The notes beneath the pieces are model-generated. The model saw only the letters and a list, made by a program, of their open reading frames with translations, ran no database searches and was not told where the DNA came from. The position numbers were made by a program, and so were the translations under genes. From assembly GCA_021801345.1 (NCBI GenBank), contig JAJYYA010000029.1, forward strand, positions 1 through 46,432: DNA of 46,432 nucleotides. The letters are read 5' to 3'. This document shows, in pieces, positions 1-46,432 of this stretch (position 1 is the first letter of the stretch; every line of letters begins with the position of its first letter). The DNA is from Nitrospirota bacterium. GTDB lineage: Bacteria > Nitrospirota > Leptospirillia > Leptospirillales > Leptospirillaceae.

Positions 1-143
1 GCAATATGTTTAGAAACAACCACCTGTCAAGGGTATTATGACATTTTATTGAAAAGAATGCAAGTAAATACTTGTGGATATTATGTAGCTATATTTGGCA
101 ATAACTTATGTAATCTTTTTAATAATTCATACTCCACAGTAAC
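1..143. other. AT-rich flank next to a truncated gene
   Basis: This stretch is visibly AT-rich compared with the GC-rich genes that follow, and it holds no open frame of useful length. It starts where the ABC exporter gene breaks off. It could be the end of an inserted element or of an older rearrangement. No inverted repeat or transposase is visible, so the nature of the insertion cannot be told from the window. Confidence 0.4.
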
Positions 144-1046
144 TTATAGTTTTGCAACAGCCTCAATGGCCTTTGCCGAGGCCCCGTGCTCAACGCGCAA
201 CAGGTAGATCACGATCACAATGATCCCCCCGAAGGCCAGCGTCTCGAGAGCATACCGGGGAAGGAGCGCAATCATCTGGCTCCGGGCCTGACAGCTTGAA
301 TAAAGCTGCGACGGCCGCGAAAATCGGTCAAAAAAATCCTTTTCCCTTCCAAGGATCTTGATGTCCTTGATCCCCCCCATGATTTCGTAGGCAATCCGGG
401 TGCGCCCGTCATTCACCTCCGAGAGCTCGCGGCCGCCGGTCGACAATGTTTTGCGGACAAGAAAGAAAACCGCGAGATAGGCTCCGCCTAAGACCAGACC
501 ACTTATGACCGCAAGCCAGGGGTCGACCCAGAGAAGAAGGCACAGAATCGACAGGCCCACGACACTCCGCGCATAAATGGTCAGGAGTGGAACCAGGATG
601 CCGTTGACGATACGTCCGACTTCCCACAGGGTATTCGAGACCAGTTCCGAGGAGTTCCTGTCGATAAAGAACACATAGGGCCTGCTCAGATAGGACGCCA
701 AGAGCTTCTGTGAAAGATCCCTTCCGAGGGAGAGGGAGAACTTCAGGATTCCCCAGATGGTCGCGGCCGACGCGAGGTTCGACAGAACGATCACCGCAAG
801 AACCGCCATTCCCATAACGACCAGGAAGTCGTTGGGGTTGGAAAAGTTCAAGGCACGATACGCCTTGGACACCAGTAAATTGTGGGTGATGAAATCGGGG
901 TTCAGCACAGCGCCCATAAATGGCATGATGGAGGCGATTCCGAGAATCTCCATGACGCCCGACACGACAACGAGAAGCGAAAGGAGCAACAGGTGGATCC
1001 TGTTGGACCGGTTCAGAAATCGATTGAGTTCGTACAGTAATGCCAT
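144..1046 (-). pseudogene. ABC exporter membrane domain, ATPase half missing
   Basis: The 300-aa product has the hydrophobic pattern of a type I ABC exporter transmembrane domain: helices at roughly residues 18-40, 75-100 and 160-205, and further ones near the C-terminus. The cytosolic loop segment around GGIKDIKILGREKDFF is typical of lipid-linked oligosaccharide or polysaccharide exporters. Start: the ATG at 1046 is preceded by AAGGGA at good spacing, better than the upstream in-frame ATG at 1112. The family normally continues for a last helix and about 250 residues of ATPase (Walker A, ABC signature, Walker B). Here the frame stops just as the DNA turns AT-rich. I infer a broken exporter, downstream of the glycosyltransferases and formerly part of the same EPS cluster. 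It could also be a half-transporter whose ATPase lies outside the window. Confidence 0.7.
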
Positions 1047-1345
1047 TGAGGCTTCCCTTGCTGCAGGACAGGATGGATGTCCGGTGAATGGCGGGGCGGC
1101 CCGGCGGCCCAACGTCGATTTCTGACCGCCCTGGGCTCATCCTGAACCCGGGAAAAGCGGCATTTTCTGCGTTCATCTTCAACCGTCAGCCAAGAGAGCC
1201 CAAAGTCACTCTCCAGCGACTGCGTGAATCAAGGAACCCCTCCGGGAGCGTCTCCTCCGCACACGTCTTTTCTGGCTCACAGTGGATCCGCCCGACAATC
1301 CGCCCGACTTGCAAGATGAGGACAATGCACAGGACGCTCTCCGAC

Positions 1346-3427
1346 TTACACTCGGGACACGTCTGCCTTCCGGGTCCACCTTTGGCGCCATCGGTAGAGG
1401 CTGTCGTACCGGCCCTCAAGTTTTCCTGCAAAGTCCGCAAGGGTATCCCTTCCCGACACTTCGGTCCGGAGGAGCTCCAATCGCGACACATCCTTGGCGT
1501 TCGTCCCGGCATTGGTCGTAAAGGCCCCGCGGAATCGGAGTCGTTCGAGCAGCCGCACATGGGCCAAGGAATAGAGGCCGTTGGGATAGGCAAAAAAGGC
1601 CACCTCTCGTCCGGTCCAGCGCTCGAGGTAATCCCGCGATATCCTGAGCTCGGACTCTGCGTCGTAAAGAGAAATCTTTGTCAGATGGGCATGACTTTTC
1701 CCATGAGAACCGAACATGAATCCGTTTTCGCTCATCTCCCGAATCTGCTCCGGAGTCAGGTATTCGATCTTTTCCTTCCCTCCTCCATATCGGGAATGCG
1801 CGGAAAATCCCAGAACAAAATCGGTGGACGGAAAGATCAGGGCAGGAAAACCGAGCCGTCTCATCACAGGGTAGACCTCCGTATAGGTATCCCGGTACCC
1901 ATCGTCGAAGGTGATCAGGACCGACTTCGGCGGCAGGGACCCCGCATCGAGCCTGTCCAACGCCTCGACTGCTCCGAGAACCACGAACCCCTTCTCCCTG
2001 AGATGCTCCATCTGCCGGCAGAAGGCCGAGGGATGCGTATTGAGAATATCCGGCTCAACGGAGTCGGAGACCCGGTGGTACATCAGGATGCGAAGGGAGG
2101 CAGAAGGGCCATTCGAAGCCTTCCCGGGAATCGACGGCGCAACCCTCCCGAGCAGTCGCAGAAGGGATCGGCTTGGGGAGGACAGCCCTTTCTGAAAGAT
2201 GAGAGACCTGTAAAGACGCGAGTAGCTATCGGCGGCATGCCGCACGTCGAATCGCTCCAGGACGGAGGCTTCCGCCCCTGCCCCGAGACGCTCTCTCAAG
2301 GAAGCATCGGAGCGCAGACGGACAATGGACCGAGCGAGCACAGAGCTCTCCGTATCGATCAGGATTCCGCTCCTCTCGTGTTCGATCACATCGGGAACCC
2401 CCCCTACCCGGGTGGCGATCACCGGGAGCCTTGCCTTCATGGATTCGAGCAGGACAATCGGAAGTCCTTCCCGCGTAGAGGGAATGACCAGAAGATCGAG
2501 GGCCTTGAGGATGAGCGGGATATCCCGCCTCATGCCAAGGAAGCGGATATGGTCGGCAATGCCCAGGCGAACCGCATCCTTCCTGAGCGTCGCCTCAAGC
2601 TCCCCTTCTCCCACGACAAGCACCACGAGATTCTTCCCTTCTCCCGAGCGGCAGACGGTCTCGATGGCGTCAAAGAGCAGGGCGTGGTTTTTTGCGGGTG
2701 TGAGACGCCCGATGATCCCCACGGCAAAATGCTCCGGCCCAATATCCAGCGATGCCCGGGCGGATAAGCGCGTCGCGGAGCTCTCCATCCGTTCCAGGTC
2801 GATGCCATTTTCGATGACGACCAGCCGATGTGAAGGCAGACGGCTCACCTGCCTTCTGGACTCCTTGACCCGGGAAGAGACGCAGACAATGGCATCGGTC
2901 ACATAGGCGAGCATCCTGTCAAGGACTCCCTGGAGCCGGCCGGAGTTGATGTGAACATTGTGCGATGTCGAGACCAGCCGGACCTTCGTTCCAAGGACCG
3001 CAAGCCGTCCCCATATGTCGGCGGTAATGAGATGCGTGTGGACGACATCGATCCTGTTGGACACGACAAACGAGCGAATCTTCCAAAGGATCGACAGATC
3101 AAACCGATAGCGGGCGGAAAGGAGCATCACCGGGATTCCCAACCGTCGAACCTCGTCGGCAAGAGGTCCTTCATCCCTGATCAAAATGACGGACAGGTCA
3201 AAGCACTCCTTGTCGAAATGGGACGCCAGGTCGACCAGAAGCTGCTCCGCCCCGTGGGCCGGAAGCGCCGGCAGAATGTGGCAGACAGAGATCCTGCGGC
3301 GATCGCCTACCTCTCTTGACGGCCCCCTCCGGGCGCCTTCCGTCTTCGGGATGAGAAGCGGGGAAGCGGGAGAAGAGATCTCTCCCCTGGAGGCACTTCG
3401 AGTGAGGCCCCATTCAACATTGCTCAT
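1346..3427 (-). CDS. GT4 glycosyltransferase fused to polysaccharide deacetylase
   Basis: A 693-aa protein with two enzymes. Residues about 45-400 form a GT4 (GT-B fold) glycosyltransferase: an N-terminal nucleotide-binding start, GRLTPAKNH in the C-terminal lobe, and the EX7E motif EGLPIVLLE followed by GGVPDVI. Residues about 440-660 form a NodB-type deacetylase: ILMYHRVSD, the metal Asp pair in TFDDGYRDTY, and the His motif GSHGKSHAHL. The likely role is to add a sugar to a lipid-linked exopolysaccharide precursor and remove N-acetyl groups from the same polymer. Start ATG 3427 has AAGGAGAG upstream. It lies after three GT2 genes on the same strand as the exosortase cluster. Such fusions are known in EPS loci; sugar specificity cannot be read from sequence. 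Confidence 0.85.
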   Translation of the reverse strand: MSNVEWGLTRSASRGEISSPASPLLIPKTEGARRGPSREVGDRRRISVCHILPALPAHGAEQLLVDLASHFDKECFDLSVILIRDEGPLADEVRRLGIPVMLLSARYRFDLSILWKIRSFVVSNRIDVVHTHLITADIWGRLAVLGTKVRLVSTSHNVHINSGRLQGVLDRMLAYVTDAIVCVSSRVKESRRQVSRLPSHRLVVIENGIDLERMESSATRLSARASLDIGPEHFAVGIIGRLTPAKNHALLFDAIETVCRSGEGKNLVVLVVGEGELEATLRKDAVRLGIADHIRFLGMRRDIPLILKALDLLVIPSTREGLPIVLLESMKARLPVIATRVGGVPDVIEHERSGILIDTESSVLARSIVRLRSDASLRERLGAGAEASVLERFDVRHAADSYSRLYRSLIFQKGLSSPSRSLLRLLGRVAPSIPGKASNGPSASLRILMYHRVSDSVEPDILNTHPSAFCRQMEHLREKGFVVLGAVEALDRLDAGSLPPKSVLITFDDGYRDTYTEVYPVMRRLGFPALIFPSTDFVLGFSAHSRYGGGKEKIEYLTPEQIREMSENGFMFGSHGKSHAHLTKISLYDAESELRISRDYLERWTGREVAFFAYPNGLYSLAHVRLLERLRFRGAFTTNAGTNAKDVSRLELLRTEVSGRDTLADFAGKLEGRYDSLYRWRQRWTRKADVSRV

Positions 3428-3632
3428 CCTATGCGCTCTCCTTACTTTTTTTAGGGGTTACCAGGAGAATGGCCTTTCATCTATGATTCTCTTTATGCGG
3501 GGATTTGCTCCATTTTCCCGCCCCATGAAACAGATCCCGCAAGCGTCCTGTGGCAGCCTGACGTTACGCTTTAAATCGGACGTCCCCGTCCAAAGAGCAG
3601 GAGAATGTGCGCCAAATTCCTTTTTGCTCGGC

Positions 3633-4892
3633 TCAGGACCTGACGGAGGGGGAAGACCTCTCCCGATCTTTCGCCCCGGAGCCATCGACCGTCCTCTCCC
3701 GGGCAGGGGCAAAATGAGCCCCGTCGACAGATTTTCCGTTCTGGGGAAATCGCGGGGGCCATCCAAGAAAGGACCGGGAAAAGGAGGGATCCCCTCCCGG
3801 GAGATCCTCTTTTTTCATCTTCTCCAACCAGAAGATGCGGGCATGAAGGGCCCGGGGGAAAAATGTCTTGACGGCGAGGGCCAGACCCTGAAGATCAAAG
3901 AGATCGGCCCAAGCCGCCCGCCGTAGGAGCGTGGCGGCGATTTTCTCGCCGCCCTTAAACGTCATGAAATGAAGTCCGACAGAGCGCAGCCAGAGCGCCC
4001 GGATCTTTTTCAGGACGGCGTCCGTTCCGGAGTCCTGTCCGCTGAACCTCTCCCAGAGAATGGTGAAGAACTTCTGATCGTGAAGGTATCGTTCGAGGGA
4101 GGGGAGCTGTCCCGCCTTCATCGAAAGCGACTCCGGAGAGTTGTCCCGATAGAAGATCAAGGACTCGGGAATCTTGTAGAATGCCCCATATCCGAACATG
4201 CGGATTTGAAACTCATAGTCCTCGCACCATCGAGGATTCAAGCGTAGATCGAAGTTCCCTGCCAAAAGAGCCGTCTCCCGGCGAAAGAAAAATGTCGAAG
4301 GGATGGTGAGATTGAAGGAGTCGAGATACTCCGGCCGGAAGCGGTTGCGATAAAGGAAGCCCATCTCCTTCTCGAGACGACGCCACATTTTGCTTGCGCG
4401 GGTGGGCGACCAGACGTTCCGTTCAAGCACCCTCTCTGAGTCGTGGGACAGCCGGTCGTAGGTCGAGGTCACAAGCGACAGTTCCGGATGCTTCTGGAGA
4501 ACGGCATGCTGCCGTTCGAGGCGTTCCGGCTTCATCAGATCGTCCCCATCGAGAAGTGCCACATACTTTCCCCGGCTCTCCAGAACTCCCCGATACTTTC
4601 CGGAGGCGACTCCCTGGTTTGGCTCGTAAACGATCCTGACAACATCCGGATAACAGGACCTGTAACGATCTGCGATCGCCCGGGTTCCGGGGGATGCGTT
4701 GTTGTCCACCAGCACGATTTCATGATCGGAAAAGGTTTGGGCCAGGACCGATTCAAGGGAGTCCGCCAGAAGCCCTTCCTCCCGGTACATCGTGATCACG
4801 ACGGAGACGGCCGGCGGATTCCTCGGAGGCGTCCCGCCCGGATATGGGCTGGAGGAAAGATCCGCTTCCAGGCTCGACATACAATGACTCAT
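3633..4892 (-). CDS. GT2 family glycosyltransferase
   Basis: A 419-aa family 2 glycosyltransferase (GT-A fold). The N-terminal core begins SVVITMYREEG, followed by EIVLVDNNASPGT and the metal/nucleotide-sugar motif LLDGDD. A later CEDYEF segment matches the acceptor-side acidic motif of the family. The C-terminal 150 residues are family-specific and basic. It has clear sequence resemblance to the two genes upstream of it in the operon (shared VDNNASPGTR, DGDDLM and RNP-like segments), so the three are paralogues. ATG 4892 is preceded by GGGGGAGA. It probably adds one sugar to the EPS repeat unit at the inner membrane. The C-terminal tail after about residue 385 is low in similarity to its paralogues and may have been extended by read-through. 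Confidence 0.85.
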   Translation of the reverse strand: MSHCMSSLEADLSSSPYPGGTPPRNPPAVSVVITMYREEGLLADSLESVLAQTFSDHEIVLVDNNASPGTRAIADRYRSCYPDVVRIVYEPNQGVASGKYRGVLESRGKYVALLDGDDLMKPERLERQHAVLQKHPELSLVTSTYDRLSHDSERVLERNVWSPTRASKMWRRLEKEMGFLYRNRFRPEYLDSFNLTIPSTFFFRRETALLAGNFDLRLNPRWCEDYEFQIRMFGYGAFYKIPESLIFYRDNSPESLSMKAGQLPSLERYLHDQKFFTILWERFSGQDSGTDAVLKKIRALWLRSVGLHFMTFKGGEKIAATLLRRAAWADLFDLQGLALAVKTFFPRALHARIFWLEKMKKEDLPGGDPSFSRSFLGWPPRFPQNGKSVDGAHFAPARERTVDGSGAKDRERSSPSVRS

Positions 4893-5044
4893 GGACGTTC
4901 TCCCCCAGATGCGAGGTTGCCGGCATTATTCTTCACTCCGAAAATCTTTGAAGGAAGAAAGTCGGGGCCGGGAATTCCGGCTGTGGATCAGCCCTTACGA
5001 AAAAAACTCGGACTTCCCCTAAAAGATGGAAATCCGCAACTTCT

Positions 5045-6115
5045 TCATATGTTTTTCTTCCGAAAAAGACTCTCCACAAAGGAGGCCTTCGCCTCTTCCG
5101 GAATCGGCCCCTGAGACATCTCATGGAACCAGAACAGCCGAGGATGAAGCGGTTTCGGCGCAAAGGACTTAAGCCAATACTTCCAGAGGGCAACATTGTC
5201 GGGAGTTGAGCGAAGGGCCCGCTGAATCATTTTTCTCCCGAGTGTGCTTCCTTCCCTGTATCGAAAGAAATGATGGCTCGAGTGCTGAAGCCAAAGGGAG
5301 CCGAGCCTCCGAAAAACAGCGTCGGCCTTTGGGAGGTCGCCAAATCGCGCCTCAAGAATCCGGTAGAAGAGATCCATCTGACGACAGGCTCCGACCCAGT
5401 CCATCTGCTTTTGCTTTATTTCCACCGCCTCCGGAGAGGAGATCCTGTATCGCACCAGCGACTGAGGGACCTTGAAGAATTCTCCCTTGCCATACATCCT
5501 CACATAGAACTCGATATCCTCGAACCAGCGGGGGTTGAAGGCATTATTGAACCCACCGGCCGAAATGGCGGTGCTTCTCCGGAAGAAGGCCGTCGAAATC
5601 AGGGGGAAGTGAAGGGTCTCTCCCGTTCCCGAATTCCGGGAAACCGGAAAGAGGTCCCGAAGGATATTTTGCGTTTCAAGCCAGATCTGTGGCTCGGTGA
5701 GGAAAACATCCTTACGGATCACCTGCCGGTTGTCCATGGATACACGGTCGTACCAGGAGCTGACGAGCGCGCATTCCGGCCGGGCATCCATGGCGGCCTT
5801 CTGAAGGGAAATCCGTTCCGGATGCATCAGATCATCGCCGTCGAGAATCGCCACAAACTCTCCCCGGCTCTCCATAACTCCACGATTTTTCGAAGCGGCC
5901 ACGCCCTGGATCGGCTCCTGGACCACCCGGACCTTGCCGGGATAGCGGCTGGCATAACACTTCGCGATCTTCCGTGTTCCTGGAGAGGCATTGTTGTCGA
6001 CGAGAACAATCTCGGTATGGGGATATGTTTGGGAAAGAGCCGATTCTATCGTCTCCCCCAGCACTTCCTCTTCCCGAAAATATGTAATAACGATTGAAAC
6101 ATCGGGAGTATTCAC
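5045..6115 (-). CDS. GT2 family glycosyltransferase
   Basis: A 356-aa GT2 enzyme. From the N-terminus it has SIVITYFREEEV, EIVLVDNNASPGTR, ILDGDD and FEDIEFYVRMYG, in the order expected for the family. I choose the GTG at 6115 over the ATG at 6238: AAGGAAG sits six bases before the GTG, the protein then begins directly with the glycosyltransferase fold, and the longer form would overlap the upstream gene by about 90 bases. It lies 31 bases downstream of the next GT2 gene, so they are probably cotranscribed. It is a paralogue of its two neighbours and likely acts at another step of the same glycan. Donor and acceptor are unknown. Confidence 0.85.
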   Translation of the reverse strand: MNTPDVSIVITYFREEEVLGETIESALSQTYPHTEIVLVDNNASPGTRKIAKCYASRYPGKVRVVQEPIQGVAASKNRGVMESRGEFVAILDGDDLMHPERISLQKAAMDARPECALVSSWYDRVSMDNRQVIRKDVFLTEPQIWLETQNILRDLFPVSRNSGTGETLHFPLISTAFFRRSTAISAGGFNNAFNPRWFEDIEFYVRMYGKGEFFKVPQSLVRYRISSPEAVEIKQKQMDWVGACRQMDLFYRILEARFGDLPKADAVFRRLGSLWLQHSSHHFFRYREGSTLGRKMIQRALRSTPDNVALWKYWLKSFAPKPLHPRLFWFHEMSQGPIPEEAKASFVESLFRKKNI

Positions 6116-6146
6116 GCCGTCTTCCTTCCAAGTTTGATGTGCGTTG

Positions 6147-7277
6147 TCATGGCGTGGAGAATGATCGGCTTCCGCCCTCTGGAATCCGTACCATGGCTTC
6201 CGGACCACGAGGCGGGCAGGGAAAGACGGAGAGGGCATACTGTCGATCCAGCCCTACGGGAAGAGACTCATTTGAAAGCGGACGATCGAACCAGAACAGG
6301 CGGGGGAGAAGGCTGACAGGGAAGAAACTCTTGATCCAGAGCTTCCATGCGCTGGGATTGGCCGGGGAGAGAAGGCATGCCCTGAACAGGATCCTCCGTC
6401 CCATCGGAATCCCCTTCCGAAAGGACATAAAATGCCGACCGGCGATACGAAGGTGCACCGCGTTGATTTTCTTCAGGATGGATCTGGACTTTCTCGTGCC
6501 GGAGTAGTTTTCCCAAAGTATGGCAAAAAACTTTTCCCCCTGGAGATAAAGATTCCGGATATTGTCGGGATTCTTCTTGTATTCTGCCGACTGGGGAGAG
6601 TCCATGCGATAGACCGCCAACGCCTCAGGAACGATCGCAAATCCACCCTTCATATACATCCGGCAGGCAAACTCCCAGTCGTCTCCGTCCCGCGGGTTCA
6701 TGCGAGGGTCAAAAAGACCGGCCTCAAGCGCTGTCTCCTTCCGGAAGAACAGTGTGGTCATTGAAATGGGCAACCGGAATCCTTCCCCCCGATTCCTGTT
6801 CGGAGAGCCGGCGAAAAGTTCCTGCAACAAAGCCTCCATCTCTCGCCAGACGCCACCGACACTCTGCACATTCCATCGCTTGATGCGATTGGAGACATCG
6901 TCTAGAAAGTCGCATCCGCAGAAGACCATGGAGAGATCTTGCCGGCACTTCAGGACTCCGTGCTGGCGGGCGAGCCGGGTCGGACGCATCATATCGTCTC
7001 CGTCGAGGGTCGCGATATAGGTGCCAGCGCTCGCAGAAATTCCGGCATTTCTAGCGGAGCAGACCCCCTGGACGGGTTCGTGGACGATCCGGATCTGCCC
7101 GGGGAACCTCGACACGTATCTCTCGGCCACCTCTCGGGTGACAGAGGTGCAATTATTGTCGACCAGGACGATCTCAAAGTCGCGGAATGTCTGGGACAGG
7201 ACCGATTCTATGGCCTGAACAAGAAGGAAGTTTTCCCGATACATTGTGATCACAACAGAAATTTCAGGCTTTTTCAT
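6147..7277 (-). CDS. GT2 family glycosyltransferase
   Basis: A 376-aa GT2 enzyme with SVVITMYRENFLL, EIVLVDNNC, TLDGDDMMRP and GDDWEFACRMY, the usual donor-binding and acceptor motifs. ATG 7277 has AAAGGAAGAG upstream. The open frame extends to 7520, but the extra 81 residues carry no domain and would run into the end of the response regulator gene. It is first of the three tandem GT2 paralogues in transcription order. It lies 208 bases after the regulator gene, so it may share the exosortase transcript or have its own promoter in that gap. Confidence 0.85.
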   Translation of the reverse strand: MKKPEISVVITMYRENFLLVQAIESVLSQTFRDFEIVLVDNNCTSVTREVAERYVSRFPGQIRIVHEPVQGVCSARNAGISASAGTYIATLDGDDMMRPTRLARQHGVLKCRQDLSMVFCGCDFLDDVSNRIKRWNVQSVGGVWREMEALLQELFAGSPNRNRGEGFRLPISMTTLFFRKETALEAGLFDPRMNPRDGDDWEFACRMYMKGGFAIVPEALAVYRMDSPQSAEYKKNPDNIRNLYLQGEKFFAILWENYSGTRKSRSILKKINAVHLRIAGRHFMSFRKGIPMGRRILFRACLLSPANPSAWKLWIKSFFPVSLLPRLFWFDRPLSNESLPVGLDRQYALSVFPCPPRGPEAMVRIPEGGSRSFSTP

Positions 7278-7485
7278 GGCTCTTCCTTTGAAAGTGTGCC
7301 AGGACTTCAAGGCATTCGCCTTCGACTCGCTTTCCACAAAAGCAAAAACAGACCCCGGATTGAGCTCATTCGCCTTGATCCCCTCTCTTCCTCCAATGAC
7401 CGGACAGGGACAAACGGGATCCGCCAGGGAGCTCCCCGAGGCTGACCTGACGAGGAGCGGCGACCGGTCTTGTCCTTCACCGTGC

Positions 7486-8898
7486 TCACTGCGTCTTGAA
7501 GGTGCGAGGGTTGAGTCCATACTTTTTGATCATGGCATGGACAGTGGGACGGCTCGTACCGATAACCCTGGCCACCTGGCTGATATTGCCTCTGGCAAGG
7601 TCGAGCGCATGGCTTAGCATTTTCTTTTCCGCATCGGCCCGAACATCATGAAGCGTGCTGGCCGAAAGCCCAGGGAGCATCCCGGCTTCATCCGACAGGA
7701 CGATGTCCAGATCTTCTGGCCGAACCCATTTGCCGTTGGCGATGATCACGGCCCTCTGTATCCGGTTCTCGAGCTCCCGAATATTCCCCGGCCAGGAATA
7801 CTTTTTCAAAATGACATAGCTGCTCTGCGAAAAGTCCATGAGTTGGGGCTTCATATGGATCCCTTTGAATTTTTCCAGAAAGTGTCTCGACAGAACGAGG
7901 ATGTCGCCTTCCCTCTCCCTGAGAGGAGGCAGATGAAAGCTCATGACCCCCAGCCGATAATAGAGATCCTCCCTGAAAAGTCCCCGGGCCATCCTTTCAC
8001 AGATATCCCGGTTGGTAGCGGCGACGATTCGGATATCGAGCTTCTTTCCGACCCTGGAGCCGACTCTTTCCACAACCTTGTCCTGCAATACCCGAAGAAG
8101 CTTGACCTGAAGCTCGAGCGGAAGTTCGGCCACCTCGTCGAGAAAGAGCGTCCCCTTGTCGGCCACCTCGAACTTTCCGGGGCGGCTCTCTGTGGCCCCA
8201 GTAAAAGCGCCCTTCTCGTGACCGAAAAGTTCGCTTTCCAGAAGGTTGTCCGGTATGGCACCGCAGTTTACGGCGACAAAGGGTCCGTCCCTGTGGCTGG
8301 AAAGATCATGGCACGCTTTGGCAAAGACCTCCTTGCCCGTTCCGCTTTCCCCTGTGATCAGGACCGAAATGTTCGTCTTGCTGACTTTGGCGAGGGTCCG
8401 GAGCATTTCCTGTAGGCGCGGGCTCTCCGTAATCACCAGTTGGGCGGGGTAGGGGGAAAGATCCTCTACGACCGCTGGCGCGAGATTTCGGGAATCCCTC
8501 CCAAGGCGGGCGCGGTTGAACGCCCTGGTAACAATCTGTTTGAGAAACTCCGGGTCGATGGACTTGTCCAGGAGGTCGTAAGCCCCCAGGCGCACCGCCT
8601 CGAGGGCCTTTGGCCGGTCGGTTGAACCGCTCAAAATGATGCCATGGAAGTCCGGATCGGACTCAGAGAAGATCCTCAGGAGCGCCAAACCGTCATTCTC
8701 AAGGTCCGGATCCTCCAGAAAAAGGTCGAGAACGGCCACCGGAGGATGCTCTTTAAAGAACATATCGATCGCTTCGGCAAACGTTCCGGCTGTGAGAACG
8801 GTAAAGTCGTCCCGGAGGAGCCAGACCATCTGCTTTACGATCAGCGGGTCGTCATCGACAATCAAGAGCGGGGGGAGAGTCTTTTCACAGGGCGCCAT
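7486..8898 (-). CDS. prsR: PrsR-type sigma-54-dependent response regulator
   Basis: A 470-aa, three-domain regulator. The receiver domain spans residues 1-125, with acidic D15/D16 and probable phosphoacceptor D58. The AAA+ domain spans about 155-390: Walker A GESGTGKE at 183-190, the sigma-54 contact loop GAFTGA at 230-235 and LFLDEV at 251-256. A C-terminal Fis-type helix-turn-helix spans about 425-465. The known counterpart in exosortase clusters is PrsR, partner of kinase PrsK, which controls PEP-CTERM and EPS genes. No PrsK gene is in this window. The start is the ATG at 8898 with GGGAGGAG. It overlaps the epsI end by 14 bases, which supports one operon. Confidence 0.88.
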   Translation of the reverse strand: MAPCEKTLPPLLIVDDDPLIVKQMVWLLRDDFTVLTAGTFAEAIDMFFKEHPPVAVLDLFLEDPDLENDGLALLRIFSESDPDFHGIILSGSTDRPKALEAVRLGAYDLLDKSIDPEFLKQIVTRAFNRARLGRDSRNLAPAVVEDLSPYPAQLVITESPRLQEMLRTLAKVSKTNISVLITGESGTGKEVFAKACHDLSSHRDGPFVAVNCGAIPDNLLESELFGHEKGAFTGATESRPGKFEVADKGTLFLDEVAELPLELQVKLLRVLQDKVVERVGSRVGKKLDIRIVAATNRDICERMARGLFREDLYYRLGVMSFHLPPLREREGDILVLSRHFLEKFKGIHMKPQLMDFSQSSYVILKKYSWPGNIRELENRIQRAVIIANGKWVRPEDLDIVLSDEAGMLPGLSASTLHDVRADAEKKMLSHALDLARGNISQVARVIGTSRPTVHAMIKKYGLNPRTFKTQ

Positions 8899-9592
8899 GT
8901 CTCCTCCCGCTCACGAATGTTTTTCCAGAAGACGCGCCTGCACGCACTCGTCCCGGAATGAATCGGGCAAGGACGGGGGTCATACTCCGTGCGAACGTCA
9001 ACTCGGTATTGACCGTCTGGGCGACCGACCCCTCAATCGGCATGGAGATACGAACGAGGGCGCCGTCGGTTCGATGCAACAAAATGGCATCTTTGATCAG
9101 ATAGAGGCGCCCCCAATATTCGTTGTCGAAGATCCGGCCCCTCTCCTGATACCAGTAGAGGACCACCTGTTTTTGCAGACCCTTCTGGATGACGGCCAAA
9201 TTGACCCTGACGGGACGGGACTCCGACCTCCCCAACAAAACGGGGATCACCGAGGAACGAAGAATCGCCCATCCGGCCCCCGGCAGGCAGTTCTTCGGGG
9301 AGTGAATATTTTTCTCCGGAGTCTGCTCTTCATAGTAGGCCGTATAAAAGAGAATCGGCCCTCCTCCCCCGGTCCGGGCGTATTCCATCAAGGCATAGTC
9401 ATCGGCATTCAGAATGGCTGCCTCCTTTCGGCCCATCGAAAGGGGTCGCCCCTCCCAGTCCCCGATCGCACGCGGAATCTTTGAAAGGGCGAGCGGAAGC
9501 GGAACAGGAACCTCTCCCCGATGTTTCATGAGAAGGAAGGCGCCTCCCATGAAAAGGCACGAAAGCAGCATGTTCTGGAGCCTAGGCGACAC
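8885..9592 (-). CDS. epsI: EpsI, exosortase-associated protein
   Basis: A 235-aa protein with one N-terminal membrane segment and the periplasmic EpsI/DUF3485 domain. The family hallmark HSPKNCLPGAGW appears at about residues 97-108, and YWYQERGR follows later. EpsI works beside exosortases in EPS-producing bacteria; its exact chemistry is not settled. The likely start is a GTG at 9592, inside the 3' end of the exosortase gene and overlapping it by 11 bases, with AAAGG nearby. The gene is translationally coupled to both neighbours. In some genomes EpsI is fused to the exosortase; here it is separate. Confidence 0.85.
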   Translation of the reverse strand: MSPRLQNMLLSCLFMGGAFLLMKHRGEVPVPLPLALSKIPRAIGDWEGRPLSMGRKEAAILNADDYALMEYARTGGGGPILFYTAYYEEQTPEKNIHSPKNCLPGAGWAILRSSVIPVLLGRSESRPVRVNLAVIQKGLQKQVVLYWYQERGRIFDNEYWGRLYLIKDAILLHRTDGALVRISMPIEGSVAQTVNTELTFARSMTPVLARFIPGRVRAGASSGKTFVSGRRHGAL

Positions 9593-10421
9593 GGGTCAAG
9601 CCTTTCAAAAGACGGATGGTCTTGAGCTCGATAACGAGGACCACAAAGGCGAACATAAAGACCATCCATCCCGAAAAAAGATGAAAAAATCCTTCAGCCA
9701 AAGCAGGGTCGAGGAAGGAGCCCAAAAGTCCTGTCATGGCGATTCGGGACATGTTGCTGACTACCGCGACAGGAATGGCCGACAGGGCAAAGAACCAGGC
9801 AATGGCCCCGTGCAGGTTGAGAATCTTTGCAAGGAGAACTGAGATGGCAAGGAGTGAGACGAGAGACTGTATGCCGCTGCAGGCTTGGACCACCCCCAGA
9901 GAGATGTGCGGCAGATGAATGATGTTCCCTTCCCGAAAGACCGGAACATCCAGGTGGTTCAGGATCTGGGCGGCCCCCCGGGCCGCAAGCATTTGCAGGG
10001 GAAAGGCCAGGGCATTGTAGACGATGTAGGGCAAGGGAATCATAAAGAGGGAGTAGAGGAGAGGAAAGCGAAGAACAGAGAGCATGGAGGTTCCCCAGAA
10101 TCCTGCGACGATCCCTGCCGCCAGAAATACAATGGAGAGCTGACGAAGAAAGTCCAGTCCTGACAAGGATCCTAGAACCAAAAGGACGGTCCCGGCACAC
10201 ACACAGACTACGCCCCAGCGGGAAGGGGAAACAGAAACTTTTTTCAATCGTTCCCGCTCGAGGTAGACCAGAAAAATGACCACGAAAGGGATGAGAAAGC
10301 CATGGGAGTACGACGGGATTGTCCGCCAGTCATCCACAAGCTTTTCGATGTTGCCAAAGGATACCGTAACGGCGACAAGCACTGTAAAGAGCAAGAAAAG
10401 TCTTTCTTTTTGCATCGTCAT
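9582..10421 (-). CDS. Exosortase, membrane transpeptidase/protease
   Basis: A 279-aa polytopic membrane protein with about eight hydrophobic helices. The exosortase catalytic set is in place: Cys181 in VVQACSGIQS, Arg226 in NMSRIAMTG and His247 in GFFHLFSG. Exosortases recognise short C-terminal PEP-CTERM-like signals, cleave them, and attach or release the protein at the surface together with EPS. Start ATG 10421 (a second ATG lies two codons on) follows GACGAGGT. It heads the minus-strand operon with epsI and prsR. No obvious PEP-CTERM substrate is encoded in this window. Confidence 0.9.
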   Translation of the reverse strand: MTMQKERLFLLFTVLVAVTVSFGNIEKLVDDWRTIPSYSHGFLIPFVVIFLVYLERERLKKVSVSPSRWGVVCVCAGTVLLVLGSLSGLDFLRQLSIVFLAAGIVAGFWGTSMLSVLRFPLLYSLFMIPLPYIVYNALAFPLQMLAARGAAQILNHLDVPVFREGNIIHLPHISLGVVQACSGIQSLVSLLAISVLLAKILNLHGAIAWFFALSAIPVAVVSNMSRIAMTGLLGSFLDPALAEGFFHLFSGWMVFMFAFVVLVIELKTIRLLKGLTRVA

Positions 10422-11871
10422 GCGACCTCGTCCTGTTCGGGCAATCCGTTTCCGGGTCTTTCCTGAATGAAACCGACGGGGTCTTCGGGAACGCCCCGAA
10501 AAAAAGCCCTAGGATCCTGGCGTTTCGGGTCGAAACCGATACGCGCCCTTTTAAAAGATTTCCGCCCTGAGTCGAAGCCTTCCCCCATGGGGACGACTGC
10601 ATGCATTGGACCTCTGGGCGACAGGTCATTCACTCTATCGGTCAATGGGATCGTTCCTCCCTCCCCCGTCTTCGGGAGCATAGCGACAAGAAAGCGGTCA
10701 CGCGTCAGACGACATCGAGCGATGGGTTTCCCCTCGACAATGACGATAGGATCTTTGTTGGCCCCCTTGCCCCGGCCTGTCCCCGCACAGCCTGATCCAT
10801 CCCTCCCCCCACCACCTTCTCAAAGTGGGGCCCCACGACCGGATCGGAGACAAAAAGCGTCACCTCACGGGGTGCGGAGCGTGTCATACAACGGGATCGT
10901 GTTCCATGCCCGCCGCCGGGGAACCGGCATCCTGGATCGGGCTCATCTTTTCTCCTTGAAGGTGGTGTTCTGAGCCTTTCGATCCATTCCGGAGGTCGTT
11001 ACTCCATGCAAGCAAGAAAGGTGCCATTGACTCTAACCTCCCGCGAAGCCCCGCCATGACAGAAGAAGCTCTCCCAAGACCCCCTCTATCGGACAAAGCG
11101 TTGCCAATTTTCTTAGGCTCTTTCTGTTTTTCCGGAATGTATTGGCATAGGGTCCGTTCGCCAGAAAGATCAAGATATCTCTTGTTGAAAAACGATCGCG
11201 ATCCGGGTCATTTTTTCGCCCCACTCCGAGCAACGTCACGACCTTGCCAAGCCCCGACAGAAGAAACTCGGTGTCGGACAATAACTCCAGAGCATAACTA
11301 GGGTATGCGCGCAGACTTCGGACGCCGGTTCCTGGCGATCAACATAACGAAGGGGAGTGCCATAAACAGCCAGACATTTTTCCAGAGGAACAGGAATGAC
11401 TTGCCTGATTTATCGTCTTGAATTGCTGACCGGGGGAGACAAGAGGAGGGACGGAAGACGCAGTGTGTCCGGTTTCTTCCAAGGGAAGGCAGATAGTCTC
11501 AGACAAAATGATTGCACTCCTTCCGCCGTGAGGCCCCCTCTTTTGGCAAATTATCGATACAACCTGTCAGCTTTTATTACAGTCGATGCCATCGTTCGGG
11601 GGAGGAGGAGCACGCACGCATTCCTCTGCGAATGTGAGGCTTGGCTGGGAAGAAGGGGGAACTTCGGCAAGACTGAAAAATATTCGAACCAAAACAGCGA
11701 GGTGCAACGGGAGGTCGTTAGGACGGAGTTGTAAGGGCCCGTAATGCAATAAAGTATCCGGTAGAAACTTGTGAGACTTTGCCAATGCATGCATCTCAAA
11801 ATTGACCCGAGAACGTTATTGTTTTCAAGGCCCTAACGAGGAATTTTTCTTTCAGAAGGGACTCTTTAGAA
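10422..11871. other. Long gap with no convincing gene; possible decayed frame
   Basis: About 1.4 kb upstream of the exosortase holds no gene I can defend. On the minus strand several short frames follow one another with stops and frame changes. The stretch 10418-10800 reads, in one frame open from about 10810, as a protein-like segment containing PIVIVEGKPIARC and RDRFLVAMLPKTGEGG. I could not match it to a family. A decayed gene of the EPS cluster is possible. The operon promoter for the exosortase should also lie here, but I see no clear sigma-54 (-24/-12) signature. Confidence 0.3.
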
Positions 11872-11933
11872 TGGGTATGAAATATGGTGGGCCGAGGGAG
11901 GATCGAACCCCCAACCCGCTGATTAAGAGTCAG
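11872..11933 (-). repeat. Left attachment site: 3' half of tRNA-Lys
   Basis: A copy of the tRNA-Lys gene from the anticodon arm to the CCA end plus about 13 bases beyond it. It differs from the intact gene at 15412-15487 at two of 62 positions and stops right after the anticodon stem. There is no D-arm or 5' acceptor strand, so it cannot give a tRNA. It marks the distal end of the integrated island. Confidence 0.85.
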
Positions 11934-11939
11934 TGGTCA

Positions 11940-12123
11940 GGTTGGACCGGGAGATAGATTTAAATGGAAATTCATTGACAATACAGGAGAATATTGGATA
12001 ATGAGTCAGTGGGTAATGGACGAAAATAGCCCATTTTTGATATCCAAAGTTGGACAGGGGTTGGACCAGAATAGATCTGTCAATGGCTCCAGTCATAGGA
12101 ATTGAAAATCGACGGTTGGACCA
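11940..12123. promoter_or_regulatory. Probable integrase arm sites, left end
   Basis: GGTTGGACC or GTTGGACA repeats occur at 11940, 12049, 12059 and 12114, all in the same orientation between the attachment repeat and the integrase start. The closest pair (12049-12068) has the same layout as a pair at the right end of the island. Spaced short direct repeats beside an att core are typical arm-type sites of tyrosine integrases. The role is inferred from position. Confidence 0.5.
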
Positions 12124-12138
12124 GAGAGGGGGTCGAGC

Positions 12139-13329
12139 ATGGAATCAGTGGGTGAGCCTTCCGGGACGAAAGTCCTTTCCCTCACGAAAACGAGCGTCAA
12201 AAACATTGAGGCGACCGGCAAAAGAACGCGCTACCGGGACGAGAGAATGCCGGGCCTGTATCTGGAGGTCACGAAAGCAGGGCTCAAGACGTTCTATTGG
12301 ATCAGGAAGATCGACGGGCGCACGGAGTCCGTCCGAATCGGGGCCTTCCCTTCGGTCCAACCAGAAGACGCGAGGAAGCGGGCGGAAGACCTGAACTCCC
12401 AGGCGACCCTCGGGGTCAATCCCGCGAAAGAGAAGCGGAAGAAGAAAGCGGCGGTCACCTTCGGGGAGCTTTTCGAGGCATGGCTTGAAGAAGCGAAGGA
12501 CCGGGGCAAGAAGACCTGGGATGAAGACAAGCGGCGAAACGACCGGCATTTGTCCGGCCTGGCGAATATCCCCCCGGTCGATCTCTCCCGAGACGAGATC
12601 AAGCGGCTTCACTTGAAGATCAAGACCCGCTCCGGACTCTACGAGGCGAACCGGACCCTTGCGCTTGTCCGGACGGTTCTTTCGTGGGGGATCCGGGAAT
12701 ACGCCTGGACATTCCCGAACCCGGCGGCGGGAATCCGGATGTTCCGGGAGGAGAAGCGGGACCGATGGTTGGAGCCCCACGAGATCCCGGCATTCTTCGA
12801 GGCGGTCAATGCGGAGCCGAACCCCGACATCCGGGACTTCGTTCTCCTGGCCCTTCTGACGGGAGCGCGGCGAACGAATGTCCTTTCCATGGCATGGAAG
12901 GATCTTGACCTTGCGGCGGGCCGGTGGAGGATTCCCGAGATGAAGGCAGGGGAGCCCCAGGTGGTCCCCCTTCACTGCGCGGCCCTTGAGATATTGAAGG
13001 CCCGGAGAGACACGGTTTCCGGATTCTTCGTCTTCCCCGGACCCGGACGGAGCGGACATCTTGAGGAACCCAAGGCGGGATGGAAGAGAATTCTCGAACG
13101 TGCGGGGATCGAGAATCTTCGAATCCACGATCTGAGGCGGACCCTCGGTTCATGGCTGGCAACCCAGGGGGAAAGTCTTCTCCTGATCGGAAAGACGCTT
13201 AGACATCGATCCAGCGGGTCAACCATGACCTATTCACGGCTGGCGGTCGATCCGGTGAAGGCGGCCATGACCAAGGCGATTGACCGGATGCTTGAGCAGA
13301 CCTCGAACGTTTTGCCGATGGCGAAATAA
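12139..13329 (+). CDS. Tyrosine recombinase, P4-type integrase
   Basis: A 396-aa site-specific integrase. Residues about 12-95 form the DUF4102-type N-terminal arm-binding domain, 105-190 the core-binding domain and 205-385 the catalytic domain. Catalytic residues are visible: Arg244 (TGARRTN), His330 and Arg333 (HDLRRT), His356 (TLRHRS) and nucleophile Tyr365 (TYSRL). The third position reads LRH rather than the usual LGH, with the His kept. It should drive insertion into and excision from the tRNA-Lys 3' end. Its stop codon overlaps the hicA start (TAATG at 13327-13331), so the first toxin module is coupled to it. No excisionase gene is evident. Confidence 0.92.
   Translation: MESVGEPSGTKVLSLTKTSVKNIEATGKRTRYRDERMPGLYLEVTKAGLKTFYWIRKIDGRTESVRIGAFPSVQPEDARKRAEDLNSQATLGVNPAKEKRKKKAAVTFGELFEAWLEEAKDRGKKTWDEDKRRNDRHLSGLANIPPVDLSRDEIKRLHLKIKTRSGLYEANRTLALVRTVLSWGIREYAWTFPNPAAGIRMFREEKRDRWLEPHEIPAFFEAVNAEPNPDIRDFVLLALLTGARRTNVLSMAWKDLDLAAGRWRIPEMKAGEPQVVPLHCAALEILKARRDTVSGFFVFPGPGRSGHLEEPKAGWKRILERAGIENLRIHDLRRTLGSWLATQGESLLLIGKTLRHRSSGSTMTYSRLAVDPVKAAMTKAIDRMLEQTSNVLPMAK
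13304..13327 (+). repeat. 24-bp repeat, copy 1 (integrase 3' end)
   Basis: This segment codes for the last residues of the integrase and begins CGAACGTTTTGCCGATGGC. A perfect copy lies at 13857-13880 and a diverged copy (about 18 of 23 bases) at 14321-14344. Each copy sits just before a toxin-antitoxin module, which suggests the modules were added by recombination at this sequence. Confidence 0.7.
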
Positions 13330-13583
13330 TGGGAAAACAAGAAAAACTCCTGGACAAGATTCTTGCGGGAAGATCGGATGCCGGCATTTCCTTTGACGGA
13401 CTGTGTTCTCTCCTGCAATCCCTCGGTTTCGAGGTGACGGTTCGGGGGAGTCATCACATTTTCCGATAGGAAGGTGCTGGCGACAAGATCAACCTTCAAA
13501 AGGATGGGAACAAAGCCAAGTCGTATCAAGTCAAACAGGTCCGGGAACTTTTGAACGAATTGTCTCTTACGGAGGATGAGTGA
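13329..13583 (+). pseudogene. hicA: HicA toxin gene with an internal stop
   Basis: Read through one stop, the frame gives an 84-residue HicA toxin of normal length. The fold's active-site block RGSHHIF is followed by a TAG codon at 13467-13469, where relatives have a Lys or Arg codon, and the same frame then continues with the usual KINLQ-like and KAKSYQVKQVRELL segments. HicA is an mRNA-cleaving toxin with a double-stranded-RNA-binding fold. The truncated 46-residue product loses the C-terminal strand and helix and is probably inactive. It starts inside the integrase stop codon and ends overlapping the hicB start (TGATG). The TAG could instead be a sequencing error. Confidence 0.8.
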
Positions 13584-13795
13584 TGCACAAGTACGAAGTC
13601 GTTATTTACTGGAGCAACCCTGACCAGGTGTTTGTATCCGAGGTTCCAGAACTTCCGGGATGTATGGCCCACGGAAACACGAGTGAAGAAGCCTTGAAGA
13701 ATGTCAAGGACGCCATGACCCTGTGGCTGGATGTTGCCAAAGCGAACGGAGATCCGATCCCGGAGCCCAGGGGAAGGAAACTGATGCATGCGTGA
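13583..13795 (+). CDS. hicB: HicB-family antitoxin
   Basis: A 70-aa protein with the HicB N-terminal ferredoxin-like fold: YEVVIYWSN, FVSEVPELPGCMAHG and EEALKNVKDAM, ending PIPEPRGRKL. This is a common complete short form without a separate DNA-binding domain. ATG 13583 overlaps the hicA stop; a GTG three bases earlier is the alternative. It would neutralise the toxin encoded just upstream, but that toxin gene is interrupted, so this antitoxin is probably left without its partner. Cross-neutralisation of the second HicA of the island is possible but unproven. Confidence 0.88.
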   Translation: MHKYEVVIYWSNPDQVFVSEVPELPGCMAHGNTSEEALKNVKDAMTLWLDVAKANGDPIPEPRGRKLMHA

Positions 13796-13809
13796 AGAAG
13801 ACAGTAAAC

Positions 13810-13829
13810 CCCTTGCTTTCAGGGGTTTC
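13810..13829 (+). terminator. Possible hairpin after the first hic module
   Basis: The bases CCCC and GGGG flanking TTGCTTTCA, with flanking A and T runs, form a short hairpin (AAACCCC/GGGGTTT) just after the first hicB. No long T-run follows. It may be a weak terminator or a processing site between the two modules. Confidence 0.35.
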
Positions 13830-13856
13830 TACTACTAATTCTGCTACAGAAGACAA

Positions 13857-13880
13857 CGAACGTTTTGCCGATGGCGAAAT
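13857..13880 (+). repeat. 24-bp repeat, copy 2
   Basis: A perfect copy of the integrase 3'-end segment at 13304-13327, now in a non-coding position 33 bases before the second hic module. A duplicated piece of an integrase gene at this point has no coding purpose. It looks like the scar of a duplication or of insertion of a module at a homologous site. Confidence 0.7.
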
Positions 13881-13913
13881 GACCAACCCAAAACTGGAAG
13901 AAGGAGACTCTTT

Positions 13914-14117
13914 GTGAAGATCAAAGTCATTGTGCATAAGGGTGAAGATAGCGGTTATTGGGCGGAGGTCCCGGCATTGCCGGGGTGCGCCACCCAAGGA
14001 GAGTCCTTCGAGGAATTACTCGAAAACCTCTACGAGGCGGTTGAGCTTTACCTCTCCGTGGACGCCAACCCTCCCGATATCGACAAACAGGCGCGCGTTA
14101 TGGAAATCGCCATATGA
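13914..14117 (+). CDS. hicB: HicB-family antitoxin
   Basis: A 67-aa HicB-type protein (IKVIVHKGEDSGYWAEVPALPGCATQG) from a different branch than the first HicB in the island. The start is GTG 13914 with AAGGAG about eight bases upstream. Its stop overlaps the next gene's start by four bases (ATGA), the coupling expected for a toxin-antitoxin pair. It would bind and block the HicA encoded just downstream. No separate DNA-binding domain is present, so autoregulation may need the complex or may be absent. Confidence 0.88.
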   Translation: MKIKVIVHKGEDSGYWAEVPALPGCATQGESFEELLENLYEAVELYLSVDANPPDIDKQARVMEIAI

Positions 14118-14323
14118 AGGCAATTTCCGGAAAGGACTTCATCAAAATGATCGAGGAAAAAGGCTGGAAACTCATCAGGATCAAAGGGAGCCATCACATT
14201 TTCGGTAAGGAAGGGGAAAAGGTCCGTCTTGTCGTACCTGTCCACGGGAATCGTTCACTCAAAACCGGTCTACTGAATCATCTATCAAAACTCGCCGGGA
14301 TCGCAGAAAGCGATCTGACTTGA
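14114..14323 (+). CDS. hicA: HicA-family mRNA interferase toxin
   Basis: A 69-aa HicA toxin, full length. It has SGKDFIKMIEEKGW at the start, the RIKGSHHIFGK active-site block with catalytic His, and the NRSLKTGLLNHLSKLAGI helix at the end. HicA cleaves translated mRNA, slowing growth until HicB rebinds. It is coupled to the preceding hicB by ATGA. This order (antitoxin first) is the reverse of the first module in the island, another sign that the two modules have separate origins. Confidence 0.9.
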   Translation: MKAISGKDFIKMIEEKGWKLIRIKGSHHIFGKEGEKVRLVVPVHGNRSLKTGLLNHLSKLAGIAESDLT

Positions 14324-14344
14324 ACGTGGCCCCGATTGCGAAAT
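14321..14344 (+). repeat. 24-bp repeat, diverged copy 3
   Basis: This segment matches the 13304-13327 repeat at about 18 of 23 positions, keeping GAACGT at the start and GCGAAAT at the end. It overlaps the hicA stop and lies just before the Phd-like antitoxin gene. The same spatial pattern is seen for copies 1 and 2: repeat, then module. Confidence 0.5.
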
Positions 14345-14385
14345 GATGCACAAAACCCATTGACAGTTTGACGAAAGGAAGCCCC

Positions 14386-14601
14386 ATGTACAGGAACTCA
14401 ACAGCCGGAAAAATCCCGGAGATCGTCTATCGAAACGGAAAGCCAAGCAAGATCATCATCGGCATAAAGGAATATGAAGCCCTCCTTGAGGCCGTCGAGG
14501 ACAGGGAGGCATTGGACTGGCTCAAGAGATCCCGGAAGGAATCCAAGTCCTACCGTCCTCTGGAAGAGGTTTTGCGGGAGAAAGGAGAATGCGGACGATG
14601 A
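14386..14601 (+). CDS. Phd/RelB-like antitoxin
   Basis: A 71-aa protein with an N-terminal strand-helix pattern (IPEIVYRNGKPSKIIIGIKEYEALLE) and a charged, extended C-terminal part (EALDWLKRSRKES), the usual plan of Phd/YefM-like antitoxins, where the C-terminus wraps the toxin. ATG 14386 has AAAGGAAG upstream; a TTG at 14368 is the alternative. Its stop overlaps the next small gene by four bases. The normal partner would be a RelE/ParE-type toxin of about 85-95 residues, which is absent here, so it is either an orphan or pairs with the unusual 51-aa product. Confidence 0.7.
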   Translation: MYRNSTAGKIPEIVYRNGKPSKIIIGIKEYEALLEAVEDREALDWLKRSRKESKSYRPLEEVLREKGECGR

Positions 14602-14753
14602 GCACCAGAATAATAAATCCTTCCTTCGCACCTCCCGGATGGGTTGACGAAAGGGCGGCCAATTTTGAAATGGTCTACCCCGACTTCTACCAAAACCCCG
14701 ATATCGTTTTGGCATTGGAGAAGGCGCATAAAGCGAAAACTAACGTTCCATGA
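14598..14753 (+). CDS. Small 51-aa protein of unknown function
   Basis: A short frame starting MSTRIINPSFAPPGW, coupled by an ATGA overlap to the Phd-like antitoxin gene. It has no membrane segment and no family I recognise. It occupies the place where the toxin of the pair is expected, but is only half the size of RelE-type toxins and lacks their basic active-site segment. It may be a new small partner, a truncated gene, or chance. A terminator-like hairpin follows about 100 bases later, which fits a short transcription unit. Confidence 0.5.
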   Translation: MSTRIINPSFAPPGWVDERAANFEMVYPDFYQNPDIVLALEKAHKAKTNVP

Positions 14754-14855
14754 GCAACGGGGGGAACCGGCTCCGGAACCGGCGAAAAGTGATGCTTTGC
14801 GAGTCGGGGGGGGAACTACTAAATTGCTAACATGGAAACCACGACACCGGCCCGG

Positions 14856-14884
14856 GCCCCTGCCTTCACGGAGGGGCTTTTCTT
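14856..14884 (+). terminator. Rho-independent terminator
   Basis: A six-base stem GCCCCT/AGGGGC (14856-14861 with 14872-14877) and a ten-base loop, followed by TTTTCTTT. It closes the plus-strand series of toxin-antitoxin genes and lies just before the convergent RHH gene. Confidence 0.55.
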
Positions 14885-14889
14885 TGACC

Positions 14890-15132
14890 TCACCCCTCCC
14901 CCTTTTCGTTTCCGGAAACAAAAGCTCTCTCTATCAGTTTGCGGATCATGTCCGCCCGGGTGAGCCCTTCACGATTCCGCAAGATGTCCAAATGGACGGC
15001 ATCATCCATCGAGAAGACGACCTCCGTCCGGAAGGCTTTCCGAAAATTGTTGCTTCTCCAGGCTCGGACGCGTTCGACATCCGACCCGTATTTCCGGGGC
15101 CTCCCCGCCTTCTTCCCTTCTTTCGTCTCCAT
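14890..15132 (-). CDS. Ribbon-helix-helix-like small regulator
   Basis: An 80-aa basic protein. It has a GRPRKYGSDVERVRAWR N-terminal stretch, then a strand-helix-helix pattern (TEVVFSMDDAVHLDILRNREG, TRADMIRKLIERAF) like CopG/RHH repressors or plasmid control proteins. The start at 15132 is chosen over 15318 because AAGGGGGGA lies at ideal spacing and the longer N-terminus has no regular structure. It is convergent with the toxin-antitoxin genes. It may control the island's integrase or copy state; this is inferred only from size and fold. Confidence 0.65.
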   Translation of the reverse strand: METKEGKKAGRPRKYGSDVERVRAWRSNNFRKAFRTEVVFSMDDAVHLDILRNREGLTRADMIRKLIERAFVSGNEKGEG

Positions 15133-15343
15133 GTCGTCCCCCCTTGGCAGTTTTGTTTCCGGATACGAAAATATACCATAGGGGAGAAAAACCGCAATAG
15201 TAGCGATAACCGCAGTAGCAACACCCCCGAACGGAAAACCGGGGAGGGGGGTTCTGTAGTTTTTGAAGGTTCCCCTTCCCAGGAATCCGACAGAATTTTT
15301 CTCCGTGGAGTGCCACAAGGCAAAAGGGGGGGAATGTAATCCT

Positions 15344-15366
15344 AGGTTGGACAGGGGTTGGACCGA
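15344..15366. promoter_or_regulatory. Probable integrase arm sites, right end
   Basis: Two GGTTGGAC units ten bases apart (15345 and 15355), followed by CGA. The pair repeats almost exactly the pair at 12049-12068 near the left end and lies about 35 bases inside the right attachment repeat. The mirrored position supports a role in integrase binding. Confidence 0.5.
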
Positions 15367-15398
15367 GGACTTTTTCTCTCGGGAGGAGATCTCTTAAG

Positions 15399-15487
<89 letters not shown>

Positions 15488-15655
15488 GCACTGTTTTTAC
15501 CAAATCGGGCCAAAAAACTCAATACCTTTTTTGATTTTTCTCCCCGCAGAGAAAAAAAGATTCCCCCCTTAGCGGCCCTGTGATACCCTCTTGGGGATCC
15601 GCCCCACTGGTCCGGGCGAAACGTCCCTTTACGCACCCCATCCGGAGACAGTCTC

Positions 15656-16888
15656 ATGGAGCGCTCGCGCACGCGTCTTGAGTGGCCGGGTCGCGCCGAG
15701 TCGGCCGAGGCCGCCGTCACCCCCCCCGGATCGACCCTTCGTCCGTCCTTCTACTTTGATCCGGGACGGCATACCCTGGTCAGGGGAGACAACCTCGAGG
15801 CCCTGAAGTGCCTTCTTCCGACCCTTGAAGGCACAATCCGCGTCATTTACATCGACCCGCCCTACAATACCGGCAACGGCCTCCTTTACAACGACCGCTT
15901 CGGCACATGGGGACGGGACGGGGATCGCCATGGAGCCTGGCTCTCCATGATTTACCCGAGACTTCTTCTAGCCTTGAGATTTCTGAGAGAAGACGGGATC
16001 TTCTTCGCGAGCATCGACGACCGTGAGCTTCCCCGCCTGCGCATGCTGTGCGACGAGATCTTCGGAGAGGACAACCTCGTCGCAACCATCGTCTGGAGAA
16101 AGAAGGTCGTCCGGGGACGCGGCAACCGTCACATTCTTCCGCAGACAGAATACATACTCGCCTATGCCCGGGACATCGAACGCCTCCCCCCCTTCAGCGA
16201 GCCTCTCACAAAAAGGATGAAGGACGAGTATGGCCACCGGGACGAACGCGGCCCCTACAAAAAGATTCCCCTGGCCAAGTCGGGAACCCGTCACTCCCCG
16301 CGTCCAAACCTCTCCTACTCTCTCCGGGCCCCGGACGGATCCGAAATCCCGTGTCCGACGCACCAGTGGCGATGGAGCCGGGAGACGGTCGAGAAAAAGC
16401 ACGGGGAGATCCTGATCGAAAAGAACCGGAACGGGCGCTGGACGGTCTATACCAAGCAGTATCTTCGGTCGGAGGAGGGGACGGAGCGGGAACGGACCCC
16501 GGAGTCCTATTACGACCGGGTGACCACAAGCGATGGCACAAGGGAGATGAAGGAGCTCTTCGGGGAGGTCGTGCTGGACTTTCCCAAGCCCTCGCGCCTC
16601 ATCCGGGACCTGATCGCCTGGACGACCCCGAAAGGCTCCTCAGATCCCGTCATGGACTTTTTCGCAGGATCCGGATCCACGGCACAAGCCGTGCTCGAGC
16701 TCAACGCCCAGGACGGAGGACGGCGACCGTTTTTTCTGGTCCAGTCGCCCGACCCCATCGGGCACGCGGACTTCACGACGATCTACGACATCTGTCGGGC
16801 GCGCGCCGGGAAGGTCGCCCAAAAGCTCGCGGGACTCGGACACTCGCCGCTTCCCGTCTGCGAATATCGCCTGACGCCTATCCCTTGA
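15656..16888 (+). CDS. Adenine-type DNA methyltransferase, Mod-like, orphan
   Basis: A 410-aa DNA methyltransferase of the beta class (motif IV before motif I). LVRGDNLEAL leads into the catalytic DPPY at residues 67-70 (YIDPPYNTGN), and the SAM-binding motif DFFAGSGS is at 334-341. The DPPY form and this order match N6-adenine or N4-cytosine methyltransferases related to type III Mod subunits. Mod proteins are usually 550-650 aa, so the target-recognition part is short. No restriction subunit is adjacent: the next gene downstream is a convergent glycosyltransferase. ATG 15656 has GGAGA upstream. It may set epigenetic marks or be a relic of a restriction system; its closeness to the island end suggests acquired DNA. 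Confidence 0.85.
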   Translation: MERSRTRLEWPGRAESAEAAVTPPGSTLRPSFYFDPGRHTLVRGDNLEALKCLLPTLEGTIRVIYIDPPYNTGNGLLYNDRFGTWGRDGDRHGAWLSMIYPRLLLALRFLREDGIFFASIDDRELPRLRMLCDEIFGEDNLVATIVWRKKVVRGRGNRHILPQTEYILAYARDIERLPPFSEPLTKRMKDEYGHRDERGPYKKIPLAKSGTRHSPRPNLSYSLRAPDGSEIPCPTHQWRWSRETVEKKHGEILIEKNRNGRWTVYTKQYLRSEEGTERERTPESYYDRVTTSDGTREMKELFGEVVLDFPKPSRLIRDLIAWTTPKGSSDPVMDFFAGSGSTAQAVLELNAQDGGRRPFFLVQSPDPIGHADFTTIYDICRARAGKVAQKLAGLGHSPLPVCEYRLTPIP

Positions 16889-17750
16889 AGCCGTGGCGAA
16901 GAACATACCGGTAGAAGGCGGGCTGAAGCCATCGGGAGCGCTCGAGAGGGGGAGAGACAAATGAGGCGACCCGTTCGGCCATGACGGCCGGATGCGTCCC
17001 CCGGAAGGGCTTGAGAAAGGGGTAGTGCTCCGGCATGTAATCATTGGCCTCGAGGATCTCCGCATCCTTGGGCTTGGGGGTCCCGTCCCAGTAGTAGTCG
17101 ACCTGGACCTGGATCTTCTGGCGCAGAAGGGCCTTCGACTTGACCCATCCATAATGGTAGATGCGCCCCTCGGCATACCGCCAGAGATCCTTCTCTCGCT
17201 TTCCGATGAAGAGCCCGTCGGAGGCCCTGGCAAAGCCCAGCGCATCTCCCACGGAGACCACCCTGTTCGGCCTGACGATCCGAAGGGCGCGGCGGTAGGC
17301 CCAGGGGTCGAGCCGGAAATAGTCCCCTACGAAATGCCGATACCGGAACATGAGGCCGAGAAGGGAGGCGTCGTCTTTGGTGCGCTCCATGGAGCGCCGG
17401 ATCCCCTCGTAGTCCTCCTCGTGGAAGACCTCGTCCGACTGGAGATAGATCGCCCAGTCGGCATCGGGCCGGACGTGGGAGAGAGCGATATTGGTCTGGT
17501 CTGCATAGACGAGTCCGTCAGTCGCACGACTCCTGTCCCAGACGGACTCCACGATCCGGATCCGGGAATCGCCTATCCCCCGGATTCTCTCAAGGGTCCG
17601 GTCTTCGGAGTCTCCCACGTTGACGACAAGTTCGTCCACCAGAGGAAGGAGGGAGCGAATCGACTCCTCGAAGGGATAGTCGAGCTTCTCCACATTGCGA
17701 CAAAAGGTAAATCCCGAGACGATCAAATCCTTCGACTCCCATTCCTTCAT
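16878..17750 (-). CDS. GT2-like glycosyltransferase
   Basis: A 290-aa protein starting MKEWESKDLIVSGFTFCRN, with a GT-A-like core. DELVVNVGDSEDRT fits the nucleotide-binding strand, and AIYLQSDEVFHEEDY has an acidic motif in the place of DXD. The C-terminal half is rich in aromatic residues and has HYGWVKSKALLRQK, seen in sugar transferases of the hypothetical glycosyltransferase group. I take the ATG at 17750; the frame also opens at 17810. The gene converges with the methyltransferase gene, overlapping it by 11 bases. The substrate is unknown. Confidence 0.7.
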   Translation of the reverse strand: MKEWESKDLIVSGFTFCRNVEKLDYPFEESIRSLLPLVDELVVNVGDSEDRTLERIRGIGDSRIRIVESVWDRSRATDGLVYADQTNIALSHVRPDADWAIYLQSDEVFHEEDYEGIRRSMERTKDDASLLGLMFRYRHFVGDYFRLDPWAYRRALRIVRPNRVVSVGDALGFARASDGLFIGKREKDLWRYAEGRIYHYGWVKSKALLRQKIQVQVDYYWDGTPKPKDAEILEANDYMPEHYPFLKPFRGTHPAVMAERVASFVSPPLERSRWLQPAFYRYVLRHGFKG

Positions 17751-18028
17751 TAGGGCCCGTTTAGCAATAACCTTAACATTTACGTTTTTCGATTTGTGGC
17801 AAATAGACAATACTGAAATCGGCCTTTGCCCAACGTATTGCCGAACGAGCCCTTAGCTTCTCTTTTGACACAATCCCTTCTCATCCAAAACCTCTTCATG
17901 CTACCATAGATGCAATCGTCCCGAAAGTTCGGTACACGGGCATCCTCATCGGAGGAGACGGTCCCGGAAAGCGACTCCAACACGAAGGAGGACGGGGGCC
18001 TGCCCCGAGAGAGGACGGCCCCCCTGCC

Positions 18029-18838
18029 ATGACCCCCGAACGCTCTCCGGCGCTTGCCGGCAACTTCTATCCCGACGATCCCCAGGAACTTTCCCAGCGG
18101 ATCAGGAGCCTTCTGGACGCCCCCCCGAATCCGCCGCCGGGACGCCTCGACCCCGACCGGATCCGGGCCCTGGTAGTCCCCCACGGCGACATGCTCCGGG
18201 CCGGCCCCGTTCAGGCGTCGATCTACAGGGTCCTCCGATCGCGAAAAAAACCTCCGGCCCGGATCCTTCTCGTGGGGCCGCTCCATACCGGAGCCGCTTA
18301 CGGAATCGTGCTCCCGACCCATCCTTCCTTCCGGATACCGACAGGCTCCTTCCCGATCGACAGGGCGGCCATTCGTCAACTGGCCGCCTTCTCCGAGACC
18401 CTCTTCTCCGACGAGTCTCACGCTTACGAGCACTCCCTGGAAACCCAGCTGCCCTTTCTCATGGAGCTCTGGGGAGAAAAGCCCCTTGTTCCGGTCGGCT
18501 ACTCGGATATTCCCTCTGAGGTCCTCTTCCGGATCCTCGAACCTCTGATGACCGATCCCGAGACCCTCACCATCAACTCAGCCGATCTTTCCCACTATTT
18601 CAGCGCAGAAAAGGCCGAAAAAATCGATACGGCCACAGTCGACCGGATCCTCTCCGGAGGAATGGTCGACCGCCTCGAATCCTGCGGCGCCGTCGGAATC
18701 AACGCACTGACCCACCTCGCACACAAAACGGGGATTCTTCCCGGCCTCATCACACTCTCCCATTCGGGAGCCGCCACCGGAGAGACGGGACAGGTGATCG
18801 GCTACGCCGCCCTCTCCTACACCCAGACCCGGCGGTGA
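18029..18838 (+). CDS. MEMO1-family protein (AmmeMemoRadiSam system protein B)
   Basis: A 269-aa protein of the MEMO1 family, related to class III extradiol dioxygenases. Visible markers: SPALAGNFYPDDP at the start, ALVVPHGD with the first metal-region His, LVGPLHTG, and the strongly conserved EHSLETQLPFL. NSADLSHYF lies in the C-terminal part. In bacteria it often occurs with an AMMECR1 protein and a radical SAM enzyme; neither is nearby. Eukaryotic MEMO1 binds a metal and acts in redox control, but the bacterial role is unclear. Its stop overlaps the next gene's GTG start by four bases. Confidence 0.85.
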   Translation: MTPERSPALAGNFYPDDPQELSQRIRSLLDAPPNPPPGRLDPDRIRALVVPHGDMLRAGPVQASIYRVLRSRKKPPARILLVGPLHTGAAYGIVLPTHPSFRIPTGSFPIDRAAIRQLAAFSETLFSDESHAYEHSLETQLPFLMELWGEKPLVPVGYSDIPSEVLFRILEPLMTDPETLTINSADLSHYFSAEKAEKIDTATVDRILSGGMVDRLESCGAVGINALTHLAHKTGILPGLITLSHSGAATGETGQVIGYAALSYTQTRR

Positions 18839-20070
18839 CCTTCCAGGGACGCCTCCCGTTCTTCGGCGACCTTCCCTCTCCCCGCCCGGTCATCCTGCTC
18901 ATGGGAGCGCGCACGGCCCGGAGCGTCGGACAAGGAGCGCTCGCCGCCAACTTCATTCTCGAGCTCAAGCGAGTCGGATGGAGCGCACCGGCCATCGGCG
19001 CCGTCCTTTCGGGGGGGATCATTTTTTCGATTGCAGCCACCCTTCTCCTCGGGCCCGCAAGCGACAGGTACGGCCGAAAACCCTTCCTGGCCGGCTACGA
19101 AATCCTTCAGTTTTTGTGCGCCCTGGGAGGACTCCTGACAGAGAACGGCAGCCCTTCGAATCTGGTCCTGACACTCATTGCCGTCGTCGGAGGATTCGGG
19201 CAGGCCACCGGAGGGGGGGCAGGGGCCTTTTCCCCCGTCGAGCAGTCCTGGCTCTCGCGCCTGCTGCCCGATACCCTGCGCAGCCACTACTTCAGCCTCA
19301 ACACGGCGACTGGATTTTTCGGAATGGCCCTGGGAGCCCTCTCCGGTCTCTATCCCCGTTTTTTCCCTTCCCTGGGGAACCCGAACCTTCTTGCCCGCGG
19401 GGTCTTTCTCACCGTCATGGCCGGCGCCCTTCTGGCCCTGATCCTTCTTCTCTTCGTCCCCGACGCTCCCCACTCCCCCACAGTTATCCTCGACAAGACG
19501 CTCAAAGACGAATGGGTTCTCCTTCGCACGCTGATCGGCGTCAACTCTCTCAACGGGCTTTCTCTCGGCCTCTATGCCCCCCTCATGGCCTACTGGTTCT
19601 CCCTGCGCTTCGGCCGGGGACCGGGCTCCATCGGCCTGGCCATGGCCGGAGGATACCTTCTTGCCGGAATCTTCTCTTTGGCCTCGGCCCCCCTCACCCG
19701 GCGCTTCGGAACGGTCCGCACCGTCATCGCAGGCCGGGGAGCCGGACTCGTCTTCACCCTTCTGATCCCCCTTATGCCGACCTTTTCCCTGGCGGTTCTC
19801 GCACACCTTCTTCGCGTCGCCTCCAACCAGGGGACCATCGGTCCTCGCCAGGCCCTGTCGGTGAGCCTCGTCGGAGAGGGACGACGGGGGCTGGCCGCAA
19901 GCCTCCACAACGTCTCCATGCAGATTCCGCAGTCGATCGGACCGACGCTCGGAGCGGCACTCCTCTCGCATAAAATGACAGGGATGCCCTTCTTTCTCGG
20001 GGCACTGCTCCAGGGGGGATATCTTTTTTTCTACTATAGAGCCTTCGAGGGATTCGACAGAAAGGTCTGA
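18835..20070 (+). CDS. MFS transporter
   Basis: A 411-aa, 12-helix major facilitator protein. The loop 2-3 signature GPASDRYGRKP appears at about residues 73-83, and loops of the second half carry SAPLTRRFGTVR. The start is GTG 18835, coupled to the MEMO1 gene (GTGA). MFS proteins move small solutes by proton antiport or symport; the substrate cannot be told. Coupling to a MEMO1-like gene suggests related regulation only. The 3' end is followed directly by the decayed transposase fragment on the other strand. Confidence 0.88.
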   Translation: MTFQGRLPFFGDLPSPRPVILLMGARTARSVGQGALAANFILELKRVGWSAPAIGAVLSGGIIFSIAATLLLGPASDRYGRKPFLAGYEILQFLCALGGLLTENGSPSNLVLTLIAVVGGFGQATGGGAGAFSPVEQSWLSRLLPDTLRSHYFSLNTATGFFGMALGALSGLYPRFFPSLGNPNLLARGVFLTVMAGALLALILLLFVPDAPHSPTVILDKTLKDEWVLLRTLIGVNSLNGLSLGLYAPLMAYWFSLRFGRGPGSIGLAMAGGYLLAGIFSLASAPLTRRFGTVRTVIAGRGAGLVFTLLIPLMPTFSLAVLAHLLRVASNQGTIGPRQALSVSLVGEGRRGLAASLHNVSMQIPQSIGPTLGAALLSHKMTGMPFFLGALLQGGYLFFYYRAFEGFDRKV

Positions 20071-20089
20071 TCGCCTCTCCTTCTCTCCC

Positions 20090-20400
20090 TTGGGAGGGGA
20101 AGATGTGAAGAGCTCTGTGGCGGGGAGATCCGGCTACTCCCGCCCCAGAAGCTCATGAGCATGATGCGCCAACCGATGAGCCGGAGGACCCGATGTCCGT
20201 CCTCGATCCGCCACCGGAGGCAATACCAGCGGACGCACTCCCAGAGATCGCCTCCGTCCGCGTTCCGATCGCATCGTAATCGGCCAGATATCGCCCTTCG
20301 AGCGGTGCTGGACCCGATGCCCTCTATGGTCATGAACTCCCTGCCGATCCTGATCTCCCCTCGAGGCGATGCGAATTCAGTCTGTTTCCATGTCCATTCG
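20090..20400 (-). pseudogene. IS4-like transposase, C-terminal remnant
   Basis: On the minus strand one frame reads LWECVRWYCLRWRIEDGHRVL, then directly LIGWRIMLMSFWG. In IS4-type transposases these are the YREK-like region (RWRIE-FHR) and the last helix (AWRIMLMT-LGR), normally separated by 40-60 residues. Here the intervening part is missing and no start or upstream DDE aspartates are present in frame. The matching N-terminal piece lies at about 21690-21890 on the same strand, across the Rpn gene. So this is one decayed insertion sequence split in two. No terminal inverted repeats were identified. Confidence 0.6.
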
Positions 20401-20582
20401 GGAGACGAAGAAGAATCCCGAGACCGGAAAGATTGGTTTTTTTCGGCCTCAGCTCGGGGTCCGGCCAAAAGGGACGCGTTCCCCGATCCCCCGTGTCGGG
20501 GGGGGATGACAAGTCCTGCCCTTTTCTGTAGTATGCAGCGTTCGTTTTTTTCGACTTCCGACCTATCCACAGAAAGGACGGT

Positions 20583-21500
20583 ATGCTGTCCGATCCCCAC
20601 GACCGATTTTTCAAGTCGAGCTTTGGTCAGATCGCGCTCGTCAGAGATCTTCTCCGGGGATTTCTTCCCGAGCCGGTCCGAAAGGCGCTCGACATCGACA
20701 GTCTGGAGTTCGTTCCGACCGAATGGGTCGGACCGTTCTTCGAGAAGACGCACCTGGACCTGGCGCTGTCGGGAAGGCTCCTGGGAGCTTCCGGGGGTTC
20801 TGTCCGGATTTATGTTCTCGTCGAGCACAAGTTTCGACCGGACCCGGGGCTTTTCCTCCAGCTTCTCCGGTATATGGTCGCGCTCTGGAGCGAGGACGAG
20901 GGGGCGGGGCGTCCTCTGACGCCGATTCTTCCTTTCGTCCTGCACCAGGGAGAGGAGACGGCCGACTCGCGCCGCTTCTTCGAGCACACCGGGGCTCCGG
21001 AGGTTCTACGGCCCTATGCCCTGGACTTCGCGCCGCTGTTTCTCGACCTGGGCTCGCTCGACGACGGGGAGATCCGGGGGCAGGCGAGCCGTCTGGAGAC
21101 GGTCGCGGCCCTTCTTGCGATGAAGCATATTCTCCGAAGGCCGCTGGAGGGGATGGTCGCCCTGTTCGAGCCGATCGGGGAGGGTCTCTCGGACAGCGCG
21201 CTGGCTTTGGTGCTCCGGTATCTTGTGGTATATTACAAAATTGAGGGCCGGGAGAGGTTTGTCCGGCTTGTGAGGGACCTTCACGCGGAGGAGCGCATGC
21301 CCACCTTCATCGAAGAGCTGGAAGAAGAAGCCATGAAAAGAGGCTTGGAGCAAGGGCTAGAGCAAGGGCTAGAGAAAGGGCTGGAGCAAGACATTCGGAA
21401 GCTTCTCCGGAAAGGGATCCTTTCGGCCGAGGAGATCGCCGACGCCCTCGAAGTGGACCTCTCCAAGGTTCTCGGGATCCAGAGGGAGATCGCCCGCTAG
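20583..21500 (+). CDS. Rpn family recombination-promoting nuclease
   Basis: A 305-aa protein beginning with the Rpn/transposase_31 signature HDRFFKSSFGQ. A PD-(D/E)XK-type core follows: DLALSGRLL supplies the Asp, and VRIYVLVEHKFRPD the E-x-K strand. C-terminal residues about 255-272 are a four-unit GLEQ/GLEKG repeat, also seen as a DNA repeat at 21349-21391. After it comes a helix-turn-helix-like tail (SAEEIADALEV). Rpn proteins are DNA endonucleases that raise RecA-independent recombination; some act in phage defence with small internally translated partners. The gene lies between two pieces of an IS4-like transposase, in the opposite orientation. Confidence 0.85.
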   Translation: MLSDPHDRFFKSSFGQIALVRDLLRGFLPEPVRKALDIDSLEFVPTEWVGPFFEKTHLDLALSGRLLGASGGSVRIYVLVEHKFRPDPGLFLQLLRYMVALWSEDEGAGRPLTPILPFVLHQGEETADSRRFFEHTGAPEVLRPYALDFAPLFLDLGSLDDGEIRGQASRLETVAALLAMKHILRRPLEGMVALFEPIGEGLSDSALALVLRYLVVYYKIEGRERFVRLVRDLHAEERMPTFIEELEEEAMKRGLEQGLEQGLEKGLEQDIRKLLRKGILSAEEIADALEVDLSKVLGIQREIAR

Positions 21501-21689
21501 CGCTGCCTATTCCCCGCAAGTCACCCGAAGCTTAGTTTTAGCCAAACTTTTTCAGTCGCTGTTAAGCTCAAAGCCCAGGCAGAGGTCCTGGAGTCTGCCA
21601 TACCCGCTCCAGATCGCTATATGGGGCCCGGGGGCGGATCGTTCTTGCGCCCCTGGCGCCCTCCCAGACGCCCCACGAGGTGGAAGGGT

Positions 21690-21890
21690 CACTCTCCCCT
21701 CCACCGCAAGCGCCCGCGCACATCCCGCGACCCGCTCCTTTCCCCGGAGGTCGAGCAGTCCGAACTCCCGGCACACGGCCCGGGCGCGCTCTTTCCGGCT
21801 TCGGAAGGAGCCTTCTGCCAGGATCTTTCGTACGTGATCGATCGAGGCCGTCAGGGTCTGTTTGATGAAAAGGTGTGCGGAGGTGTGCAT
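21690..21890 (-). pseudogene. IS4-like transposase, N-terminal remnant
   Basis: The frame starting at 21890 gives the N-terminal DNA-binding segment found before the DDE domain in some IS4-type transposases: RKILAEGSFRSRKERARAVC, REFGLLDLRGKERVAGCARAL and GRVTLPP. The similarity ends near 21690 and the frame then runs into unrelated sequence before a stop at 21552. With the C-terminal piece at 20090-20400 it forms one broken transposase gene on the minus strand. The middle, including the catalytic aspartates, is missing and its place is taken by the Rpn nuclease gene. Confidence 0.6.
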
Positions 21891-22003
21891 GCATCGATCA
21901 TACGCACTCCCGACGCCAATGTTCAGACCCCCTCGCTTCCCTCCTCACGCTCCGGTCCTCCCGGATTTTGAAGCGCTCCTCGACTTGTGGGGAATAGGCA
22001 GGT

Positions 22004-23098
22004 CTAGGCGTGAGTCGGATAGTCGATGTAGCCCCGTTCTCCCCCCATGTAGAAGGTCGATGAATCGGCCGGGGCAATCGGAGCCTTTTTGGCGAAGCGC
22101 TCGACAAGATCGGGGTTCGAGATGAAGGGAACGCCATAGGCCACGAGATCGGCCAGACCGCTCTCAATGACGCGATTTCCGGTTTCGCGGTCAAATCCGG
22201 TGTTTGTCATAAGGACCCCCTTGTACCGGGGGCGATAGGTGGCGGTCACATTCTCCACCATATGAGGGATCGACGAGACGTCGGCGGCTTTTTCACGAAG
22301 ATGGAGGTAGGCCAGCCCCGACCCCGAAAGCCGGTCGATGACATGGTCGTACAGAGCCTTCGTGTTCGAGTCGGCCGGAATATTCCAGATATTGGCGGGA
22401 GAGAGACGAACACCGGTTCTGTCGCGTCCGATCGCCGAGGCGACGGCGTCGACGATCTCGAAGAGGATCCGGGAACGATTCTCGATTCCCCCGCCGTAGC
22501 GGTCTGTTCTCAGATTGGTCGCGTCCCGAAGAAACTGTTCGATCAGATAGCCGTTTGCCCCGTGGATCTCGACTCCGTCGAAGCCCGCCCTCCGCGCATT
22601 TTCCGCCCCTTTTCGAAACTGCACGACGATCTCCTCGACCTCCTTCGTCTCAAGGGCCCGCGGAGCGACGGACTTTTTCGGTCCCTGAGGGGTGTAGACA
22701 TCAACCCCGGGGTCGATCGCCGAGGGAGCGACCGGCAGAGCCCCCCCGAGAAGGTCCGGGTGGGAGATTCGGCCGACGTGCCAGAGCTGAAGAAAGATCC
22801 TTCCTCCGCGGGCGTGAACCGCCCCCGTCACCTTCTTCCATCCTTCCACCTGACTCTCCGAATGGATCCCGGGGGTGTTCATATAGCCGACGCCCTGGGG
22901 GGAGACCTGGGAACCCTCGGTGATCAGAAGGCCCGCCGAGGCTCTTTGGGCATAGTAGGTCGCCATGATCTCGACTGGGATCAGGTCTTTGTTTTCTGCA
23001 CGGTTTCGGGTCATGGGGGCCATGACGACCCGGTTCGGAAGAGTGAGGGGCCCCATGGAAAGGGGGGTCAGAAGCGGTTGGGTGGCATCGTGGGACAT
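22004..23098 (-). CDS. Old Yellow Enzyme family FMN-dependent ene-reductase
   Basis: A 364-aa TIM-barrel flavoprotein. LPNRVVMAPMTRNRAEN is the FMN-binding start, LQLWHVGRISHPD follows, the substrate-anchoring His-Asn pair is in VEIHGANGYL, and YGGGIENRSRILFEIVDAV is typical of NemA-type members. The family reduces activated C=C bonds, nitrate esters and N-ethylmaleimide with NAD(P)H. ATG 23098 is chosen because AAGGAGGA lies at ideal spacing; the frame extends 16 codons further. The ArsR regulator gene lies 73 bases upstream on the same strand, which suggests control by electrophile or thiol stress. Confidence 0.92.
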   Translation of the reverse strand: MSHDATQPLLTPLSMGPLTLPNRVVMAPMTRNRAENKDLIPVEIMATYYAQRASAGLLITEGSQVSPQGVGYMNTPGIHSESQVEGWKKVTGAVHARGGRIFLQLWHVGRISHPDLLGGALPVAPSAIDPGVDVYTPQGPKKSVAPRALETKEVEEIVVQFRKGAENARRAGFDGVEIHGANGYLIEQFLRDATNLRTDRYGGGIENRSRILFEIVDAVASAIGRDRTGVRLSPANIWNIPADSNTKALYDHVIDRLSGSGLAYLHLREKAADVSSIPHMVENVTATYRPRYKGVLMTNTGFDRETGNRVIESGLADLVAYGVPFISNPDLVERFAKKAPIAPADSSTFYMGGERGYIDYPTHA

Positions 23099-23171
23099 TC
23101 CTGTATCCTCCTTGAAAAAAGCGTTCCTGCGTTTTATTTTGGGCAAGCAAAGGTCCTGCCGGAAGCTTTGG

Positions 23172-23492
23172 TCAGAGATCTTCCTTCAGAAATCGGGAGA
23201 CGGACTTGAGGGCCTTCTCGTTTCTCTTGTAATAGGTCCATTGCCCCTGACGGCTGGCCTCGACGAGTCCTGCCTTCTGTAAAATGGAAAGGTAGTGGGA
23301 GACGGTCGACTGGGAGAGCCCCGACTTCTTTGCGAGAAGTCCGACGCAGAGGCCATGCTTTCTCGAATGCCCTCCGCTCCCCTCCGGATCCTCGGGAAAA
23401 TACCGGTCCGGATCCCCAAGCCATTTGAGAAAGTGGAGGCGGGATTCATTTGCCAGCGCCTTGAAGATCTCAACCGGATCCATGTCATCCAT
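23172..23492 (-). CDS. ArsR/SmtB family transcriptional regulator
   Basis: A 106-aa winged helix protein. FKALANESRLHFLKWL is the first helix pair, LAKKSGLSQSTVSHYLSILQKAGLV is the recognition helix region, and ASRQGQWTYYKRNE forms the wing. Sensor cysteines of metal-binding ArsR proteins are largely absent (one Cys in GLCVGLL), so it may sense something other than a metal, perhaps through that Cys. It is transcribed first in the pair with the ene-reductase gene and probably represses both. The N-terminal start could be ATG 23492 or the ATG nine bases later. Upstream DNA to lipA is only 36 bases. Confidence 0.88.
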   Translation of the reverse strand: MDDMDPVEIFKALANESRLHFLKWLGDPDRYFPEDPEGSGGHSRKHGLCVGLLAKKSGLSQSTVSHYLSILQKAGLVEASRQGQWTYYKRNEKALKSVSRFLKEDL

Positions 23493-23528
23493 TATATCGA
23501 CTTTTCTCGAAATGTCAATTCAATCATT

Positions 23529-24446
23529 TTATTTTCTCCCGAGAAGGCTTTCTGCGTGGTAGGAGGAACGGACAAGAGGGCCGGACTCCACGGCGTCGAA
23601 TCCCAGTTCCCGGGCCTCGTCTCCGATCTCGTCGAACTCAGACGGGGAAAGGTAGCGGAAGACCGGGAGGTGGCTTCTTGACGGCGGAAGATACTGGCCC
23701 ACCGTGACCATCGTCACACCTGCTTCCCGCATCTCCCTGAGAACGGCACCAATCTCCTCCCTCGTCTCTCCCAGCCCCGCCATGATCCCCGACTTCACGG
23801 GAATGCCTGGGGAGAGACGGGCGTAGCGGGAAAGGAGCGTAAGCGAGTGGGCATAGTCGGCCCCGGGGCGAACCGTGCGGTAGAGCCTGGGAACGGTTTC
23901 GAGGTTGTGGTTGAAGACAGAAGGCCGGATCCCGGCAAGAATCGGAAGCGAGGTCTCGAGAGAGTGCCGGAAGTCCGGGACGAGGATCTCGATTTTGAGG
24001 GAGGGATTGCGGAGCCGGAGCGTTTCGACCACTGACGCGAAATGGCCCGCGCCTCCATCGGGCAGATCGTCCCGATCGACGGAGGTGACGACCAGGTAGC
24101 GAAGCCCCGCCTCGGAAACCATTCGGGAAAGCCGCGACGGCTCCTCCGGGTCGGGGGGGGCCGGACGGCCATGATCGACATCGCAGAAGGGGCAGGATCG
24201 CGTGCAAATGCGTCCCAAAATCATGACGGTCGCGATCCCTTCACGAAAGCATGTCCCGAGATTGGGGCAGGAGGCCTCCTCGCAGACAGTGGCAAGTCCG
24301 TGGGCACGAAGGCGCCCCTTCATCCCGGAGACCTCCGGTCCGAGGGGAGACAAGACCCTGAGCCAGGAGGGTTTCGGGGAGGGACGGAAAGCGCCCGCCT
24401 TCGCATGGACCCGATCGGAAGTGTCGGGAGGAAATCGTTCGGTCAT
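23529..24446 (-). CDS. lipA: Lipoyl synthase
   Basis: A 305-aa radical SAM enzyme. The auxiliary cluster ligands are Cys55, Cys60 and Cys66 (CEEASCPNLGTC). The SAM cluster ligands are Cys81, Cys85 and Cys88 (CTRSCPFC). Near the C-terminus is the conserved RSSYHAE with the serine ligand. It inserts two sulfurs into protein-bound octanoate to form the lipoyl cofactor of 2-oxoacid dehydrogenases and the glycine cleavage system. Full family length, ATG 24446. The promoter should lie in the divergent gap to the DUF4912 gene. No lipB is adjacent. Confidence 0.96.
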   Translation of the reverse strand: MTERFPPDTSDRVHAKAGAFRPSPKPSWLRVLSPLGPEVSGMKGRLRAHGLATVCEEASCPNLGTCFREGIATVMILGRICTRSCPFCDVDHGRPAPPDPEEPSRLSRMVSEAGLRYLVVTSVDRDDLPDGGAGHFASVVETLRLRNPSLKIEILVPDFRHSLETSLPILAGIRPSVFNHNLETVPRLYRTVRPGADYAHSLTLLSRYARLSPGIPVKSGIMAGLGETREEIGAVLREMREAGVTMVTVGQYLPPSRSHLPVFRYLSPSEFDEIGDEARELGFDAVESGPLVRSSYHAESLLGRK

Positions 24447-24689
24447 TTATGGTATTCTGTCATGTGAACAGGTGACATAGTGGTCCTCATGCCAAAGTCA
24501 GAGAAAAAAGGCACCCGGACCGGGATCGGCCCTCGCGCGGGATATTCGGACATCCTCCCCTTCTGGGGCCTCTTTATCATATCACAGACGTGCGTTTTAG
24601 GCGCGAAACGGCTTGGGACCGTCAGTGCCCTGCCAGGGTGTTGCAGGATCGGAAGATGCCCGGAACATACCCCCCAGCGAGGAGTGCCA

Positions 24690-25676
24690 ATGAAGGAAAA
24701 GACCCCAAAGGAGACCCCAAAAAAGGCCCCTGCGAAAAAGGGCCCCGCCTCACCGGAGTCCTCCGGAAATTTTCCGGAAACGCTCCCGGGACTTTCGAAG
24801 AAGACTCGTCCGGAGCTTGTGGACCTCGCCCTCTCCCTGGGGCTTTCCGTTCAGGAGAAGGACCGGCGCATCGACCTTATCGAACGGATCAAGACCGCCT
24901 CATCCGCCGCGCTCCCTCCCGAGAAAGAAAGGACTCCGGTGGCAAAGGCCGTCTCTTCTTCCGCAAAGAAGCCTCCCGCCAAGAAGGCCGCATCCAAGGA
25001 AAGGGAGATTCTTGCGTCCGGGGCGCCCTCCACCAGGAGCTCTCCGGATGCCGCACTCTTCGCCGGAGCGGGCCATTCTGAGGAGCCCAAGGCCGAAGGG
25101 GCCGGACGACCCGGATTGCCCAACCTGCCCGGAGCTCCCGGCTGGAAAGACTTCCTCGATGTCGCCTTCGAGCCCGTCCGTCGCGAGCGGGGCCACTTTC
25201 TGACATTGCTCCCCCTCTCCCCCTTCCGGATCATGGCCTTTTTTGCGACAGACCCCTCCGATCCCTCCCCCGCATTCCGCCATGGTTCCCCGGAGATCGT
25301 TCTCAAAATCCGGGACATCACCGGCGCGATGGAGTCCCGAGAGCGCCATGAAGGGGGAGATCTTCCCGCCGACCACATCTTCGACATCGCGACCGGAGGC
25401 GCCGACCGCTGGCGCATTCCCCTCTGGGCCTCCCGCCGCTGGATCGAAGGATGGCTCGGGTACTATGTCGGGGGAACCTTTCATATCCTCGTTCGGTCGA
25501 AGAGGATCCGGACCCCGCGCGGAGGACCTGCCAGCGCCTGGGGCCATCTCTTCCACCTCAAGGAGGGGGGCCATCTTGAAAATGGGCCCCCCTGGCTCGC
25601 CGAGGACGCCGCAATCAGGAGGCTCGCACGCCTTCCTGCATCCCACGAACGGCCGGCGAGCCATACCAGGCCCTAG
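24690..25676 (+). CDS. DUF4912 protein with Rho-N/SAP-like segment
   Basis: A 328-aa protein. Residues 1-40 are Lys/Pro-rich, about 40-70 (LSKKTRPELVDLALSLGLSVQEK) resemble the SAP/Rho N-terminal helical motif, 70-140 are low-complexity Ala/Lys-rich, and about 165-320 match the DUF4912 plan (PLSPFRIMAFF, VLKIRDITGA, RWRIPLWASRRW, LVRSKRIRTPRG). Its function is not known; such proteins may bind nucleic acid. I start at ATG 24690, with CGAGGAG before it. The frame opens at 24480, but that extra part lacks features. It is the first gene of a plus-strand group leading to pspA. Confidence 0.75.
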   Translation: MKEKTPKETPKKAPAKKGPASPESSGNFPETLPGLSKKTRPELVDLALSLGLSVQEKDRRIDLIERIKTASSAALPPEKERTPVAKAVSSSAKKPPAKKAASKEREILASGAPSTRSSPDAALFAGAGHSEEPKAEGAGRPGLPNLPGAPGWKDFLDVAFEPVRRERGHFLTLLPLSPFRIMAFFATDPSDPSPAFRHGSPEIVLKIRDITGAMESRERHEGGDLPADHIFDIATGGADRWRIPLWASRRWIEGWLGYYVGGTFHILVRSKRIRTPRGGPASAWGHLFHLKEGGHLENGPPWLAEDAAIRRLARLPASHERPASHTRP

Positions 25677-25782
25677 ACGCCGGACCTTGCCCACGTGGAG
25701 CGTATTGGCTTTAAGTAAAGGACCGGACAAACATTCATGCCTCAATTCTTTCGGAATGAGACAGACATAAGGAGTCATAAGA

Positions 25783-26454
25783 ATGGGACTGCTCGACAGA
25801 ATGAAGACCATATTCCAGGCACAGGCAAACGTGGCGCTCGACAACCTCGAGGATCCAAAGGCCATGATTGCCCAGCAGCTCAGAAACCTCGACGACAAGC
25901 TCCAGCGGGCCCGGGGGGAGCTGGTCAAGTCCATGGCCGAAGTCAAACTCATCGAACAGAAGATGGAGGAGACCGGGGGGCAGGTCACTCTTTATCAGGA
26001 GCGGGCCGAGAAGGCCGTCGCGGCAGGGAACGACGATCTCGCCCGCAAGGCCCTTCTTGAGAAAAGCCGCCTTTCGGCGGAGCTCGCCGACCTGACGAAG
26101 CAACGCGACGACCAGAAGAGGGTCGTCGACGAACTCTCCGGGGACCTCGACAGCCTCTCCGCCATGCGGGACGATTTCGCTCGCAAGCAGGCCAACCTCT
26201 CCCTCCGCGAAGAGCGCGCCAAGGCCAAGGAGGAGATCAATGCCGTCAGAGCGGAGATCGATCCCCACCATATCGGCCAGGAGATGGGCCGGATGTCCGA
26301 GAAGATCTCCCGGATGGAGGCTCAGGCCGATGCGACCAAGGACTTTGCCGACCGTCAGAAGGGCTCCGACCTCGACAGCGCCTTTGCCTCCCTTGATTCG
26401 AAGAAACCCGACATCGAAGCCGAGCTGGCTCTCCTGAAACAGAAAAAATCCTGA
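25783..26454 (+). CDS. pspA: PspA/IM30 family membrane stress protein
   Basis: A 223-aa protein, nearly all helical coiled coil. It starts MGLLDRMKTIFQAQANVALDNLEDP, the amphipathic membrane-binding helix and the conserved start of PspA/Vipp1; long helices follow to about residue 215. This family assembles into ESCRT-III-like rods and rings that protect the inner membrane from leakage. ATG 25783 follows a GGAG. No pspF or pspBC is nearby. The next gene starts nine bases after its stop and is probably its partner in a three-gene unit. Confidence 0.92.
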   Translation: MGLLDRMKTIFQAQANVALDNLEDPKAMIAQQLRNLDDKLQRARGELVKSMAEVKLIEQKMEETGGQVTLYQERAEKAVAAGNDDLARKALLEKSRLSAELADLTKQRDDQKRVVDELSGDLDSLSAMRDDFARKQANLSLREERAKAKEEINAVRAEIDPHHIGQEMGRMSEKISRMEAQADATKDFADRQKGSDLDSAFASLDSKKPDIEAELALLKQKKS

Positions 26455-26463
26455 AAGGACGCC

Positions 26464-27735
26464 ATGGGAACCGACCGCTCCGGAAAACGCCCTTTCCTTG
26501 CCAGAAGCCTTTTTCTACTGACGCTCGCCTCCGTCCTTCTCCACCCTTCCCCCTCCGGAGCGGCCGACTTCTCTGAGGGCCTCCACCTCTACCATTCGGG
26601 ACAGTATGAAAAGGCATTGGGGGTCTTTCGGGACCTCCATCGCCACCAGCCGTCGGGAACGGGCAAGTTCCAATACTTCATGGCGCTCTCCGAGCATCAC
26701 GAGGGACTCGAACATCCCGCCCTCATGGACCTCGAGGGGGCCATCCACACCAACCCCTCCCTCACATTCTCCCGGAATCCGGCCCATGTGCGCTCTCTCC
26801 ACTCCCGCCTCGTCAAGGCCGTCGAAGAGGGTCAGAGTCCGCTTCCTCCCCCGCATCCCGTCTCCTTCGCCCCGGCAAAGACCGAAGGATCCTCCCACAT
26901 GATCGGATTTCTTCTCCTTCTAGCCGTGGGTGCAGGCCTCATCATCTGGGCACTTAAACGTCGGGAGAAAACCCAGCAGGTCGCCTCCTCCCGGGACCGG
27001 CAAGAGATGGAGGAGACCGCCGACCGTCTTATGAAGGCCGTCGACAAGCTCGTCGAGGACAAGAACTACTATCTCCTTGACCATCCCGACCGCAAGGAAA
27101 CCGTCGATGCGGCCTTTCACGCTCTGGACCCCGCCTACCGGACGGTTCTGGGGATCCTCCGGGAGCCCGATGCGCCCGGAACCGACTGGAGCGAGCGCCG
27201 GTCCCGCTTCGAACGCGCCCTCGAGCCGGTCGACCAGGCGATCATCGCCATACGGAAGGCTCTGGGCGAAGCTCCCGAAGCGGGATCCTCCCGCACCGCC
27301 GATCCCGCGGGAGATCCCCCCCAGGGATCCCCCCCCGCCGACCCGCCCACGCCAGCCTCCTCCGTCGGGGGTGACCGGTGCGTTTTTTGCGGGAGAGATG
27401 CCCGAGAAGGACGGACCATTCCTCTCGAGCGGCAGGGCAAGGTCGCCTATGCACGAGCCTGCCCCACATGCGTAGCCGAGATGGACCAGCACTACCAGCA
27501 GACCGGGCAGTACCAGCCCCCCGCATCTTTCTTTTCCGGGGGAATGCCTTACATGGGCGGAGGGCTCTCCTTCGGAGACCTGATGCTGCTCGACTGGATG
27601 ACCCACGAGGGCCACTCCGAGAACCCTCCCGTCACCATGCCCGAATCCCATCCCCAGGGCGACTGGGGCGGAGGAGGAAGCTACGGCCGCGAGGATCGGG
27701 AAGGCGGAGATCACGGGGGGGGAGACCGCTCCTGA
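26464..27735 (+). CDS. TPR-like membrane protein with zinc-ribbon segment
   Basis: A 423-aa protein I cannot place in a named family. Order: signal or anchor sequence (about residues 12-33); a TPR-like helical part (LYHSGQYEKALGVFRDLHR) to about 115; a transmembrane helix near 145-165; a helical cytosolic or periplasmic part to about 275; a Pro/Ser linker; a zinc-ribbon-like pair CVFCGRD and CPTCV near 304 and 334; and a Gly/His-rich tail. It follows pspA by nine bases and overlaps the next gene (TGATG). Position and topology suggest a membrane partner of PspA; this is inference. Confidence 0.6.
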   Translation: MGTDRSGKRPFLARSLFLLTLASVLLHPSPSGAADFSEGLHLYHSGQYEKALGVFRDLHRHQPSGTGKFQYFMALSEHHEGLEHPALMDLEGAIHTNPSLTFSRNPAHVRSLHSRLVKAVEEGQSPLPPPHPVSFAPAKTEGSSHMIGFLLLLAVGAGLIIWALKRREKTQQVASSRDRQEMEETADRLMKAVDKLVEDKNYYLLDHPDRKETVDAAFHALDPAYRTVLGILREPDAPGTDWSERRSRFERALEPVDQAIIAIRKALGEAPEAGSSRTADPAGDPPQGSPPADPPTPASSVGGDRCVFCGRDAREGRTIPLERQGKVAYARACPTCVAEMDQHYQQTGQYQPPASFFSGGMPYMGGGLSFGDLMLLDWMTHEGHSENPPVTMPESHPQGDWGGGGSYGREDREGGDHGGGDRS

Positions 27736-28892
27736 TGCGGATCCTTTTTTACGCCACAAACGGTCTGGGTCTCGGTCATGTCACGCGCCTTCTGGCGATC
27801 AGCCGGGCCGTCGCCCGCCGGGATCCCCGTCATGAACGCCTCTTTCTGACTCGGTGCGAGGCCGGCCCTTACCCCGACCCGCTCGATCCCTTCACCATCA
27901 GGATCCCCGGGGCCTCCCGGGCCCGGAAGGCCGGGCTTACGCCCAAGTCCTACTTTCAGACGGCCCACCCCCTCCTGTGGCAGACCGTCTCCTCTTTCGA
28001 CCCGCACCTGATGGTCGTCGACACCTTCCCCGAGGGCCCCGAAGAGGAGCTTGCGCCCCTCATGCGATGGCCGATCCGGAAGGTCTTCATCTACCGCGAC
28101 TCCCGAAAGGAGGCCTTCCCGAACGGGGCGATCCCGTCGCTCTTTGCTCCCTACAGTCTGATCATCGTTGCCCACGAGGAGGGGTCGGTGACCCTTCCCG
28201 AAGCCCTTTCGCGGGACGTCCGGGTGCATTTTTCAGGCCCCATCACCGACGGGGGCCCCACCCGGGAGACTCGAGAGGATCTGAGACGTCGTCTGGGGAT
28301 ATCCGAGGGGGAGAGGGCCGCCATCGTCACCCTCGGAGGGGGGGGCGACGGCGAGACACTCCCCGTTCTCGACCGGGTCGCAAAGGAACTTCGTGGGCGA
28401 GGAGTGACGGTTTTTGCCGCAACAGGGCCGCTCTCCCGGACCCTTCCCGATGCGATCACCGCCCGGGAATGGTTCCCGGTCTGGCCCCTTTCCCCTTGGC
28501 TATCCGCCTTCGACCTCGCCGTGGGAAGCGGAGGATACAACACGGTGACCGAGCTCTCGCTGTCGGGACTTCCCACACTGCTCATTCCCTTCCTCCGCGA
28601 TACGGACGACCAGACGAAAAGAGTCGAGGAAGCCCTGTGCCAGGGGTGGGCCATCAAGGTCGAGAATCGGCAGGAGATCCCCGCCGGGATCGATCGGCTC
28701 CTCCGCATGGGCCGCCTCCCCGGGAGATCCGAAGCCGGGGGGGGAGGAGCGGATCGGGCCGCCGAGCTTCTTCTCTCTCTTTCTCCGGGGCTTTCTCCGG
28801 GTGGTCCGCCGGGCGAGGCGGCCGGACGGGGTTCGGCCGGAGATCCGGGTTCCCCCCCAGCCTCTCACAAAATGTCAACCACCCCGCCGTGA
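27735..28892 (+). CDS. MurG-like (GT28-type) glycosyltransferase
   Basis: A 385-aa GT-B protein. The N-terminal ILFYATNGLGLGHVTRLLAISRAV matches the Gly-rich, His-containing start of GT28-like enzymes; GSGGYNTVTELSLSGLPTLLIP is the C-terminal donor-binding motif, as in MurG. The start is ATG 27735, overlapping the previous stop. The last 40 residues are Gly/Pro/Ser-rich and look unnatural for the family. The stop TGA (28890-28892) lies inside the left-end hairpin of the downstream IscB element, so the C-terminus is probably altered by that insertion. Cotranscription with pspA and the TPR gene suggests an envelope role. Confidence 0.8.
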   Translation: MRILFYATNGLGLGHVTRLLAISRAVARRDPRHERLFLTRCEAGPYPDPLDPFTIRIPGASRARKAGLTPKSYFQTAHPLLWQTVSSFDPHLMVVDTFPEGPEEELAPLMRWPIRKVFIYRDSRKEAFPNGAIPSLFAPYSLIIVAHEEGSVTLPEALSRDVRVHFSGPITDGGPTRETREDLRRRLGISEGERAAIVTLGGGGDGETLPVLDRVAKELRGRGVTVFAATGPLSRTLPDAITAREWFPVWPLSPWLSAFDLAVGSGGYNTVTELSLSGLPTLLIPFLRDTDDQTKRVEEALCQGWAIKVENRQEIPAGIDRLLRMGRLPGRSEAGGGGADRAAELLLSLSPGLSPGGPPGEAAGRGSAGDPGSPPASHKMSTTPP

Positions 28893-29166
28893 ACGGCGGA
28901 GCTTGAAAGGAGGTTCGACAAGCTCGGTTGACCAGGGAGAGCGGTAGCCAACCCGCTACGTTGCGTACAGGTCCAAGACCCACCGGCGGATGCTTCCTCA
29001 GTCCGCCGCGTCTTTCAGGTCCGTATCATGCTGGCGAAAGGCAAAGCGCCGAAGGTCCGGACCGCCGCGCAAGCGGAGCCGGTTCGTGACATTCCCGAGG
29101 GGAGACGCCTCGCAAGAGGCGCGTGACGGTCGAAAGACCAGGGGAACGTAAGTTTTTCGGGAGGTT
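28870..29166 (+). ncRNA. omega-RNA (HEARO RNA) of IscB
   Basis: A 278-base gene-free stretch directly before iscB with many stems: CCGCCG/CGGCGG (28884-28899), CGGCGGA/TCCGCCG (28984-29008), CGCCTC/GAGGCG with a GCAA tetraloop (29106-29121) and GGTC/GACC with a GAAA loop (29128-29139). Known IscB proteins use such an RNA, whose 5' end supplies a guide of about 16 bases copied from flanking DNA. By that rule the guide would be just upstream of about 28870, in the 3' end of the glycosyltransferase gene. The exact ends are inferred. Confidence 0.7.
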
Positions 29167-29169
29167 CCG

Positions 29170-30540
29170 ATGCAGGTTTTCGTGCTCGACAAACGCAAGA
29201 AGCCTCTCATGCCCTGCCACCCGGCCCGGGCCCGGGAGCTTCTGGATAACGGCAAGGCGGGGGTCCACAAGATCGCCCCCTTCACGATCCGTCTCAAGGA
29301 GCGGGTCGGAGGCGTGGTCCAGACGGTCCGGATCAAGATCGATCCGGGATCGAAAACCAGCGGCATCGCCGTGGCCCGGGAGGAGACGACCGTCTCCCCA
29401 AAGACGGGAGAGACGGAAACGACCGCCCACGTCCTCTTCCTGGCGGAACTGACCCACCGGAGAGGGTCGATCAGGGACAGCCTCACGCCCCGGAGAGCCT
29501 TCCGGAGACGGCGGAGGTCGAAGCTTCGCCACCGGGCCCCGCGCTTCGACAACCGGACCCGTCCGGAGGGGTGGTTGCCTCCGTCCCTGCACCACCGGGT
29601 CGATACGACTGTCTCTTTGGTGGAGCGTCTTCGGAAGAGCGTCCCGGTGGTGGCAATCAGCCAGGAACTGGTCCGGTTCGATCTGCAGAAGATCGAGACC
29701 CCGGAGATTGCCGGGGTCGAGTACCAGCAGGGGACGCTCGCCGGATACGAGGTCCGGGAGTACCTGCTGGAGAAGTGGGGCCGGACCTGCGCCTACTGCG
29801 GGAAGACGGACGTGCCGCTTGAGATCGACCCTATCCATCCCCGCTCGAAGGGCGGATCGGACCGCGTCTCCAACCTGACGCTGGCCTGCCGCCCCTGCAA
29901 CGAGCGGAAGGGAAACCGGGACGTGGAGGCGTTTCTTAAAAAGAAGCCGGATCTTCTGAAAAACCACGCCCGGGCCAAGACGCCCCTTCGGGATGCCGCC
30001 GCGGTGAACGCCACGCGGTGGCCCTTGTTCGAGAGGCTGAAACGGACGGGTCTTCCGGTCGAGACGGGTTCCGGCGGAAGGACGAAACACAACCGGACCC
30101 GGCTTGGGCTCCCGAAGACCCACAGCCTGGATGCCGCCTGCGTCGGGAAGGTGGCTCGGGTGGAGGGCGGGAACCCTCCCGTCCTTGGCATCAAGGCCAC
30201 GGGACGAGGAAGCTACCAGAGAACCCGTCTCGACGCCTTCGGGTTCCCGAGGGGGTTCCTGACCCGGAAGAAGAGTCATTTCGGGTTCCAGACCGGAGAC
30301 TTGGTCCATGCGGTGGTGACGACAGGCAAGAAGATCGGAACCTATGTCGGACGGGTGGCCGTCCGGGCCTCCGGGAGTTTCAACATCCGGACCGGCTCCG
30401 GAGTGGTCCAGGGCGTTTCTCACAAAGCCTGTCGATGTCTTCAAAGAGGAGACGGATACGGGTATTCGCTTTCAACCAAAAACAGAAAGGCGAGCGCATT
30501 CCTCCCCGGCATCAATGCCGGGGTCGGAAATCGCGCCTGA
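29170..30540 (+). CDS. iscB: IscB RNA-guided nuclease with altered HNH site
   Basis: A 456-aa Cas9 ancestor-type protein. The PLMP domain is at residues 1-50 (KKPLMPCHPARA), RuvC-I has Asp58 in IKIDPGSKTSG, the Arg-rich bridge helix is at about 108-130, and RuvC-II has Glu166 (SQELVRFD). The HNH domain at about 200-255 has zinc-knuckle cysteines 207, 210, 240 and 243, and Asn235. RuvC-III has His318 and Asp321 (THSLDAA). The C-terminal TAM-interacting part follows. The HNH catalytic His expected after Asp220 is Pro221 (codon CCT at 29830-29832), so the HNH cut is probably lost while RuvC remains. ATG 29170 follows GGGAGG. The last residues are encoded by the right-end hairpin. It should act with the upstream RNA. 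Confidence 0.92.
   Translation: MQVFVLDKRKKPLMPCHPARARELLDNGKAGVHKIAPFTIRLKERVGGVVQTVRIKIDPGSKTSGIAVAREETTVSPKTGETETTAHVLFLAELTHRRGSIRDSLTPRRAFRRRRRSKLRHRAPRFDNRTRPEGWLPPSLHHRVDTTVSLVERLRKSVPVVAISQELVRFDLQKIETPEIAGVEYQQGTLAGYEVREYLLEKWGRTCAYCGKTDVPLEIDPIHPRSKGGSDRVSNLTLACRPCNERKGNRDVEAFLKKKPDLLKNHARAKTPLRDAAAVNATRWPLFERLKRTGLPVETGSGGRTKHNRTRLGLPKTHSLDAACVGKVARVEGGNPPVLGIKATGRGSYQRTRLDAFGFPRGFLTRKKSHFGFQTGDLVHAVVTTGKKIGTYVGRVAVRASGSFNIRTGSGVVQGVSHKACRCLQRGDGYGYSLSTKNRKASAFLPGINAGVGNRA
30504..30523. repeat. Right-end hairpin of the IscB element
   Basis: A perfect inverted repeat CCCCGGCA/TGCCGGGG with a TCAA loop, located inside the last codons of iscB. Subterminal hairpins at both ends are the transposase recognition structures of IS200/IS605-type elements. 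It could also end the iscB transcript, though no T-run follows. Confidence 0.65.
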
Positions 30541-30568
30541 GGATGACCGCCTCCTCCGGAGTTCCTCT

Positions 30569-31117
30569 ATGACATTTATAGCCCGATCACTGTATGCCTC
30601 GCTCCTTCTTCTGGCGACCGCCGCGTCGATCGTCCTCTCCTCTTCGCCGGGACTGGCGGCCGACAAGAGCCTCTCCCCTCTTCTCAGGGAGGATGCGATG
30701 GGCCTCTACCTGACGCATATTCCCGGGGTCTTCTCCCTGCACGCCGCGAGAGTCGGCACCGGCATTTCCTATTCCGGAACGATCCGGGATCCGGGGGGAT
30801 GGGTCCATCTTACCCGGGCCCATGACCCGGAGCGGGAGATGGTGATCGAGCGGCTTTCCCGGGACACGCTCCGCTTTCTTGTCGCTCCGACAAGCCGCTC
30901 CCATGTGACGGGATTTTCCTTCGAGACCAGTACGGGATGCTTTACGCTCAAGGCGCGCGTGCTTCCCTCGGGCCGCTACCCGCGCCTCCATCTCAACGGC
31001 TACGCCCCCGTAGTCAAAAATTTTCCCGTCATCCTCTGCGGAAATGGCTCTCATGTCAGAATCGAATGGCAGGGCCCCCTCCCCGTGATCAAAAAAACAT
31101 CCCGGGGGAAGGGATAA
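30569..31117 (+). CDS. Secreted protein of unknown function
   Basis: A 182-aa protein with a clear signal peptide (residues 1-27: hydrophobic LYASLLLLATAASIVL, cleavage likely after GLAA). The mature part is beta-rich, with patterns such as SYSGTIRDPGGW and FSFETSTGCFTLKARV and a basic C-terminus. I recognise no family; it may be a periplasmic beta-sandwich. The ATG at 30569 is chosen because the signal peptide begins there. The gene starts 28 bases after the IscB element's end, so its original promoter may have been displaced by the insertion. Confidence 0.65.
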   Translation: MTFIARSLYASLLLLATAASIVLSSSPGLAADKSLSPLLREDAMGLYLTHIPGVFSLHAARVGTGISYSGTIRDPGGWVHLTRAHDPEREMVIERLSRDTLRFLVAPTSRSHVTGFSFETSTGCFTLKARVLPSGRYPRLHLNGYAPVVKNFPVILCGNGSHVRIEWQGPLPVIKKTSRGKG

Positions 31118-31139
31118 GCCTTCGCCGAGCAGTCCGGAG

Positions 31140-31511
31140 CTAGAAGAGGGCCTCCCGCTTTTTATCACGCCGGTCAACATCCTGAAGGACGCCCCGGCTG
31201 TCGAATCTAAGACGAAGAACCTTGGACGAGGTATGGACGCTCATGAACCCATGGCTCTTGATATGACGGTAGACCCAGAGATCGACTCCCAAGAGTTGCC
31301 TCTTCTCCGTTGGAGGACCGAGGAGCTTCAGAACATCGGCCTCTGTCGTCTTCCCGACGACAAGCATGAGCACGCTGGACTCCGGAATGGGCCGACCCTC
31401 TTCCCGGGAACATCCCGAAAGCAGGGCGGCTCCGACCACACACGCAAGAAAAACCTGCTTCGCCCCCCTAAGGGAGAAGCCCTTCCGGTTCCCGGACGCA
31501 CCTTGTACCAT
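31140..31511 (-). CDS. BamE/SmpA-like lipoprotein
   Basis: A 123-aa lipoprotein. Basic N-terminus, hydrophobic VFLACVVGAALLSGC with the lipobox LSGC (Cys about residue 34), then VGKTTEADVLKLLGPPTEK, the SmpA/OmlA helix-turn motif shared with BamE. WVYRHIK and LRLRFDSRGVLQDV make the following strands. In the BAM complex, BamE helps outer-membrane protein assembly, but many small lipoproteins share the fold, so the exact job is open. Convergent with the secreted-protein gene upstream and divergent from the PBP gene. Confidence 0.75.
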   Translation of the reverse strand: MVQGASGNRKGFSLRGAKQVFLACVVGAALLSGCSREEGRPIPESSVLMLVVGKTTEADVLKLLGPPTEKRQLLGVDLWVYRHIKSHGFMSVHTSSKVLRLRFDSRGVLQDVDRRDKKREALF

Positions 31512-31603
31512 CGCCGTTTCTCCTCCTTCTCTGCTCAGAGTTCGCTTGCCAGATCTCCTGTCCCGCCCGGATCCCCAAAAATCATTTTGGAGCCCTCGGG
31601 ACC

Positions 31604-33937
31604 ATGAAGCGGCCGGTCAAATCTCCTCGCCCCCCCAAACCCCAGACGGCCAAAAAACTCCCCGCACGCCGACCTGGCCGACGGGGAAGGATCCTCGTCA
31701 TTTTGATCTCCGTCCTTCTTCTCCTCCTTGCGGGAGGCGCGATCGTCGTATCGGCGATCGACAAGAAGATCCTCGCACGCATTGATCAAATCCGCAATGC
31801 CCGCCCCTTGCCGGTCCTTGCCCGGCCGCTGACATTAAAAACGGGGCAGACGATCCCTCTCTTTCGTGTCTGGCACTACCTCGTCCTCTCCCGGGAAGGG
31901 GGAACACTTCCGTTCTCCCCCGTCTTTGAACGAACGGCACGAACCATCAGGATTCCAAACGGCCCGGGACAGGAGACCTCCATCGGATGGAACGAGACCG
32001 GCCAGATCGCCTTTATTCGTGCCTCCTCCCGGAACCTCAAAGAAACCTCCCTCGAGCAGGTGACCCTCCCGTCCCTCCATCTCGGCTCGATCCTCGAGGG
32101 ACGCACGCTGGAGTATCGCCCCGTCCCCTTTGCCGAGATCTCCCCTGCCCTCAAGGAGACCTTTCTCCTCTCCGAGGACCGGCGCTTCTTCTCCTCTCCG
32201 GCTCTCGACCTCAAGGGGATCGGCCGGGCCTTCTTCCATGACATCCGGGCGCACCGCTTCAAGGAAGGGGGCAGCACCCTCACCCAGCAGGTCGTGAAGA
32301 TCTTGTTTCTTCAGCGCCGCAAGACCCTCACCAGAAAGGTCGAAGAGGCCATCCTGGCACTTCGCATGGCGGTCCTGCTCCCGCCGGAAAAGATCTTCTC
32401 CCTCTACCTGAACCATATCGACCTCGGAGGATACGGAACCGAGCGTATCATCGGCGTCGAGGCCGCCTCGCTTCTCTACTTCGGGCGCCATGCCAACCAG
32501 GACGGCTGGAAGGAGGCCGCGACCCTCGCTGCCCTCGCCCGGGCTCCGACCTACTACTCGCCCTTCCTTCACCCCAAAAGGACGGTCTCCCTCAGAAACC
32601 ATATCCTGGGGCTCCTTTACCGCCACAAGGTCCTTTCCGAAAAGGAGTGGCGAACCCTGTCTCAGGCCCCTCTCGGCCTCATCGAACCCCGGGGGCTTTT
32701 CCATCCTCTCGGCCCGTACTTTCTTTCGGAGGTGGCGCGAAACGTGGCCTCCGGCCCCCCCTCCGGGAGAGTAGAGTTCCTGCAGACCACAATGGATCCG
32801 CTTCTCCAGGAGGAGGCGGACCATCTCCTTTCGCTCTTTCTCTCCCGCTATGACCGGACGCTCCCCCCCAAGATCCGCACCCTTCACCCGCACGACCTGC
32901 AGGGAGTCCTTATCGTCATGGACCCCAGAACGGGAGAGGTTCGCGCCATGACGGGGGGAAGGGACTTCGCCACATCGCCGCTCAATCGGGCCACGCGCTC
33001 AAAACGCCAGCCGGGCTCGCTCTTCAAGATCGTCCCTTACCTGACGGCGCTCTCCCCCACCCCGGACCACCCTGCCCCGTTTACCCTGGCGAGCCCCCTG
33101 TCGAACGCCCCCATGCACCGGCTTCTCGGCCGCAAGCAGTGGCGGCCAAAAAACGACATCTACGACCCCCAGAAGTCAATCCTGCTCTTTTGGGCCCTGG
33201 CGCGTTCGATGAATCTTCCCGCCATCCATATGACGGAGTCCCTGAAAAAGGACGATCTCGTCCGGACCGCGCACGACCTCGGGCTTGAAACTCCGGGAGT
33301 CTCCAGAATTCCTCTTTCCTACCCGCTGGGGGTCATTGCCCAGACCCCTCTTCAGATGGCCACCGCCTACAGCCGGATCGCCAACGGGGGCCTGTCGGTC
33401 TCGCCGGTCCTTCTTGCCCGAAACCCGGGAGAGTCCGCACCGCCCGCTCCGATGAGGCTTCTCCCCGAATCTCCGGTCTACCTTCTCTGGAACGCCCTGC
33501 AGAGGGTGCTCGATGACGGAACCGGGAGCAGCTTTCTCTTGAATGATCCGGAGCGAGATCACTGGGCCGGAAAGACCGGGACGACAAACAGGGGGAGGGA
33601 TGCCTGGTTTGTGGCCCTCTCTCCCCGGGAGGTCGTCCTCTGCTGGGTCGGCTTCGACGACAACACCCCCACATTGCGCTTCGGGGCCCAGCTCGCCCTC
33701 CCGGTCGTCAGCTCGCTTGTGGGGTGGCAGAACCTGACCCTCCCCCCGGTTCTTCCGCCCGACGATATCGTCTTTGCCGACATCGACAAAAAGACCGGCC
33801 TCCTTGCCAACTCCGCCTGCGGTCCCTCCCTGAAACTGCCCTTTCTCAGGGGAACGGTGCCGGAGACGGGATGCACGACCACCCTTCCCCCCTCCAAGGA
33901 AAACCCGATCGTTCACTTCTTCAGACAGTTTTTCTAG
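31604..33937 (+). CDS. Class A penicillin-binding protein (transglycosylase-transpeptidase)
   Basis: A 777-aa bifunctional peptidoglycan synthase anchored by one N-terminal helix (about residues 29-50). The glycosyltransferase (GT51) domain includes Glu191 in SEDRRFF and GGSTLTQQ from residue 222. The transpeptidase domain has SLFK at 472-475 with nucleophile Ser472, SMN at 535-537 and KTGT at 657-660. The order and an extra domain between anchor and GT51 (residues 60-170) are like PBP1b. It polymerises lipid II and cross-links stem peptides in the periplasm. Complete and with all catalytic motifs. Confidence 0.93.
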   Translation: MKRPVKSPRPPKPQTAKKLPARRPGRRGRILVILISVLLLLLAGGAIVVSAIDKKILARIDQIRNARPLPVLARPLTLKTGQTIPLFRVWHYLVLSREGGTLPFSPVFERTARTIRIPNGPGQETSIGWNETGQIAFIRASSRNLKETSLEQVTLPSLHLGSILEGRTLEYRPVPFAEISPALKETFLLSEDRRFFSSPALDLKGIGRAFFHDIRAHRFKEGGSTLTQQVVKILFLQRRKTLTRKVEEAILALRMAVLLPPEKIFSLYLNHIDLGGYGTERIIGVEAASLLYFGRHANQDGWKEAATLAALARAPTYYSPFLHPKRTVSLRNHILGLLYRHKVLSEKEWRTLSQAPLGLIEPRGLFHPLGPYFLSEVARNVASGPPSGRVEFLQTTMDPLLQEEADHLLSLFLSRYDRTLPPKIRTLHPHDLQGVLIVMDPRTGEVRAMTGGRDFATSPLNRATRSKRQPGSLFKIVPYLTALSPTPDHPAPFTLASPLSNAPMHRLLGRKQWRPKNDIYDPQKSILLFWALARSMNLPAIHMTESLKKDDLVRTAHDLGLETPGVSRIPLSYPLGVIAQTPLQMATAYSRIANGGLSVSPVLLARNPGESAPPAPMRLLPESPVYLLWNALQRVLDDGTGSSFLLNDPERDHWAGKTGTTNRGRDAWFVALSPREVVLCWVGFDDNTPTLRFGAQLALPVVSSLVGWQNLTLPPVLPPDDIVFADIDKKTGLLANSACGPSLKLPFLRGTVPETGCTTTLPPSKENPIVHFFRQFF

Positions 33938-34047
33938 GGGGAAGAACGGGTCCTCCCCGGACCAAGGAGAGAAAAGTCCCCGCGCCGGAGAGTCGAGAGA
34001 TCGGCAGTGAACGCCGTCTTATCCTTGGAGGAGATCTCCCGATTCTG

Positions 34048-34635
34048 TCAGGAAGGAGATTCCTCCCCGGTTTTTGTCCGCAGGGAATCCGGGGGGGCAC
34101 TCTCCCCGTCTCCCCCGAAGGAGCGAGATTTTTTTTCAAGGATTTTTTTTTCGACAAGAGCGGTTCGCATGCGGAGAAGGAAGGCGAGGAAGGTGGCCTG
34201 CTCCTCTAGGGTAAAGCCCTCGAAGATCTCGGAGATCCGATCCATGAAAGGCCGGCATGTCCTCTCCAAAGACTCCTCGGCCTTCCGGGTCAGGACCACG
34301 AGGGTGGCGCGCCGGTCTGCCGGATGAGGGCTCCGGGTGACCAAACCTTCCCGCTCCAGAGCATCGACATGGGCGGTGATATTGGTGGCGGTCACCCCCA
34401 GCCGTCCCTTGAGATCGCACATCATCATCGGACCATATTCGTAGAGGGTTCCCAAGAGATACATTCTCTGGGGGCTGATCCCGTCGTGTTCCATCTGGGA
34501 CTCCGCCCACCGTACATAAGCCGGGCCGAGCATCCAGAAGAGCTTCATGAGCCTGATCCGGAGAGGATCCCCCTCCGGAACGCCGCCCCCGACCACATCC
34601 GGGCTCCCTTTTTCTTCGCCCCCGAGATTTCCCAT
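34048..34635 (-). CDS. MarR family regulator of the divergent efflux operon
   Basis: A 195-aa MarR protein. ISPQRMYLLGTLYEYGPMMMCDLKGRLGVTATNITAHVDALEREGLV carries the helix-turn-helix, and HPADRRATLVVLT is the signature wing DxRA. I choose ATG 34635, with GGAAGGAGGGG before it, over 34665. The last 30 residues are a polar tail. MarR dimers repress by binding palindromes and release on binding phenolic or other lipophilic ligands. The gene is divergent from the RND efflux operon with a 140-base gap, the standard layout for direct control of that operon. Confidence 0.9.
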   Translation of the reverse strand: MGNLGGEEKGSPDVVGGGVPEGDPLRIRLMKLFWMLGPAYVRWAESQMEHDGISPQRMYLLGTLYEYGPMMMCDLKGRLGVTATNITAHVDALEREGLVTRSPHPADRRATLVVLTRKAEESLERTCRPFMDRISEIFEGFTLEEQATFLAFLLRMRTALVEKKILEKKSRSFGGDGESAPPDSLRTKTGEESPS

Positions 34636-34694
34636 TCGTCCCCTCCTTCCCACATAGCCTATCACATTTAGTTCAGATTACGATATTTCATTAC

Positions 34695-34724
34695 TTGACT
34701 ATACGGGGAGGAGATCCTTACACT
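34695..34724 (+). promoter_or_regulatory. Predicted sigma-70-type promoter of the efflux operon
   Basis: TTGACT (34695-34700) and TACACT (34719-34724), separated by 18 bases, about 50 bases before the first gene. A nearby partial inverted repeat (TAGTTCA and TTGACTA, 34670-34702) overlaps the -35 box and is a possible MarR operator. Confidence 0.5.
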
Positions 34725-34776
34725 AAACACACGGAATCCTGCGGATTCACTCTCCGGAATTTCTCCCCTTCCGGCC

Positions 34777-36405
34777 ATGCCCTCGTTTGCTTCCTCTATG
34801 CGGAGTTTCCGGATGACATGCCAGTTTAACGGAAGAGCCCTTTATCTTCCGCAAGCATTGATATTGCTCATATCCTTCGCCCTTCCTTTTCTCTTTGGAT
34901 GCGCCGTCGGCCCCGAGTTCCATGCCCCCGCCCCTCCTTCCGGCAAGACTTATACGCGCCGTCCCCTTCCCGAAAGCCTCGACCAGAAGACCTCCTCCAG
35001 AACCATGCGCCAGCAGTTCAGGGTCGGAGAGGACATTCCCGGGCAGTGGTGGCATCTTTTTCACTCGAGAGAGCTCAACAGTATCGTCGACATGGCGCTC
35101 AAGGCCAACCCGGATCTCCACGCCGCAGAAGCCTCCCTCCTTCAGGCCATGGAAAACCTCTCCGCAGGCAAGGGAGCCTTCGCTCCCTCGGCCACCGGCA
35201 GCATCCAGACCGTCCAGCAGTATTTTAACGGAGCGGCCTTCGGAGTCCCCGCGCTCTCGAGCCTCTTTACCCTCAACACCGGATCGGTCAGCGTCTCCTA
35301 TCCGTTGGACATCTTCGGAGGGGTACGCCGGCAGGTCGAATCCCTGAAAGCCTTGGCAGACTATCAGAAGTTCGAGCTCGAGGCAGCCTACCTGACCCTC
35401 ACCTCCAACATCGTCCTCGCCGCCATCTCGGAGGCCTCCCTTCGCTCCCAGATCCGCGCCACCCGAAAGATCATCCACGTATTGACCCTGGAACTGGCGA
35501 GCGTCAACCGACAGTTTTCGGGAGGCTTCGCCTCCCGCGCAACCGTCCTCCAGCAGGAGACGGTTTTGAACCAGGCACGGGCCTCTCTCCCTCCCCTCGA
35601 AAAACAGCTGGCACTCGTCCACCACCAAATGGCGGTCTACCTCGGCCGATTCCCCGGCGAAAGTTTCGGCAAGGACTTTCGCCTAAAGGATCTCACTCTG
35701 CCCAGAGATCTTCCTCTGAGTCTTCCGTCGAAACTCGTCGAGCATCGCCCGGACATCCAGGCGGCCCAGGCGACCCTCCACTCGGCCAACGCGCAGGTGG
35801 GGGTCTCCACCGCCAACATGCTCCCCCAGGTCACCCTCACCGGACAGTACGGAAGCGAGAGCATCTCCGGATACTTTGCTCCGGGGAGCCAGTTCTGGAG
35901 CTACGGTCCCGGACTGAACGTCCCGATCTTCCAACTCGGAACACTGTACTTCCAGAGAAAAGCCGCGATCGCCGCCCTCCGGCAGGCCAAGGCCAAGTAC
36001 GAAAGCACCGTTCTTTCGGCCTTCCAGAACGTGGCTGACACATTGAGGACCCTCGAATCCGACGCGGAAACGCTCGACGCCCAGGAGAGCGTTTTCCGGT
36101 CGTCCCGGGAAGGCCTCGAGATTGCGCGGCGACAGTTCGCCGACGGAGCGATCGGCTATCCCATCCTCTACAATGCCGAGCAAAGCTATGAGCAGGCGAA
36201 GATCGCTCTGGTCCAGGCACGGGCGGCAAGATTTTCCGATACCGCCGCTCTCTTTCTGGCTCTCGGAGGTGGGTGGTGGAACATGGCTCCGGCCTCTCCC
36301 CGGCATGTTGGAGCCCTCAAGGTCGCTTCGCAAAGCCGGAAGGCCCTCCCAGGAAGATCTCCGCGATCATCGGGAGCCCCATCTGCCTCGCCGGTCGTTC
36401 CATGA
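34777..36405 (+). CDS. Outer-membrane efflux channel lipoprotein (NodT/OprM type)
   Basis: A 542-aa TolC-family channel. The N-terminus has a lipoprotein signal (ILLISFALPFLFGC), then the typical CAVGPEFHAP start. Two tandem helical-barrel repeats contain DMALKANPDLHAAEASLLQA and AQATLHSANAQVGVSTANMLP, and the NodT-type EHRPDIQAAQ. The C-terminal 50 residues are extra and Ser/Arg-rich. It forms the outer-membrane duct of the tripartite pump. The start could be 34777 or ATG 34813. The stop overlaps the pump gene's ATG by four bases (ATGA), so the two are coupled. Confidence 0.9.
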   Translation: MPSFASSMRSFRMTCQFNGRALYLPQALILLISFALPFLFGCAVGPEFHAPAPPSGKTYTRRPLPESLDQKTSSRTMRQQFRVGEDIPGQWWHLFHSRELNSIVDMALKANPDLHAAEASLLQAMENLSAGKGAFAPSATGSIQTVQQYFNGAAFGVPALSSLFTLNTGSVSVSYPLDIFGGVRRQVESLKALADYQKFELEAAYLTLTSNIVLAAISEASLRSQIRATRKIIHVLTLELASVNRQFSGGFASRATVLQQETVLNQARASLPPLEKQLALVHHQMAVYLGRFPGESFGKDFRLKDLTLPRDLPLSLPSKLVEHRPDIQAAQATLHSANAQVGVSTANMLPQVTLTGQYGSESISGYFAPGSQFWSYGPGLNVPIFQLGTLYFQRKAAIAALRQAKAKYESTVLSAFQNVADTLRTLESDAETLDAQESVFRSSREGLEIARRQFADGAIGYPILYNAEQSYEQAKIALVQARAARFSDTAALFLALGGGWWNMAPASPRHVGALKVASQSRKALPGRSPRSSGAPSASPVVP

Positions 36406-39400
36406 TCAAATTTTTCATTCACCGCCCCATCTTTGCCTCCTCGATCGCCATCATCATGGTCCTGACCGGACTGATCTCCTTCAAGCTTCTTCCGGTCTCG
36501 CAATTTCCGGACATCACCCCCCCTGAGGTCACGGTCACGGCCAACTATCCCGGTGCCAGCGCCCAGGTCGTGGGGGATACGGTGACAACCCCTCTCGAAC
36601 AGGCCATCAGCGGGGTCCCGGGCATGGCCTACATGTCCTCCGTCAGCGCCAACGACGGAAGTGCAAACATCACCATCACCTTCAAGGTGGGCTATCCGAT
36701 CGACATCGCCGCCGTCGATGTCCAAAACCGTATCTCCCAGGCGACCGCCCAGCTTCCGGCCATCGTCAACCAAGGCGGCATCGTCGTCCAGAAGCGCAAC
36801 CCAAACTTCGTCGTTCTGGTCAATCTCTACTCTCCTGACAAAAGCATCGACCCGGTCACTCTGAGCAACTACGCCTATCTTCAACTGGTCGACCCCCTGA
36901 AGCGCCTTCCCGGAGTCAGCGATGTGCAGATCTTTGGAGAACGTCGCTATTCGATGAGAGTCTGGCTCGACCCGAACCGGCTTGCCCGCCTCGGGATCAC
37001 CGCCGTCGACGTCCAGAACGCCATCGCCGAACAAAATATCCAGGTGGCGGCAGGAAAGATCGGGGCCTCTCCGGCTCCGCCCGGCACCATGTTCGAATAC
37101 CAGGTCAACGCCCTGGGGCGGCTCAAGAGCCCCGAAGAGTTCGGCAACATCATCCTCCGGGCCGGGACCTCCAGCAATGCCGTCGTCCGCCTCCGGGACG
37201 TGGCCCGGATCGAACTCGGGGCACTGACCTACTCCTCCTCGGCCTATCTCGACAGGACTCCGACCATCGTCCTCGGAGTCTTCCAGATGCCGGACTCGAA
37301 CGCCCTGGATTTGGATCGGCATGTCAAAAAGAAGATGGCCGAACTCTCCCGGCGCTTCCCTCCGGGAATGGCCTACTCCATCAAGTACGACACCACGAAG
37401 TTCGTCTCCGCCTCCATGAAGGAGGTTATCCTGACCCTGACCGAGGCCTTGCTCCTTGTCTTTGCCGTGATCTACCTCTTCCTCCAGAATTGGCGGACCA
37501 TGGTCATCGCCGGCATCGCCATTCCGGTCTCGATGATCGGAACCCTGACCGTCATGAAGATGGTCGGGTTCTCCCTGAACACCGTGAGCCTTCTCGGCAT
37601 GGTTTTGGCCATCGGACTGGTGGTGGACGACGCCATCGTGGTGGTCGAAAATGTCGAGCGACAGCTGGAACACGGAGCCGAGCCCCTTCCCGCGGTCATC
37701 ACCGCCATGGGGGAGGTCACCGGCCCGATCATCGCCACATCGGCCGTTCTCGGAGCGGTCTTTGTCCCGGTGGCCTTTCTTCCCGGCATTACCGGCCAAC
37801 TGTACCGGCAGTTCGCCCTGACAATCGCCATCTCCGTCGGCCTCTCGGCCTTCAACTCCCTGACGCTCACACCGGCCCTATCGGCCTGGCTCTTGCGTCC
37901 AAGCAACATCAATCCTCCGGCTCTCTTTCATACCTTCAACACACTCTTCGACAGGCTCCGGGAAAGGTACAAGGCCTTCATCCGCACGATGATCCTTCAC
38001 CGCTGGGTCGCCCTCGGCATCTTTTTCGGAGGGGTTCTGGTGACCGCCGGCCTCTTCTCCCGCGTCCCGAAGACATTCCTTCCGGTCGAGGACCAGGGGT
38101 ACTTTTTTGTGATCATCCAGCTGCCGGAAGGAGCCTCCCTGCAACGGACAAAGCAGGTGGCAAAGAAGGTCCGGGAGGTCCTTCTGGCAACCCGCGGAGT
38201 CCAGGACGTGGTCTCGATCTCCGGACTCAACTTTCTGACCTTTGCCAATCAGTCGAGCAGTGCCGCCGAATTTGCCATTCTCAAACCCTGGGACGAGCGG
38301 GGGCGGGGGGAGACCGCCTCCGAGATCGTCAACCGGGTCCGCCCCCTGCTTCTCGGAATTCCCGATGCCATCGCGCTCAGCTTCGACCCGCCCTCAATTC
38401 CCGGCCTGGGATCGACAGGAGGATTCGAGTTCGAACTCGAGGATCTGACCGGACAGGGCAGTCAGGCGCTGGAGCAGGAGACCCAGGCCCTTCTCGCTGC
38501 CGCCAGAAAGCAGCCTGAACTTGACGCCCGTCAGCTGTTCACAACCTTCAGTACCTCGACCCCCCAGTACACCTTCGACCTTGACCGGACCCGGGCCAAG
38601 CTTCTGGGGCTGACTCTTCCCGATATCTTCAACACCCTCCAGATCTACCTGGGCTCCCTCTACGTCAATGACTTCAATCTCTACGGACGGACCTTCCACG
38701 TCACAATCCAAGCCGACCGGACTCACCGGGACGACCCGCGCGACCTCTCCCTCTTCTACGTCAGAAACCAGGCCGGGAACATGATCCCCCTCGACACCCT
38801 GGGAGAGCTCAGACCGGTCGTCGGACCCGAAACAATCTCCCACTACAATGTGTACGGTTCGGCCAAGATCAGCGGGGGAGCCGCCCCGGGATACAGCTCT
38901 GCCGAGGCGGTTCTGGCCATGGAAAGGGCGGCACAGCAGTCTCTTCCTCCCACATTCGGCTATGAGTGGACCGGCATCACCTACCAGGAGCTCAAGGTCG
39001 GGAACATCCAGGTGGTCGTCTTCGCCATCTCCCTGATCTTTGTCTTTCTCTTCCTGGCCGCGCTCTATGAGAGCTGGTCCATGCCTTTCATGGTCATCCT
39101 TGCCGTTCCGCTGGCGATCTTCGGAGCCATGCTGGCCCTGTGGCTTAGAGGCAAACAGCTCGACGTCTATTCTGAGATCGGCTTTGTCATGCTCATCGGA
39201 CTCTCCGCAAAGAACGCCATCCTGATCGTTGAGTTTGCCCGTCATCTCCGCGAAAAAGGAATGGGTATCGTCGAGGCGGCCATGGAGGCTGGACAACTTC
39301 GGCTTCGGCCCATTCTCATGACCGCCTTTGCCTTCATCTTCGGAGTGATTCCTCTGATGGTCGCAAGCGGTGCCGGAGCGGCCAGCCGGCAATCGATCGG

Positions 39401-39533
39401 AACCACCGTCTTCGGCGGAATGCTGGCCGCCACACTCCTGAGCCTGGGATTCGTTCCCGTCTTTTACGCAGTGATCGAACGGATCCGTAGCCGGGGAACC
39501 GAGAAACATGGCACACCCCAACCTCTTGGATAA
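36402..39533 (+). CDS. RND efflux pump inner-membrane subunit (HAE1 family)
   Basis: A 1043-aa pump with two large periplasmic loops and 12 helices. It starts MIKFFIHRPIFASSIAIIM; the proton-relay pair is in LAIGLVVDDAIVVVEN (TM4), and GLSAKNAILIVEFA is in TM10. Full length for AcrB/MexB-like pumps. It exports lipophilic toxins or solvents by proton antiport, picking them up from the periplasmic side. It is coupled at its start to the channel gene and at its end to the adaptor gene (TAATG at 39531-39535). Confidence 0.95.
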   Translation: MIKFFIHRPIFASSIAIIMVLTGLISFKLLPVSQFPDITPPEVTVTANYPGASAQVVGDTVTTPLEQAISGVPGMAYMSSVSANDGSANITITFKVGYPIDIAAVDVQNRISQATAQLPAIVNQGGIVVQKRNPNFVVLVNLYSPDKSIDPVTLSNYAYLQLVDPLKRLPGVSDVQIFGERRYSMRVWLDPNRLARLGITAVDVQNAIAEQNIQVAAGKIGASPAPPGTMFEYQVNALGRLKSPEEFGNIILRAGTSSNAVVRLRDVARIELGALTYSSSAYLDRTPTIVLGVFQMPDSNALDLDRHVKKKMAELSRRFPPGMAYSIKYDTTKFVSASMKEVILTLTEALLLVFAVIYLFLQNWRTMVIAGIAIPVSMIGTLTVMKMVGFSLNTVSLLGMVLAIGLVVDDAIVVVENVERQLEHGAEPLPAVITAMGEVTGPIIATSAVLGAVFVPVAFLPGITGQLYRQFALTIAISVGLSAFNSLTLTPALSAWLLRPSNINPPALFHTFNTLFDRLRERYKAFIRTMILHRWVALGIFFGGVLVTAGLFSRVPKTFLPVEDQGYFFVIIQLPEGASLQRTKQVAKKVREVLLATRGVQDVVSISGLNFLTFANQSSSAAEFAILKPWDERGRGETASEIVNRVRPLLLGIPDAIALSFDPPSIPGLGSTGGFEFELEDLTGQGSQALEQETQALLAAARKQPELDARQLFTTFSTSTPQYTFDLDRTRAKLLGLTLPDIFNTLQIYLGSLYVNDFNLYGRTFHVTIQADRTHRDDPRDLSLFYVRNQAGNMIPLDTLGELRPVVGPETISHYNVYGSAKISGGAAPGYSSAEAVLAMERAAQQSLPPTFGYEWTGITYQELKVGNIQVVVFAISLIFVFLFLAALYESWSMPFMVILAVPLAIFGAMLALWLRGKQLDVYSEIGFVMLIGLSAKNAILIVEFARHLREKGMGIVEAAMEAGQLRLRPILMTAFAFIFGVIPLMVASGAGAASRQSIGTTVFGGMLAATLLSLGFVPVFYAVIERIRSRGTEKHGTPQPLG

Positions 39534-39571
39534 TGACCTTTTCCACCGCTTACTCTTTGGAGCTCTGCCAA

Positions 39572-40717
39572 ATGAAGAGACGATTCGCACTGTCAAGGCT
39601 GCATCTTTTCGTAATCCTTTTTATCGCGGGAGCCCTCCTCTTCGCCTTCTGGGGGAAAATCGGACTCTTATGGCGCAGGAGCCCCCCTCCGGCACCTGCG
39701 GTTTTTCGCATGCCGGTCCCGGTCTTTCGCGTGGAGACACTCTCCCTTCCGATCTATCGGGACTATATCGGGACGACCGATGCCATCCGCAATGTCGTTC
39801 TTGAGGCGATGGCGACCGGGTATCTGGACCGGCAGATGGTCCCGGACGGGTCTGACGTCAAAAAAGGCGCACTGATCTACCGCATCGACCCTCGAAACTA
39901 CAAGGCCACACTCGACCAGGCCCTGGCACAGAAGGAACGGGACAAGGCCGCTTTGGAATACGCCAAAACAAACCAGAGACGAAACGCATTGATGATTGTT
40001 CACGGAGATGTCTCAAAAGATGCGTACCAGCTATCAACTAGTTCAATGCATCAGGCCAATGCGACCTATCTTTACGACAAGGCGGCGATGGAGGTCGCCC
40101 GGATCAATCTTGGCTACACACTCATCCGGGCGCCCTTTCCCGGACGACTCGGGAAGAGCCTCGTCTATACCGGAACACTGATCGGTTCCGGGACGCAGAT
40201 CAACACCCTCGTCCAGATGGATCCGCTTTACGTGACCTTCAATCCCCGGGACAAAGACTTTCCCCTTCTGGAAAGAAGCCGGAGGAAGGGCCCTGTGACG
40301 GTCGATGTTCGGGTCCCGGGAAAGGACTCCCCTCCATACGTCGGGACATTGACCTTTATGGACAACGTCGTTGACAGGACAACGGGGACATTTGTGGCTC
40401 GAGCCACTCTCGCCAACCCGAAGTTTCGCTTAATTCCCGGAGAATTTGTCGACGTGAGCGTCCGGGTCGGAACCCATCCGAAGGCACTGGCCGTTCCCCA
40501 GATCGCGGTAGGCTCGAATCAGACCGGGAAGTATGTCTATGTGGTCGGAAAGGGGGGGCTGGCAGAAATCCGTCCGGTCTCCCTGGGCATCACAAGCCGG
40601 GAGATGATCGAGGTCCGTTCGGGCCTGAAGGAGGGGGATCTTGTCATCGTCGGGAACCTTCAGAAAATTGGGCCGGGGTCACCGGTGGTGGCACTCCCCG
40701 GTAAAAAGAAGGGATAA
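39572..40717 (+). CDS. RND efflux periplasmic adaptor (membrane fusion protein)
   Basis: A 381-aa adaptor. An N-terminal membrane anchor (LHLFVILFIAGALLFAF) replaces the lipid anchor of AcrA; then come barrel-sandwich halves around a helical hairpin (LDQALAQKERDKAALEYAKTNQ and NLGYTLIRAPFPGRLGKSLV), a beta-barrel part (FVARATLANPKFRLIPGEFVDV) and a membrane-proximal domain. It links pump and channel. ATG 39572 has GGAG upstream; the ATG at 39533 overlapping the pump stop is the alternative. The operon order here is channel, pump, adaptor, whereas adaptor first is more common. Confidence 0.92.
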   Translation: MKRRFALSRLHLFVILFIAGALLFAFWGKIGLLWRRSPPPAPAVFRMPVPVFRVETLSLPIYRDYIGTTDAIRNVVLEAMATGYLDRQMVPDGSDVKKGALIYRIDPRNYKATLDQALAQKERDKAALEYAKTNQRRNALMIVHGDVSKDAYQLSTSSMHQANATYLYDKAAMEVARINLGYTLIRAPFPGRLGKSLVYTGTLIGSGTQINTLVQMDPLYVTFNPRDKDFPLLERSRRKGPVTVDVRVPGKDSPPYVGTLTFMDNVVDRTTGTFVARATLANPKFRLIPGEFVDVSVRVGTHPKALAVPQIAVGSNQTGKYVYVVGKGGLAEIRPVSLGITSREMIEVRSGLKEGDLVIVGNLQKIGPGSPVVALPGKKKG

Positions 40718-40865
40718 CCGGTCTCTACTCCCGTCAGGAGTGCAACACACCCGGCGCAATCCTTTTCGGAGGACGCATGAATACGTTCCAGCAGGAGAGA
40801 AGGGGGGAATTTTTTTGAAAAGTTTAGACTCACGAATTTTTTCTGAACAAAGATTGCCTCTAGGC

Positions 40866-40992
40866 TTAATAACATTTCAATTTTATGAATTTTGACTTCC
40901 GAATAATCTCCCTGAATGTTTCACTGATTGTCGTGCAATCCACCACGTCCACCTTATAGGGGATCCGTGATTCGTAGAATGAATCGGAGGTT
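40866..40992 (-). pseudogene. Minimal nucleotidyltransferase, C-terminal remnant
   Basis: About 42 codons on the minus strand read DSFYESRIPYKVDVVD, then ISETFREIIRKSKFI, ending at a stop. This matches the end of MNT-type nucleotidyltransferase domains (ESDLPYRVDVVDW..ISPEFR..I), the antitoxin half of HEPN-MNT modules. An in-frame stop precedes it and no GSRARG-type catalytic motif or start is present. It is a 3' fragment, left from an older toxin-antitoxin insertion next to the efflux operon. Confidence 0.6.
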
Positions 40993-41095
40993 TTTCACGG
41001 TTCATGATCTTTTGTTATCTTGCTTTATTTCACGATTAGTTACTTGAAAATCGAGAGTGATCTTTCATGGCCTTTTTTACCCGTTTTTTGTCCTC

Positions 41096-41119
41096 GAACC
41101 GGCACCAAAACCGGCACCA
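41096..41119. repeat. CCGGCACCA paired repeat, copy 1
   Basis: Two CCGGCACCA units 12 bases apart within a 24-base segment that recurs with two differences at 42299-42321, in the same orientation. The two copies enclose higBA and the DUF2442/DUF4160 remnants. They resemble arm-type or terminal sites of a small integrated unit. Confidence 0.5.
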
Positions 41120-41252
41120 GAATTTTCTCTAAAAATGGCTGTAGTTCTGGGTTGTCTGAAAAACATCCGGAACGGAACCGAAAAAACCGGAGGCCGATTT
41201 TTTTTACGATTTTTTCGGCACTTGTAACTGGGGTCAAGACAAAGGAGTCATA

Positions 41253-41280
41253 TTGCAAATCGTAAATATACAGTATACAA
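41253..41280 (+). promoter_or_regulatory. Probable promoter and operator of higBA
   Basis: TTGCAA at 41253 and TATACA at 41274 lie just before the higB ATG, overlapping the repeated TATAC-AG-TATAC. HigA-type antitoxins bind short palindromes across the promoter. The spacer (15) is short, so the assignment is tentative. Confidence 0.35.
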
Positions 41281-41287
41281 TTTTAGC

Positions 41288-41566
41288 ATGATAAGCAGCT
41301 TCCGGCATAAAGGACTCGAACAGTTTTTCCTGACAGGATCCAAGGCCGGCATTCAACCGGCTCATGGCGTACGGCTTCGGCTCCAGTTGACCCGGTTGGA
41401 CAGCGCAAAAAATCCGGAGGATATGAACGCTCCCGGTTGGAAACTGCATTCCCTCAAAGGGGAATTTTCCGGTTCATGGGCGGTTTGGGTGGATAAAAAC
41501 TGGAGACTGGTCTTTGGATTCAAGGAAGATAATGCGGCCGATGTCGATTATGTGGACTACCATTAG
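41288..41566 (+). CDS. higB: HigB toxin, RelE superfamily
   Basis: A 92-aa basic toxin. SFRHKGLEQFFLTG, KAGIQPAHGVRLRLQLTRLDSA, LHSLKGEFSGSWAVWVDKNWRLVFGF and DVDYVDYH give the full RelE/HigB fold with the family's C-terminal aspartate/tyrosine strand. HigB cuts mRNA on the ribosome. Toxin precedes antitoxin, as usual for higBA, with nine bases between the genes. No strong ribosome site precedes the ATG, but AT-rich DNA with a promoter-like motif lies directly upstream. Confidence 0.92.
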   Translation: MISSFRHKGLEQFFLTGSKAGIQPAHGVRLRLQLTRLDSAKNPEDMNAPGWKLHSLKGEFSGSWAVWVDKNWRLVFGFKEDNAADVDYVDYH

Positions 41567-41575
41567 GAGGAGATC

Positions 41576-41866
41576 ATGAGTCGAATGTATAACCCGGCAC
41601 ACCCGGGAGAAGTGTTGAGAGAATTCATTCCGGAAGGAATGACCGTCACGGAATTGGCACGGCGGCTGTATGTCACGCGTGTGTCCCTCTCGAGGATTTT
41701 AAACGGAAAGTCTGGAATCTCGGCCGAGATGGCGATCCGTATCGGGCTTCTGACGAAAACCACTCCGGAGTCCTGGCTGGAAAATCAGGGAGCCTGGGAT
41801 TTGTGGCAGGTCTCTCAAAAACCGCACCCGAAGATTGAACCGCTTGTGGGGATGGGGCAGACATGA
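41576..41866 (+). CDS. higA: HigA antitoxin, HTH XRE type
   Basis: A 96-aa antitoxin. It begins with the signature NPAHPGEVLREFI, then the helix-turn-helix MTVTELARRLYVTRVSLSRILNG and ISAEMAIRIGLLTKTTPESWL. It binds HigB and represses the operon as a dimer. ATG 41576 is preceded by AGGAGG. The pair is complete and lies between the CCGGCACCA repeats. Confidence 0.92.
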   Translation: MSRMYNPAHPGEVLREFIPEGMTVTELARRLYVTRVSLSRILNGKSGISAEMAIRIGLLTKTTPESWLENQGAWDLWQVSQKPHPKIEPLVGMGQT

Positions 41867-41956
41867 AGACCTCGAAGTTGATGGCCCTTCCGCTGAACCC
41901 GGGGAATATGGCGAATCTGACTATTTCCGAGAGCAAGACAAGACATGCTCTGGGCT

Positions 41957-42178
41957 TCAGTCCCCAGCAACAGTCCTCCGATACTGAGGCACTTCGTCAA
42001 TTTCATCCCAATGGAGCCCGGCACCTCCCCCGCTGATTTCATAATTGCCCCGTTGTTCCGGTGTTGCATAAAGAAGTCGGGGAAAATAGGCCAGTGGAAC
42101 ACCCAACCGACGCCCGTCGGATAAATCGACCCACATGAATTCTGGGTCAAAATTCACGGTTTTAGCCAAAGTATTCAT
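41957..42178 (-). pseudogene. DUF2442 protein, 3' end frameshifted
   Basis: 73 codons starting MNTLAKTVNF give the DUF2442 pattern: MWVDLSDGRRLGVPLAYFPRLL, then NYEISGGGAGLHWDEIDE. Family members end DED-S-GLLLG. Here that ending (CLSIGGLLLG) is present but in another frame, reached by a one-base change near 41995, so the annotated C-terminus VPQYRRTVAGD is out of frame. DUF2442 genes usually follow DUF4160 genes as small toxin-antitoxin-like pairs, and the remnant of one overlaps this start. ATG 42178 has AAAGGAC. It may still make a mostly complete protein. Confidence 0.65.
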
Positions 42179-42280
42179 TCCATGTCCTTTCAAAAAGTTC
42201 CCGATTCTCCGAGATGATTCTGTCCAGTTCGGTTCGGCCATCTTCATGACGCAGTCGAGATTCTGGACAAGGAGACGAAA
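42162..42280 (-). pseudogene. DUF4160-like gene, 3' remnant
   Basis: A minus-strand frame ending at TAA 42162-42164 reads HEDGRTELDRIISENRE, then LFERTWNEYFG, which fits the C-terminus of DUF4160 proteins (I-ENR-LL--WNEFFG). It overlaps the DUF2442 start by 17 bases, the normal coupling for this pair. The N-terminal domain with its HVHV-type motif is missing; upstream is the repeat at 42299-42321 and the island attachment site. Confidence 0.45.
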
Positions 42281-42298
42281 AAGACGGTTTCTGAATCC

Positions 42299-42321
42299 GA
42301 ACCGGCACCAATTCCGGCACC
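42299..42321. repeat. CCGGCACCA paired repeat, copy 2
   Basis: Nearly identical to 41096-41119 (same start CGAACCGGCACCA, two differences), followed by a third CCGGCAC unit. It lies about 60 bases before the tRNA-Arg attachment fragment, exactly where the decayed DUF4160 gene ends. Confidence 0.5.
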
Positions 42322-42378
42322 GGCACTGATTTGAAATATGGGATAATCTTCTGGGAATGGCTCTGGCATTGGAAAGAA

Positions 42379-42427
42379 TGGTGCGCCCGGCAGGAGTTGA
42401 ACCTGCGACCTTCAGATTCGTAGTCTG
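42379..42427 (-). repeat. Attachment site: 3' half of tRNA-Arg (ACG)
   Basis: On the minus strand the sequence runs from the anticodon arm CAGA-CTACGAA-TCTG (anticodon ACG) through a complete T-arm to the acceptor 3' strand and CCA. The 5' half is missing and AT-rich DNA follows. It marks the left end of the second island, as the partial tRNA-Lys does for the first. The intact tRNA-Arg copy is not in this window, so the far end of the island lies beyond it or was lost. Confidence 0.75.
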
Positions 42428-42496
42428 AAAAATAAAATTAATAAAATCCTTATTTTAAGCCATAAAATTTGAATTACTCTATTAAAAAAGACTCTT

Positions 42497-42518
42497 TTGC
42501 CGTGCTGTTGCCGTGCTG
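42497..42518. promoter_or_regulatory. Tandem 11-bp repeats, probable integrase arm sites
   Basis: Two perfect head-to-tail copies of TTGCCGTGCTG between the attachment fragment and the integrase gene. The first island has the same kind of short tandem repeat in the same place, with a different sequence. Likely binding sites for the integrase N-terminal domain. Confidence 0.5.
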
Positions 42519-42562
42519 ACAAAAAAAATGCTACCCTTCTCCTGTCAAAAAAGGAGAGGCGC

Positions 42563-43585
42563 ATGGCTTATTTTCGGAAACGTTCCGGATCTTGGGAAGC
42601 GACGATCGACAAGAAGGGATTCAGCCGCATTTCCCGGACCTTCGACACGAAAGGCGAGGCCGAAGCGTGGGCAAAGGTCACAGAGTCGGAAATGGTCCGG
42701 GGAGTCTTCGTCTCCCGAAAAGAGGCCGAGAACACCACCCTGTCCGAAGCCCTAGACCGGTATGAAAAAGAGATTACGGTTCACAAAAAGGGGTTTCAGG
42801 AAAAAGCCATTCTCAGAAAATGGCGTTCGCATCCCTTGTCGAAACGATTTCTCGTCTCTATTCAGGGAAAAGACATCGCGGAATATCGAGATGAACGATT
42901 GAAGGAAGTCTCCCCGAACACCGTCCGCCTCGAACTGGCCCCGATTTCCCATCTCTTTACGATCGCCGTCAAGGAATGGGGCATGGCAGGACTCGTCAAT
43001 CCGGTGATGCAGATCCGGAAACCGAAACTTCCCAAAGGCCGCGACCGCCGATTAAAACCAGGCGAACTGGACCGGATCCTCGCCGCCTCCGGCTCTCCCG
43101 TCCTCCCCGATATTGCCCGATTTGCCGTCGAAACGGGGATGCGACAGGCGGAGATCGCCGGGATGACGTGGCACATGATCGACATCAACAAGAAGACGAC
43201 AACGCTACTGGAAACGAAGAACGGGGAGAAGCGGATCGTGCCCCTCTCGCCGGAGGCCGTCCGGATCCTCGAACGGATCCCCCGGAGACTCGACGGGAAA
43301 GTCTGGGGCGTGACGTGTCACGCTGTGTCGGTCGCATGGCGTCGGGCCATCGCCCGGGCCCGGGCCGCCTACGAGAAGGAATGCGAGGAGAAGGGAAGGA
43401 AGCCGGATCCCTCCTTCCTGGTCGACCTCACCTTCCACGATCTCCGGCACGAGGCCACCAGCCGCTTCTTCGAGAAGGGCCTGAACCCCATGCAGGTGGC
43501 GGCCATCACAGGACACAAGACTTTGCAGATGCTGAAACGGTATACTCACCTGAAAGCGGAAGATTTGGCGGAGTTGTTGAAATGA
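42563..43585 (+). CDS. Tyrosine recombinase integrase
   Basis: A 340-aa phage-type integrase. An N-terminal three-strand arm-binding part (MAYFRKRSGSWEATIDKKGFSRISRTFDTKGEAEAW) is followed by a SAM-like core-binding domain to about residue 155 and the catalytic domain. Catalytic residues: Arg194 (ETGMRQAE), His292 and Arg295 (FHDLRHEA), His318 (TGHKTL) and nucleophile Tyr327 (KRYTHL). ATG 42563 follows AAGGAG. It should recombine at the tRNA-Arg site. Its stop overlaps the next gene's start (ATGA), an unusual tight link between an integrase and cargo. Confidence 0.93.
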   Translation: MAYFRKRSGSWEATIDKKGFSRISRTFDTKGEAEAWAKVTESEMVRGVFVSRKEAENTTLSEALDRYEKEITVHKKGFQEKAILRKWRSHPLSKRFLVSIQGKDIAEYRDERLKEVSPNTVRLELAPISHLFTIAVKEWGMAGLVNPVMQIRKPKLPKGRDRRLKPGELDRILAASGSPVLPDIARFAVETGMRQAEIAGMTWHMIDINKKTTTLLETKNGEKRIVPLSPEAVRILERIPRRLDGKVWGVTCHAVSVAWRRAIARARAAYEKECEEKGRKPDPSFLVDLTFHDLRHEATSRFFEKGLNPMQVAAITGHKTLQMLKRYTHLKAEDLAELLK

Positions 43586-44175
43586 TTCTTGATCAGGCAA
43601 AAAATTACTTCTTGGATCGAATCGGAGAATTAAAACAATTAAGTCACGATAAAAACTATGTAAACCCCTGGATATTCGTATGTGCCTCAGCTTTTATCGA
43701 TTATCTCGCGAAGATCGTAAGCGGAGCAGACAGGGGGCGGACCGGATATAAAGACTTCATCAAAGACTACCTGTCAAGAATTAATTCCAACTATAAAAAT
43801 TTCACTTATAACGATGGCAAAAAGGATCTTCCGGATCAAATGTATCATGTATTGCGGTGCGGAATCCTTCACAGTTTTTCCTTCATTCCGGATAGCCGAT
43901 CAAGAAGGAGTGGAGGAAGGGACAGGTCGATTGTTTTATGCCATTCTGACGAGAGAGATAGGAAAGGGTGGCGCCATTTAATGTTTTTTCCTCCCTCTGG
44001 ATATACCGGTCCAACCATTGTTACTGATGCGGCCTTATTTGTTGCCGAAGATTTTATTGATGACTTGGAAAAAGTGGTCAATCTTATTTTTGCCGATGCG
44101 TCAACAAATGCCACCCTTAGTGTAAACATCGAAACTTGGACGAGTAATCACCCTCCCATTATGGGCAATGTTTAA
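43582..44175 (+). CDS. Island protein with R-X4-H motif, unknown function
   Basis: A 197-aa protein, mostly helical in the N-terminal 110 residues, with QMYHVLRCGILHSFSFI at about 86-102. Arg92 and His97 form R-X4-H, the spacing of HEPN ribonuclease active sites, in a helix after a polar stretch. The C-terminal half is less regular. I know no named family for it; HEPN-like RNase is a hypothesis from one motif. It starts within the integrase stop codon and overlaps the next gene by eight bases. It is clearly AT-rich compared with the integrase gene. Confidence 0.6.
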   Translation: MILDQAKNYFLDRIGELKQLSHDKNYVNPWIFVCASAFIDYLAKIVSGADRGRTGYKDFIKDYLSRINSNYKNFTYNDGKKDLPDQMYHVLRCGILHSFSFIPDSRSRRSGGRDRSIVLCHSDERDRKGWRHLMFFPPSGYTGPTIVTDAALFVAEDFIDDLEKVVNLIFADASTNATLSVNIETWTSNHPPIMGNV

Positions 44176-44371
44176 CAATCTGGAGCCATCATTGACCAAA
44201 TCTGACCTCATCAAACGTCTAGCCCATCATTTTTCCAGCATTACCATCCACGAATCCAAAGAAATCATCGAATTATTTTTTGAAGCCATGAAAGACGGAC
44301 TCAAAACCGAAGATACGGTTGATAAGCAGAGTAGGATTTTGAAGGGATCCCTTACAGATGGAGCTTTTTAA
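44168..44371 (+). CDS. Truncated HU/IHF-like protein
   Basis: A 67-aa product. Residues 9-47 (LTKSDLIKRLAHHF, then HESKEIIELFFEAMKDGLKTEDTV) match the N-terminal dimerisation helices of HU/IHF. Where the family goes on with VELRGFGSF and the DNA-grasping beta arms, this protein has 20 unrelated residues and ends. It therefore lacks the DNA-binding arms. It overlaps both neighbours (eight bases before, TAATG after), so the truncation sits inside an intact coupled unit. It may be a decayed gene, or a stub that forms inactive mixed dimers with IHF, the cofactor of many integrases. Confidence 0.65.
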   Translation: MFNNLEPSLTKSDLIKRLAHHFSSITIHESKEIIELFFEAMKDGLKTEDTVDKQSRILKGSLTDGAF

Positions 44372-45090
44372 TGACCAAGGAGCAGATCCTTGCAAAATTA
44401 AGGGTTCTGGCCAAAGAATACGGTGGTCATATATCCAAAATTCGATTTCTGAAGGAAACGGGGCTAAACGAACGGCAATTTCTCGGAAAATATTGGGTTA
44501 AATGGAATGATGTGCTGGAAGAGGCAGGTCTTCTAACGAAAAAGTTTTCCATCCAAAAAATAGATGATGATGTAATTGTAAAAGCATTCGCCGGATTAAT
44601 TGAAAAGCTTGGGCAGTGGCCAACGACCAATGAGCAAAGAATGGAACATAACGTCAATGAGTTATTTCCAGGCGAAGATGTTATAAGGCGTTTCAGAAAA
44701 GAAAAATCGCTCCCTTTAGCCATTGAGGAATACTGCGAGTCCAACAATGTTTTTCCAATCGCAGAGAAAATTGCCAGGGAAAAAAGGGAATTAGAAAAGC
44801 CTGAAAGGTCTACAGTCAAAGATTTTCCTATTGCCGGATACGTTTACATGATGAAATCCGGTAGGCGGTACAAGATTGGGAAAACGAATTCCCCCTCAAG
44901 GCGTCATCGAGAGGTAAAATTGGATCTTCCGGATCCAACGATACTCGTTCATACCATCGAAACAGATGATCCCACAGGCATTGAGGCTTACTGGCATAAA
45001 CGGTTTGACTCAAAGCGTGTCCGGGATACCGAATTCTTTGAGCTTGACCCCTCTGATGTGGCCGCTTTTAAGAGACGAAAATATCAATAG
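44371..45090 (+). CDS. GIY-YIG-type nuclease (T5orf172-like) with homing-repeat modules
   Basis: A 239-aa protein. Residues 1-55 and about 60-110 look like two homing-endonuclease-associated repeats (helix, turn, KWNDVLEEAGL). Residues 156-235 match T5orf172/Mug113 GIY-YIG nucleases: GYVYMMKSGRRYKIGKT, R177-R180, then ETDDPTGIEAYWHKRF with Glu205 and His209, and DTEFFELD at the end. It is predicted to be a sequence-specific DNA nuclease. It may help the island spread or act against phage DNA. Coupled to the HU/IHF stub by TAATG. Confidence 0.8.
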   Translation: MTKEQILAKLRVLAKEYGGHISKIRFLKETGLNERQFLGKYWVKWNDVLEEAGLLTKKFSIQKIDDDVIVKAFAGLIEKLGQWPTTNEQRMEHNVNELFPGEDVIRRFRKEKSLPLAIEEYCESNNVFPIAEKIAREKRELEKPERSTVKDFPIAGYVYMMKSGRRYKIGKTNSPSRRHREVKLDLPDPTILVHTIETDDPTGIEAYWHKRFDSKRVRDTEFFELDPSDVAAFKRRKYQ

Positions 45091-45104
45091 AATGAGGAGA
45101 ATTA

Positions 45105-45353
45105 TTGTTGTTCCTTAAAGGAATAGGGAAATCCTTTTTGAGATTGGTTTATATTGTTGGAGCAATTGAGACTTTTTCCTGGCTTTATGATGAGGACCAA
45201 GTCGTTCATGAATTTACAAGAAACAATAAAGGCTTAGTCTCATTGATCCTCGTGGTATATTTGATATATGATTATTTGATATATGAAATAATTCAGTCTG
45301 ACTATGAAAACGAGTATGAAAGTAAAATTAACGGAAAAAGCGGAGGTGTATGA
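45105..45353 (+). CDS. Small membrane protein
   Basis: An 82-aa product with two hydrophobic segments (about residues 8-28 and 42-65) and a charged C-terminus. The start is probably TTG 45105 with GAGGAG six bases before it. It has no known family. The following gene starts within its stop, so the two membrane proteins are coupled. It may be a membrane effector or anchor of the island's system, or simply cargo. Confidence 0.55.
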   Translation: MLFLKGIGKSFLRLVYIVGAIETFSWLYDEDQVVHEFTRNNKGLVSLILVVYLIYDYLIYEIIQSDYENEYESKINGKSGGV

Positions 45354-45859
45354 TGAAATTTGAAACCGCTCTTTTTCTTTTGCTTTTTGGAGCTTTTCTA
45401 TATCCACTCATGATGAGATTCTTTCTTAAAAAAGCTCATCTGACTCGATTAAAAATGATTGAGATCGGGAATGAACTGCTAATTTCTAACAAGATTTCTG
45501 ATTCTCAAAAAAAGATGATTCGATCTTCTATGCGGGCCTCATTTAGCTGGTGGCCAATGGCATTGGTCGTTTTTATCATGCCGTTCTATCTGATGAAAAA
45601 TGGTCTTACAAAAAATGTAGTTCGGATTCCCAGTGATCCTGAGTTAGAAAAGGCATACGCTCTTTTTCAAGAGTGCCAAGGGAAATCTATTATGGCTGCC
45701 AATCCAATTTTCTCGATCATTGCATTCTTGGAAATTTTGGTTTTTCTGACAATGAAAGGAATGCTAAAGTCTTCTGGGACAAAAAGGAATGTGGCTTACA
45801 CGTCAGTTTCTTTTTCTTTCTTGTCTTTTGAAAAGAATAGATTTGCACATTCGATTTAA
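45353..45859 (+). CDS. Membrane protein of unknown function
   Basis: A 168-aa protein with hydrophobic helices at about residues 5-25, 65-85 and 120-145, separated by a basic loop (KKAHLTRLKMIEIGNELL). I take ATG 45353 rather than 45350, since GGAGG is then at better spacing; either overlaps the previous stop. No family is recognised. A strong terminator follows at 45879, so it ends the transcription unit that begins with the integrase or its neighbour. Confidence 0.6.
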   Translation: MKFETALFLLLFGAFLYPLMMRFFLKKAHLTRLKMIEIGNELLISNKISDSQKKMIRSSMRASFSWWPMALVVFIMPFYLMKNGLTKNVVRIPSDPELEKAYALFQECQGKSIMAANPIFSIIAFLEILVFLTMKGMLKSSGTKRNVAYTSVSFSFLSFEKNRFAHSI

Positions 45860-45878
45860 AAAATCCTAAAATTCGCAG

Positions 45879-45905
45879 AAAAAGGGCCTCGGAGGGCCCT
45901 TTTTT
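45879..45905. terminator. Rho-independent terminator, bidirectional
   Basis: A ten-base stem AAAAAGGGCC/GGCCCTTTTT (45879-45888 with 45895-45904) with a six-base loop and T-runs on both strands. It closes the plus-strand island operon and also the minus-strand fragment that ends at 45943. Confidence 0.75.
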
Positions 45906-45942
45906 CTTTCCCGTTTTGACATCTCCCCTCCGCCGACATCTG

Positions 45943-46276
45943 TCAATTCGCCAGAAAAATCCGCGTTCCCGGGCCCTGCGGGCCTTCCAATAAATAGAGA
46001 GACGGGTTCGACCCGCACGGGACGGTGAGGCTCAGCGTTCCGCCGCCGACGCTCCACGTGCCGTAGCAGAACGTCCCTCCGGGGTAGGCGGATCCGACGG
46101 GAGGGCCCGGAGCGCGAGTCGCGCTATGCTGCTGGATCCCCGACCAGTTCGAGGCGATTCCGAACACGGAAGGAGAGACGCCGTACAGTCCCACCGTGAA
46201 GGGCTGCGAAAGCGCATAAGCCGGGGCGGTCCCGCCGCTCGCCGTCATCGTCCCGTCGACCGTTCCGGTCACGGTC
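45943..46276 (-). pseudogene. 3' fragment of a Gly/Ser/Thr-rich surface-type protein
   Basis: A minus-strand frame of about 110 codons with VTGTVDGTMTASGGTAP, SQPFTVGLYGVSPS and SVGGGTLSLTVPCG. It looks like the end of a beta-rich secreted or lipid-anchored protein. Upstream of about 46276 the frame meets a stop, exactly where an integrase-like sequence on the other strand begins. So the gene is cut off at its 5' side by a recombination junction. GC-rich, unlike the island genes before it. Confidence 0.5.
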
Positions 46277-46306
46277 GTTATAAAGTATACTCACCTGAAG
46301 GCCAAG
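46274..46306 (+). pseudogene. Fragment of an integrase 3' end
   Basis: In frame +, this stretch reads KYTHLKAKD, almost the same as the end of the integrase at 42563-43585 (RYTHLKAED), including the catalytic tyrosine codon. The DNA matches over GTATACTCACCTGAA. Nothing upstream continues the gene: a GC-rich unrelated sequence joins it directly. It is a leftover of a second, related integrase or of island rearrangement. Confidence 0.6.
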
Positions 46307-46320
46307 GATCGCCATTCCCC

Positions 46321-46432
46321 CCACCCCCTCTATCGGGATGGTCGCACGGAAACGCATCATGATTCGCCCCCCACCCCCTCTATCGGGATGGTCGCACGGA
46401 AACGCATCATGATTCGCCCCCCACCCCCTCTA
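46321..46432. repeat. Perfect 50-bp tandem repeat running off the window
   Basis: Units at 46321-46370 and 46371-46420 are identical, and a third begins at 46421 and runs to the window end. Each unit begins CCACCCCCTCTATCGGGATG. Since the whole 50 bases repeats without variable spacers, it is not a CRISPR array. It may be a minisatellite next to the integrase fragment or an assembly artefact at a contig end. Confidence 0.8.

What the first reader, a model, noticed from the sequence alone, without database searches (positions are those of the whole stretch)
29170..30540. IscB with the catalytic HNH histidine replaced by proline
The sequence shows an IscB with intact RuvC residues (Asp58, Glu166, His318, Asp321), zinc-knuckle cysteines and HNH Asn235, but the block where relatives have D/E-H-I-x-P reads D-P-I-H-P. 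A single A to C change (CAT or CAC to CCT or CCC class) explains it. From Cas9 and IscB work, this His is needed to cut the target strand. I infer a natural nickase using only RuvC, or an RNA-guided binding protein. The His two residues later (His223) might partly stand in.
Basis: partly seen in the sequence, partly recalled or inferred. Interest (0 to 1): 0.78.

Follow-up and report, generated by a model that had tools for sequence, protein, structure and literature searches.

The report
One IscB copy with broken HNH
One of more than ten copies of an RNA-guided DNA-cutting mobile element in this bacterium carries a single-letter mutation that replaces a key residue of one of its two cutting sites, which looks like private damage to one copy rather than a new kind of enzyme.

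Summary
Window 29170-30540 encodes an intact 456-aa IscB with its HEARO/omegaRNA (28874-29110) just upstream. Residue 221 is Pro (CCT, 29830-29832) exactly where relatives have the HNH catalytic His. The alignment has no gap there, and His223 is an ordinary residue of this clade, not a displaced catalytic His.

The genome holds about ten more IscB copies plus fragments. All nine other copies with a readable HNH, and every other uninterrupted IscB examined (about 125 distinct sequences), have His. P221 is private to this copy, one A-to-C step from the CAT of its closest paralogs. A chance hit on one of seven catalytic residues is unremarkable (P about 0.22 for this copy; 0.95 hits expected over the genome's copies). 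The lineage shows normal purifying selection (omega 0.15, background 0.146) and the rest of the HNH is conserved, so the mutation is probably recent. A sister species has the empty site.

Best reading: a standard mobile HEARO-IscB element in which one copy lost HNH catalysis, leaving at most a RuvC-only nicker, with no sign that nicking is selected. A sequencing error cannot be excluded without reads.

The parts
28858..28873 (+). Presumed guide segment: the host flank directly 5' of the element (CAGCCTCTCACAAAAT), which would form the 5' end of the omegaRNA
   Evidence: Lies immediately upstream of the element's left end GTCAACC; guide position inferred from published IscB/HEARO architecture
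28874..30542 (+). Mobile HEARO-IscB element, from GTCAACC to GAGG, inserted directly 5' of ATGA
   Evidence: Ends shared with paralogous copies; sister genome G010 contig 87 (L142) has the empty site CACACAAAAA|ATGACCGCC
28874..29110 (+). HEARO RNA / omegaRNA scaffold (RF02033)
   Evidence: 89.7 bits, gathering score 83, full-length model match; siblings score 84-100 bits
29170..30540 (+). iscB, 456 aa; RuvC and zinc-binding residues intact
29758..29955 (+). HNH domain (residues 197-262) with embedded Cys4 zinc site C207/C210/C240/C243
   Evidence: Pfam HNH 45 bits at residues 207-250; alignment
29830..29832 (+). Codon 221 CCT (Pro) in place of the catalytic His (CAT or CAC in all close relatives)
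30543..30546 (+). ATGA at the 3' junction, shared by the copies with a readable right junction; likely insertion target and TAM (inferred)

Best explanation
This is an ordinary mobile HEARO-IscB (OMEGA) element, one of about ten copies in this genome. Shown: its ends, its omegaRNA, its ATGA-adjacent insertion site with an empty site in a sister species, and an intact reading frame. Shown: one private A-to-C substitution turned the otherwise invariant catalytic His221 of the HNH nuclease into Pro in this copy alone. Inferred: the HNH can no longer cut the guide-complementary (target) strand. If the protein still folds and loads its RNA, it would nick only the non-target strand through RuvC at a target matching the 5' flank next to ATGA, or just bind. 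Inferred: this is recent, unselected damage to one copy of a multicopy family, not an evolved nickase.
For: Nine other same-genome copies with a readable HNH, and all 6 sister-genome copies covering the site in the alignment, have D-H. No other uninterrupted IscB out of about 125 distinct sequences has lost this His. Sibling copies carry other private damage: L013 lost zinc ligand C243 (Gly), L017 is interrupted, L018 is frameshifted. Nine private changes in this copy fall on 258 otherwise invariant columns; a chance hit on one of 7 catalytic residues has P about 0.22, and 0.95 hits are expected over the genome's copies. The rest of the HNH shows little change on this branch (3 nonsynonymous, one of them H221P, against 7 synonymous). 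Branch omega is 0.151, background 0.146, and omega = 1 is rejected by 38 log units, so the frame was maintained for most of the branch and the loss is probably late. The omegaRNA is intact and an empty site exists in the sister genome.
Against: The reading frame is intact, with about 5.5 nonsense changes expected on a neutral branch of this length and none seen. Strong purifying selection over the branch is also compatible with the mutant protein still doing something useful. A branch-wide omega cannot date the single substitution. Copies recombine (mosaic omegaRNA), which complicates the tree.
Confidence: 0.72

Rival explanations
1. A selected natural nickase: HNH inactivation was favoured (for example less toxic self-cutting), and the copy now works as an IsrB-like RuvC nicker that promotes element copying by nick-induced recombination.
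For: RuvC residues and omegaRNA are intact and the branch omega is 0.15. IsrB shows that RNA-guided nicking alone can persist in this family (PMC9581776).
Against: No relative shares the change, it is in one copy only, there is no accelerated or compensatory pattern in the HNH, and chance suffices.
Confidence: 0.08
2. Fully inert protein: Pro in the HNH core strand, plus other private changes and a one-codon deletion near residue 265, disrupts folding or RuvC activation, so the copy neither cuts nor nicks. Its omegaRNA may still serve sibling IscBs in trans. (Overlaps with the best explanation, differing in what activity remains.)
For: Private V31G, P52T, N177T, L266H and the codon deletion near 265. 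Many sibling IscBs exist, and three omegaRNA-only elements in the genome suggest use in trans.
Against: Lineage omega is not relaxed and no stop or frameshift is present. omegaRNA similarity to siblings is only 71-89%, so cross-loading is uncertain.
Confidence: 0.25
3. Sequencing or assembly error at 29830-29832; the true protein has His221.
For: Draft genome of 73 contigs, several of which end inside IscB copies; no reads are available.
Against: This copy is at most 87% identical to the others in protein and lies mid-contig, so repeat collapse is unlikely. It carries many other private differences.
Confidence: 0.12
4. Double-strand cutting is retained because His223 takes over as general base.
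For: His223 is two residues on in the same segment.
Against: His223 is usual in this clade beside an intact His221 (15 of 28 Nitrospirota, 11 of 52 viral sequences), so it did not arise to compensate. The AlphaFold model was too weak in the HNH to judge geometry.
Confidence: 0.03

Closest known systems
IscB / HEARO (OMEGA) RNA-guided nuclease family, nearest annotated relative found in the plasmid collection: Allochromatium tepidum IscB, 64% identical
   Same: RRXRR domain, split RuvC, HNH with zinc site, upstream RF02033 RNA, insertion directly before a short motif, multicopy mobile element
   Different: Catalytic HNH His221 is Pro in this copy only
IsrB natural OMEGA nickase (PMC9581776)
   Same: Predicted outcome: RuvC-only nicking of the non-target strand
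   Different: IsrB has no HNH domain at all; here a full HNH domain with zinc site is present with one mutated catalytic residue
Engineered HNH-dead Cas9/IscB (SpCas9 H840A, own knowledge; the TbaIscB chain 9k30 carries Ala at the aligned position, presumably engineered)
   Same: Loss of the same catalytic His
   Different: Natural, Pro instead of Ala, untested

Membership tests
IscB/HEARO | RRXRR/PLMP N-terminal region | tested here: met
   PF14239 228 bits, residues 3-188
IscB/HEARO | Split RuvC catalytic residues D58, E166, H318, D321 | tested here: met
IscB/HEARO | HNH domain with zinc-binding Cys4 | tested here: met
   PF01844 45 bits; C207, C210, C240, C243
IscB/HEARO | HNH catalytic His | tested here: not met
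   P221, His in all other uninterrupted relatives. It is an IscB by descent (71-87% identity to full-length IscB copies); what fails is the claim of an intact two-nuclease enzyme
IscB/HEARO | HEARO/omegaRNA directly upstream | tested here: met
   RF02033 28874-29110, 89.7 bits
IscB/HEARO | RNA-guided DNA cleavage | not testable with these tools
   needs biochemistry
IsrB | Lacks the HNH domain | tested here: not met
   HNH domain present, residues 197-262
IsrB | RuvC-only nicking activity | not testable with these tools
   predicted, not measured

The most novel reading that the evidence does not exclude
A full-length IscB that lost only its HNH catalytic residue and is maintained as a working RNA-guided RuvC nickase, a second route (besides IsrB) to natural nicking in the OMEGA family.
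Probability: 0.07. Interest if true: 0.5.

Novelty: new member of a known kind. Interest (0 to 1): 0.2.

Why it matters
If the mutant were maintained, it would show that a full-length IscB can persist as a nickase, and it would help test what IscB cutting is for. As found, it mainly illustrates how multicopy IscB elements decay. In this survey about 5% of open IscBs (five, plus this one) had lost a catalytic residue of one nuclease, and the other five were all RuvC losses. Anyone mining genomes for natural nickases should require conservation among relatives before inferring function.

Tried and rejected
His223 as displaced catalytic residue: rejected by the ungapped alignment and by its presence beside His221 in relatives. 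A conserved Pro221 clade: none in the genus, family or phylum, GTDB contigs or viral contigs. A pseudogene from the start: rejected by omega 0.15 and the open frame. Structure prediction from a 10-sequence alignment gave pLDDT 65 with a poor HNH, no help on geometry. Ancestral reconstruction was not available, so parsimony polarisation was used. The PubMed Central searches run here turned up no report of a natural HNH-dead IscB among the titles and abstracts listed; the papers' full texts were not all read, and two key papers (HEARO discovery, OMEGA discovery) are not held. A conserved RuvC-dead clade around L079/L190: not supported, close relatives are intact.

Full report
Observation. The window encodes a complete 456-aa IscB at 29170-30540 (+). 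Pfam RRXRR and HNH match well above their cut-offs, and the nearest solved proteins are IscBs. A HEARO RNA (RF02033, 89.7 bits) lies at 28874-29110, just upstream.

The element. The genome (G000, window = contig 10) has 19 matches to this IscB: seven full-length or nearly full-length copies including this one, two copies cut by contig ends that still cover residues 72-454, one interrupted copy (C73), one frameshifted copy (C27 near 7 kb), several end fragments, and one unrelated HNH protein. It has 14 HEARO RNAs. Where the ends can be read, copies begin with GTCAAC and end in a GAGG-like 3' end immediately before ATGA. The sister genome G010 has the empty site CACACAAAAA|ATGACC, so the window copy is an insertion at 28874-30542. 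In G010 the upstream gene ends at this site (AAA AAA TGA); in the window its last codons are replaced by element sequence and the stop moves to 28890-28892 (reading by eye). By published IscB logic the 5' flank (28858-28873) is the guide and ATGA the probable TAM (inference).

Is Pro221 more than chance? Position 221 is His in nine other same-genome copies with a readable HNH and in the sister-genome copies, with codons CAT or CAC; the closest paralogs have CAT, one A-to-C step from CCT. In 52 distinct viral, 49 genome-contig and 28 Nitrospirota sequences (a few shared between sets) the only exceptions are two interrupted pseudogenes (L102, Tyr; L018, frameshifted). The search patterns used for the viral set did not include this site, so they do not favour His. 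Pro221 is therefore private to this copy. The copy has nine private changes at otherwise invariant columns. With 258 such columns and seven catalytic residues, a catalytic hit has P about 0.22 for this copy, and about 0.95 hits are expected over the genome's copies. This null treats invariant columns as equally mutable, which is crude. Sibling L013 has lost a zinc Cys (C243G). Private changes per branch length are not exceptional: nine over 0.124 here, five over 0.070 in L011. Nothing here requires selection.

Selection. A two-ratio codon model on 15 copies gave omega 0.151 for the window branch against 0.146 elsewhere; omega = 1 was rejected (lnL -10802.1 against -10763.6) (the script reached its time limit after these fits, and only two comparison fits, L013 and L012, were lost). 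By parsimony the window branch has 53 nonsynonymous and 69 synonymous changes, of which the HNH has 3 and 7. The frame has been maintained and the HNH shows no relaxation apart from Pro221, which fits a late event. It would also fit a mutant whose HNH fold is still needed to position RuvC, so the timing is inferred, not shown. Copies show mosaic omegaRNAs (the window's is 89% like C38a and 83% like C61, while its protein is closest to C61), so they recombine and the tree is approximate.

Mechanism. Most likely, HNH catalysis of target-strand cleavage is lost, and RuvC can still nick the non-target strand if the protein folds and is activated. An inert protein is the main rival. His223 is present in many intact relatives, so it is not a compensating change. 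The AlphaFold model was too weak in the HNH to test geometry. In an OrufIscB structure the HNH metal site uses a tripartite His cluster, unlike Cas9 (PMC13180657); the present clade has Asp220 and Asn244, which looks Cas9-like (inference).

Comparison. It is an IscB/HEARO member by every tested feature except the catalytic His. It is not an IsrB, which lacks the HNH domain (PMC9581776). IscB/HEARO elements seldom sit beside TnpA (PMC9755519), and no Y1 TnpA was found in this genome although 8 of the 14 genus genomes have one.

Verdict. The biochemical inference of a broken HNH is reasonable. The larger claim of a natural nickase is not supported; a private, probably recent change in one copy of a partly decaying multicopy family, or less likely a sequence error, explains everything seen.

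Noticed in passing
L079 3001-4266; L198 1501-2775; L190 1501-2748; L157 499-1899; L089 3001-3903: Open IscBs with RuvC catalytic losses (L079 D58K/H318K/D321E; L198 D58C/H318K; L190 D58A; L157 E166K; L089 H318R) but intact HNH; HEARO RNA confirmed for L079, L190, L198 and L157 (L089 not scanned). RuvC loss is commoner than HNH loss in this sample; close relatives of L079/L190 are intact, so these look sporadic.
   Followed up: partly
own genome C4:18669-18964 (L150), C59:65646-65940 (L152), C73:103476-103770 (L153): Three omegaRNA-only elements of about 430-445 bp with the same ends as the IscB elements and no IscB ORF beyond a remnant of its last codons, inserted before ATGA: non-autonomous elements that may guide sibling IscBs in trans.
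   Followed up: partly
L010, L011, L016, L152, L153: Several copies lie directly in front of what reads as a host gene's start codon (ATGA), between ribosome-binding-like sequence and ATG, so insertion could alter expression of the downstream gene (coding reading by eye).
   Followed up: no
whole genome G000: No Y1 TnpA (PF01797) found despite 14 HEARO/IscB elements, while 8 of 14 genus genomes have it: the family may be stranded here.
   Followed up: partly
L013 802-2166 (G000 contig 38): A sibling IscB with zinc ligand C243 replaced by Gly in an otherwise open frame.
   Followed up: no
L102 and the other Desulfobacter latus loci (L053-L072): Desulfobacter latus AcRS2 holds more than 20 closely similar IscB copies; L102 contains three HEARO RNAs within about 3 kb and a copy with Tyr at the catalytic His plus a stop.
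   Followed up: no
L019 226-300 (G000 contig 71): Weak group II intron match (41.8 bits, cut-off 40) near an IscB 3' remnant.
   Followed up: no
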